This document shows, piece after piece, positions 1 to 46,066 of a DNA stretch of 46,066 nt. Every line of letters begins with the position of its first letter. Within the stretch, counting starts at the first letter, position 1. The stretch comes from Bacteroidales bacterium (lineage in GTDB: Bacteria; Bacteroidota; Bacteroidia; Bacteroidales; WRLA01): positions 1 to 46,066 of the forward strand of contig JAIRTP010000025.1 in assembly GCA_031254805.1 (NCBI GenBank), written 5' to 3'. Made by a program: the position numbers and the translations under genes. The notes under the pieces are model-generated. The model was not told the origin of the DNA and made no database searches. It saw nothing but the letters and a program-made list of their open reading frames with translations.

Positions 1-18
1 TGTGTCGTTTTCATGACG

Positions 19-26
19 CAAAGTTA
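19..26 (-). promoter_or_regulatory. Candidate -7 promoter box, divergent gene off left edge
   Basis: Read on the minus strand this is TAACTTTG, a full match to the Bacteroidota -7 form TAnnTTTG. It points left, out of the window, so it probably serves a gene whose body lies beyond base 1. No convincing TTTG -33 element is visible at the usual distance, so this is a motif match only. Confidence 0.4.
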
Positions 27-88
27 ATGTTTTTGTACGTTTGCTTTAATTTTTCTGTCTCCTGATTATCTCTAATAATTTATTTTAT

Positions 89-96
89 TACTTTTG
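89..96 (+). promoter_or_regulatory. Candidate -7 promoter box for the TPR/SPOR gene
   Basis: The box reads TACTTTTG (TAnnTTTG), which would put the transcript start close to base 103 and leave a very short leader before the ATG at 110. A second match, TACGTTTG at 36-43, is an alternative or additional start. Neither has a clear -33 TTTG. Confidence 0.4.
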
Positions 97-109
97 CAAA
101 AAAAAGTTT

Positions 110-1045
110 ATGAAAAGAAGAGCTATTATCTGTTTTATCATCCTGTTTACATTATCCTTTGGATTAAATTTTGAAATCAAAGCGCAAAGTCTTGATTCAT
201 TATCGTTGCTTAAAGACGATTATAACAAAGGAAAAAATTTTTACAAAAAAGGACTGTATAATTATGCATTTCCATATTTTGTCGCTTTAGCGCGGCAATA
301 TCCTAAGAATGCGAACTTTAATTATTGTGCGGGAATGTGTTATTATCATATTTCGGCAGTTTACGATAGCGCCATCTATTACTTGAGCAAAGCGACGAAG
401 CCAACCACTTCTTTCTATAAAATGAATTATCAAAAAAATAATGCTCCTAACGAAGCGTATTACTATTTAGGAATGTCTTACATGCGAAATAGCATGCCCG
501 AAACGGCCATCAACCACTTCAACGCTTATAAGAAATATCTCGATCCGGAAATCAAAGCGCAAAGAGAACTCATTGAAGATATCGATTTGCAAATAGCTTT
601 ATGCGAAAAAGAGAAAGAATATTTTAGACAGGTAAGAGAAGCAAGAAATGCGGGAAGAGATTCTATCCAAAAAGTCGCTAATCATTTTAAAGAGCAATAT
701 TTGAATATTTTGTCTGTTTTAGAACAGCGAGATCAGGAAATAGAACGTCTTCATCAAGAGACGGCCAATACAAATACGTCTCAAATAAAGCCGATCGCTC
801 AGTTGAAAAATAGCAATGGAGAACCATTTCTTTATACCATTCAAATTGTCGCCACTCGTAATAAGATAGATATGAGGGAGTTTAAAGATATTGTAGGCAT
901 ACAAGAGTGTTATCTTCCAGATGGGTTATACCATTATGTAAAAGGAGAATTTAAAACGCGCGGGGAAGCTGAAGATTTTTGTCGTGAATTGTGGGATTTA
1001 GGTTATGTGAATGCTTGGGTTTGCCCGATCCTTAAATGTTTATAA
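110..1045 (+). CDS. Secreted TPR / SPOR-like domain protein
   Basis: The 311-residue product starts with a signal peptide of about 25 residues (basic start, hydrophobic core, ending near IKAQS). The middle, about residues 30-160, has alternating aromatic and small residues typical of tetratricopeptide repeats (YNKGKNFYKKGLYNYAFPYF; YYYLGMSYMRNSMPETAINH). A coiled-coil-like charged stretch follows at about 165-225. The last 70 residues (from about FLYTIQIVATRNKID) look like a SPOR-type fold, a module that in other proteins binds denuded peptidoglycan glycan strands. A periplasmic or outer-membrane role at the cell wall is inferred. The gene stands alone, with a hairpin terminator just after the stop. 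The exact family is not recognised. Confidence 0.72.
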   Translation: MKRRAIICFIILFTLSFGLNFEIKAQSLDSLSLLKDDYNKGKNFYKKGLYNYAFPYFVALARQYPKNANFNYCAGMCYYHISAVYDSAIYYLSKATKPTTSFYKMNYQKNNAPNEAYYYLGMSYMRNSMPETAINHFNAYKKYLDPEIKAQRELIEDIDLQIALCEKEKEYFRQVREARNAGRDSIQKVANHFKEQYLNILSVLEQRDQEIERLHQETANTNTSQIKPIAQLKNSNGEPFLYTIQIVATRNKIDMREFKDIVGIQECYLPDGLYHYVKGEFKTRGEAEDFCRELWDLGYVNAWVCPILKCL

Positions 1046-1068
1046 TAAAATTTCTTAATAAATTTATC

Positions 1069-1093
1069 AAGCTGCATTTATGCGGCTTTTTTT
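1069..1093. terminator. Bidirectional terminator between convergent genes
   Basis: AGCTGCA (1070-1076) pairs with TGCGGCT (1081-1087) with one G-T wobble, a 4-base loop and a run of seven T on the plus strand. The loop holds the stop codon of the minus-strand transporter gene (1078-1080), so the two convergent genes share the structure. Confidence 0.75.
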
Positions 1094-2073
1094 ATGTTGC
1101 GACGGGACAATGTGGTTGCAATCAAGCTGACAACAATCAGTTGCAGAATATGATAGACCATAATCGGCATCAATACCAGTCCTTGCGCCTGTATGTTTGG
1201 AAATAGAACCCTTAACATAGCAGAACCGTGAATTAGAGATTTCTTAGATCCGCAAAATGTTGCCGTAATAGTGTCTTCAACAGAAAAACGCATCATTTTA
1301 CAACTTGCTTTCATGAGAAAATAAGCAATTAAAAAGAGTAGAAACATTCCTGTTATAACGTAAAAGATAGTGGAAATTCCATAATTTGAGAAAATCCCTT
1401 CGACGAATGAGTTAGCAAAAGCGTTATAAACAATCAAAATGATGATCGTACGCTCAAAAAAACGCAAAAATTTTTGTCGCCGTTCCGCAAAATTTCCCCA
1501 ATAACGGTTCAAAAGGATACCTGTTGTAATAGGTAAAATGACTTGCAGGAAAAGTTTTATAAAGATGTCTTGAAAACTTGAAGTAGCGTGTTCGACATTG
1601 GACACAAACAATCGCATCCAAAGCGGCGTAATAAAAACTCCCAATAAACTGGATAATGAGGCGTTAAAAATGGCGGCGGGAATATTTCCTTTTGCTATGG
1701 ATACCATAACGACCGATGAGGAAACGGTAGAAGGTAGCGCCGCCGCATAAAAAATTCCCAACCAAAGCAAATCCGTTTTAGAATTTGGGAAAAACTGCAT
1801 AACGGCAAGGATCAAAATCGGAAATACAATGAACGTAGTAATTTGTATTAATGAATGTAGCTTCCAATTAGAAGTTCCTTCTTTCATTTTTGCCGCGCTC
1901 AATCTCAACCCGTAAAAGAAAAAAATCCCCCCAATACCAACATCGGTAATTGTCGCCAAAGAAAAAGGCGTTCTGATAGTTCCCAATTGCGGGAATAACC
2001 AAGCAATAAAAACAGCCGCAATTAGAGCCAAAACAAAACCGTCGATTCCGATTTTTTTAAGAAATGACAACAT
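1078..2073 (-). CDS. Bile acid:sodium symporter-like transporter (YfeH/SBF-like)
   Basis: The 331-residue product is almost entirely hydrophobic, with about nine or ten membrane segments. It has the SBF-like features of the YfeH branch: an N-terminal LKKIGIDGFVLALI segment, a GGIFFFYGLRLS segment after the second helix, LPSTVSSSVVMVSIAKGN in the middle, and a FCGSKKSLIHGSAM segment near the end. Family members move bile-acid-like or other organic anions with sodium; the substrate here cannot be read. I start at the ATG at 2073 rather than a TTG at 2094, because a -7 box (TACATTTG) lies at 2092-2099 and would place the transcript start downstream of the TTG. The gene appears monocistronic. Confidence 0.85.
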   Translation of the reverse strand: MLSFLKKIGIDGFVLALIAAVFIAWLFPQLGTIRTPFSLATITDVGIGGIFFFYGLRLSAAKMKEGTSNWKLHSLIQITTFIVFPILILAVMQFFPNSKTDLLWLGIFYAAALPSTVSSSVVMVSIAKGNIPAAIFNASLSSLLGVFITPLWMRLFVSNVEHATSSFQDIFIKLFLQVILPITTGILLNRYWGNFAERRQKFLRFFERTIIILIVYNAFANSFVEGIFSNYGISTIFYVITGMFLLFLIAYFLMKASCKMMRFSVEDTITATFCGSKKSLIHGSAMLRVLFPNIQAQGLVLMPIMVYHILQLIVVSLIATTLSRRNIKKAA

Positions 2074-2091
2074 CAACTCGAGATTTTTTTG

Positions 2092-2099
2092 CAAATGTA
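2092..2099 (-). promoter_or_regulatory. -7 promoter box of the SBF-like transporter
   Basis: Minus-strand TACATTTG matches TAnnTTTG and predicts a transcript start near 2085, about 12 bases before the ATG at 2073. It decides the start-codon choice for that gene. Confidence 0.55.
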
Positions 2100-2346
2100 G
2101 TCGAAAAAAGAGCAGGGCAAACGCGTGAAAATCTTATTATTCGCCGGATGGTTTCGCTTATAACTCGTCATAACGTAGAAAATCAGCATATTGTATTATT
2201 CCTTGTATTTATATATTTTACAAGGAGCATGTGGAATCGTAGTTTTGCAATGAAGGGGAAAAATCAATTGGTTATTTCTATCTATTTAATCATCAATGAT
2301 TTAACGTTTTTCATATCATTCTTTATTTTATTTATAAAATATGTGA

Positions 2347-2354
2347 TAATTTTG
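2347..2354 (+). promoter_or_regulatory. -7 promoter box of the dacB-folK operon
   Basis: TAATTTTG matches TAnnTTTG and would start transcription near 2361, ten bases before the dacB ATG. The rest of 2074-2346 is AT-rich with no gene I can support. Confidence 0.5.
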
Positions 2355-2370
2355 CTTTGAAATAATTGTA

Positions 2371-3834
2371 ATGAAAAGAACGTTCAATACAGGATTTAAA
2401 CTATTAATATTCTGCTTTTTTATTTTCATGGGAATTTGCCGAACTATCGCGCAGAATCTCAATTCCGTCGAGAAAGTTTTGGCAGAATGGAAAAACGATC
2501 CGGATCTTTATCATGCTACATGGAGTTTTAAGGCGATTAATTTGTCTGATAATAACATTGTAGCAGAATATGATGCGCACAAATCGTTGACGCCGGCTTC
2601 TGTGATGAAAGTCGTAACGACAGGATGCGCTTTTTTGCTGAAGAATCCTAACGATTTATTAGAGACGGAATTGCAATATACGGGAACAATTTCTTCAGAT
2701 TCGACGCTTTGGGGCGATCTGGTTATTTATGGAAAAGGAGATCCAACATTAGGCTCGGCGCGTTTTAAAGCGCAACAATCCGATAATCTGTTTGCAACGT
2801 GGAAGAATGCGTTGCAGAATTCCGGCATTAAGAAAATCGAAGGAAATATTGTCGCCGACAACTCTTTTTTTCAGGGAGAACCTTTTCCCAACGGATGGAG
2901 TTGGGGCGATATCGGCAATTATTTTGGCGCAGGAGTTTATGGATTGAGTTTTATGGATAACGAATACAAAGTTATTTTTGAGGAAGGAAAAAAATTAGGA
3001 GAAAAGGCGAAGATTTCTAAAATTATTCCTAAAATCCCGGATGTTGTTTTTGTGAATAACGTTACCGTTGCGGCGGCAAATAGCGGAGACCAAGCAATAA
3101 TATACGCCGCTCCTAATTCATCCGAAATACATATTGAAGGGACAATTCCAATGAATAAAAAAGATTTTACTGTTCGAGGAGCTATTCCAAATCCTTCTTT
3201 AATATTGGCCGAAGCGTTTTTTGATTATTTACAAAAGTCGGGATTTAGAATAGTAGGGACGGCTTTAAACGAATCGCGCCGAATGCAAAATCCGAAAACA
3301 TTTTATACGCATAAAATCGTCACTTACGAACAACTTGCATATTGGATCAATGTGCGCAGCGTTAATTTTTATGCGGAAACGATGTTTCGGCTCTTGAATA
3401 ACGATCGAAACGCTTGGAAAGAAAGTTCCGCGTTTATCGATAGCATTCTTTCGGCAAAAAATATCTCAACAAGCGGCGTTAAGATAAAAGACGGTAGCGG
3501 TTTATCGCGAGAAAATCTTCTGACAAGCGCGTTTTTATGCGATTTTTTAACTTTGATATATAAAAATCCCGCTTTTCATTTATTTGATAAAACGTTGCCG
3601 GTTTCGGGCACTTCGGGAACTTTAGCAAATTTTGGAGAAAAAAGCGTTATTGCAAATAATTTGCGAGCAAAAAGCGGAAGTATGGGAGGCGCAAGAGCTT
3701 ATGCAGGTTATTTGGAAAACAGATCGGGAGAAACGATTTGTTTTTCCGTTATGATTAATAATTTTGAGTGCAAACAAAGCGTTCTGACAAAAAAGATAGA
3801 AGCGTTGTTGATTGCTTTAGCTGAATTAAAGTAA
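2371..3834 (+). CDS. dacB: D-alanyl-D-alanine carboxypeptidase/endopeptidase (PBP4 family)
   Basis: This 487-residue penicillin-binding protein of the S13/PBP4 class trims D-Ala from peptidoglycan stem peptides and cuts D-Ala-mDAP cross-links in the periplasm. All three active-site motifs are visible: SVMK (Ser77, Lys80), SVN (330-332) and KSG (434-436) followed by SMGGARAYAGYL. The large insertion between the first two motifs, typical of PBP4, is present. A signal peptide (residues 1-27, ending CRTIAQ) precedes the mature part. It is the first gene of a compact operon: the next ATG begins two bases after its stop. The start is supported by the signal peptide and by the promoter box ten bases upstream of the inferred transcript start. 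Confidence 0.93.
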   Translation: MKRTFNTGFKLLIFCFFIFMGICRTIAQNLNSVEKVLAEWKNDPDLYHATWSFKAINLSDNNIVAEYDAHKSLTPASVMKVVTTGCAFLLKNPNDLLETELQYTGTISSDSTLWGDLVIYGKGDPTLGSARFKAQQSDNLFATWKNALQNSGIKKIEGNIVADNSFFQGEPFPNGWSWGDIGNYFGAGVYGLSFMDNEYKVIFEEGKKLGEKAKISKIIPKIPDVVFVNNVTVAAANSGDQAIIYAAPNSSEIHIEGTIPMNKKDFTVRGAIPNPSLILAEAFFDYLQKSGFRIVGTALNESRRMQNPKTFYTHKIVTYEQLAYWINVRSVNFYAETMFRLLNNDRNAWKESSAFIDSILSAKNISTSGVKIKDGSGLSRENLLTSAFLCDFLTLIYKNPAFHLFDKTLPVSGTSGTLANFGEKSVIANNLRAKSGSMGGARAYAGYLENRSGETICFSVMINNFECKQSVLTKKIEALLIALAELK

Positions 3835-3836
3835 AA

Positions 3837-4487
3837 ATGATACCCAAGAAAGAGCATTATATAAAAAACCTGATCGCTCAAGGGGAGCATGATCGACAGG
3901 ATTTTAAGTTTGTTATTACGGAAGCGGCTAAAATTGCCAAATCGCTCTCTGCTTTTGCTAATACGCATGGCGGAACTTTGCTGATAGGCGTCAAAAATAA
4001 CGGAATGATTGCGGGCGTTCGTTCGGATGAAGAGTTATACATGGTGGATTCTGCTGCACGACGTTATTGTAAGCCAGAGGTCAACTTTTTATATGAAAAT
4101 TGGAATGTGGAGGGAAAACATGTGTTAGAAGTGAAAATTCCTAAAGCAGAACAACGCCCTGTCTTTTGCAAAGATGAAAATGATAAATATTGGGCTTATA
4201 TTCGTTTTGAAGATCAAAATATTTTGGCGCATCCGGCGCAAGTATTAGCATGGAAACAAGAGCGACAACCTAACGGAACAATTATTCGTTATACTGAAAA
4301 AGAGGCGCAGTTATTTCAAACATTGACGGATTATCAAACGTTAACTTTCAATCAAATCAAGAAAAAAAGCGGATTAAAGCATTTCGAATTATTACATCTT
4401 TTGGGAGATATGATCGCTTTACGAATTATCGGGATCAGCCAAACAGAAGAGCATTGCAGTTTTTATTTAAAAAATATTACGGAATAA
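3837..4487 (+). CDS. AlbA_2 (Schlafen-type) domain protein with C-terminal winged helix
   Basis: The 216-residue cytosolic protein has an AlbA_2 domain at about residues 10-130, recognisable from EHDRQDFKFVI, EAAKIAKSLSAFANTHGGTLLIGV and the KNNGMIAGV turn. In annotation this family is often called ATP-binding or putative DNA-binding. The last 65 residues (from about RYTEKEAQLFQTL) look like a winged helix-turn-helix. It lies between dacB and folK with gaps of two and zero bases, so the three are almost certainly co-transcribed. A role as a small transcription or nucleic-acid-binding factor is inferred from the folds only; the target is unknown. Confidence 0.8.
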   Translation: MIPKKEHYIKNLIAQGEHDRQDFKFVITEAAKIAKSLSAFANTHGGTLLIGVKNNGMIAGVRSDEELYMVDSAARRYCKPEVNFLYENWNVEGKHVLEVKIPKAEQRPVFCKDENDKYWAYIRFEDQNILAHPAQVLAWKQERQPNGTIIRYTEKEAQLFQTLTDYQTLTFNQIKKKSGLKHFELLHLLGDMIALRIIGISQTEEHCSFYLKNITE

Positions 4488-4979
4488 ATGAACGAAGCAA
4501 TTTTACTTTTAGGCGGCAATGAAGGCGATCGATATGAAAATTTGAAAAAAGCAGTTACGCTGATTGAAAAAAATGCAGGAGTTGTTCAACGACAATCGTC
4601 TATTTACGAAAGCGAACCGTGGGGATTTGAAACGGACAAGTTTTTTTTGAATATGATCGTAATAATCGATACCAAATTGTCGCCCGAAACCTTATTGCAA
4701 GAAATCCATAAAATAGAAAAACGGTTAGGCCGAAAAAGAGTAGGAAAAGAGTATGCTTCGAGAACGATCGATATTGATATTCTTTTCTATAATGACGAAA
4801 TTATTGCTCTTCCGACATTGCAAATTCCGCATCCGAGGCTTCATGAAAGAATGTTTACATTAGCGCCGCTTTGCGAGATATCATCCGAAAAAAAACATCC
4901 GGTTTTTCAAAAAAATATGACGACGCTCTTGAGAGATTGCCGTGATACGCTGAAGGTTTATAAGAAAAATCTAAAATGA
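4488..4979 (+). CDS. folK: 2-amino-4-hydroxy-6-hydroxymethyldihydropteridine pyrophosphokinase
   Basis: HPPK transfers pyrophosphate from ATP to 6-hydroxymethyl-dihydropterin, the step before dihydropteroate synthase in folate synthesis. The 163-residue length is normal. Visible motifs are the N-terminal LLLGGNEGDRYENL strand and loop, the pterin-binding YESEPWGF segment, the ATP/Mg-binding SRTIDIDILFY motif with Asp95 and Asp97, and the PHPRLHERMFTLAPL segment. The ATG follows directly on the stop of the AlbA_2 gene. The protein is free-standing, not fused to FolB or FolP. Confidence 0.95.
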   Translation: MNEAILLLGGNEGDRYENLKKAVTLIEKNAGVVQRQSSIYESEPWGFETDKFFLNMIVIIDTKLSPETLLQEIHKIEKRLGRKRVGKEYASRTIDIDILFYNDEIIALPTLQIPHPRLHERMFTLAPLCEISSEKKHPVFQKNMTTLLRDCRDTLKVYKKNLK

Positions 4980-5046
4980 AAAGAAAAAATCATCTTTTCT
5001 TAAAAAAGAATTGATGGAGAGAGTAATAGAGGGGGGCATCAAAAAT

Positions 5047-5094
5047 CCCCTTAGATAATTGCGACATTACATATTATAAGTCCTATCTAAGGGG
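5047..5094. repeat. 11-bp perfect inverted repeat in the folK/envelope-gene gap
   Basis: CCCCTTAGATA (5047-5057) is the exact reverse complement of TATCTAAGGGG (5084-5094), with 26 bases between. A run of G at about 5033-5038 could pair instead with CCCC at 5047-5050, so two exclusive hairpins are possible. No T-run follows, so it is not an ordinary terminator. The rest of the 237-base gap between the convergent genes holds a separate minus-strand terminator and no gene I can support. Confidence 0.5.
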
Positions 5095-5122
5095 TAGTAA
5101 CCAAAAAATCCGTTTTGATCTT

Positions 5123-5150
5123 GAAAAAACAGAAATAAGGGGCTTCTGTT
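5123..5150 (-). terminator. Terminator of the two-gene envelope operon
   Basis: On the minus strand AACAGAA pairs with TTCTGTT around a 9-base loop and is followed by further T. It lies 67 bases past the stop of the secreted protein gene ending at 5217. Confidence 0.6.
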
Positions 5151-5216
5151 GACTCAACTTGCAATCTGTAACTTTTGCAAATTATAGTTGGACTTTTGAC
5201 GCGCCTTTCTGCTGAT

Positions 5217-5795
5217 TTATTGTTTTGTAGTCTCTTTTACCCTGATATCTCCCAGCAAGACGTCCCAGAAACCGATCAGTCGGCCTCCAATTTGCGTTTC
5301 TTTACGTTTTACGTAAACGGTAATATCCTTCTTGGTAACGTCTTGATAAACCAATCCCTGTTCTATATCGTATGCTTGAAATCTTTGGAAAATGGTAATT
5401 ACGCCGACGTATGTTCCGTCCGGTTGTCGTACAAGATCGCTGACATATTCAATATTATACCATTCGATTTCTACGCGGTCGTAATTTAACCTCATCAAGC
5501 GGTTAAAATACTCTCTCACTTCATGATATTGTACGGTAGAAGAGTGTAATGTAGATACTGCCATTTTGCTTCCCGGCATAAAAAGTTCGGTAGCGCGATC
5601 AATAACGCGGTTTGCTTCAGACCAGGGCGTCTCTTTATTTCCTATGATTGAGATATAGCGGCTTAAATCCCTTACTTTTTCCAATGCGAGGCTATCAATA
5701 GCTTGTTTGCGCTCAGGAGAGATATCATCTTGCGCAAAAGTCGGCATAATAGATGCCAATAATATGATTCCCAATAATATGATGCTCTTTTTCAT
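5217..5795 (-). CDS. Secreted protein of unknown function
   Basis: The 192-residue product has a clear signal peptide (MKKSIILLGIILLASIMPTFAQ) and a soluble remainder with an alpha-helical first half and a beta-rich second half (VEIEWYNIEYVSD, TYVGVITIFQRFQAYD, KDITVYVKRKET). The pattern would suit a small alpha+beta periplasmic fold of the NTF2-like sort, but I do not recognise the family. It is the second gene of an operon, eight bases behind the coiled-coil lipoprotein gene, so the two probably act together at the envelope. Confidence 0.7.
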   Translation of the reverse strand: MKKSIILLGIILLASIMPTFAQDDISPERKQAIDSLALEKVRDLSRYISIIGNKETPWSEANRVIDRATELFMPGSKMAVSTLHSSTVQYHEVREYFNRLMRLNYDRVEIEWYNIEYVSDLVRQPDGTYVGVITIFQRFQAYDIEQGLVYQDVTKKDITVYVKRKETQIGGRLIGFWDVLLGDIRVKETTKQ

Positions 5796-5803
5796 GCTAT
5801 TTC

Positions 5804-6637
5804 TTATTTATTTTTTAAAAGTTCAACTAATTTGATTTTGCCGTAATTATCTCTCTCTATCGAATGAGTAGTATTATTATTCGTTTTTTGATCTTTCAGA
5901 TAATTGAGATAAGTTCCGATAGTTGTCGGTTTGTCATAATCCACAATATCGTTGTCTTTATAAACGATAATTAATAACGGCGCGTCGGGTGAGGTGAAAA
6001 ATTTCAAGATATCCTTGATTTTCATATTGGTCGTCTCCACATTACCGGTTTTTGCCAGCGCAACGACCTGATTGAAATAAGCGTCCATATCGGCGTTTGT
6101 GGCAATAATACCGCCGTCTTCACGCAACTCTTTGATGCGATCTTCAACTTGTTTGATCAACTTATTAACCTCGGAGTCTTTGATATTCAATGCCTTAATC
6201 TCATTGAGTTCTCGCTCCAAATCATCGGCTCCCATGGTTTTATTGTTCAAAAGCCCGTACAATCGAATCTTAACCTCTTCGATTTGTTGTTTTTTTACTT
6301 TTCCGATCTTTTGATCAACCTGTTTCATAAGTTCCTTGACTTCGTCAATTTGCGGTTGCAGTTTTCTTACTTTCGGCGTATCAAAATTCCATGATTTAAT
6401 TTCGTTGAGTTCGTGCTCCATATCTTCAATCGATATAGTTTCGCTATCCAAAATAGCCGTCAGTCGTTGTTTTGCAACTTCTACACGATTCTCCAACTCT
6501 TTTTTTGCCATTTTTTTACTCCCGTTACAACTTGTCAGCGAGCCGCTCATAAAAACGGCCAAAGCCAATATCGCCGCCATGTTCAAAGCCTTTCTCAATT
6601 TGTGATTGAGAACAAATACATTTTCCTGCTTTTTCAT
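5804..6637 (-). CDS. Coiled-coil lipoprotein with a duplicated helical unit
   Basis: The 277-residue product has a long basic start, a hydrophobic core and a lipobox ending at Cys37 (SGSLTSC), so it is probably an outer- or inner-membrane lipoprotein. Residues about 45-175 are charged helices holding two copies of one unit: RLTAILDSETISIEDMEHEL then NEIKSWN, and RLYGLLNNKTMGADDLEREL then NEIKALN. The C-terminal 100 residues form a separate domain (IIVYKDNDIVDYDKPTTIGT). A candidate -7 box TATTTTTG lies at 6680-6687. The following gene is eight bases away. The function is unknown; a structural or scaffold role is inferred from the coiled coil. Confidence 0.7.
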   Translation of the reverse strand: MKKQENVFVLNHKLRKALNMAAILALAVFMSGSLTSCNGSKKMAKKELENRVEVAKQRLTAILDSETISIEDMEHELNEIKSWNFDTPKVRKLQPQIDEVKELMKQVDQKIGKVKKQQIEEVKIRLYGLLNNKTMGADDLERELNEIKALNIKDSEVNKLIKQVEDRIKELREDGGIIATNADMDAYFNQVVALAKTGNVETTNMKIKDILKFFTSPDAPLLIIVYKDNDIVDYDKPTTIGTYLNYLKDQKTNNNTTHSIERDNYGKIKLVELLKNK

Positions 6638-6679
6638 ACTTAAATGTAAAATTTATTAAAGATTTCTTTTTAATTCCTG

Positions 6680-6687
6680 CAAAAATA
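6680..6687 (-). promoter_or_regulatory. -7 promoter box of the coiled-coil lipoprotein operon
   Basis: Minus-strand TATTTTTG fits TAnnTTTG and predicts a start near 6673, about 36 bases before the ATG at 6637. The remaining 120 bases up to the next gene are AT-rich and include the palindrome ATGAATTCAT; I see no terminator there. Confidence 0.45.
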
Positions 6688-6807
6688 TCTCCGTTTCATA
6701 TTAATTTTTATGTAAAACGAACTTTTTTTTAATTATTATATTAACAATCAAAAGAGAAAAAAGTTTAGAATAAAACGCATGAATTCATATCCTTGTTTAT
6801 CAATTGA

Positions 6808-8307
6808 TTAGTTTTTTATAATGATCTTTTTTATTACATTGGAATTTGAATAAAGGAGTAAAATATAGCCGCCTTTATCCCATTTGCCGGCGGATATTTC
6901 TTGAATAACTCCTTTGTGTGAATATATCAACTTTCCTTGTAAATCATACACTTTACATTCTTCTATATCCGACGCCGAGTCGATGTATATTTTATCTGTA
7001 ACCGGATTTGGATAAATAACCGGTTGATTTTGATCAACATTATATATTGAAACGCCATCTAAAGTTATGCAACTTTTCTCGGAACGGCTTCCCTTTATTT
7101 CGCCAACTACGGCTTCTATTTCATAACAATATTCCTTAAAACTTATGCCCGCGTGCTCAATATAAGTTTCTGTTATGGGCGTTTCCGTGATTCTTGCTCC
7201 GTTACAGTAAACATGATAACCGGCTATCGGAAGATAGGTCTCCGGCATTTCCCAAGAGCTGTACATTTCTAAGCTGTTAAACTCTTTCTGTTTAGCTTGT
7301 ACGTTGATCGGTTGGGGGATATCAACCATAGTTATTGCGCAGTCTTTGGCGGGATACCCTTCGACGCCGTTTGAACTTGCTGTCACGACATAACAATATT
7401 TCACTCCATAATCCTGTACTAAATCGGCGTAATGAGTAGCTGTAATTAGTTGATCATTTATTTTAATATTGTCTCTATAGATATTATATCCGTCAATTTC
7501 TCTAAAAAAATCCGGTTTTTCCCAATGGATGTTAATGTTTAAATCGCCTGTTTCTTTTTGTTCGGCTACAATATTTTTAGGAGCGGGGGCTTTTGCATTT
7601 TCAAGATAAGCAGCATTTAAGACCTCTTTCGTTGATGAATGCTGTACAAATATGGCAACTTCCAGATCATCCATTTCCTCAACGTAAGTCGATGCCATAT
7701 CATATTCATAATTAAAAGAAATGGGAACTCCTTCCGATAAGGAGACAGTCTCTCCTTGCCCGTCTGGCAGCATTTTCATGCAAACATGATAGAATTCCTT
7801 TTCGCCATTACTGCCATGATTTCCGGTAGTTTTCCTTTCATTAATAGAGATATGAATACGATAATCTTCTCCGGAAATGAAAGGAACTACACGTCCTTCA
7901 ATAAAAATTTTTGTTTCATTTACATGAAAAGAGCCGGTTATTTCAGCGTCGGCAGACTTTTGGTAAGCGTTATTGACGGCGTTGATCACATAATTATGAT
8001 CGTCGCCGATATATTGATCCATTCCATCAATATTTGATGTCGGAATATATTGAATTCCATAATAATTTGCTCTTATTGCCACGTCGTCGGTACAGTAACT
8101 ATCTTGTTGATATTTGACGACTACGCATTTTTCAGCGTTTTCGGTCAACCAAGGGATTAATTCTTTATTCAAAGTATAGCAAGGACCGCACCAAGATGCG
8201 GTTGAGATTTCCAACAAAACTTTTCGTTGTGGATTAGCCTGAGAAAAAGATTGATTGATAATGAGTAAGCAGAAACTTATTATCATGAGTGATTTTTTAA
8301 ATTTCAT
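6808..8307 (-). CDS. Thioredoxin-fold Omp28-like protein with T9SS sorting domain
   Basis: The 499-residue protein is built from a signal peptide (1-23), a thioredoxin-like domain with a WCGPC redox motif at 39-43, two fibronectin-type-III-like beta domains (from about APAPKNIVAEQKE and IPQPINVQAKQKE), and a C-terminal T9SS type-A sorting domain of about 71 residues (429-499). The latter starts PVIYPNPVTDKIYI and ends in the basic tail KKIIIKN. The CTD routes such cargo through the SprA/PorV translocon, after which it is cleaved and usually attached to the surface. A disulfide-handling or surface binding role is possible; the substrate is unknown. It is divergent from ahcY and appears to be a single-gene unit. 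Confidence 0.88.
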   Translation of the reverse strand: MKFKKSLMIISFCLLIINQSFSQANPQRKVLLEISTASWCGPCYTLNKELIPWLTENAEKCVVVKYQQDSYCTDDVAIRANYYGIQYIPTSNIDGMDQYIGDDHNYVINAVNNAYQKSADAEITGSFHVNETKIFIEGRVVPFISGEDYRIHISINERKTTGNHGSNGEKEFYHVCMKMLPDGQGETVSLSEGVPISFNYEYDMASTYVEEMDDLEVAIFVQHSSTKEVLNAAYLENAKAPAPKNIVAEQKETGDLNINIHWEKPDFFREIDGYNIYRDNIKINDQLITATHYADLVQDYGVKYCYVVTASSNGVEGYPAKDCAITMVDIPQPINVQAKQKEFNSLEMYSSWEMPETYLPIAGYHVYCNGARITETPITETYIEHAGISFKEYCYEIEAVVGEIKGSRSEKSCITLDGVSIYNVDQNQPVIYPNPVTDKIYIDSASDIEECKVYDLQGKLIYSHKGVIQEISAGKWDKGGYILLLYSNSNVIKKIIIKN

Positions 8308-8334
8308 AATTGTGATTTTTTATTATTTACTTTG

Positions 8335-8342
8335 CAAAGGTA
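8335..8342 (-). promoter_or_regulatory. -7 promoter box of the T9SS cargo gene
   Basis: Minus-strand TACCTTTG is an exact TAnnTTTG match, giving a start near 8328 and a leader of about 20 bases to the ATG at 8307. Confidence 0.6.
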
Positions 8343-8398
8343 ACCTTTTTTAAGATGGATTCATACCATTTGTTCCATAATAGCACAATATATTTTTG

Positions 8399-8406
8399 TA
8401 CCTTTG
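8399..8406 (+). promoter_or_regulatory. -7 promoter box of ahcY
   Basis: TACCTTTG followed by C is an exact TAnnTTTG match, giving a start near 8413 and a leader of about 33 bases. It is divergent from the promoter of the T9SS cargo gene, with the two boxes 56 bases apart. Confidence 0.6.
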
Positions 8407-8445
8407 CAACCACATCCTGAAAATGATGAATAATTATTTATACAT

Positions 8446-9843
8446 ATGGAATACAAAATTGCAGATATTCAACTTGCCGATTGGGGTAGAAAAGAGATAG
8501 AGATCGCCGAAAAAGAGATGCCCGGTTTGATGGCGTTACGCAAAAAATATGGAGCGTCGAAGCCGTTAAACGGAGCGCGCATTATGGGGTCTTTGCATAT
8601 GACGATTCAAACGGCGATATTAATTGAAACCTTGAAAGAGCTTGGCGCGGATGTTCGTTGGGCGAGTTGTAATATTTTTTCGACGCAGGATCATGCGGCG
8701 GCGGCTGTAGTGAGAGATTCGAAGATTCCCGTTTTTGCGTGGAAAGGCGAATCGTTGGAAGAATATTGGCAGTGTACGGAACAAGCTTTGACATTTCCCG
8801 GAGGCAAAGGCCCAAATATTATTGTAGACGATGGAGGCGATGCGACTTTATTGATTCATAAGGGCGTTCGGGCAGAAAAAGATTCTTCGATGTTAGATAA
8901 AAAAGCAGAAAATGCGGAAGAAGCAATTATTTTGGACAGATTGAAATATGCGCTCAAGGAAGATCCCGGTAAATGGACTCGAATGGCAAAAGAAGTACGG
9001 GGCGTTTCGGAAGAGACAACAACCGGCGTGCATCGTTTATATCAAATGCAAGAACGCGGAGAGTTGCTTTTTCCGGCTATTAACGTGAATGATTCTGTTA
9101 CAAAGTCAAAATTTGACAATCTTTATGGTTGCAGGGAATCGTTAGCAGATGGAATTAAGCGCGCTACGGATGTGATGATTGCCGGAAAAGTAGTTGTCGT
9201 TTGCGGATACGGAGATGTTGGAAAAGGCTGTGCTAAATCAATGCGCTCGTATGGAGCGCGCGTCTTGATAACGGAAATTGATCCGATTTGCGCTTTGCAG
9301 GCCGCTATGGAAGGATTTGAGGTTACTACTGTCGAAGACGCCTTGCCGGAAGGAAATATTTATGTCACTACGACGGGAAATTGCGATGTTGTCACAGTAG
9401 AACACATGCTCAACATGAGAGACGAGGCGATCGTTTGTAATATTGGACATTTTGATAATGAAATACAAGTAGATAAATTGAACGCTATTTGTGATCTGAA
9501 AAAGATAAATATCAAACCGCAAGTCGATAAATATATATTCCCCGACGGACATTGTATATATATTTTGGCCGATGGTCGATTGGTCAATTTAGGATGCGCA
9601 ACCGGTCATCCCTCTTTTGTGATGAGCAATTCATTTACCAATCAAACATTGGCGCAGTTAAAATTGTGGCAGGAAGATCACGAAATTGGCGTTTACCGTC
9701 TGCCGAAAGAGTTGGATGAAGAAGTTGCTCGATTACATTTAGAACAATTAGGCGTGAAATTGACGCAACTCACTCCGCAACAGGCGGATTATATAGGAGT
9801 TCCTTTAGAAGGGCCTTATAAACCGGAGCATTACAGATATTAA
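8446..9843 (+). CDS. ahcY: Adenosylhomocysteinase
   Basis: This NAD-dependent enzyme splits S-adenosylhomocysteine into adenosine and homocysteine and so relieves product inhibition of methyltransferases. The 465-residue length is normal for the bacterial form with the insertion near residue 150. Catalytic and binding positions can be seen: His51 (GSLHMT), Asp129 (VDDGGD), the SEETTTGVH segment, Lys220 and Asp224 (VTKSKFDN), the NAD-binding GYGDVGKG at 254-261, and the C-terminal KPEHYRY that closes the cofactor site. No methionine-cycle neighbours are present here. The region just downstream is decayed, so the gene may be the last intact one of its transcript. Confidence 0.97.
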
Positions 9844-9853
9844 TAGATTATTT

Positions 9854-10150
9854 TTGGGAACTTCTTCAGACATTAACGGAGAAGCTCAATTTGGTCTAAA
9901 GATATTCCCTAAAGATTCAATAATAAGAATATCAAGCGTCAATTATCAGACAATAGATATAAAATTTGAATATTATTCTCAGCAACTCACAGTATTTCTT
10001 GCTGATAAATCTTTAGGTCTTATTACAAATAAAAAAGTCATATCTTCGATATGAATAATCTCTCCTGATGGGATTAGAGTTAAATATTATAAAGATGAAG
10101 ATCGCGATTATAATTGGATATATCTATATAAGAATATAGATGAAGAGTGA
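9854..10150 (+). pseudogene. Remnant of a CarboxypepD_reg-like domain protein
   Basis: An open stretch begins 10 bases after ahcY without a usable ATG (only TTG). It encodes GTSSDINGEAQF, then IIRISSVNYQTIDIKFEYYS, matching the form of the peptidase-regulatory-like domain found at the N-terminus of TonB-dependent receptors and related envelope proteins (compare TDYDGKYAI and LRVSSIGYQTVDI in the gene at 13417). A TGA at 10052-10054 interrupts it, but the same frame stays open for another 31 codons to a second TGA at 10148. Loss of the 5' end plus an internal stop makes this a decayed fragment. Confidence 0.6.
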
Positions 10151-10171
10151 TTATGAAATAAATAGTAGAAT

Positions 10172-10345
10172 ATGATGAAAAATGTATTGATAAAAATTAT
10201 ATTCTTGTCATTCTTATTTCATGCCAAGTTGTCTCTTTTTTCTCAAAAATAGATCAAAACTGTTGTTATGCAGACAGCATCGGGAATTGTTTGGCTTTTG
10301 ATTCCGGAAAAATATTTTTCAAATTGGAACGCCCCGGCGGCTTAA
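10172..10345 (+). pseudogene. Signal-peptide remnant interrupted by stops and an IS
   Basis: ATG ATG at 10172 opens a typical Bacteroidota signal peptide (NVLIKIIFLSFLFHAKLSLF) that hits TAG at 10250-10252. The frame continues for 30 codons to TAA at 10343, where the IS1380-type element begins. The body of the gene is missing. It may have been destroyed by the insertion, but no matching continuation is recognisable right of the element. Confidence 0.4.
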
Positions 10346-10365
10346 CCCGAAAAATTCATTTAAAG

Positions 10366-10397
10366 TTTGCATAATTGAACATAAAGTATTATCTTTG
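10366..10397 (+). promoter_or_regulatory. Transposase promoter inside the IS left end
   Basis: TTTG (10366-10369), a spacer of 20 bases and TATCTTTG (10390-10397) give one of the best full matches to the Bacteroidota -33/-7 promoter in the window. It points into the dead transposase gene. Confidence 0.55.
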
Positions 10398-10459
10398 TGG
10401 TGATTAAACCATAAATAACGCTTTATAAAGATACGGCATTTTATCGGAACTCGGCAGTA

Positions 10460-11696
10460 GTGAAGGTTGATTTTTCAACGGAAGCGATTAGCTCCGACAG
10501 CGCAGTCATTTTATTGAAAAAAATTGAACGCGAACATAAACTGATTCGTAATTTTAGCAAATTTATTCCTGATTACAGAAATCCATTTTTCATAACTCAT
10601 AGCATAGAGAAGATGCTCAAGCAACGCGTATTCATGCTAATGCAAGGATATGAAAACGCCAACGATATGACTCATTTACAGAATGATCCTTTATTCCAAG
10701 CCGTTCTTGAAGGCGATTTGGCCTCTCAACCTACAATGTCGAGATTCGAAAACAGAATCGACAAACAAACTATCTTTGCGCTCTGTTATGCATGGATAGA
10801 ACACTACGTTTCAACACTATCGGGAAGAAAGCAAATAATTATCGACATTGACGCCACCGACGATCCAACTCATGGCGCTCAGTAACTTTCGCTCTTCAAT
10901 GGCTATTACGGACAATTCATGTACAACGAGTTGTTTTTACATGACGGCGAGACAGGACAAATCATTGTTCCGGTTCTTCGCCCGGGCAACAGCCATTCAA
11001 ATCGTTGGTTTGTAGGTATTTTGCGTCGGGTAATTATGAAAGTTCGGAAGTAATATCCCGAAATAGAAATTATTATTCGTGCCGATGCCGGATTCAGTTG
11101 CTTCGAATTTTATTTTTTGGCCGAAAAACATGATTTGAAATATGCCATTGGCGTAACAAGCAATCAAGTATTAAAAAGACGTTCCAAACGAGCGGCCGAC
11201 GCTGTGGATTTTCTTTATGCAAAACGAAATTAAAAGCATCAGCATTTTATCCCTTTTTCCTACAAGACGGAGAGTTGGCATAAAGAGCAAACTGCCATTA
11301 CAAAATAGAAAATACCAGAAATGAATATCAGATATATTATAGGGCGGACAGGCCGTGAAATTTATCGAGCATTTTATGTGCAACGAGGCGAAGCCAGCGA
11401 GAATAGAATCAAAGAGGTCAAAATATGTGCTTTTCCGACCGTTTATCAAATCATAAATTTTTGGCAAATTTTTTCCGATTGTTTATAAGCTGCTTAGCAT
11501 ATGAAATGTTTCTGGCGCTAAAAGCCGCTATCAAGAAAACCAAGTTTGATAAAGCTAAAACATGGCTCATTGACACTATTAGGGTTTCACTGTTGAAAGT
11601 CGGAGCAACAATAAAAATCACTAAACGCAGGATTTATTATCGACTCTCAAAGGCTTTCGTGTTTCAAGACTTGTTCAAGGAACTCATCTTCCAATA
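10460..11696 (+). pseudogene. IS1380-family transposase, broken
   Basis: Reading from GTG 10460, the frame gives the IS1380 N-terminus (HLQNDPLFQAVLEGDLASQP), then IDIDATDDPTHGAQ, NGYYGQFMYNELFLHDGETG, IIRADAGF and ENRIKE, so the DDE triad is still readable. In-frame stops occur at 10883 (TAA), 11051 (TAA), 11231 (TAA) and 11306 (TAG). The C-terminal helices (AIKKTKFDKAKTWLIDTIRV, KITKRRIYYRLSKAF) lie in another frame from about 11460, so there is also a frameshift. It cannot make transposase unaided. Confidence 0.88.
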
Positions 11697-11976
11697 AGTG
11701 ATTTTTACACAGAATACTAAATGTCAATTGGATAACTGTGCCTTGTTGTGAAAAAACAATGAAATCCCGATAAAATGACATTATTATATTCCTCAGAATT
11801 CCGATGAAATGGATGCATCTTATCCAAATCCGATGAAATTTCACTTCCGACTGACACGTTCATCTCCATCCATCAAGAAAAATAATGCGCTTTCGTCGAC
11901 CATGAATAATGCGGGTTAAATTATGTGCAAAGGCGAGAAATCTTTTTCCAAGATCCGAGAAAAATAACTCGCAGCA

Positions 11977-12435
11977 TTAATAATTTGTGATCTTCAGCAT
12001 TTTACGATTTTCATAATATTGCGTTCGATACGGGCGCAAAGGAATGGTAGCATGATCGTTGTTTAGCGGCGATCCCGTCCAAGGGCTGAATCGCGCTCCG
12101 CAACATGCCGAATCTATCAATACCAGTTCGTCAGGGTTATAATAAACCATCGATTCCGGCAATCTTGGATCATACGTGCAGCATCTTTCAAATGCGACAT
12201 ATTCGCCGGGAGCGGAGCAATAGATAAATAACCCTTTATATCCGTTTGGCGTATATCCCCATCCTCCGACAGATTCCAAATTATGATACAGCATGGAACC
12301 GACATAGATCGTCGTATCTGTAAAAATATTAGGAATATCTTTATACATGTGATCCTCTTTGCAACTTGATTGCATTATCGTCAACGTTATCAATATGATT
12401 CCCAAAAGGGAAGTCAAATATCTTTTAATATTCAT
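11977..12435 (-). CDS. Rieske-like lipoprotein lacking the histidine ligands
   Basis: The 152-residue product is a lipoprotein (hydrophobic start, lipobox ending SSC at Cys25). The second half has the layout of a Rieske 2Fe-2S domain: GLFIYCSAPGEYVAFERCC, then Asp and Pro, then SACCGARFSPWTGSPLNN, then PLRPYRTQY. A true Rieske site uses C-x-H and C-x-x-H. Here the positions are C86-T-Y88 and C111-C112-G-A114, so both histidines are missing while paired cysteines remain. Similar small His-less proteins occur in Bacteroidales as I recall. A disulfide-stabilised fold or a different metal site is possible. The start at ATG 12435 fits the signal sequence; longer in-frame starts would spoil it. Confidence 0.65.
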   Translation of the reverse strand: MNIKRYLTSLLGIILITLTIMQSSCKEDHMYKDIPNIFTDTTIYVGSMLYHNLESVGGWGYTPNGYKGLFIYCSAPGEYVAFERCCTYDPRLPESMVYYNPDELVLIDSACCGARFSPWTGSPLNNDHATIPLRPYRTQYYENRKMLKITNY

Positions 12436-12497
12436 GCAAATAATAAGTATTGAATAAATAATAAAACAATCTTTTTCGGATATAACGTTTTTTATTG

Positions 12498-12505
12498 TAG
12501 TTTTG
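12498..12505 (+). promoter_or_regulatory. -7 promoter box of the small basic lipoprotein
   Basis: TAGTTTTG fits TAnnTTTG and predicts a start near 12512, about 19 bases before the GTG at 12531. No good -33 element is visible. Confidence 0.45.
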
Positions 12506-12530
12506 TTATCCAAAAAGATAATAGAAAATC

Positions 12531-12884
12531 GTGAAGAGAATATTTTATTATATATGTATTTTTTTTGTATCCATGTCTTTTATAACTTCTTGTAGAACAA
12601 TGTCTCCCGAGAGGCGAAAATATATGAAAGAGTTCGAAAAGGAACAACGGCTCATAGGGAAGATGGAGCGAAAAGAAGTGAAACGAGCGCTAAAAGAGCA
12701 TCAAAAAGTGAAAAAAGAGTGGACAAAGCTACAAGCGCCCGAAGTACAAAAAAAATTGAAAGAGGATAAAAAGAAGACAAAGAAGTTTTATAAAAAATAT
12801 GGAAAGGCCACAACAAACGTGGTTCCCGGAAAAAAACCGGCAAAATCGCGCAGGTATAAAAGAGACGGTATAAAAAAGAGATAA
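12531..12884 (+). CDS. Small, highly basic lipoprotein, unknown function
   Basis: Translation starts at GTG. The 117-residue product has a lipobox (SFITSC, Cys21) followed by a strongly charged helix rich in Lys and Glu (ERRKYMKEFEKEQRLIGKME; HQKVKKEWTKLQAPEVQKKL) and a very basic tail (GKKPAKSRRYKRDGIKKR). A lipid anchor plus a cationic tail would suit binding to anionic wall polymers, lipopolysaccharide or nucleic acid; that is inference. The next ATG follows one base after the stop, so it is co-transcribed with the small membrane protein. Confidence 0.65.
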   Translation: MKRIFYYICIFFVSMSFITSCRTMSPERRKYMKEFEKEQRLIGKMERKEVKRALKEHQKVKKEWTKLQAPEVQKKLKEDKKKTKKFYKKYGKATTNVVPGKKPAKSRRYKRDGIKKR

Positions 12885-12885
12885 T

Positions 12886-13260
12886 ATGGATTCATTTTTT
12901 ACAATTTTAATTTATGTTGGGGTATTTATTCTTATTGCTTTAGCAAAGTCGATAGGCGGAGCAAAGAAAAAGAATCGAGCTATTCCGGAGAAAGAATATG
13001 CAGAAGTTGACGATACGAATTATCAGAAAGATTATGAGATGGAACAGGCGAGAAATAGACATCTTTCATCTCAGAAAATTTCGAACGCCTTTTTTCATTT
13101 TGCTCCAATAACGCCATTAGAAACAAAAGAGCAAAAAGTTCCGGTTGATAACGTAGTTGAAGAAGAATTGTATGAGGAGCAAGAAGCGTCCATTTTAGAT
13201 GATTTTGATTTAAAATCGGCCGTCGTATATTCGGAAATATTAAATCGGCCTGATTATTAA
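12886..13260 (+). CDS. Single-pass membrane protein, unknown function
   Basis: The 124-residue product begins with one hydrophobic helix (SFFTILIYVGVFILIALAKS) and continues as a polar, acidic, probably disordered cytosolic or periplasmic tail. It ends in DFDLKSAVVYSEILNRPDY, a type of C-terminal segment I have seen on small Bacteroidota membrane proteins and that may be a docking motif. It lies one base after the basic lipoprotein gene. The net charges are opposite (basic partner, acidic tail), which could favour pairing. No enzymatic function can be assigned. Confidence 0.65.
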   Translation: MDSFFTILIYVGVFILIALAKSIGGAKKKNRAIPEKEYAEVDDTNYQKDYEMEQARNRHLSSQKISNAFFHFAPITPLETKEQKVPVDNVVEEELYEEQEASILDDFDLKSAVVYSEILNRPDY

Positions 13261-13331
13261 TAATTTAAAATAGTAGAGACAATTAATTTGCATTTTTTTT
13301 ATTAAAAGTCTTTTTACTTTATTTTTTTTTA

Positions 13332-13373
13332 TACCTTTACGCCCAATTTTTATCCTCTAGATTAGAGATAAAA
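13332..13373 (+). promoter_or_regulatory. Candidate promoter and 5'-end hairpin of the outer-membrane trio
   Basis: TACCTTTA (13332-13339) differs from TAnnTTTG at the last base and would start transcription near 13346. Immediately there, TTTTATCCTCTA (13348-13359) pairs with TAGAGATAAAA (13363-13373) around GAT with one bulged C. A hairpin right at the 5' end of an abundant outer-membrane mRNA could protect it from decay. The remainder of 13261-13416 is AT-rich and empty. Confidence 0.4.
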
Positions 13374-13416
13374 TGTAATTGGAATTAAGATAAAATATAA
13401 CATAAAATTCTATGGT

Positions 13417-16400
13417 ATGATAAAACGGTTACTTTTGACTTTAGGGATAATGCTGGCCTTACATGGTTTTGCATTTTCACAAGGGGCGGGATCGCTATTT
13501 GGCGTTGTTACAGACAGAGAAAGCGGCGAACCCATACCTTTCGCAAACGTAGCAATTATGGCTAACGGAGCTATTGTTACAGGGGCGCAAACCGACTATG
13601 ATGGCAAGTATGCTATTAGAGCTATTAATCCGGGAACGTATACTCTCCGCGTTTCGAGTATAGGATATCAGACAGTAGATATTCAGGGAATCGTAATTAG
13701 GATTGACCAGGCGGTACCGAGAGATGTAGACATGAAATCTACAACAGCAGAGTTGGCCCCAGTGGAAATTTTTGACTACAAGGTCCCCGTTTTCGAGGCT
13801 GACAACACCAGCGTAACGACGACCGTTACCGCTGACGAGATTAAGAAAATGCCTAACCGCTCTATTGAAGGAGTCGTTACCTCTGTAGGGGGCGTCTTCA
13901 CTAAAGACGGCGAAATTGGGAGCATCAGGGGATCTCGCGAGGGAGCGCAAGCTATGTTTATAGACGGTATGCGCGTCACCAGTTTGAGCGGTATTCCTGC
14001 ATCGTCGTTCGATCAGATTTCTACGACCTTATCAGGACTTCCCGCTCGTTACGGAGACGTTACCTCCGGAGTAATTAATATTACGACCAGAGGCGCGAGT
14101 CGCGTTTTTGGAATGAGCGCCGAAGTAGAAACCTCTCAGTTTTTAGATCCGTATGGATATAATAGAGCTGAATTGTCCATAAACGGACCTTTATGGAAAA
14201 AGAAAAATGAAAATGGCATATCTCGTACGATCATGGGATACTCTTTGAGCGCTAACTTTGAATATAATGGTTCGGAGAAGTCTGCAGTTGGATATAATCG
14301 TGTCTCGCAAGAGCAATTAGATTATTTGCATGCCAATCCATTGGTCCCGGGCGCTACGACGGGAACTTTCCAAGCGGCTTCGTTCGTCGACCCTAATGAT
14401 ATTCATCATTATAAAACTAAAGTAAATTCCTCTAATTACAGGACAAGCGCCGTAGGGCGTTTGACCATCAGTCCGACTCAAAATGTCGATATTACTTTGG
14501 GAGGAACTTTTACTTATGCTAAAGGAAAAATACAAGACTTTGCTTCAACATTACTCAATTATGATAATTTTGGAATATCTCAAAGTAGAACTTTCCGCGT
14601 TTATGGACGTTTAACGCAAAGATTTGAATCTAATCCGGAAAGTACTTTTAAGAATTTTTATTATACGATTCAGGCGAATTACGAAAATTATGATATATCC
14701 AATTATAATCCCGATTTAAAGGATAAAATTTTTGAATACGGCTATGTTGGAAAATTTGAAGTAGATCAATATCCTACCTTTGAAAGTAGAATAATGGAAG
14801 AGATAGGACCAATGCCTGTATATGTACAAAATGGTTGGGGAGAGAGTAATCTGATTTTTGATTCTCAAAATACCTCAATTCCTACATATGCAGCTTATAA
14901 TGAATATTTTATCAATCATTTCGAAGAGTTCGGGATGATTGATAATTATGATCAATTGAGAGGGCTTGGCGGGTTGATGAACGGAGAATCTCCGAATTCT
15001 ATTTATTCATTATGGGTGGCTCCGGGAGTACCGTATTCTACTTATGTAAAGCAAAATCAACAAAAATGGGAAATAGACGCGTCAGGATCAATGGATATCG
15101 GCGATCATCAAATTCGTTTAGGATTTCAATATGAACAGCGAAATAATGCATCTTGGCGGGTTCTTCCTACTAGCCTCTGGACTATGATGCGCCAATATAC
15201 GAATAACCATATTGAGCAGATGGATACGAGTAATCCGATGGCAATGGATGGCGGAAACCTTAGCAATGCCGATACCGTATATTATTATAGAGCTTATGAT
15301 GGACAAATTCAATCAATGTTTGACTGGAATTTAAGATCCCTATTAGGATTAGATCCCAGAGGATTGGATTATATTTATGTCGATTCTTATGATCCGACTA
15401 CCCAAACAATGGTTATTTATGATAAGGAAAATAATAGGCTTATTAGAGATCTGAAGGATAATTTGGATATTTCATTGTTTTCTCCGGATGATCTTTTCAA
15501 TCAAGGAAGAAACATTGTCTCTTATTATGGATATTCATATGATGGGGCAAGATTAAACTATAAGCCTACCTTGAATGATTTCTTTACAAAACGGGTTAAT
15601 GTGAATGGAAAAGAGATGTATTCTCGTGAAATAGCGCCTTATTCGCCGACTTATATAGGCTTTTGGCTTGAAGATAAATTCACATTTAACGATATTATCT
15701 TTACCGTTGGACTTCGTATTGACGGCTTTGATGCAAATCAAATGACCTTGAAAGATAATTATTTACTATATTCGGCCTATAACGTGGGCGATTTAAAAGC
15801 TAATAAAGGAGATGGAATATCTCCGGATGAGATTAATGCTATTCCGGGAAATATGGGAGACGATTATGTTGTTTATATTCATGACGCCACGTCGAATAAT
15901 AAACAAATTACAGGGTTCAGAAATGGAAATACATGGTATAATGCGGACGGTATAGAGATAAATGACCCAAATCAAATAGCTTCGGCAAAAGGAATCATTC
16001 CGTTTTTGGAGAATCCTTTATTGAGTTCGCCGACAGTTGACGCTTTTGAAGACTATAAAACACAGGTTAATGTGATGCCGAGGATTTCTTTCTCTTTCCC
16101 AATATCCGACGACGCCTTATTCTTTGCTCACTATGATATTTTAACGCGTAGACCAAGCGATGTACAAATAGATCCGTTTATTTATTTGTTCTTTATGGAA
16201 AATGCCGGATTGTCAAGTTTTTTCAGTAATCCTTCTTTGAAACCATCTCAAACGATTGATTATGAACTTGGATTTAAACAAAAAGTATCTAATAATTCGG
16301 CTATTTCTCTTTCTGCATTTTACAAAGAGATTAGGGATGAGATACAAGCATATCGTTTTACCGGAGCATATCCTGATAGCTATTCATCATATAATAATAT

Positions 16401-17154
16401 AGATTTTGGAACGACCAAAGGATTGACGCTTTCGTATGATTTACGTCGTACTAATAATATAAGGCTTCGCGCCGATTATACTTTACAGTTTGCAACAGGT
16501 ACGGGATCGTCTCCCTCTACGCAAGCAGGGTTGATAGCAGCTCAACTTCCTAATTTACGTACGGTTATTCCTTTAGAGTATGACCGTCGTCATGCTATTA
16601 ATTTGACTGTGGACTATCATTTTTCCTCAGGAACCGATTATAACGGACCGGTTATAAAAAGAGAAAAGAAAGGAAAAACGCCGGTGCAAGTATTGGCTAA
16701 TGCAGGATTATCAATTATGCTTTATGGAGGTTCGGGAACGCCGTATACCCGTCAAGCAAATATTACAAACCTGATACAAGGCGGTACAAAGCTTTTGGAA
16801 GGGACTATGAATGGTTCTCGTATGCCATGGCAATTTAATTTAAGCGCCAAGATTGATAAGGATTTTAATTTTAATATGGGATCGCGTAAGAATGGAGAAA
16901 AACGTTCCGGCTCAATTAATGTATATTTAGCGTGTAACAATATTCTGAATACGGCAAGCGTATTATCAGTATATCCAAAGACAGGTCTACCAAACGACGA
17001 CGGTTATTTATCTGCTCCCGAATCGGTAGCGTATGTAAATAGCCAAGTTTCTCCTGAAACATTTGCTTATTTATATATGTTGAATTTAGACCGGCCGGGT
17101 AATTATACCGCCCCGAGAACGTTGCGTTTAGGCTTGATCTTTAGCTTCTTCTAA
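13417..17154 (+). CDS. TonB-dependent receptor-like outer-membrane protein
   Basis: The 1245-residue protein has a signal peptide (1-21), a CarboxypepD_reg-like domain (about 25-105: GVVTDRESGEPIPFANVAI, LRVSSIGYQTVDIQ) and a TonB plug-like domain (about 120-230: MPNRSIEGVVTSVGGVFTKD, GSIRGSREGAQAMFIDGMRV, PARYGDVTSGVINITTRG). The rest is a long beta-barrel ending LRLGLIFSFF with a C-terminal Phe, as expected for BAM assembly. It heads an operon with a 1535-residue secreted protein (20-base gap) and a PorV-like barrel, not with a SusD lipoprotein, so it is unlikely to be an ordinary glycan importer. A secretion- or surface-assembly-linked role is inferred from the neighbours. Confidence 0.85.
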   Translation: MIKRLLLTLGIMLALHGFAFSQGAGSLFGVVTDRESGEPIPFANVAIMANGAIVTGAQTDYDGKYAIRAINPGTYTLRVSSIGYQTVDIQGIVIRIDQAVPRDVDMKSTTAELAPVEIFDYKVPVFEADNTSVTTTVTADEIKKMPNRSIEGVVTSVGGVFTKDGEIGSIRGSREGAQAMFIDGMRVTSLSGIPASSFDQISTTLSGLPARYGDVTSGVINITTRGASRVFGMSAEVETSQFLDPYGYNRAELSINGPLWKKKNENGISRTIMGYSLSANFEYNGSEKSAVGYNRVSQEQLDYLHANPLVPGATTGTFQAASFVDPNDIHHYKTKVNSSNYRTSAVGRLTISPTQNVDITLGGTFTYAKGKIQDFASTLLNYDNFGISQSRTFRVYGRLTQRFESNPESTFKNFYYTIQANYENYDISNYNPDLKDKIFEYGYVGKFEVDQYPTFESRIMEEIGPMPVYVQNGWGESNLIFDSQNTSIPTYAAYNEYFINHFEEFGMIDNYDQLRGLGGLMNGESPNSIYSLWVAPGVPYSTYVKQNQQKWEIDASGSMDIGDHQIRLGFQYEQRNNASWRVLPTSLWTMMRQYTNNHIEQMDTSNPMAMDGGNLSNADTVYYYRAYDGQIQSMFDWNLRSLLGLDPRGLDYIYVDSYDPTTQTMVIYDKENNRLIRDLKDNLDISLFSPDDLFNQGRNIVSYYGYSYDGARLNYKPTLNDFFTKRVNVNGKEMYSREIAPYSPTYIGFWLEDKFTFNDIIFTVGLRIDGFDANQMTLKDNYLLYSAYNVGDLKANKGDGISPDEINAIPGNMGDDYVVYIHDATSNNKQITGFRNGNTWYNADGIEINDPNQIASAKGIIPFLENPLLSSPTVDAFEDYKTQVNVMPRISFSFPISDDALFFAHYDILTRRPSDVQIDPFIYLFFMENAGLSSFFSNPSLKPSQTIDYELGFKQKVSNNSAISLSAFYKEIRDEIQAYRFTGAYPDSYSSYNNIDFGTTKGLTLSYDLRRTNNIRLRADYTLQFATGTGSSPSTQAGLIAAQLPNLRTVIPLEYDRRHAINLTVDYHFSSGTDYNGPVIKREKKGKTPVQVLANAGLSIMLYGGSGTPYTRQANITNLIQGGTKLLEGTMNGSRMPWQFNLSAKIDKDFNFNMGSRKNGEKRSGSINVYLACNNILNTASVLSVYPKTGLPNDDGYLSAPESVAYVNSQVSPETFAYLYMLNLDRPGNYTAPRTLRLGLIFSFF

Positions 17155-17174
17155 TTCATATAAATTGTTATAAA

Positions 17175-20100
17175 ATGAAAATAGATATAATTATGAAAAG
17201 AGTATTACAACTATTTTTGGTAATGTTTTGCATGACAGGTTATATTGCTTCTGTTTATGCAGAAAGAGTACCTGAGCGATATTTGCAAAAAGATGCAAAA
17301 CAGGAAATAAAGAACGTTACTGCGGCGTGTTTTCCAGGAGCTGGTTTTGAGATGTTGGAGGTGAACAACGTCAGGTCTCGTATTAATACGAGCGGGGATA
17401 TGTGGCAAAACTTTGCAGTCGGGTTAGCCCAATATTTTATTCCGGCAAATACGACAAAAACTTCTTTATTTGCCGGAGCCTTATGGATCGGAGGTATGGA
17501 CGTTAATGGGCAGCTAAAATTGGCGGCTCAACGCTTTCGTCAAGACGGAATAGATTATTGGCCGGGACCGTTGGACATCAATATGGCTTCGATCACAGAA
17601 GACGTGTGTGCAGAATGGGATAGAATGTTCCGTATTTCTAAAGCGGAAGTTCAGGAGTTTATTTCTTATACTAATTCGGATAATAAAGACGAAGATTTCC
17701 CAGATTACGTAAGACCGCAAGCCATAGATGAATGGCCTGCACATGGAAAGCCGGAGTTAGGACAAGCTCTCTATTTAGCTCCATTTTTTGACGTGGATGG
17801 CAACAGCATATATGATCCGGAAGCCGGAGATTATCCCTATTACGACTTTGATAACGTATTGTGTCCTTTAAATTATGTCGACTCAATTGGATGGCATCCG
17901 GCTCCTACAATGGGAACATTAAATGGCACCGAACAAGGAGGATTACTTTCCGACCAAGTTTTAAAAGGCGATGAGACTTTATGGTGGGTATTTAATGATA
18001 AAGGAGCTCCGCATACAGAAAGTAAAGGGCAAGCAATTGGTCTTGAAATTAGAGCGCAATCTTTTGCGTTTGCTACAAATGATGAAATCAATAATATGAC
18101 TTTTTTTAGTTATGAGATCATCAACCGTTCTACTTTCATTTTGACTGAAACTTATTTTGCGCCGTGGACTGATCCTGATTTGGGATATGCTCGGGACGAC
18201 TATATCGGTTGCGATGTAGAAAGGGGAATGGGATATTGCTACAATGGAACAAATGTTGATGGTACGGGACAACCTGAAGCGTATGGAGAAAATCCTCCGG
18301 CTGTTGGAATCGACTTTTTCCAAGGACCTTATTTGGATCCCAATAATTTTGATAATCCTGCTTACAAAACGGCCTCCTTAAAAGGACCTTCATTTTACTA
18401 TACGGGCAACTTGTGCGAAATTGTCACAAGTCATGATCAACTTATTTCCGTGCCTTGGAAAACGCCGGAAGGAACTGACACTTCTGCGATCACACTGGTA
18501 AAGGCGGAAGCTATTAATGGCGTCAATTTTGGAAATGGGATTGTAGATGACGAACGTTATGGTATGAGACGTTTTGTATATTATAACAATACTAGAGATC
18601 CTGTTAACGGAGAACCTGATAAGGCTACCGACTATTATAACTATTTGAGAGGTATTTGGAGAAATAATCAACGCATGACGTATGGAGGAAATGGAACATC
18701 AGGAGCAATTGTTGCAGATTTCATGTTCCCAGGAACTACGGACGGATGTAGATGGGGCGTGCATGGGGATCCTGTTGGAGCTAATGAATGGTCGGAAAAA
18801 TCGGAAAATACCGATGTGGATGATAGACGGTTTATGCAATCTGCCGGCCCTTTTACATTACAACCGGGCGCTGTTAATTATATTACATTTGGAGTGCCAT
18901 GGGCGAGAGCAAGTTCGGGAGACGCTTGGGCTTCTGTTGTTAAATTGCAAGAAGCAGATGATAAATGCCAAGCTCTGTTTGATAACTGTTTTAAAGTTCT
19001 TGACGGCCCGGATGCTCCTGATATGCATTTTGTTGAATTGGATAAAAAACTTATTATTCATCTAACGAATCCTATGAATCAATCCAATAACTATAATGAA
19101 GCCTATGAAGAGTTAGACAATACCATTATAGAAGGAGATCCTTATTTCAGATTTGAAGGGTATCAGATATTCCAACTTGCAAATTCGGAAGTAGGGGCTG
19201 AAGATTTGTTGGATGAAACAAAAGCGCGCTTAATTAGACAATGCGATATTGCAAATGGAGTAAATCGAATTGTAAATTGGGAAGATGATCCTGTTACGGG
19301 ATATAGTAAGCCTATTTTAAGAGCAAACGGCGAAAATAAAGGTATTGTTCATACATTTGAAATAACGGAAGATTTATTTGCTTTGGGTGATAATAAGAGC
19401 CTGATTAATAATAAAGCATATTATTATATGGCTATTGCTTACGCTTATAACAATTGGAAAGAGTTCGATTTTAATAATACGGGAGTCGGCGGACAAATGC
19501 GTCCATATTTAGCAGGTCGTAAAAAGTCAGGCGGGCAATCTTTATCGCCTATTAAAGCCATTCCTCATAAAACAATAAATGGGATCGTTCTGAATTCAAA
19601 ATATGGAGATATTCCTACGGTTACGCGTATTGAAGGGCAAGGAAACGGTGGTATTTGGTTAGACATTTCGGACTCTTTGAGAGAGGTTATTGGAAGTATG
19701 CCGCCGCTTGAACCGGGCGTACTCTTTGGAGCAGATCGGTATCCCATGGTAAAAGAGATGCAATATGAACGAAATGCGGGACCTATTAATGTAAAAGTAA
19801 TAGACCCCTTAAAAGTTAAGCCTCAAAATTACAAATTGGTCTTTCATAAAGGAACCGTCAATCCTCCTATTTCCGCTCCTCATGAAACATATAATCCAAT
19901 GCTTCATCATGGAGATTTTACTTATGCATATTATATAGATGAAGCGAAGTGGTATTTGCAAAAAGAAAATTCGGATTCACTCTTCTTCCCTGATGTGCCT
20001 TTAAACATCTCTAAATCAAGCGTTCTTGCTCAAGAGATATACAGGACGAATCATGAGCAATTATTTATAGACTTAGGAATTAGCGTTACGGTAACGCAGA

Positions 20101-21782
20101 CATTCCATCCCGGCGATTATTGGTTAAGAATGTCGGGAAATGGATATTTGGGATCCGATGCGATATTTGCCGATACGTCTAAAAAATGGCTTACAGGAGT
20201 TGCTGATATGGATATACCGGGTAATCCAATTAACTGGATTCGTTCAGGAACCTATTTTGATACAAGGGAATCGAATGGAAATATTAGGGATAATGACTAT
20301 AATATTAGCAGACGCGATCAGGACACGTCTCAGCGAGCGAAAGAAGCCAAAGCAATGGAAGCTTGGGATCCAATGCAGAATTATGAAAAAATATACGATG
20401 GAACTTGGGCGCCTTATACTTTATGTGCATCTGTATCATCAGTAGTATGGAATCCTCCATTGGGCGAAGAATCATTATATGGCCCCGCCGTATCAAGAAA
20501 ATCTAAACCAAATAATTTCATGACATCTGTTAATAGCGTTGATATAGTATTTACAAACGATAAATCTTTATGGACGCGTAGCGTTGTTGTTGAGACAGGA
20601 TTTTATAATGATCTGAATGAAGGGGCAAGAGAAATGTTCTTACCAAGAAAAGCTCCCTCAATAGATAAGCAGGGTATTCAATATGGGCAACCGGGATGTA
20701 ATGAAGAGGAAGCTTCGGTAGTTTCTACCGAAGGAATGGGTTGGTTTCCCGGTTACGCCGTTAATATTGAAACGGGAGAAAGATTAAATATCATTTATGG
20801 GGAGAATTCATATTTTGCAGCACATAATGGGCGCGATATGAAATTTAATCCTACTTCTACAATTCTTGATGTTGCTGGCAATTATTATTTTGGGGGGATG
20901 CATTACGTGTATATTATGGGACATAAAATATACTATGCAGAGGATGAAACCGAGAACCCTGAACCGGGACTTGATCCAGAAGATGCAAAAGCAGGTTTCC
21001 CAAGAGAATTGCCCGCTTACGATGCCGGCAGGAGATATATGGAAATATTTAGAGGTATAACAGCAAGTCCTACGCCAAATCTACCAGATTCTATTTATGG
21101 TAGAGATATGGTATTTGGATCTTGCCAATGGGTTGGGATTCCCATACCGACTTTAGATTTTCAAGATATTTGGAAACATTGGTATGAGGGAAGTAATAAC
21201 GCCAAATATATGGAAGGAACGGACTTTCTATTAAAAATAAGAGTTGCAAAACCTTATGCGCGATATGAATCCGAAATATTGACAAATCCGGCCAGAAAAT
21301 ATGGCTATAAGATACCTGTAGATCCACATTATGCATCGCAAATAGCGAATGATTATTGGCCGATGTTTGAATTCTCGACCAAAGGAATGGAACCGATCTA
21401 TTACGATCAAGTAAAATCAAAATCAGATTTGGAAGAGATTAGGGTAGTGCCGAATCCTTATTATGCATATTCTAACTATGAGAGTTCCTCAATTGACAAT
21501 AGAGTAAAAATATCTAATTTGCCGAGAAAATGTACAGTTTCTATTTATAACATCGGAGGAACTTTAGTCAGACAATTCTCGAAAGATACTCCCGAAAGTA
21601 CATTCTTGACAGGGGAAAATTCATTTGTAGATTGGGATCTGAAAAACTTTGCAGGTATTCCTATATCAGGCGGCGTTTATATCGTCCATGTGAAAGCATA
21701 TGATGACAATAATAAAGTTATTGGCGAAAAGGTGATAAAATGGTTTGGCGTGATCAGAACCGTTGACTTATTCACTTTCTAA
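17175..21782 (+). CDS. Giant secreted protein with FlgD/T9SS-CTD-like C-terminus
   Basis: The 1535-residue product has a signal peptide that reads best from the internal Met at 17193 (MKRVLQLFLVMFCMTGYIAS), so 17193 is an alternative start. The N-terminal region (NVRSRINTSGDMWQNFAVGL, TSLFAGALWIGGMDVNGQLK) is of a kind found in very large Bacteroidota envelope proteins. The last 117 residues (1419-1535: IRVVPNPYYAYSN, VSIYNIGGTLVRQFS, ISGGVYIVHVKA) resemble a T9SS/FlgD-type beta-sandwich. After it comes an extra tail, KWFGVIRTVDLFTF, instead of the usual basic KxxxxK end. It sits between the receptor-like barrel and the PorV-like gene. Function unknown; surface or translocon-associated assembly is inferred. 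Confidence 0.82.
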   Translation: MKIDIIMKRVLQLFLVMFCMTGYIASVYAERVPERYLQKDAKQEIKNVTAACFPGAGFEMLEVNNVRSRINTSGDMWQNFAVGLAQYFIPANTTKTSLFAGALWIGGMDVNGQLKLAAQRFRQDGIDYWPGPLDINMASITEDVCAEWDRMFRISKAEVQEFISYTNSDNKDEDFPDYVRPQAIDEWPAHGKPELGQALYLAPFFDVDGNSIYDPEAGDYPYYDFDNVLCPLNYVDSIGWHPAPTMGTLNGTEQGGLLSDQVLKGDETLWWVFNDKGAPHTESKGQAIGLEIRAQSFAFATNDEINNMTFFSYEIINRSTFILTETYFAPWTDPDLGYARDDYIGCDVERGMGYCYNGTNVDGTGQPEAYGENPPAVGIDFFQGPYLDPNNFDNPAYKTASLKGPSFYYTGNLCEIVTSHDQLISVPWKTPEGTDTSAITLVKAEAINGVNFGNGIVDDERYGMRRFVYYNNTRDPVNGEPDKATDYYNYLRGIWRNNQRMTYGGNGTSGAIVADFMFPGTTDGCRWGVHGDPVGANEWSEKSENTDVDDRRFMQSAGPFTLQPGAVNYITFGVPWARASSGDAWASVVKLQEADDKCQALFDNCFKVLDGPDAPDMHFVELDKKLIIHLTNPMNQSNNYNEAYEELDNTIIEGDPYFRFEGYQIFQLANSEVGAEDLLDETKARLIRQCDIANGVNRIVNWEDDPVTGYSKPILRANGENKGIVHTFEITEDLFALGDNKSLINNKAYYYMAIAYAYNNWKEFDFNNTGVGGQMRPYLAGRKKSGGQSLSPIKAIPHKTINGIVLNSKYGDIPTVTRIEGQGNGGIWLDISDSLREVIGSMPPLEPGVLFGADRYPMVKEMQYERNAGPINVKVIDPLKVKPQNYKLVFHKGTVNPPISAPHETYNPMLHHGDFTYAYYIDEAKWYLQKENSDSLFFPDVPLNISKSSVLAQEIYRTNHEQLFIDLGISVTVTQTFHPGDYWLRMSGNGYLGSDAIFADTSKKWLTGVADMDIPGNPINWIRSGTYFDTRESNGNIRDNDYNISRRDQDTSQRAKEAKAMEAWDPMQNYEKIYDGTWAPYTLCASVSSVVWNPPLGEESLYGPAVSRKSKPNNFMTSVNSVDIVFTNDKSLWTRSVVVETGFYNDLNEGAREMFLPRKAPSIDKQGIQYGQPGCNEEEASVVSTEGMGWFPGYAVNIETGERLNIIYGENSYFAAHNGRDMKFNPTSTILDVAGNYYFGGMHYVYIMGHKIYYAEDETENPEPGLDPEDAKAGFPRELPAYDAGRRYMEIFRGITASPTPNLPDSIYGRDMVFGSCQWVGIPIPTLDFQDIWKHWYEGSNNAKYMEGTDFLLKIRVAKPYARYESEILTNPARKYGYKIPVDPHYASQIANDYWPMFEFSTKGMEPIYYDQVKSKSDLEEIRVVPNPYYAYSNYESSSIDNRVKISNLPRKCTVSIYNIGGTLVRQFSKDTPESTFLTGENSFVDWDLKNFAGIPISGGVYIVHVKAYDDNNKVIGEKVIKWFGVIRTVDLFTF

Positions 21783-21826
21783 GATGTAAGATTATGGTAA
21801 ATTTGAATAACATTAAAGTGAAAAGT

Positions 21827-22912
21827 ATGAAAAATATTTATAGACATATAGCAACGATAACATTGGTCATGGCATTTGCTATGCTTTCAATCACGTCGTT
21901 ATTTGCCGGAAACAAAGACCGTTCCGGACAAAGTGGAGCTTCAGAACTATTGATAAATCCGTGGGCAAGGTCGTCCGGTTTGTCAAATACGGGTACGGCT
22001 AACGTATCGGGCTTGGACGCTACTTTTATCAATGTGGCGGGAATGGCTCATACGCAAGGCTCTCACGTAGCTTTTAATTATACCAATTATTTGAATGGAA
22101 CAGGCATCAATATGTTTTCCTTAGGAATAGCGCAACAATTAGGCTTGGGAAAAGTTTTAGGATTAAATATTCAAAACTTGAGCTATGGCGAGGAAAATAT
22201 CACTACGTATGAGCAACCTGAAGGCGGATTAGGTACTTTCAGCGCTAACAATATGATTATTAACTTGAGTTATGCTCAAGCTTTTTCAAATAGTATTTTT
22301 GGTGGTATTACCGTTAAAGTGATTAACGAGTCTATCTTTGACGTATCAGCCACCGGCGTAGCTCTTGATGCAGGTATCCAATATGTAACTGGAGAACAAG
22401 AACAAATCAAATTGGGAATCACTTTGAAAAATGTTGGAACAAACATGAAGTTTTCAGGAGATGGATTAACTTTGCGGATGCCTCCAAGTCAAGGCTCTGA
22501 GAATATAGTATCAGAGTTCTCAATGAATCAACGTTCGGAAGGATTTGAATTACCTACGACGCTTCAAATAGGAATCGCTTACGATTTTCTGTTTGATCAT
22601 AATAGCCGTCTGACGGTTATGGGCAACTTCCGTTCTATGGCGTTTGGTAAAGATAATATCGGTATTGGGCTTGAAGGTTCAATAATGGATTATTTAATTC
22701 TCCGCGCCGGTTATTCTTTTGAATCGGGTCAATTTTCAGATTATGATAATTTAAAGTATGAAAATTTGAATGTTGAAAAAGGATTTGCTTGCGGTTTGTC
22801 GTTGCAATACCCTTTCAAAAACAAAAAATCTTTTGTTTCTTTGGATTACTCATATAGAATGACCGAGATTTGGAAAGGAACGCACTGTATAGGAGCAATT
22901 ATTAACTTCTAG
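21827..22912 (+). CDS. PorV/PorQ-family outer-membrane protein
   Basis: The 361-residue product has a signal peptide from the ATG at 21827 (MKNIYRHIATITLVMAFAML; an upstream ATG at 21794 gives an unnaturally long start). The mature part begins SGASELLINPWARSSGLSNT, then GTANVSGLDATFINVAGMA, the signature of PorV-type FadL-fold barrels, and ends GAIINF with a terminal Phe. PorV is the shuttle that takes T9SS cargo from the SprA translocon. This copy differs in context from canonical porV, which usually adjoins porU, and may be a dedicated paralogue for the giant protein encoded just upstream. Last gene of the trio. Confidence 0.82.
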   Translation: MKNIYRHIATITLVMAFAMLSITSLFAGNKDRSGQSGASELLINPWARSSGLSNTGTANVSGLDATFINVAGMAHTQGSHVAFNYTNYLNGTGINMFSLGIAQQLGLGKVLGLNIQNLSYGEENITTYEQPEGGLGTFSANNMIINLSYAQAFSNSIFGGITVKVINESIFDVSATGVALDAGIQYVTGEQEQIKLGITLKNVGTNMKFSGDGLTLRMPPSQGSENIVSEFSMNQRSEGFELPTTLQIGIAYDFLFDHNSRLTVMGNFRSMAFGKDNIGIGLEGSIMDYLILRAGYSFESGQFSDYDNLKYENLNVEKGFACGLSLQYPFKNKKSFVSLDYSYRMTEIWKGTHCIGAIINF

Positions 22913-22927
22913 TATTTGAATATTTTA

Positions 22928-22935
22928 TATATTTG
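22928..22935 (+). promoter_or_regulatory. -7 promoter box of greA, upstream of a terminator-like hairpin
   Basis: TATATTTG followed by C fits TAnnTTTG and predicts a start near 22942. The terminator-like hairpin at 22948-22978 would then lie in the greA leader. Confidence 0.5.
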
Positions 22936-22947
22936 CGCCGAAAAAAA

Positions 22948-22978
22948 GGACCCATTTTATTATGGGTCTTGTTTTTTT
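22948..22978 (+). terminator. Hairpin with T-run between the PorV-like gene and greA
   Basis: GACCCAT (22949-22955) pairs with ATGGGTC (22962-22968), extended by a G-T and an A-T pair, with a 6-base loop and a run of seven T after it. It can end the trio transcript 36 bases after its last stop. Because the only visible greA promoter box is upstream of it, it can also act as a leader terminator for greA. Confidence 0.75.
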
Positions 22979-23004
22979 ATAAACATAAAAAGTAATTTAA
23001 AATC

Positions 23005-23478
23005 ATGGCAGAAGCTGTTTTTTATACGAAAGAAGGCTTAGAGAATTTGAAAAAAGAGCTTGATCAGTTGGTGAAAGTGGAGCGCCCCAAGATTTCTCAA
23101 CAAATCGCCGAAGCGCGCGATAAGGGAGATTTGTCTGAAAATGCAGAGTATGACGCTGCAAAAGAGGCACAAGGATTGTTGGAACTGAAAATATCAAAAT
23201 TGCAGGATTTGATCATTAATGCGCGTATTATCGACGAATCAAAAATGGATACCTCAAAAGTATTGTTGATGTCGCGCGTTACTATTGAAAATAATGCAAA
23301 TAAAAAGCAAATGACTTACCTGATCGTTCCTGAAAAAGAAGCAGACTTGAAATTGGGTAAGATTTCCGTTACTTCTCCCATAGCCAAAGGTTTGTTGGGT
23401 AGAACGGTGGGAGAACAAGTAGAGATTGAAATTCCGGCAGGAAAGGTGATTTTTAATATTGTTGAGATCAACAGGTAA
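23005..23478 (+). CDS. greA: Transcription elongation factor GreA
   Basis: The 157-residue protein has the N-terminal coiled-coil finger (KEGLENLKKELDQLVKVERP) with the acidic tip segment ARDKGDLSENAEYDAAKE, whose Asp and Glu stimulate transcript cleavage by backtracked RNA polymerase. The C-terminal FKBP-like domain is also present (TSPIAKGLLGRTVGEQVEIE, then IPAG). Length and motifs are standard. It is followed 11 bases later by the HIT gene, a pairing common in Bacteroidales. Confidence 0.96.
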   Translation: MAEAVFYTKEGLENLKKELDQLVKVERPKISQQIAEARDKGDLSENAEYDAAKEAQGLLELKISKLQDLIINARIIDESKMDTSKVLLMSRVTIENNANKKQMTYLIVPEKEADLKLGKISVTSPIAKGLLGRTVGEQVEIEIPAGKVIFNIVEINR

Positions 23479-23489
23479 AAACGATAATT

Positions 23490-23882
23490 ATGGCGACGAT
23501 TTTTTCAAGAATTATCAACGGCGAAATTCCCTCCTATAAAATAGCTGAGGATGAAAATTATTACGCTTTTTTAGATATTAATCCGCTTGTGGAAGGGCAT
23601 ACTTTGGTTGTTCCTAAGAAAGAGATTGATTATATTTTTGATATGGACGACGACGATTTGCCGGGAATGATTCTTTTTGCAAAAAAAGTGGCAAAAGGAA
23701 TTAAAAAAGCAATACCGTGCAAGCGCGTAGCTGTTATGATTTTAGGTCTTGAAGTACCTCATGCACATATTCATCTTATCCCTATTCAAAGCGAAGCAGA
23801 TGTGGATATTAGAAAAAAGAAGCAATTTACGCCTGAAAAAATGCAAGAGATAGCAGAAAAGATACGCAAAAAGGGGGCATAA
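23490..23882 (+). CDS. HIT-family nucleotide hydrolase
   Basis: The 130-residue cytosolic protein belongs to the HINT/Fhit-like histidine triad family, which hydrolyses nucleoside phosphoramidates or dinucleotides. The triad HAHIHLIP is at 91-98 with the nucleophile His among 91/93/95; the N-terminal FSRIINGEIPSYKIAEDENY and the NPLVEGHTLVVPKKE segment bind the nucleotide. The physiological substrate is unclear. It shares the greA transcript. Downstream, 23883-24049 lies between convergent genes; a weak GAAAAG/CTTTTTC hairpin with T-rich tail at about 23886-23915 may terminate it. Confidence 0.92.
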   Translation: MATIFSRIINGEIPSYKIAEDENYYAFLDINPLVEGHTLVVPKKEIDYIFDMDDDDLPGMILFAKKVAKGIKKAIPCKRVAVMILGLEVPHAHIHLIPIQSEADVDIRKKKQFTPEKMQEIAEKIRKKGA

Positions 23883-24049
23883 AATGAAAAGGGTTACTTT
23901 TTCTTCTTTATTTTTGTCGATTTTTTAATTTATTTTATTGCTACTCTGTTTATTTCCAATTTTTCAAGAGACGACTAAACAAATTTGGATATCTGCTAAA
24001 TGCCGGCATCAGTTATTGATTTGCTCTCAAAAGGTAGCGCCAATATTTT

Positions 24050-25150
24050 TCATTCTTTCAAAAAATCATAATATTTCGGTTGATGTTCTGGAAGTCGTGC
24101 CGGATAAAATACTTTAATCATATCGGCCAAAATAACTTCCGGTTGATATACGCCTATGCCAAAAAGGTCGGTATGTAGATTGTCGCAATAAAATATTTTT
24201 CGTTCTTTCCATGCTTTCAGGTCGGCATAATGCGAATTTTCGCGTTTTAATTCGTCATAATCTTTTGCATATGGAAGATATGCGCGCCAAAAATCGGCCG
24301 ATAATCCTTTATAATAAACCGCTTCAAAATCAAGAGGAATACTTGCCGCATCGTTATTTTGTTTCCAAAGATAATCGGCTCCCGCGTCTTGATAAAACCG
24401 CGCCATGTAGCTCTGTCCACCCGAAACATACCAAATACCGTTGGCTTCCGATCCGTCAAAAACGGTTGGACGGTAATGCTCCGTTGTCGCCAATTCGGCA
24501 AAGGCATGATAACGTTGAACAGAACGGTTAAAGAATTCTTTTGCCTGTTCGTCCTTATCATAAAGCGCTGCAATAAAAATAAGCCATTCGGCGCGTCCCA
24601 ACGGATGATTTTCCAAAAAATCACTGTTCACGATCACCGGAATACCAATGTTTTGCAACATGCCGATCGATTGCATATTATCAAACGAGAGCATCAAAAG
24701 TTGAGGTTGTAAAGTCAACAACAATTCGTAATTGATTGTTTGATTGACAGCAATATTTTTTATCAATCCGGCAGATAATCTCTCCCTAAAAAGCGAATCA
24801 TGAATATATTTTGCGTCGCACATACCGGTTATACTCTCCATTTCACCCAAAATAACAGCCGCCGCCCACTGCGATTGCGCCATACATGCCATACTATTCA
24901 CGGGAATCCGAATTACAATAGAATCCTTTTCGACTTTTGTCTTCCTATCTTTAAAAAGATAATACCGCTCTTTTTTTGTTTCAAGAACCTTATAATCTTG
25001 ATAATATAAAATACGAAATCCTGTAGCATATTGTGGATCGTAAATTTCAATTGGCTCATTTTGATTGCTTTTCTTGCCGTTATCCCCGCAGGAAGCCAGC
25101 ACAAAAAGCCATATTGCCGGTAAAAGCAGAATTCTATATAAACTTTTCAT
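24050..25150 (-). CDS. ABC-transporter substrate-binding lipoprotein (BtuF/FecB type)
   Basis: The 366-residue lipoprotein has a lipobox (FVLASC, Cys20). The rest fits the Peripla_BP_2 two-lobe fold for iron-siderophore or cobalamin uptake: SMACMAQSQWAAAVILGEME marks the first lobe, LLLTLQPQLLMLSFDNMQSI the conserved middle strand, and RPTVFDGSEANGIWYVSGGQ the second lobe. No permease or ATPase gene is in the operon, so the partner transporter must be elsewhere. It is the last gene of a four-gene minus-strand operon, nine bases behind the GroES-like gene. The ligand cannot be told from sequence. Confidence 0.82.
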   Translation of the reverse strand: MKSLYRILLLPAIWLFVLASCGDNGKKSNQNEPIEIYDPQYATGFRILYYQDYKVLETKKERYYLFKDRKTKVEKDSIVIRIPVNSMACMAQSQWAAAVILGEMESITGMCDAKYIHDSLFRERLSAGLIKNIAVNQTINYELLLTLQPQLLMLSFDNMQSIGMLQNIGIPVIVNSDFLENHPLGRAEWLIFIAALYDKDEQAKEFFNRSVQRYHAFAELATTEHYRPTVFDGSEANGIWYVSGGQSYMARFYQDAGADYLWKQNNDAASIPLDFEAVYYKGLSADFWRAYLPYAKDYDELKRENSHYADLKAWKERKIFYCDNLHTDLFGIGVYQPEVILADMIKVFYPARLPEHQPKYYDFLKE

Positions 25151-25159
25151 AATCTGATA

Positions 25160-25537
25160 TCAAACAAGTCCTTCGTCTCTTTCAACCAGCAAAATATTAT
25201 GTTGGCTGACGATATAATATTTTTCATCGCCGTAAATAATCTCAATTGCCGCTTCTCGCAAAAACAATGCTAAGTCTCCTGACTGCACTTGTAACGAAAG
25301 ATAACGCTGCTCTCTATCCAAACGTTTCCAAATCTCGTCGCTTTCTTCTCCGATATTAGGGATTGGATATCCTGGCCCCACTTTGACGATATATCCGCTT
25401 TGCACCTCTTCTTTCTCTTTATAACCTGCCGGTAAGAAAAGCCCGCTTTTGGTCTTATTCTCCTCTTTCAACGGCTTTATTAAAACCCTATCGCCGATCA
25501 CCTGCAAATTTTCTATTTTAGCGATCTTCTTATTCAT
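25160..25537 (-). CDS. GroES-like (Cpn10 fold) protein
   Basis: The 125-residue product shows the Cpn10 pattern: LQVIGDRVLIKPLKEENKTK, a mobile-loop-like SGLFLPAGYKEKEEVQSG, YIVKVGPG, then the strand VQSGDLALFLREA and the C-terminal KYYIVSQHNILLVERDE. It is longer than true GroES (about 95 residues) by an insertion around IPNIGEESDEIWKRLDREQR and has no groEL next to it. It is therefore probably the Bacteroidota GroES-family paralogue and not the main co-chaperonin. Genes sit 12 and 9 bases away on either side. Confidence 0.82.
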   Translation of the reverse strand: MNKKIAKIENLQVIGDRVLIKPLKEENKTKSGLFLPAGYKEKEEVQSGYIVKVGPGYPIPNIGEESDEIWKRLDREQRYLSLQVQSGDLALFLREAAIEIIYGDEKYYIVSQHNILLVERDEGLV

Positions 25538-25549
25538 ATTTTCTGTCAG

Positions 25550-26380
25550 TTATTTTCCGGAAGCCTCAACTTTAATCCTGCCTACATGCGCTCCCGATTT
25601 CCCCATTTGCACAATGGTCGTCGGTTTTCCTTTCAAATTATATTTCACGTCCGCCTCTTCCAAAAAAGTATGCGTATGCCCGCCGATAATGATATCAATA
25701 TTTTTAGAATGCTCGACAATATCTAGATCATCAACAGCGAAATTGTCTTTATAGCCTAAATGGGAAAGACAAATAATAATATCGCATTTTTGTTTTTTTA
25801 ATTTTTTCGTCGCCTTTTTGGCAGCTTTTACAGGATCCTTATATATCATTCCCGTAAAATTTTCTTCCATCGCTAAATTTGTCAAATCGACGCAAAGTCC
25901 AAAAACGCCAACTCTAATTCCGTCTTTTTCAATTATCGTATAAGGCTTTACAAAATTTTTAAGCGGCGTATTTTTCATGTCGTAATTAGCCAGCACGATC
26001 TCAAACTTAGCCTCCGAAAGTCGTTGAGCAAGTACATTGACAGGAATATCAAATTGATGATTTCCTAAAGTCGCCGCATCATATCCCATTGCGTTCATCA
26101 TCTCAATTTCCGCTTTTCCATTGTAAAAATTAAAATAAGGCGTTCCCGTCCAAAAATCTCCGGCGTCAAAAAGAAAAAGTCCGGGATATTGAGCGCGTTC
26201 TTCTTCGACAAGCGCGGCGATACGTATCATTCCGCCCAAACCTTTATTTTTTCCGGATCCGATCGGTTCTATTTGACTATGAAGATCATTGGTGTGCAAT
26301 ATTAAAACTTCTTTCTGTCCGAAAAGACAAAAAGAGCAAAACATGAAAATCAAACTAAAAAATATATTTATGTTTCTCAT
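25550..26380 (-). CDS. 5'-nucleotidase/metallophosphatase catalytic domain
   Basis: The 276-residue secreted protein carries the complete N-terminal metallophosphatase domain of the UshA/5'-nucleotidase family. Metal-binding motifs are visible: LHTNDLHSQ, FDAGDFWTG, TLGNHQFD, LSHLGYK and GGHTHTFLE. A signal peptide precedes it (IFFSLIFMFCSFCLFG). The C-terminal substrate-binding domain is absent and is encoded by the separate gene just upstream, 11 bases away. I use the ATG at 26380 because the longer form starts at TTG. The pair likely acts in the periplasm or at the surface to release nucleosides or phosphate from nucleotides. Confidence 0.9.
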   Translation of the reverse strand: MRNINIFFSLIFMFCSFCLFGQKEVLILHTNDLHSQIEPIGSGKNKGLGGMIRIAALVEEERAQYPGLFLFDAGDFWTGTPYFNFYNGKAEIEMMNAMGYDAATLGNHQFDIPVNVLAQRLSEAKFEIVLANYDMKNTPLKNFVKPYTIIEKDGIRVGVFGLCVDLTNLAMEENFTGMIYKDPVKAAKKATKKLKKQKCDIIICLSHLGYKDNFAVDDLDIVEHSKNIDIIIGGHTHTFLEEADVKYNLKGKPTTIVQMGKSGAHVGRIKVEASGK

Positions 26381-26391
26381 AATCAACAATT

Positions 26392-27135
26392 TTAATAAAT
26401 AATAACGCGATTATCTAAAGTAGAATTTATTTTTTCTCCAAGATTGTATTTGTCAGATATATAATCTTGGATCATATCCCGAAATTGTCGTCTGGTATTG
26501 ATAACTTTTTCCGCATTATTCAAAATACCCATTCCGTCTCCGCCTGTTCGAAGATAATTGAGCGTCGCAACTTTGTAAATTTTAGTCTCATCCAACAGTT
26601 CTCCGCCGATCAAAACCTCTTCAATCTTCTTGTCGCGCACTTTTAATCTTGCATTTCCTATGGGTTGCATTCCTTTTTTCGCAAAAAAATCAAACAATTC
26701 TTTTAAATAACTCCCTTTGATATATAAGATATCGACAATATTGTCAAAAGGATATATCTCAAAAATATTTCCCAAAGTAACGTCGCCTTTCGGCATCGTC
26801 GCCCGAATTCCGCCGATATTTAAAATAGACAGATCGACTTTCTCTCCCAAAAAGTCCGCCCCTTTTTTCAATAAAACGTCCGTCGAAAAATTAGATAACA
26901 AGCTTTCCGGCATGTATGCACTCATTTCTAATTCGCTTTCCCCGATCTTTTTTGCTACTTTTTGATCCACTTCCGGCTTATATTTATTAATTATTGTATC
27001 AATAGCGTTATGCGGAAGCGTATCGTATCTATCGTCGATCGTATAATATCCCGTTTCAATATTGATATTTTGGGCAACCCCGTAATGGCACAAAAAACAA
27101 AGCAATATTGTAAAAAAGAAGTTTTTCCTTGACAT
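26392..27135 (-). CDS. 5'-nucleotidase C-terminal (substrate-binding) domain protein
   Basis: The 247-residue product is a free-standing 5_nucleotid_C domain: FSTDVLLKKGADFLGEKVDL, SILNIGGIRATMPKGDV, FEIYPFDNIVDILYIKGSYL and the LRTGGDGMGIL loop, all of which contact the nucleotide in full-length enzymes. It has its own signal peptide (SRKNFFFTILLCFLCHYGVA). The start at ATG 27135 is supported by a -7 box at 27153-27160; a TTG at 27177 lies upstream of that box. It is the promoter-proximal gene, followed by the catalytic-domain gene, so the order is reversed relative to a fused enzyme. Confidence 0.9.
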   Translation of the reverse strand: MSRKNFFFTILLCFLCHYGVAQNINIETGYYTIDDRYDTLPHNAIDTIINKYKPEVDQKVAKKIGESELEMSAYMPESLLSNFSTDVLLKKGADFLGEKVDLSILNIGGIRATMPKGDVTLGNIFEIYPFDNIVDILYIKGSYLKELFDFFAKKGMQPIGNARLKVRDKKIEEVLIGGELLDETKIYKVATLNYLRTGGDGMGILNNAEKVINTRRQFRDMIQDYISDKYNLGEKINSTLDNRVIIY

Positions 27136-27152
27136 GCACTCTATATTTTCTG

Positions 27153-27160
27153 CAAAAATA
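27153..27160 (-). promoter_or_regulatory. -7 promoter box of the split 5'-nucleotidase operon
   Basis: Minus-strand TATTTTTG fits TAnnTTTG and predicts a start near 27146, about 11 bases before the ATG at 27135. It is the only promoter-like site found for the four genes down to 24050. Confidence 0.5.
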
Positions 27161-27261
27161 ATGGATTTTTCGGTCAACGTTTATTTACTTTTTAATTTAA
27201 TACAAATTTTAATATCCGAAAAGAGGATATGATTTGCCTTGTCATCCTAATGATCTGTATA

Positions 27262-27294
27262 TAAAAAAAAACGGCGGCAATGATACGCCGCCCC
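27262..27294 (-). terminator. Terminator of the rpl-rpo operon after the DUF3467 gene
   Basis: On the minus strand GGCGGC pairs with GCCGCC around an 8-base loop, followed by G and nine T. It is the strongest terminator in the window and lies 14 bases past the stop of the DUF3467 gene. Confidence 0.9.
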
Positions 27295-27307
27295 AGTTAA
27301 ATATTTT

Positions 27308-27613
27308 TTATGCTTGAGCCATCGGACCTCTTAGCATCGGATCGCCGGATATCTCTTTAATCGTACCGTGAACCGATTCATATTTTGAGATATTGTCTTG
27401 CAATGCTCGTAAAAGGCGTTTTGCATGTTGCGGAGCTAAAACAACGCGGGAACGTACTTTTGCTTTGGGAACGCCCGGCATCATTGATACGAAATCAAGA
27501 ATAAATTCCGTAGGAGAATGCGTAATCACGGCTAAATTTGTATAAACGCCGTCGGCCAATTCTGCGGGAACTTCTATATTCAATTGTTGTCCCCCTTTTT
27601 GTTCTTCTTTCAT
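27308..27613 (-). CDS. DUF3467 family protein
   Basis: The 101-residue cytosolic protein matches the DUF3467 form: LADGVYTNLAVITHSPTEFI, LDFVSMMPGVPKAKVRSRVV, LAPQHAKRLLRALQDNISKY. Its usual place in Bacteroidota is directly after rpoC, as here, which hints at a link to transcription, but no function is established to my knowledge. A hairpin at 27638-27679 separates it from rpoC and a strong terminator follows it. Confidence 0.9.
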   Translation of the reverse strand: MKEEQKGGQQLNIEVPAELADGVYTNLAVITHSPTEFILDFVSMMPGVPKAKVRSRVVLAPQHAKRLLRALQDNISKYESVHGTIKEISGDPMLRGPMAQA

Positions 27614-27637
27614 TTTCTTCTATTTTTTTAAATGAAA

Positions 27638-27679
27638 ATGAGCGTATCTCTCCAAAATAAAAGTGAAAGATACGCTCAT
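27638..27679 (-). terminator. 12-bp perfect inverted repeat between rpoC and the DUF3467 gene
   Basis: ATGAGCGTATCT (27638-27649) is the exact reverse complement of AGATACGCTCAT (27668-27679), with an 18-base loop. On the transcribed strand it is followed by TTTTCATTT. That T-tract is weak, so it may terminate only part of the transcripts or serve as a processing site. Confidence 0.65.
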
Positions 27680-27693
27680 CAAATTTTTTAATA

Positions 27694-30600
27694 TTAATCC
27701 TCTTCTATTTCCATTACGTCGCCTGCATGAGGATATCCTACGAGAGCTTCGTAATTTTCCATGCTGCCGACAATGAGATGGTCGTAATCGCGCATTCCCG
27801 TACCTGCAGGGATCTTTCCGCCGATGATCACATTCTCTTTCAAGCCGATCAAATGATCCGTCTTAGCGCTGATAGCCGCATTGGTAAGCACTTTTGTGGT
27901 CTCTTGGAACGACGCCGCTGAAATAAAACTTTTTGTTTGGAGCGACGAACGCGTAATCCCTTGGAGAATTTGATGTCCTGTCGCGGGTTGCGCATCGCGC
28001 ACTTCGATCAATTTTTTATCGCGACGTTTCAATTGAGAATTTTCATCTCTCATTTTACGAGCGGTTATAATTTGTCCAGCTTTCAAAATCAACGAATCGC
28101 CTGGATTGACTACGACAACTTTTCCAAATACGCTATCGTTCTCGTCAATAAAATCATTCCTTTCAATCAATTCTCCTTCAAGAAAACGAGTATCGCCCGG
28201 ATCGTCAATTTCAATCTTACGCATCATCTGACGAACGATGACTTCAAAGTGTTTATCATTGATTTTTACTCCCTGTAAGCGGTAAACTTCTTGGATCTCA
28301 TTTACAATATACTCTTGAACTTTCATCGGCCCTTTGATAGCTAAGATGTCTGCCGGAGTCATATCTCCATCAGAAAGAGGCGTGCCGGCTTTTACATAAT
28401 CATTTTCTTGCGCCAAAATTTGTTTTGTCGTCGGAATGAGATAGGTCTTTGTTTCGCCGGTTTTAGAAGTAATTGTTACTTCACGGTTACCGCGTTTCAA
28501 TTTTTTAGAGAACGATACTACGCCGTCAATTTCCGCTACTTTTGCCGGATCGCTCGGGTTACGCGCTTCGAATAATTCGGTTACGCGCGGAAGACCTCCT
28601 GTGATATCGCCGGTTTTCCCGATAGCGCGCGGTATTTTAACAAGTATTTCACCCGCTTTTATCTCTCTATTTTCATCCACGACAATGTGCGCGCCTACAG
28701 GAATATCGAACTCTTTAACTTCGTTGCCATGCTCGTCAACGATCAAGATAGTCGGTTTTTTCGCTTTCGTACGGCTTTCAATAACCACTTTGTCATGATA
28801 TCCGGTCTGTTCCTCGCGTTCAACGCGATAGGTGACATTTTCGATAATATTTTGATATTTAATAATACCGGAAACGTCGGTAAGGATTACAGCGTTAAAC
28901 GGATCCCAATCTGCAATTATCGAATCGCTTTGCACTTCGTCTCCGCTTTTGAAATAGAGATGCGCTCCATAAGGAATATGCGCCGATGCAAGAATGATTT
29001 TTGTTTTCGGATGAATCAGCCTCATTTCGGCAGAACGTCCTACAACAACATCGTACACCGCTCCTTCCTGATTTGCATAGGATACGGAACGAAGTTCCTC
29101 AATTTCTAAAATCCCGTCATATTTCGACTCGATTTTTGATTGCGTTGCGATGTTAGATGCGGTACCTCCAACGTGGAATGTACGAAGCGTAAGCTGTGTT
29201 CCCGGCTCTCCGATTGACTGCGCCGCAATAGTTCCCACGGCTTCGCCGCGCTGTACTAATCGACCGTTGGAGAGATTACGTCCGTAACATTTTGCACAAA
29301 CTCCTTGTTTGGATTCGCAAGTCAATACCGAACGTATTTCAACATTCTCAATAGGAGAATCTTCAATAGCTTGCGCGATTGCTTCGTTGATCTCTTCGCC
29401 TGCAGCTACGATCAATTCCATCGTATCAGGATGATATACGTCATGTAACGCCACGCGTCCCAATATCCTGTCATAAAGCGTTTCAACAACTTCTTCGTTC
29501 TTTTTGAGAGCAGATACTTCCAATCCCCGCAACGTGCCGCAGTCGACTTCATTAATTACCACGTCTTGCGCTACATCCACTAAACGACGAGTCAAATATC
29601 CTGCATCGGCAGTTTTCAAAGCAGTATCCGCCAAACCTTTACGCGCTCCGTGCGTAGAGATAAAATACTCAAGCACGGAAAGTCCTTCTTTAAAGTTGGA
29701 AAGAATCGGGTTTTCGATGATCTCTCCGCCTTCTGAAGCTCCCGATTTCTGCGGTTTTGCCATCAATCCCCTCATTCCCGACAACTGACGAATTTGTTCT
29801 TTAGATCCCCTCGCCCCGGAATCCAGCATCATATAGACCGGATTGAATCCTTGTCTATCGCTTTTCAACTGTTCCATTACGATAGTGGTGAGCTTGTTGT
29901 TGGTATGCGTCCAAGTATCGATCGTCTGATTATAACGTTCATTATTGGTGGTAAATCCCATCTGGAAGCTGTTGGTAATCTCCTCAACTTCCTCATTAGC
30001 TTGCGCAACCAACTCTTCTTTAATATCAGGAACGATAACGTCGGAAAGGTTAAATGAAAGGCCTCCTTGGAAGGCCATTTTAAATCCTAAGGATTTAATG
30101 TCGTCCAAGAATTTTGCAGTTTTTGCTGTTCCGCACACTTTCAATACGTCTCCAATGATATCGCGCAAAGATTTTTTTGTCAGAATTTGATTCAAAAACT
30201 CCATCTCTTCAGGATAAACCTGATTGAAAAGAACGCGTCCGACGGTTGTTTCAATTACTTCGTATCGCCCTTCGGGACGTTTAATTCGCACTTTAATAAC
30301 AGCGTGTAAATCAACTGCTTTCTCATTATACGCAATGATCACCTCTTCCGGGCCGTAGAATACTCTTCCTTCGCCTTTCACCGGATCATCGGGCATATTG
30401 CGTTTCGCTTTAGTCATGTAATAAAGGCCTAAAACCATATCCTGCGACGGAACCGTAACAGGCGCGCCATTTGCAGGATTCAAGATATTATGAGATGCCA
30501 ACATCAATAATTGCGCTTCCAAAACGGCGGCATTTCCAAGCGGAACGTGCACTGCCATTTGATCTCCGTCAAAGTCGGCATTGAATGCGGAACATACCAA

Positions 30601-31998
30601 CGGATGTAACTGGATAGCCTTTCCTTCTACTAATTTTGGCTGGAAAGCTTGGATACCAAGTCGGTGCAACGTAGGAGCGCGATTCAATAATATTGGATGT
30701 CCTTTCATGATGCTTTCGAGGATATCCCAAACAATCGGATCTTTTCTATCGACGATTTTTTTAGCCGTTTTCACGGTTTTTACAATACCTCGTTCCAATA
30801 ATCTTCTGATGATAAAAGGTTTGAAAAGTTCCGACGCCATTGATTTTGGAATCCCGCATTCATTGAGTTTCAAATCGGGACCAACCACAATAACGGAACG
30901 ACCGGAATAGTCGACCCTTTTTCCTAAAAGATTTTGACGAAAACGCCCTTGTTTTCCTTTTAAGCTGTCTGATAATGATTTAAGCGGGCGATTTGATTCT
31001 GTTTTTACCGCGTTCGATTTGCGCGAATTATCAAACAACGAATCTACCGCCTCTTGTAGCATACGTTTTTCGTTACGCATGATCACCATCGGCGCCTTGA
31101 TCTCGACCAATTTTTTCAAGCGATTATTACGAATAATAACGCGACGATAAAGATCGTTCAAGTCGGAAGTAGCAAAACGTCCGCCGTCAAGCGGCACCAA
31201 TGGACGCAATTCTGGAGGAATCACTTGTATTACCTTAACAATCATCCATTCCGGATGATTTTCGCGACGTTCTTGCGCTTCACGGAACGCTTCTACAACT
31301 TGAAGGCGTTTTAATGCTTCTTGTTTACGTTGCTGGCTGGTCTCAGTATTGGCTGCATGGCGTAAACTGTACGACAATTCATCCAAATCAAGACCAAGCA
31401 AAAGGTCATAAAGCGCTTCCGCACCCATTTTTGCTACAAATTTTTCGGGATTGCTATCTTCCAAATATTGGTTGTCAGCCGGAAGCGAGTCAATGATCTC
31501 AAAATATTCCTCCTCACTCAGAAAGTCATATTTCTGAACGCCATCAGAAGCTTTTATTCCGGGATTGATCACCACATATTTTTCGTAATATACGATAGAC
31601 TCTATCTTTTTGGTCTGCAATCCGAGTAATGCTCCAATTTTATTAGGCAAAGAACGGAAAAACCAAATATGCGCAATTGGAACGGTTAATTGAATATGCC
31701 CCGTGCGTTCGCGACGCACTTTTTTCTCGGTCACTTCAACGCCGCAACGATCACAGACAATCCCTTTGTAACGAATACGTTTATATTTTCCGCAATGACA
31801 TTCATAATCTTTGACCGGCCCGAAAATTCTCTCGCAGAACAAACCGTCTCGTTCCGGTTTATATGTTCTGTAATTAATGGTTTCGGGTTTTAATACTTCG
31901 CCATAAGAACGATCAAGAATATTCTCAGGAGAAGCGAGGCCTATAGTAATTTTTGAAAAATTGAATGCGCCCGGATTATTCTCTTTTTTGAAAGCCAT
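27694..31998 (-). CDS. rpoC: DNA-directed RNA polymerase subunit beta'
   Basis: The 1434-residue catalytic subunit shows the N-terminal zinc site (C67, C69, C82, C85 in ECHCGKY and VCDRCGVEV) and the active-site [12 protein letters not shown] motif at 473-484, whose three Asp hold the catalytic magnesium. It also shows the second zinc cluster ([20 protein letters not shown]) and the bridge/trigger-helix region ([18 protein letters not shown]). Length is normal for Bacteroidota, which carry extra insertions compared with small RpoC forms. A bulged hairpin separates it from rpoB. No truncation or frameshift is seen. Confidence 0.99.
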
Positions 31999-32039
31999 AT
32001 ATTTATATTTTTTTTCTACACATTAAAATAAAGAGATCC

Positions 32040-32069
32040 ATCGACAAGAGCTGAAAGCTCTTTGTCGAT
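32040..32069 (-). other. Intercistronic hairpin between rpoB and rpoC
   Basis: ATCGACAAGAGCT (32040-32052) pairs with AGCTCTTTGTCGAT (32056-32069) around three bases, with a single bulged T. It lies 18 bases after the rpoB stop and 41 before the rpoC start. No T-run follows, so processing or stabilisation is more likely than termination. Confidence 0.65.
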
Positions 32070-32087
32070 TTCATATTACTTACAATT

Positions 32088-35000
32088 TTATTCGAACGTC
32101 ATTTCGAGGCCAAGGCCTTGAAGCTCGTGCAATAAAACGTTGAATGATTCAGGAATGCCCGGTTTCGGCATATTAAGGCCTTTCACGATCGCTTCATAAG
32201 CTTTCGCGCGTCCAACGACGTCGTCGGATTTGACGGTCAATATCTCTTGTAAGATATTTGAAGCTCCAAATGCTTCGAGCGCCCAAACCTCCATCTCTCC
32301 AAAACGTTGTCCTCCGAATTGCGCTTTACCGCCCAACGGCTGTTGCGTAATGAGCGAATAAGGGCCAATAGAACGGGCGTGCATCTTATCGTCTACCATG
32401 TGATGCAACTTCAACATATAAATGTATCCCACTGTAACAGGTTGATCGAAACGTTCTCCTGTTCCGCCGTCGTACAAATATACGCGACCGTTTTCAGGCA
32501 ATCCCGCCTCTTTCATTAACTCGTTAATTTTTGTAATCGGAATACCGTTAAAAATCGGCGTAGCATATTTTTGGCCAAGCTCTTTTCCCGCCCAACCAAG
32601 TACGGTTTCATAGATTTGCCCAAGGTTCATACGAGAAGGTACTCCCAACGGATTCAATACGATATCGACGGGCGTGCCATCTTCAAGGAACGGCATATCT
32701 TCTTCACGAACGATACGCGCCACGATACCTTTGTTACCATGACGTCCCGCCATTTTATCTCCAACTTTCAGCTTACGTTTTTTAGCCACGTACACTTTCA
32801 CCATTTGAACAATACCGCTTGGCAACTCGTCGCCAACAGTTTCCATAAATTTCTTACGGTTGTACACGCCGATAAGTTCCTTACATTTAATCTGATAGTT
32901 GTTGACGATCTGTTTGATAATATCATTTTTATCTTTATCTCCCGTCCATTTGGTATTATTAACGTTCAAGAAATCAATTTCATTGAGCGATTTATTGGTA
33001 TATTTAAATTTCTTGGTAACGATCTCTTGTCCTTGATTGTTATAAACGCCTTGCGACATTTTTCCAAGTAAATAAGGAGACACTTTTTCCAACAACATTG
33101 TACGAAGTTGTTGCAATTCTTTCTCAAGTTGTTGATCCAATAATGCGTTCTGATCTCTTTCTTTTGTTTTTCCTTTGCGCTCTTTTTGTATGCGAGAGAA
33201 GAGATGTTTGTCAATAACGATGCCATCCATTGAAGGAGGAGCTTTTAATGAAGCGTCTTTCACGTCGCCCGCTTTGTCTCCAAAGATAGCGCGCAAAAGT
33301 TTCTCTTCCGGAGTAGGATCGCTTTCTCCTTTTGGAGTAATTTTTCCGATTAATATATCGTCTTCTTTCACTTCTGCTCCGATACGAATAATTCCATTTT
33401 CGTCAAGGTCCTTGGTGGCTTCCGCGCTGATGTTAGGAATATCGGCCGTCAACTCTTCAACGCCGCGTTTTGTATCCCGCACTTCAAGCATAAATTCTTC
33501 GACATGAATCGAAGTAAATATATCTTCCTTGACAATACGTTCGGAAATTACAATAGCATCCTCGAAGTTGAATCCTTTCCACGGCATGAATGCTACTTTC
33601 AGGTTACGGCCAAGCGCTAATTCCCCATCCTGAGTGGAATATCCTTCACACAAAATGTCGCCTCTTTTCACTCTTTGTCCTTTTACGACGATTGGTCTTA
33701 AGGTGATACTGGTATTTTGGTTTGTCCTTTTAAACTTAGGCAATTCATACGTTTTCGCATCGCCTTCAAAACTGATCAATTTCTCTTCTTCCGTACGATT
33801 ATATCTGATCGTAATATATTTGGAATCGACTTTTTCCACAATCCCATCTCCTTCTGCTGTGATCAATATACGAGAATCGCGAGCAACGGGAGCTTCCAAA
33901 CCTGTTCCGACAATCGGAGCTTCCGGACGTAGCAATGGAACAGCTTGACGCATCATGTTCGACCCCATCAACGCACGGTTAGCATCATCATGTTCCAAGA
34001 ATGGAATTAACGAAGCCGCTATCGAAGCAATTTGGTTCGGAGCGCAGTCGATCAAAGTAATTTCTTCCGGAGAAACAATCGGATAATCAGCCTGATGTCG
34101 AACTTTTATTCTTTCTTCGGCAAAATGCCCGTCATTATCCAACGGCGTAGTCGCTTGTGCAATGATGTGTTCTTCTTCATCCTCCGCCGTTAAATAAATC
34201 GGTTCCTCTTTTAACAATACTTTTCCTTCTTCAACACGACGATACGGCGTCTCAATAAATCCGAGTTTGTTGATCTTTGCATAAACGCACAAAGAAGAGA
34301 TGAGTCCTATATTTGGCCCTTCCGGAGTTTCAATAGTACATAAACGGCCATAATGCGTATAGTGAACGTCGCGCACTTCAAATCCGGCTCTTTCACGAGA
34401 AAGACCTCCCGGTCCGAGCGCCGAAATACGACGTTTGTGAGTAATCTCGGCCAATGGATTGGTTTGATCCATAAATTGAGAAAGCTGGTTTGTCCCGAAA
34501 AATGAATTGATCACGCTGACCAAAGTTTTGGCATTGATCAAATCCATTGGAGTAAACACTTCATTATCACGGACATTCATCCGTTCGCGAATAGTACGCG
34601 CCATACGCGCCAACCCAACGCCGAATTGAGCGTAAAGTTGTTCGCCAACGGTACGAACGCGACGGTTGCTCAAGTGGTCGATATCATCAACCTCTTCATT
34701 TTTATTTATAAGTTGAACCAAATGTTTGATGATCAGAATAATATCTTCTCTCGTCAACACTTTAATGTCCATACTGGTATTTATATTCAACTTTTTGTTG
34801 ATACGATAACGCCCAACTTCTCCCAAATCGTAACGTTTATCAGAGAAGAAAAGTTTATCCATAATACCGCGCGCCGTCTCTTCGTCAGGCGGTTCGGCGT
34901 TACGCAATTGGCGGTAAATATATTCCACCGCTTCTTTTTCAGAGTTTGCCGTATCTTTTTGGAGCGTGTTAAAGATAACGCTATAATCTGTTTTATCGCT

Positions 35001-35894
35001 ATCTTCTTTATGAACAAGGATAGTTTTGATATCGGCGTCAATAATTGCCTCAATATGATGAGGTTCGAGGACGACTTCGCGGTCGATAATGACATCCGCA
35101 CGTTCGATAGAAACAACTTCTCCGGTATCTTCATCTACAAAATCCTCTATCCAAGAACGCAATACGCGAGCAGCCAATTTTTTACCGACAAGTTTTTTTG
35201 CTCCTGATCTTGTCACTTTTATCTCTTCAGCCAGATTGAAAAGGTCTAAAATATCCCTATCGCTTTCATAGCCAATAGCGCGAAGTAACGTCGTTACCGG
35301 AAGTTTCTTTTTCCGGTCGATATACGCATACATCACGTTGTTGATATCGGTAGTAAATTCCATCCAACTACCTCTGAACGGGATAATACGGGCAGAAAAG
35401 AGAATCGTCCCGTTTGTATGCCGTGTTTTCCCAAAAAATACGCCGGGAGAGCGGTGCAATTGCGACACGATCACGCGTTCAGCTCCATTGATAATGAAGG
35501 TTCCGCGCGGCGTCATGTACGGAATCATCCCAAGATAAACATCTTGGATGATCGTTTCAAAATCTTCATGTTCAACATCCGTACAATAAAGCTTCAGCTT
35601 GGCTTTCAATGGGATACTGTAGGTAAGACCACGTTCGATACACTCTTCGATGGCATATCTCGGCGGATCTACATAGTAATCCAAAAATTCTAATATGAAA
35701 TTGTTCCGTGCATCCGCGATGGGAAAATTTTCACTGAAAACTTTATACAATCCCTCGTCAATACGGTTTTCGGGATTCGTTTCCAATTGGAAAAAATCTT
35801 GAAAGGATTTGAGCTGAATATCCAAAAAGTCGGGCATTTCGGACGCTACCCGAGTGGATGTGAAAAAAAGCCTGTTACTATTTTTTTGAGCCAA
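32088..35894 (-). CDS. rpoB: DNA-directed RNA polymerase subunit beta
   Basis: The 1268-residue subunit is complete. The rifampicin-pocket region reads [20 protein letters not shown] followed by [11 protein letters not shown], with the sensitive-type residues Asp, His and Ser at the positions equal to E. coli 516, 526 and 531, so no classical resistance change is seen. Other landmarks are [38 protein letters not shown] and [16 protein letters not shown] near the catalytic face. The first residues ([14 protein letters not shown]) are typical of Bacteroidales RpoB. It is preceded by two hairpins after rplL. Confidence 0.99.
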
Positions 35895-35950
35895 GATAAT
35901 ACGTTTTTTGAGAAGTTAATAATAATGATTCGTACATTAAAATAAATAGC

Positions 35951-36015
35951 GGCGTCAAACGCCATAAAATGAAATAGAGGCTATCCGGAAATTTGCTCCG
36001 GAAGCCTTTATTTCA
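35951..36015 (-). other. Two intercistronic hairpins between rplL and rpoB
   Basis: The first after rplL is long: 35970-35989 pairs with 35997-36015 over 19 positions with one bulged A and one G-T pair, loop of seven. The second is GGCGT/ACGCC with a three-base loop (35951-35963). Neither has a T-run. The place matches the attenuator and RNase III site known between rplL and rpoB in E. coli. Confidence 0.75.
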
Positions 36016-36035
36016 TTCATTTAGAATTAACTTTC

Positions 36036-36407
36036 TTATTTGATTTCAACCTTCGCCCCAGCTTCTTCTAATTGATTTCTTAGCGCTTCGGCTTCATCTT
36101 TACTTACGCCTTCTTTAATCGGTTTTGGAGCTGCGTCGACGATATCTTTCGCTTCTTTTAAACCAAGGCTGGTCAATTCTTTCACGAGTTTTACAACTTT
36201 CAATTTTTCAGCGCCTGCTTCTTTCAAAATTACGTCGAAAGAAGTTTTCTCTTCAACAACTTCCGCTGCCGCCGCTGCCGGCGCTACTGCTACTGCCGCC
36301 GCTGCCGGTTCAATTCCGTATTCTTCTTTAAGAATTGTTGCTAACTCGTTAACTTCCTTAACAGTCAAATTTACTAACTGTTCTGCAAAAGCTTTCAAAT
36401 CTGCCAT
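36036..36407 (-). CDS. rplL: Ribosomal protein bL12 (L7/L12)
   Basis: The 123-residue stalk protein recruits translational GTPases. It has the N-terminal dimerisation helices ([20 protein letters not shown]), the Ala-rich hinge ([20 protein letters not shown]) and the C-terminal factor-binding domain ([20 protein letters not shown]; ending AGAKVEIK). It follows rplJ by 57 bases. A long hairpin right after the stop fits the need to make about four L12 copies per L10 and far more than RpoB. Confidence 0.98.
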
Positions 36408-36464
36408 TTTAATATGTTTTTTAATTGTTTTTAATAAAAATACTTAACTGATAATTTTTTTTGT

Positions 36465-36995
36465 TTATGCTCTTTCCGACAGTGTCTTAACAAGACCTGC
36501 AATGGTATTACCGCCTGATTGAAGCGCAGAAAGCACATTTTTCGCCGGAGATTGCAACAATCCGAGAACGTCGCCAATAAGTTCTTCTTTAGATTTAATA
36601 TTGACTAACGTTTCGAGTTGATCATTTCCAAGATAAGCGCTTTCTTGAGCATACGCTCCTTTTAAAATCGGCTTCTCGTTGTTTCTACCCAGCTTTTTCC
36701 TAAATTCTTTAATAAGACGCGCCGGGGCATTTGCCGTTTCTGCAAACAATATGGAAGTTTCGCCTTTAGCGACGGTCATTAAGTCGCCAAAATCTCTTCC
36801 CGATTTTTCCATTGCTTTTATCAACAGCGTATTTTTCACTACTTCAAGCTTGATATCTTGCTTGAAGCATTCGCGACGGAAATTTGATGTTTTTTCCGCG
36901 TCAAAACCTCCTATGTCTGCCAAGTAAACGACATCATACTGCTGAAGTTTTTCAGCTAAGGCTTCTACAACTCGTACTTTTTGTTCTGTATTCAT
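36465..36995 (-). CDS. rplJ: Ribosomal protein uL10
   Basis: The 176-residue base of the ribosomal stalk carries the rRNA-binding N-terminal domain (VYLADIGGFDAEKTSNFRRE, LEVVKNTLLIKAMEK) and a C-terminal helix that binds L12 dimers (SPAKNVLSALQSGGNTIAGL). In many bacteria the L10-L12 complex represses its own mRNA through a leader. Here only 41 bases separate rplJ from rplA, so any such leader would have to use the end of rplA. Confidence 0.97.
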   Translation of the reverse strand: MNTEQKVRVVEALAEKLQQYDVVYLADIGGFDAEKTSNFRRECFKQDIKLEVVKNTLLIKAMEKSGRDFGDLMTVAKGETSILFAETANAPARLIKEFRKKLGRNNEKPILKGAYAQESAYLGNDQLETLVNIKSKEELIGDVLGLLQSPAKNVLSALQSGGNTIAGLVKTLSERA

Positions 36996-37036
36996 AAGCT
37001 ACTTTTTCTTTTTAAATGATTAAATAATGATTTCGC

Positions 37037-37732
37037 TTACTGCGCTACCGTTTTTGTATCAACTTGCACGCCAGGGCTCATTGTACTGGAAACATAAACG
37101 CTTTTCACATAAGTACCTTTTGCTGCAGACGGTTTCAATTTGACAATAGTGTGCAACATTTCGCGCGCGTTATCTTCCAATTGTTCCTTCGTGAAAGAAA
37201 CTTTTCCGATTCCGGCATGAATGATACCAAATTTATCAACTTTGAAATCTATCTTACCCGCTTTTACTTCTTTAACAGCCGACCCGATATCCATCGTTAC
37301 CGTTCCCGACTTCGGGTTCGGCATCAATCCGCGAGGACCGAGGATACGACCGAGCGCGCCCACTTTAGGCATAATGGTAGGCATTGTCAGAATAACGTCA
37401 ATGTCCGTCCAACCACCTTTAATTTTATTAATGTATTCGTCAAGGCCAACATAGTCTGCTCCCGCAGCTTTTGCTTCCTCTTCTTTATCGGGGGTAACAA
37501 GCGCAAGCACTCTTACCGTTTTTCCCGTTCCGTGAGGCAGCGTAACAACTCCCCTTACCATTTGATTCGCTTTACGCGGATCAACGCCAAGCCTTACGTC
37601 GATATCCACCGATGCGTCGAACTTGGTGTAAGTGATAGCTTTTACTGTATTGAGGGCTTCTCCGAGCGAATACACAGAGCTTTTGTCAAACCTTGCAAAA
37701 GCTTCTTTTTGCTTTTTTGTAAGTTTAGCCAT
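37037..37732 (-). CDS. rplA: Ribosomal protein uL1
   Basis: The 231-residue protein of the L1 stalk helps release deacylated tRNA. Visible signatures include [53 protein letters not shown] and [17 protein letters not shown]. It is normally the autogenous repressor of rplK-rplA. It lies 37 bases behind rplK in the same transcript. Confidence 0.98.
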
Positions 37733-37769
37733 TTCTGTAATTTTTAATGTATTCGACTGATGTTGGCAA

Positions 37770-38213
37770 TTACTTTACAAAAGGCGGTTCACCTTTTACT
37801 CTTACTCCCATACTGCGAGCTGTTCCTGCCACCATACTCATTGCGGATTCTACCGTGAAACAATTCATATCCTTCATTTTTCCTTCTGCTATTCCACGAA
37901 TTTGGTCCCACGTCACGGTTCCGACCTTGTTACGGTTCGGTTCCGCAGATCCTTTTTTGAGTTTGGCAACTTCCATCAACTGTACCGCAGCCGGCGGCGT
38001 TTTAATGATAAAATCGAACGACTTATCATGATAAACGGTAATAATTACCGGCAATACTTTACCCGCCTGGTCTTGCGTACGAGCGTTGAACTGTTTGCAA
38101 AACTCCATAATATTCACCCCCTTGGCTCCCAATGCAGGACCTATCGGAGGAGACGGGTTAGCAGCGCCGCCTTTTACTTGCAATTTGATTAAACCGCTAA
38201 CTTCTTTTGCCAT
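37770..38213 (-). CDS. rplK: Ribosomal protein uL11
   Basis: The 147-residue protein binds the GTPase-associated centre of 23S rRNA together with the L10/L12 stalk. The sequence is canonical: [38 protein letters not shown], and the C-terminal RNA-binding half with [20 protein letters not shown] and ARSMGVRV. The interval of 72 bases before it, after nusG, has a 7-bp hairpin. Confidence 0.98.
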
Positions 38214-38243
38214 TTGTTTTAAACTTTAATTGATTTAACTTTT

Positions 38244-38267
38244 TTTATCGTCCTCTGAAAAACGATA
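38244..38267 (-). other. Hairpin between nusG and rplK
   Basis: TTATCGT (38244-38250) is the exact complement of ACGATAA (38261-38267), loop of ten. On the transcribed strand it is followed by A, not T, so it is not a classical terminator. It could be a processing site or part of an L1-responsive leader for rplK-rplA. Confidence 0.5.
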
Positions 38268-38285
38268 ACTTAGTAACGCCTTTTT

Positions 38286-38831
38286 CTAACTCTCCTTGGC
38301 TACTTGCATAAAATTCAACTCAAGCGGCGTCTTACGACCGAAGATCTTCACCATCACAATCAATCTCTTCTTCTCTTCATTAATTTCTTCAATCGTACCT
38401 GTAAAACTATTAAATGGGCCGTCTGTCACTGTCACTGTTTCCCCTACTACATAAGGAACATTTACCTCTTCTCCCTGAGCCGTTAGTTCGTCGACTTTAC
38501 CGAGGATACGGTTTACTTCCGACGGACGGAGCGGATCGGGATTCTCTTTTGAGCCCAAAAAGCCCAAAACGCCCGGAACATTCCGAATGATATGTTTTAC
38601 TTCGCCTACTAAAGCTGCTTCTATCAAAATATAGCCCGGAAAATAGTTGCGCTCCGTACTGATCTTTTTACCTTTTCTTACTTGGTAAACTTTCTCAACA
38701 GGAATAAGTACTTGTGATACATAATCTTCCAAATGATAGTTGACAATCTCGGATTCGATGTATTGTTTTACTTTTTTTTCGCTACCGCTGATGGCGCGAA
38801 CAACATACCATTTTTTAATATTCTCACTCAT
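38286..38831 (-). CDS. nusG: Transcription termination/antitermination factor NusG
   Basis: The 181-residue protein couples RNA polymerase with Rho or the ribosome. The NGN domain is at the N-terminus (KWYVVRAISGSEKKVKQYIE, FPGYILIEAAL, RNVPGVLGFLGSKENPDPLR) and the KOW domain at the C-terminus (GETVTVTDGPFNSFTGTIEE, FGRKTPLELNFMQVAKE). Standard length, no insertion domain. It follows secE by 57 bases. Confidence 0.97.
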   Translation of the reverse strand: MSENIKKWYVVRAISGSEKKVKQYIESEIVNYHLEDYVSQVLIPVEKVYQVRKGKKISTERNYFPGYILIEAALVGEVKHIIRNVPGVLGFLGSKENPDPLRPSEVNRILGKVDELTAQGEEVNVPYVVGETVTVTDGPFNSFTGTIEEINEEKKRLIVMVKIFGRKTPLELNFMQVAKES

Positions 38832-38888
38832 ATATCTTCCTTAAAATACGGAGCCTGCCGGCTATTACAAAAATAAATATCAGATTAA

Positions 38889-39083
38889 TTACATGAATAA
38901 ACCGTAGAATAACTCTAAGATTTTTTCAAACGAAATATCCATCAAGAAAACCACGAACGCGATTATCAGGGAAGCAATGGATACCACAACAGCGCTACTT
39001 TGTAACTCTTTCCATGTCGGCCATGAAACTTTATGAATCAATTCGTCATAACTCTCTTGAAAGTACTTTTTTATAGATGCCAT
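38889..39083 (-). CDS. secE: Preprotein translocase subunit SecE
   Basis: The 64-residue protein is the short, single-helix form of SecE, which clamps SecY. It has the amphipathic segment YDELIHKVSWPTWKELQSSA followed by the membrane helix VVVSIASLIIAFVVFLMDIS. It lies 40 bases behind tRNA-Trp, the usual order. Confidence 0.95.
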   Translation of the reverse strand: MASIKKYFQESYDELIHKVSWPTWKELQSSAVVVSIASLIIAFVVFLMDISFEKILELFYGLFM

Positions 39084-39123
39084 GTGAATCTAATATTTAA
39101 ATTTTTTACTTTATTTATTTTTG

Positions 39124-39194
39124 CAGGGGCAGAGGGATTCGAACCCCCATCAACGGTTTTGGAGACCGCTATTCTGCCATTGAACTATGCCCCT
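39124..39194 (-). tRNA. tRNA-Trp (CCA)
   Basis: A complete cloverleaf reads on the minus strand: acceptor AGGGGCA/TGCCCCT, anticodon loop with CCA, and the GGTTCGAATCC T-arm. The discriminator base is G. The CCA tail is not encoded (GCA follows the acceptor). A long hairpin begins directly before its 5' end. Confidence 0.96.
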
Positions 39195-39195
39195 T

Positions 39196-39239
39196 AACAG
39201 TGGAAGAGAACAAGACAAAATCCGTTCTCTTCTACTGTT
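39196..39239 (-). other. Long hairpin between tuf and tRNA-Trp
   Basis: AACAGTGGAAGAGAAC (39196-39211) pairs with GTTCTCTTCTACTGTT (39224-39239) with 15 of 16 positions complementary and a 12-base loop. One base separates it from the mature 5' end of tRNA-Trp. There is no T-run. RNase III-type or RNase P-coupled processing that releases tuf mRNA from the tRNA-secE-nusG transcript is the likely role. Confidence 0.75.
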
Positions 39240-39261
39240 CTTTATGCTTTTTAAACTATTA

Positions 39262-40449
39262 TTAATCAATAATTTCAGTCACCTGACCTGCGCCTACCGT
39301 ACGACCTCCTTCACGGATAGCGAAACGAAGGTTTTTGCTCATAGCCACATCGGCAACCAAATTAACTTCGATAGTCAAGTTATCGCCGGGCATAACCATT
39401 TCAACTCCTTCCGGAAGATGTACTTCGCCGGTTACATCGGTTGTACGGAAGTAGAATTGAGGACGATATCTGTTATGGAACGGAGTATGACGTCCGCCTT
39501 CTTCCTTTTTCAAGATATAAACCTCGGCTTTGAAATGTTTGTGCGGTTTTACCGAGCCCGGAGCGATGATAACCATACCACGGCAAACTTCTTTCTTGTC
39601 GATACCGCGGAGAAGGATACCTGCATTGTCGCCCGCTTGTCCTTCGTCCAAAAGTTTGCGGAACATTTCAACTCCCGTACAAACTGATTTCAATTTTTCT
39701 GCACCCATACCGATGATTTCTACAGGGTCGCCAACATGAATGATTCCGGTTTCGATACGTCCGGTAGCAACTGTTCCGCGTCCGGTGATTGAGAACACAT
39801 CTTCTATCGGCATCAAAAATGGTTTATCTTGATCGCGTTGCGGAAGTGGAATCCATTCGTCGCAAGCAGTCATAAGTTCAAGAATTTTTTCCGCCCATTG
39901 CGGTTCTTCATTCAATCCACCCAACGCCGAACCTCTGATAACAGGGGTATTGTCGCCGTCGAATCCATAGAATGAAAGAAGATCGCGAATTTCCATCTCG
40001 ACAAGGTCGAGAAGTTCTTCGTCGTCTACCATGTCCACTTTATTCATGAAAACAACGATTTTTGGAACGCCTACCTGACGAGCCAAAAGGATGTGTTCAC
40101 GCGTTTGAGGCATCGGACCGTCGGTCGATGCAACAACTAAAATAGCGCCGTCCATTTGCGCCGCTCCCGTAACCATGTTCTTTACATAGTCGGCATGACC
40201 GGGACAGTCAACGTGCGCATAGTGACGATTTTCTGTTTCATACTCAACGTGAGCAGTATTAATGGTAATACCCCTTTCTTTTTCTTCAGGAGCATTATCA
40301 ATTGAATCAAAAGATTTAAAACTTGCAAGACCTTTCTTTTGAAGCGTCAAGGTGATTGCAGCCGTTAACGTCGTTTTACCGTGGTCAACGTGTCCGATTG
40401 TTCCAATGTTTACGTGCGGTTTCGCCCGTTCGAATTTTTCCTTTGCCAT
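39262..40449 (-). CDS. tuf: Elongation factor Tu
   Basis: EF-Tu carries aminoacyl-tRNA to the ribosome. The 395-residue protein has the GTPase motifs GHVDHGKT (19-26), DCPGH (81-85) with the catalytic His85, and NKVD (136-139). Domains II and III are complete, with the C-terminus ending [15 protein letters not shown]. One tuf copy lies in the window, between two tRNA blocks, and no separate promoter is seen within the 56 bases before it, so it is probably co-transcribed with the four upstream tRNAs. Confidence 0.99.
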
Positions 40450-40505
40450 AACTCAAAAAGATGTTTGAATGTGTGTAATCTAACTAAATTTATATCATAA
40501 CTCAG

Positions 40506-40577
40506 AGCCGAAGACGAGAATTGAACTCGTGACCCCTTCCTTACCAAGGAAGCGCTCTACCTCTGAGCTACTTCGGC
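40506..40577 (-). tRNA. tRNA-Thr (GGT)
   Basis: Minus-strand cloverleaf with acceptor GCCGAAG/CTTCGGC, D-arm GTAGCTCAGAGGTAGAGC, anticodon loop TTGGTAA and T-arm GAGTTCAATTCTC. The anticodon GGU reads ACC/ACU codons. It is the last tRNA before tuf. Confidence 0.96.
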
Positions 40578-40626
40578 TTCGACTCGTATTATATTTATTC
40601 TTAACAAGAATATAAAATAAATTTTG

Positions 40627-40699
40627 AGCGGAAGACGGGACTCGAACCCGCCACCTACAGCTTGGAAGGCTGTCGCTCTACCGGATGAGCTACTTCCGC
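40627..40699 (-). tRNA. tRNA-Gly (TCC)
   Basis: Minus-strand cloverleaf with acceptor GCGGAAG/CTTCCGC, anticodon stem ACAGC/GCTGT, loop CTTCCAA giving anticodon TCC, and T-arm GGGTTCGAGTCCC. Confidence 0.96.
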
Positions 40700-40747
40700 A
40701 AACTGAATCGGATATTAATAAGGTTTTAATCTCCGAATTAAACTGAG

Positions 40748-40829
40748 TGGGGAGAGGAGGATTCGAACCTCCGAAGGCTTCGCCAACAGATTTACAGTCT
40801 GCCCCATTTGACCGCTCTGGTATCTCCCC
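40748..40829 (-). tRNA. tRNA-Tyr (GTA)
   Basis: Minus-strand class II tRNA of 82 bases with acceptor GGGGAGA/TCTCCCC, anticodon loop containing GTA, a long variable arm (GGCGAAGCCTTC region) and T-arm GAGGTTCGAATCCTC. The long variable arm is the expected form for bacterial tRNA-Tyr. Confidence 0.96.
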
Positions 40830-40858
40830 AATTTTTTCAATTTTGTTCTAAGAACTGG

Positions 40859-40932
40859 AGCCGATGGAGGGATTCGAACCCCCGACCAGCTGATTACAAA
40901 TCAGCTGCTCTGGCCAACTGAGCTACATCGGC
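40859..40932 (-). tRNA. tRNA-Thr (TGT)
   Basis: Minus-strand cloverleaf with acceptor GCCGATG/CATCGGC, anticodon stem GCTGA/TCAGC, loop TTTGTAA giving anticodon TGT, and T-arm GGGTTCGAATCCC. It is the first gene of the tRNA-tuf-rpl-rpo unit; with the GGT species it covers Thr codons. Confidence 0.96.
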
Positions 40933-41004
40933 AGTTTTTACTCCATCATTTCCTTTATTAACGCCTCTTTTTAAAAGTTTCGATATTTCTTTCAAAAAGG
41001 ATTG

Positions 41005-41034
41005 CAAAGGTACGCTTTTTTTTAAAGCTGCAAA
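41005..41034 (-). promoter_or_regulatory. Promoter of the tRNA-tuf-secE-rpl-rpo operon
   Basis: On the minus strand TTTG (41031-41034), an 18-base spacer and TACCTTTG (41005-41012) match the full Bacteroidota promoter. Transcription would start near 40998, about 65 bases before the first tRNA. It is one of the two best promoter matches in the window, as expected for a growth-related operon. Confidence 0.7.
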
Positions 41035-41358
41035 ATATTTTTCTATCTTTTTCTGATATTTTTTTGCATTTTCTTTGAAAAAATCTATTTAAATTTGATA
41101 TTCAATGATTTATACGTTCCGCCAACAAGAAAAAGTGTTCCATAAAAGTTGAGAAAAAATCTTTTTAGAGAAAAAATAAGGTTTCTTGTGGGGAAAGAAT
41201 GGGCGGAACTAAAATCATAAGAGGTTTTTTTTGCACACGAACGGCGCGAATGAAACGGATTATCACAGATAAAAACGCTTAACCGCGAAGACGTTCGAAG
41301 ATTTTCATGCAGGAAACAAAAAAAAATCTCCGCAACTTTCTCATGTCCTTTATGCAAC
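41035..41358. other. Gene-free gap between the dnaE terminator and the tRNA promoter
   Basis: I find no gene here. Open frames exist, for example 41085-41357 on the minus strand, but their products are low-complexity and unlike any family I know. The stretch 41226-41300 (GCACACGAACGGCGCGAATG, then AAACGGATTATCACAGATAA and CGCGAAGACGTTCG) has the look of the short dispersed intergenic repeats rich in ACGAAT/CACAGAT phrases seen in many environmental bacteria. That resemblance is from memory only. Confidence 0.35.
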
Positions 41359-41385
41359 TAAAAAGCGAAGGTCTTACAACCTCGC
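41359..41385 (-). terminator. Terminator of dnaE
   Basis: On the minus strand GCGAGGT pairs with ACCTTCGC with one bulged T around a short loop, followed by TTTTT. It lies 35 bases after the dnaE stop. Confidence 0.75.
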
Positions 41386-41419
41386 ACCTTTAGACTATTC
41401 CCTTCTATCCTTCCAAACG

Positions 41420-44400
41420 CTATCTTGTCAAAACTTTATATTCTATATCAGGAAAGTCTTTCAAAAATTTTAATAAACTGGAAATATCTACTTTCTTGAC
41501 GCTGGTTAAGATCACGGTCATATTACAGGTGGCGTCTTTGATTTGAACGGACATCTTGCCATTTCCTTTGTATTTTTTAGCATGAGCAGAGATTTTTTTG
41601 GTCAAATCAGAAGTTATATCTTTCAAGTCGATACATATTTGTATAGTTTTCCCCACTTCATTCATCGCTTCATCCAAAAGCATCACAGAAAGAGGGCGTA
41701 TTTCGATTTCTATATTCTCTTTTTCTTCACCGATATCCTTGGTCTTCTCAATCCACCGGTTCTCAACTACTTTTGCCTCTACAAAAACCGCTTTATCTTC
41801 TTCGAGCAAGTGTCTGTATTTTAAATAATTTTCTTTAAAAAACCTGATCTGGATCGAATCGGACATATCTTCAAAAGTGATGATGCCATACGGATTATTG
41901 CCTGTTTTCGACAATCTATGTTGCGCGTTGGATATTATAGCCGCAAATTTAATGATTCGATTCTTAAATTTTTCTTGATTTTCAATCAATTCTGATATTT
42001 TAGCAGTTGAAAGAAACTTTATCTCATCCTTAAATTGATCAAGCGGATGTCCCGAAATATAAAAGCCGGTCAACTCTTTCTCCTGTTTGAGCATGAACAT
42101 GTGATTCCATGGAGCGCATTTTGGAGGTTCCAATATCGGATTTTCTTCTGTTTCGGCAACATCTCCGAAAAGAGATATTTGCGATGATTGTTTTTCTTCA
42201 GCCACACGATTGCCATAGCGAATCAATTTCTCTATAAAGGTAGGATCGTTAGGGTGTTCTTGATGGAAATATTGCGCGCGATGTATTGATTCAAAACAAT
42301 CGAAAGCTCCCGACATAGCCAAGCTTTCCATGCTCTTTTTATTGACAATGCGGGGATTGAGCCGCGATATGAAATCGACAATATTTTCGAACGGTCCGTT
42401 TTCTGTTCGTTCCCGAATGATCTCTTCCGTCGGGCCTTCACCTACGCCTTTGATTCCGTTGAGTCCAAAGCGAATTTCTCCGTTATGACTAACAAAAAAG
42501 TTCCCGCGACTTTCATTGACCGAAGGGCCTAAAACTTTTATCCCCATTCGGTTACATTCATCGATAAAAAAAGTTAAATCTTTAATATTGTTCAAGTTAT
42601 GGCTCAAAACCGCCGCCATATATTCCGCCGGATAATGCGTTTTTAAATAAGCGGTCTGATAAGAAATATAGGAATAACATGTTGCATGAGATTTATTGAA
42701 AGCATATTCCGCAAAACTCTCCCAATCTTTCCAAATCTGAGTTACAATTTCCTTATTATGTCCATTTTCTTCACAACCTTTAAAAAACTTCTCTTTAAGT
42801 TTTTCCATTTCCGTTTTGAGCTTTTTCCCCATCGCTTTTCGCAAAGAATCAGACTCTCCGCGCGTAAAATTCGCTAATTTTCGCGACAAGAGCATCACTT
42901 GCTCCTGATAAACGGTAATACCATAGGTTTCAGCCAAATACTCTTCCATGCCTTCAATTGGATAGGAGATCTCTTCCATTCCGTTTTTCCTCGCAATAAA
43001 TTGCGGGATATATTGCATTGGACCGGGACGATACAACGCATTCATTGCAATCAGATCTTCAAAAACCGTCGGTTTTAACTCTTTCAGGTATTTTTTCATC
43101 CCATCCGATTCAAATTGAAATAATCCGGTCGTTTCGCCGCGGCTATAAAGTTCGTAAGTCTCTTTATCGTCGAGTGGAACATGATCGATATCAATATCGA
43201 TCCCATTAACAAGTTTAATGTTTTCAATTGCCGTCTTTATAATGCTCAACGTTTTCAGTCCAAGAAAATCCATTTTCAGCAATCCCACATCTTCCACATG
43301 CTTTCCGTCAAATTGCGTTACATAAGTCAATTCGGAATCTTTCGCCGTACAAATGGGAATATAATTCTCTAAATTATCCCGTCCGATGATCACTCCACAA
43401 GCATGTACGCCCGTATTCCGGATAGAGCCTTCCAATTTCTGCGCATTTTCCAGAACCGAACGCACTTCGGGAACTCCATGCTCCAACTCTTCCCGCAACT
43501 CGCGCACATCTTTAAACGCTCCCGCTAAAGAAGTTCCGGGGCGTTCCGGAACTAATTTTGCCAATCTGTCCGATTCTTTCAATTCCAATCCTTGCACCCG
43601 CGCTACGTCGCGAATAGAGGTTTTAGCGGCCATCCTGCCAAAAGTAATGATGTGAGCGACACGTTCTTTCCCATATTTTTCAAGTACCCAATTAAGAATT
43701 TTTGCCCTTCCGTCGTCATCAAAATCAATATCAATATCGGGCATACTGATCCTATCGGGATTCAAAAATCTCTCAAAAAGTAAATTATATTTCAAAGGAT
43801 CAATATCCGTGATTCTCAAGGAATACGCAACCACCGATCCCGCCGCCGAACCGCGCCCGGCGCCAACAATGACGCCCATTTCCCGCGCCGCCTTCAAAAA
43901 GTCCCAAACAATAAGAAAATAGCCCGGAAAACCCATGTTTCGGATAGTCGTCAATTCAAAATCTATTCGTTCTTTAACCTCCGAAATAATATCGCCATAT
44001 CTCGCACGAGCTCCTTCATAAACAACACAAGTCAAATAATCCGATTCGAGCAAGACCCGCAACGCTTTGTCATAAGTTCTAAAATTATTATACACTTCTT
44101 CCGAAAAAAGCTCTTTTAACGAAGCGTCGCTAGGATATTTTTCTCGATAGCCTTCTACGGTTCCGAACGATTCAGGTATCTGGAACTCCGGCATGATAGG
44201 TTCTCTTTTCAACGGATATTCCTCTACTTTGTCTGCAATTTCCTGCGTATTAAATAATGCTTCCGGAATATCGGCAAAAAGCTCCCGCATTTCCGCCTGC
44301 GTTTTTAGATATTCTTCTCCGGTATAACGCATTCGATTCGGATCGGACAGATCTTTTGCCGTACTAATACATAATAATCTATCATGCGCCGGATCGTCCT

Positions 44401-45793
44401 CTTTATTTATAAAATGAACGTCGTTTGTGGCAATGATTTTTACCTGATGCTTTTTTGCAAGTTCAATCAATTTCCTATTAACAATAATCTGATCTAGATA
44501 AACCTCTTGATTTTTTTCTGGATTATCCGTTCTATGGCGTTGTATTTCAATATAATAATCTTCTTCAAAAAGATTTTTATACCACGTTACAACCTCGTCG
44601 GCTTTCTCTTCGCTTTCATACATAACAACTTTAGGAAGTTCTCCGCCCAAACAAGCCGAACAACAGATCAGGCCTTCGCGATATTGGCTTAAAAGCTCTT
44701 TATCAATACGCGGTTTATAATAAAAACCATCCAGCCAAGCGTAAGAAACCAATTTCATCAAATTGTGATAACCAACCAGATTCTTCGCCAACAAAATAAG
44801 ATGATACATTGATTGCTCATCCTTACTATTTCGATTTTTCATGCTATCCCGCGCCATATACACTTCGCATCCGATGATAGGTTTTATCCCCGCTTTTGTC
44901 GTTGCATTGTGAAAATGTTTCACGCCGTACATATTTCCATGATCTGTAATGGCTATAGCCGTCATGTTATCCTTTACCGCTTTTTCCACCAAAGTATTAA
45001 CGGCAGCCGCGCCATCCAAAATAGAGTATTGTGTATGAACATGGAGATGAACAAACGGAATATCCGAATCAATAACCATAGCCTCTTGCTCCGTTTCCAA
45101 AGATGGAGCCGTATTAAAAGAGAATTTCTCAGCATCAATACCGACAGATTGTACAACATCGGGATTTGCTTCTAAAAACGCTTCAAATTCTTGCTTTGAT
45201 AATTCCGCCTTTTTATAGGGAATGATTTTTATCCTGATTAACTCAAAAAAACAACGCGCCGTTGCTTCTACATCATACGCGGCATTATGCGCTTCAGCAA
45301 AAGGTTTCCCAAACAATTCTTTATGGAGTTCGCTCAATGTCGGCCATTTAAATTTTCCACCCCTTCCGCCCGGCAACGCACAAAAATCAGTAGAAAGAAC
45401 CTTAGTATCCAATATCGTTTTTTCCGAAAGATCCTTTTCTTGTCCCAAACGATAATATTCAGCCAATACAATATTATTGTCAAATTCAATATTATGTCCT
45501 GCAATAACTTCTGCTTTTTCTAAGACGTCGCTGAATTGTTTTAAAACATTTGACAAATTCAATCCATCGGCAAGGGCTTTTTCCGTAGTAATTCCATGCA
45601 AAGAGCTAACGCCGGGCGGTATAGTAAAACCTTCCGGTTTTATCAAAAAACTATGCGCTTCTATCAGTTTTCCCGTCTTATCATGCAACTGCCACGCTAA
45701 CTGTACAAGCCGCGGCCAATTGCTTGAGTCGTTTATCGGCGCATCATAATTTTTCGGCAGCCCCGTAGTTTCTGTGTCAAATATTAAATACAT
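41420..45793 (-). CDS. dnaE: DNA polymerase III alpha subunit with fused N-terminal DnaQ-type exonuclease
   Basis: The 1457-residue replicase has three parts. Residues 1-185 form a DEDDh proofreading exonuclease: DTE at 6-8, Asp105 in HNIEFDN, His169 and Asp174 in AHNAAYDVEA. Residues about 245-520 form the PHP domain (HLHVH at 249-253, ITDHG at 282-286). The polymerase palm, fingers and tail follow, with the catalytic PDIDIDFDDDGR at 685-696, the GAGRGSAAGSVV loop at 645-656 and a C-terminal OB-fold region (FAAIISNAQHRLSKTGNNPY). A separate dnaQ product normally supplies proofreading to DnaE. Here it is joined at the N-terminus, unlike PolC, where the exonuclease is inserted in the PHP domain. 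Single-gene unit with its own promoter and terminator. Confidence 0.96.
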   Translation of the reverse strand: MYLIFDTETTGLPKNYDAPINDSSNWPRLVQLAWQLHDKTGKLIEAHSFLIKPEGFTIPPGVSSLHGITTEKALADGLNLSNVLKQFSDVLEKAEVIAGHNIEFDNNIVLAEYYRLGQEKDLSEKTILDTKVLSTDFCALPGGRGGKFKWPTLSELHKELFGKPFAEAHNAAYDVEATARCFFELIRIKIIPYKKAELSKQEFEAFLEANPDVVQSVGIDAEKFSFNTAPSLETEQEAMVIDSDIPFVHLHVHTQYSILDGAAAVNTLVEKAVKDNMTAIAITDHGNMYGVKHFHNATTKAGIKPIIGCEVYMARDSMKNRNSKDEQSMYHLILLAKNLVGYHNLMKLVSYAWLDGFYYKPRIDKELLSQYREGLICCSACLGGELPKVVMYESEEKADEVVTWYKNLFEEDYYIEIQRHRTDNPEKNQEVYLDQIIVNRKLIELAKKHQVKIIATNDVHFINKEDDPAHDRLLCISTAKDLSDPNRMRYTGEEYLKTQAEMRELFADIPEALFNTQEIADKVEEYPLKREPIMPEFQIPESFGTVEGYREKYPSDASLKELFSEEVYNNFRTYDKALRVLLESDYLTCVVYEGARARYGDIISEVKERIDFELTTIRNMGFPGYFLIVWDFLKAAREMGVIVGAGRGSAAGSVVAYSLRITDIDPLKYNLLFERFLNPDRISMPDIDIDFDDDGRAKILNWVLEKYGKERVAHIITFGRMAAKTSIRDVARVQGLELKESDRLAKLVPERPGTSLAGAFKDVRELREELEHGVPEVRSVLENAQKLEGSIRNTGVHACGVIIGRDNLENYIPICTAKDSELTYVTQFDGKHVEDVGLLKMDFLGLKTLSIIKTAIENIKLVNGIDIDIDHVPLDDKETYELYSRGETTGLFQFESDGMKKYLKELKPTVFEDLIAMNALYRPGPMQYIPQFIARKNGMEEISYPIEGMEEYLAETYGITVYQEQVMLLSRKLANFTRGESDSLRKAMGKKLKTEMEKLKEKFFKGCEENGHNKEIVTQIWKDWESFAEYAFNKSHATCYSYISYQTAYLKTHYPAEYMAAVLSHNLNNIKDLTFFIDECNRMGIKVLGPSVNESRGNFFVSHNGEIRFGLNGIKGVGEGPTEEIIRERTENGPFENIVDFISRLNPRIVNKKSMESLAMSGAFDCFESIHRAQYFHQEHPNDPTFIEKLIRYGNRVAEEKQSSQISLFGDVAETEENPILEPPKCAPWNHMFMLKQEKELTGFYISGHPLDQFKDEIKFLSTAKISELIENQEKFKNRIIKFAAIISNAQHRLSKTGNNPYGIITFEDMSDSIQIRFFKENYLKYRHLLEEDKAVFVEAKVVENRWIEKTKDIGEEKENIEIEIRPLSVMLLDEAMNEVGKTIQICIDLKDITSDLTKKISAHAKKYKGNGKMSVQIKDATCNMTVILTSVKKVDISSLLKFLKDFPDIEYKVLTR

Positions 45794-45829
45794 GTTATTG
45801 AGTGATTTATCATTCTATAAAAAGGTTTA

Positions 45830-45837
45830 CAAAGATA
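45830..45837 (-). promoter_or_regulatory. -7 promoter box of dnaE
   Basis: Minus-strand TATCTTTG followed by T fits TAnnTTTG and predicts a start near 45823, about 30 bases before the ATG at 45793. No clear -33 TTTG is seen. Confidence 0.5.
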
Positions 45838-45957
45838 ATAAATCAACCGGAGTAAGAAGAGATTGTTAATAATAAATTTTAATTCAGAGTATCAACGACT
45901 ATCGCTGTGCATAAAAATAAGACCCCAAAAACAAACTATATTATTTAGCATTTTCCA

Positions 45958-45995
45958 AAAAAATCAAAAGCCCGCATCGGGGAGATACGGACTTT
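45958..45995 (-). terminator. Terminator of a gene entering from the right edge
   Basis: On the minus strand AAAGTCCG pairs with CGGGCTTT (one T-G pair) around a 13-base loop, followed by TGATTTTTTT. It would end a minus-strand gene beyond the window. On the plus strand a short ATG (46025) stops after five codons, and another ATG at 46040 runs off the edge; too little remains to call a gene. Confidence 0.5.
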
Positions 45996-46066
45996 CGTGA
46001 AAAACATTAACCAAAACAATCCACTATGAGAAACTTAACATGAGAAAAGATCCCTTTTTTCCGCTG

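Follow-up and report, generated by a model that had tools for sequence, protein, structure and literature searches.

A conserved three-gene module of Bacteroidota that may join a dedicated T9SS client and its PorV-like carrier to a TonB-type receptor

Three adjacent genes in a 46,066-nucleotide stretch of Bacteroidales DNA (contig JAIRTP010000025.1, the whole of which is called the window here) encode a TonB-dependent-receptor-like barrel, a giant secreted protein, and a barrel of the PorV/PorQ family. This trio is real, ancient, and apparently undescribed: we found no account of it, or of the giant protein, in the open-access literature (subscription papers and preprints lie outside that scope). 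The account that we favor, with confidence slightly above even, is that the giant is a binding protein secreted by the T9SS, held by its C-terminal domain (CTD) on a dedicated PorV-family carrier, where it would do for the receptor what SusD does for SusC.

All three open frames lie on the forward strand. The receptor-like barrel occupies 13417..17154 (1245 aa), the frame of the giant runs from 17175 to 21782 (1535 aa), and that of the PorV-like barrel covers 21794-22912 (372 aa). Orthologue alignment favors ATG starts at 17193 for the giant (17193..21782, +; M7 and K8 are nearly invariant) and at 21827 for the barrel (21827..22912, +; 361 aa), leaving gaps of 38 bases between receptor and giant and 44 between giant and barrel; in 75 relatives the median gaps measure 29 and 33 bases. 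This spacing suggests a single transcript. A terminator-like hairpin with a T run follows at 22947..22970 (+), between the trio and greA, and folds better than shuffled sequences (z = -3.3); a plain hairpin scan of the region gave no enrichment (10 found, 8.5 expected). The initial annotation had proposed one transcript with gaps of 20 and about 44 bases. The spacing agrees with one transcript, but the pair of gap values mixes two start conventions and likely should read 38 and 44. A TATATTTG motif of the Bacteroidota -7 type stands at 22928-22935 (+), between the trio stop and the hairpin ahead of greA, and the motif TANNTTTG is over-represented within the window (73 found versus 50 expected).

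Each of the three proteins begins with a signal-peptide-like stretch and ends in Phe, in keeping with the initial reading of all three as exported proteins with a C-terminal Phe. The terminal residue of the giant is not a product of chance, since 115 of 139 homologues end in Phe and a further 11 in Tyr. Relatives of the receptor mostly end in Phe, and those of the barrel in Phe or Leu.

A search for co-occurrence across genomes, a check that the initial annotation had called for, was strongly positive: the three families form a module. Twenty orthologous loci from related genomes repeat the order receptor-giant-barrel-greA-HIT as far as their contigs reach, and the order of the trio itself is intact at 75 of 80 loci in named Bacteroidales genomes. 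Four of the remaining five loci are cut by contig ends; at the fifth, as we read it, an overlapping antisense frame has been called in place of the barrel. In a class-wide sample of 40 giant genes, 31 are flanked by receptor and barrel. Five of the others are extra giants with no trio beside them; the rest reflect contig ends, a single split gene set, and a single trio into which another giant has been inserted behind the barrel. All five of the extra giants away from a trio come from genomes that also have one, and therefore the barrel is not necessarily restricted to a single client; perhaps the extra giants are further clients of the same barrel.

Genes for GreA and a HIT protein come after the trio in almost all members of the class, as would be expected if the three genes were neighbors merely through a conserved greA region, with no functional link. 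We give that idea a negligible chance. At least 11 loci in other classes of the phylum keep the trio with greA not beside it, and plasmid pRMAR01 of the cultured strain Rhodothermus marinus DSM 4252 carries a receptor, a hypothetical protein, and a PorV/PorQ-family protein in the same order (L253:3269-12943; genes RMAR_RS14120, RMAR_RS14115, and RMAR_RS14110), scoring 246, 74, and 131 bits, respectively, against the family models. The greA neighborhood therefore does not explain the linkage. Conversely, all three genes can be missing together from a place that retains greA and the HIT gene: one locus (G009) reads small ORF-greA-HIT and thus presents an empty slot. The plasmid trio is followed by genes whose annotations read peptidoglycan recognition protein and serine hydrolase. 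Two genomes of the same genus as the window genome (G001 and G002) are without all three genes and have SprA, with no greA match.

Directly upstream of the trio in the window lies a gene for a small single-TM protein (12886-13260, +) with a conserved FDLRKAVIYSEILKRPY-like end. Its counterparts in relatives are often about 145-165 aa long, for example upstream of the receptor in loci L065-L072 and at L200:8937-9407. Because a 156-aa ORF sits at the same place in the trio-free G009 locus, we regard this gene as part of the neighborhood and not of the trio. A role in the BAM complex, prompted by a weak BamJ match of an upstream ORF (E 0.0012), was dropped: the match reaches 19 bits against a cut-off of 100, and the BamJ protein itself is a lipoprotein with peptidyl-prolyl isomerase function.

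Presence and absence tell a similar story. In a set of 60 Bacteroidales genomes in which most families are represented once, 24 have receptor and giant together and 36 have neither, with the barrel in 23 of the 24 (Fisher 3e-17, uncorrected for kinship; one genome whose contig edge bears a short giant-like piece was scored as absent). SprA was found in 59 of these 60 genomes, which makes the trio an accessory in cells that have a T9SS and not a core T9SS part. The giant family as a whole, in a count that includes short paralogues, was detected in 214 of 247 Bacteroidia genomes sampled (87%). Pairwise distances of the three proteins also covary beyond those of GreA and HIT (partial r 0.54-0.66, 0/500 permutations, 98 loci), a result that is supportive only, the GreA and HIT baseline being short and noisy.

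What kind of carrier might the third gene encode? Substrates of the T9SS exit SprA on a carrier barrel, which is PorV for type A CTDs and a cognate PorP/SprF-like protein for type B CTDs (PMC12618676). The window barrel is, by its profile scores, a third PorV-family protein, neither PorV nor PorQ. It reaches 141.7 bits with the PorV/PorQ family model NF033709 (cut-off 90), 65 bits with the PorV model NF033710 (cut-off 250), and 80 bits with the PorQ model NF033711 (cut-off 220); the real PorV and PorQ of the genome, both coded elsewhere, score 441 and 300. Together with SprA and PorU, these make up the main T9SS parts that the host genome encodes. Neither half of the type B pair, the TIGR04131 CTD and the TIGR03519 barrel, matched the window proteins at E <= 1, and TIGR03519 matched weakly in 6 of 20 orthologous barrels. 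Assignment to PorV2 (NCBI NF052325) was also considered and rejected: no match to the window barrel was listed at E <= 1, and 14 of 20 orthologues matched weakly. Elsewhere in the window, an Omp28-like protein (6808-8307, -) that combines FN3-like segments with a canonical type A sorting domain represents ordinary T9SS cargo.

The giant itself ends in a T9SS-type CTD (residues 1414-1522; 21414..21740, +), followed past the CTD strands by a conserved tail, KWFGxxRPxDLxxF-COOH (21741..21779, +). In a predicted model the ~120 residues at the C-terminus adopt the fold of a T9SS CTD, and the nearest solved structures are the CTDs of PorZ (Z 9.8, 29% identity) and PorU (Z 8.9, 22% identity). The NucA CTD bound in the SprA-PorV translocon is also matched (Foldseek prob 1.00), and, judged by overall fold, the domain corresponds to the seven-stranded Ig-like C-terminal sandwich of type A CTDs. 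Profile scores are lower: the window giant reaches 13.5 bits with TIGR04183 (type A CTD), under the cut-off of 23, while among 20 orthologues the type A sorting model matched 18 (E <= 0.01), the PorZ model 14, and the PorU model 5. A model built for the giant CTD recovered from 22 genomes the giants, at 150-190 bits, and one 583-residue frame; the next best protein scored 32 bits. In these 22 genomes, then, the CTD class is private to the giants. Of the extra giants of the class sample (L163 in G170, L153, L158, L164, L167, and L178), one is a second giant after a trio barrel and the rest are orphans; the orphans also carry this class.

These features bear on a simpler account, in which the main PorV carries the giant as ordinary type A cargo and PorU processes it, the third gene encoding a separate FadL-like porin that happens to share the operon. 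The type A-like fold and the presence of PorV and PorU in the genome would fit. Nevertheless, we think this unlikely: the barrel is strictly kept as third gene across classes, the giant CTD stands apart from all others in the 22 genomes, and the conserved tail is missing from the canonical CTDs inspected. Moreover, two short paralogues of the N-terminal domain that were examined (locus L052) have canonical type A CTDs scoring above the cut-off, with no receptor or barrel beside them. At a locus from another class of the phylum (L248), four giant relatives of ~1000 residues lie in tandem, and their ends look like ordinary type A CTDs. From the paralogues and this array we conclude that being linked to the barrel goes with the CTD and not with the passenger. 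The giant of the R. marinus trio has a tail of the ordinary kind, which suggests that the special tail is a Bacteroidota trait. Given the T9SS-type fold, a CTD class confined to giants, and a barrel distinct from PorV and PorQ, the proposal first made in the initial annotation, that the giant is the dedicated client of the PorV-like barrel, is very likely correct, carriage itself being deduced from these features.

The passenger portion gave little by sequence; Pfam returned no family for the window giant even at E <= 1, and a search against solved structures yielded nothing useful. Predicted structures for residues 26-815 (pLDDT 91) and 612-1535 (the C-half, pLDDT 85) were more informative. 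The large N-domain (about residues 52-607; 17328..18995, +) adopts a super-sandwich fold in the model, with the dextran dextrinase 9ju0 as its best match (VIA Z 19.0, rmsd 3.1, 251 residues aligned), and resembles the super-sandwich N-domains of GH15, GH94, and GH116 enzymes; further rows reach Z 14-17, where the usual background of structural matches is Z 7-8. The models contain no catalytic helical barrel after the N-domain; in its place lies an FN3-like domain (about residues 609-812; 18999..19610, +), assigned from modest matches to FN3 chains (Z 7-8) over residues 1-192 of the C-half model. The middle of the protein (about residues 813-1405) has very few structural matches in that model. 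Five cysteines of the N-domain (52, 145, 230, 346, and 605) are invariant. The predicted N-domain fold hints at a glycan ligand and makes one plausible, though proteins with the same fold can differ in function.

The receptor matches CarboxypepD_reg, Plug (PF07715, 25.4 against a cut-off of 23.9), and TonB barrel (PF00593, 45 against a cut-off of 27), all above the Pfam gathering scores. Before the plug, a hydrophobic stretch, VEIFDYKVP, is conserved among 20 aligned orthologues and resembles a TonB box by eye alone. The SusC/RagA profile TIGR04056 gave no match at E <= 1, and searching solved structures by sequence produced nothing useful. As had been noted at the outset, SusD is absent beside the trio: none of the flanking genes tested gave a SusD-type match.

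An earlier suggestion was that the receptor acts as an anchor or as an alternative gate through which the giant is exported, with the PorV-like protein as shuttle. Fixed gene order could be read this way, as could the fact that none of the 60 genomes lacks the receptor but keeps the giant. The gate idea is nevertheless highly improbable, as SprA is present in 212 of 214 giant-bearing genomes (the two others are 56% and 95% complete), the giant CTD is of T9SS type, and the TonB-type barrel carries a plug. In the window genome, export already has its gate, given that SprA, PorV, PorQ, and PorU are all encoded. The anchor-or-gate suggestion thus finds no support, and with an ordinary Plug and TonB barrel, a SusC-like partner role would be more economical.

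The main rival grants that the giant is docked on the barrel and differs over purpose: the complex would be structural or adhesive, a surface layer or a PorZ-like scaffold, and the receptor only an assembly partner or anchor. We hold it to be a real though minority possibility. The giant's size, its several Ig-like parts and invariant cysteines, its PorZ-like CTD, and the extra giants in some genomes all suit such a role. A pure anchor, however, needs no plug, and the receptor keeps both its Plug and a full TonB-type barrel; it is also tightly co-inherited.

The favored reading, of a docked binding protein that serves the receptor, can be set out as a sequence of steps. The giant would pass through Sec into the periplasm, where the SprA translocon would recognize it by its CTD, and the dedicated PorV-like barrel, in place of PorV, would carry it out. 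The CTD may then escape cleavage and remain docked in the barrel, in the manner of PorZ with PorQ or PorU with PorV, displaying the large N-domain beside the TonB-type receptor. There the giant could act as the ligand-binding partner (compare SusD for SusC), and the receptor would import the ligand via TonB. We infer carriage by this barrel, an uncleaved CTD, docking, contact with the receptor, and import from the evidence above; import, as opposed to structural use, is the weakest of these steps.

If the favored reading is right, the T9SS has a dedicated and ancient client system that ties protein secretion to TonB-driven import, and the choice of carrier is decided by the type of CTD, not of passenger. 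Some genomes pair these passengers with either the private CTD or an ordinary type A CTD, offering a natural contrast for the study of carrier choice. A bolder and more tentative proposal, to which we lend rather less than even credence, is that a private CTD class, its own tail, and its own PorV-family carrier constitute a third branch of the T9SS that installs a giant ligand-binder beside a TonB receptor. This would amount to a nutrient uptake machine of Bacteroidota and Rhodothermota in which the surface lid is delivered by the T9SS and is not a lipoprotein.

Comparison with known systems helps to place the trio. The attachment complex (PorZ-PorQ and PorU-PorV) offers the closest CTDs, since those of PorZ and PorU are nearest to that of the giant in both fold and sequence. 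They stay uncleaved, docked on PorQ and PorV, respectively, according to a review that also suggests a shielding of CTDs from cleavage by their cognate PorV-like barrels (PMC10202324). The giant would likewise be a T9SS CTD protein whose CTD is kept on a PorV-family barrel. It differs in its passenger domains, among which no PorZ propellers or PorU protease were found, and the trio has a different barrel family, its own conserved C-terminal tail, and a linked TonB-type receptor.

Pairs of type B CTD proteins and PorP/SprF barrels share with the trio the arrangement of a substrate gene followed by the gene for its dedicated carrier barrel, and type B orphan substrates elsewhere may use a common carrier (PMC12618676). 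In the trio, by contrast, the CTD has the Ig-like type A fold, the barrel belongs to the PorV/PorQ family, and a TonB-type receptor is added. SusC/SusD, finally, resembles what we propose in that a TonB-type barrel is co-encoded with a large surface binding protein; unlike that pair, the trio has a receptor that is not SusC/RagA by profile, a partner of T9SS type where SusC has the SusD lipoprotein, and a carrier barrel within the operon. What is apparently new here is the joining of a dedicated T9SS CTD-carrier pair to a TonB-type receptor.
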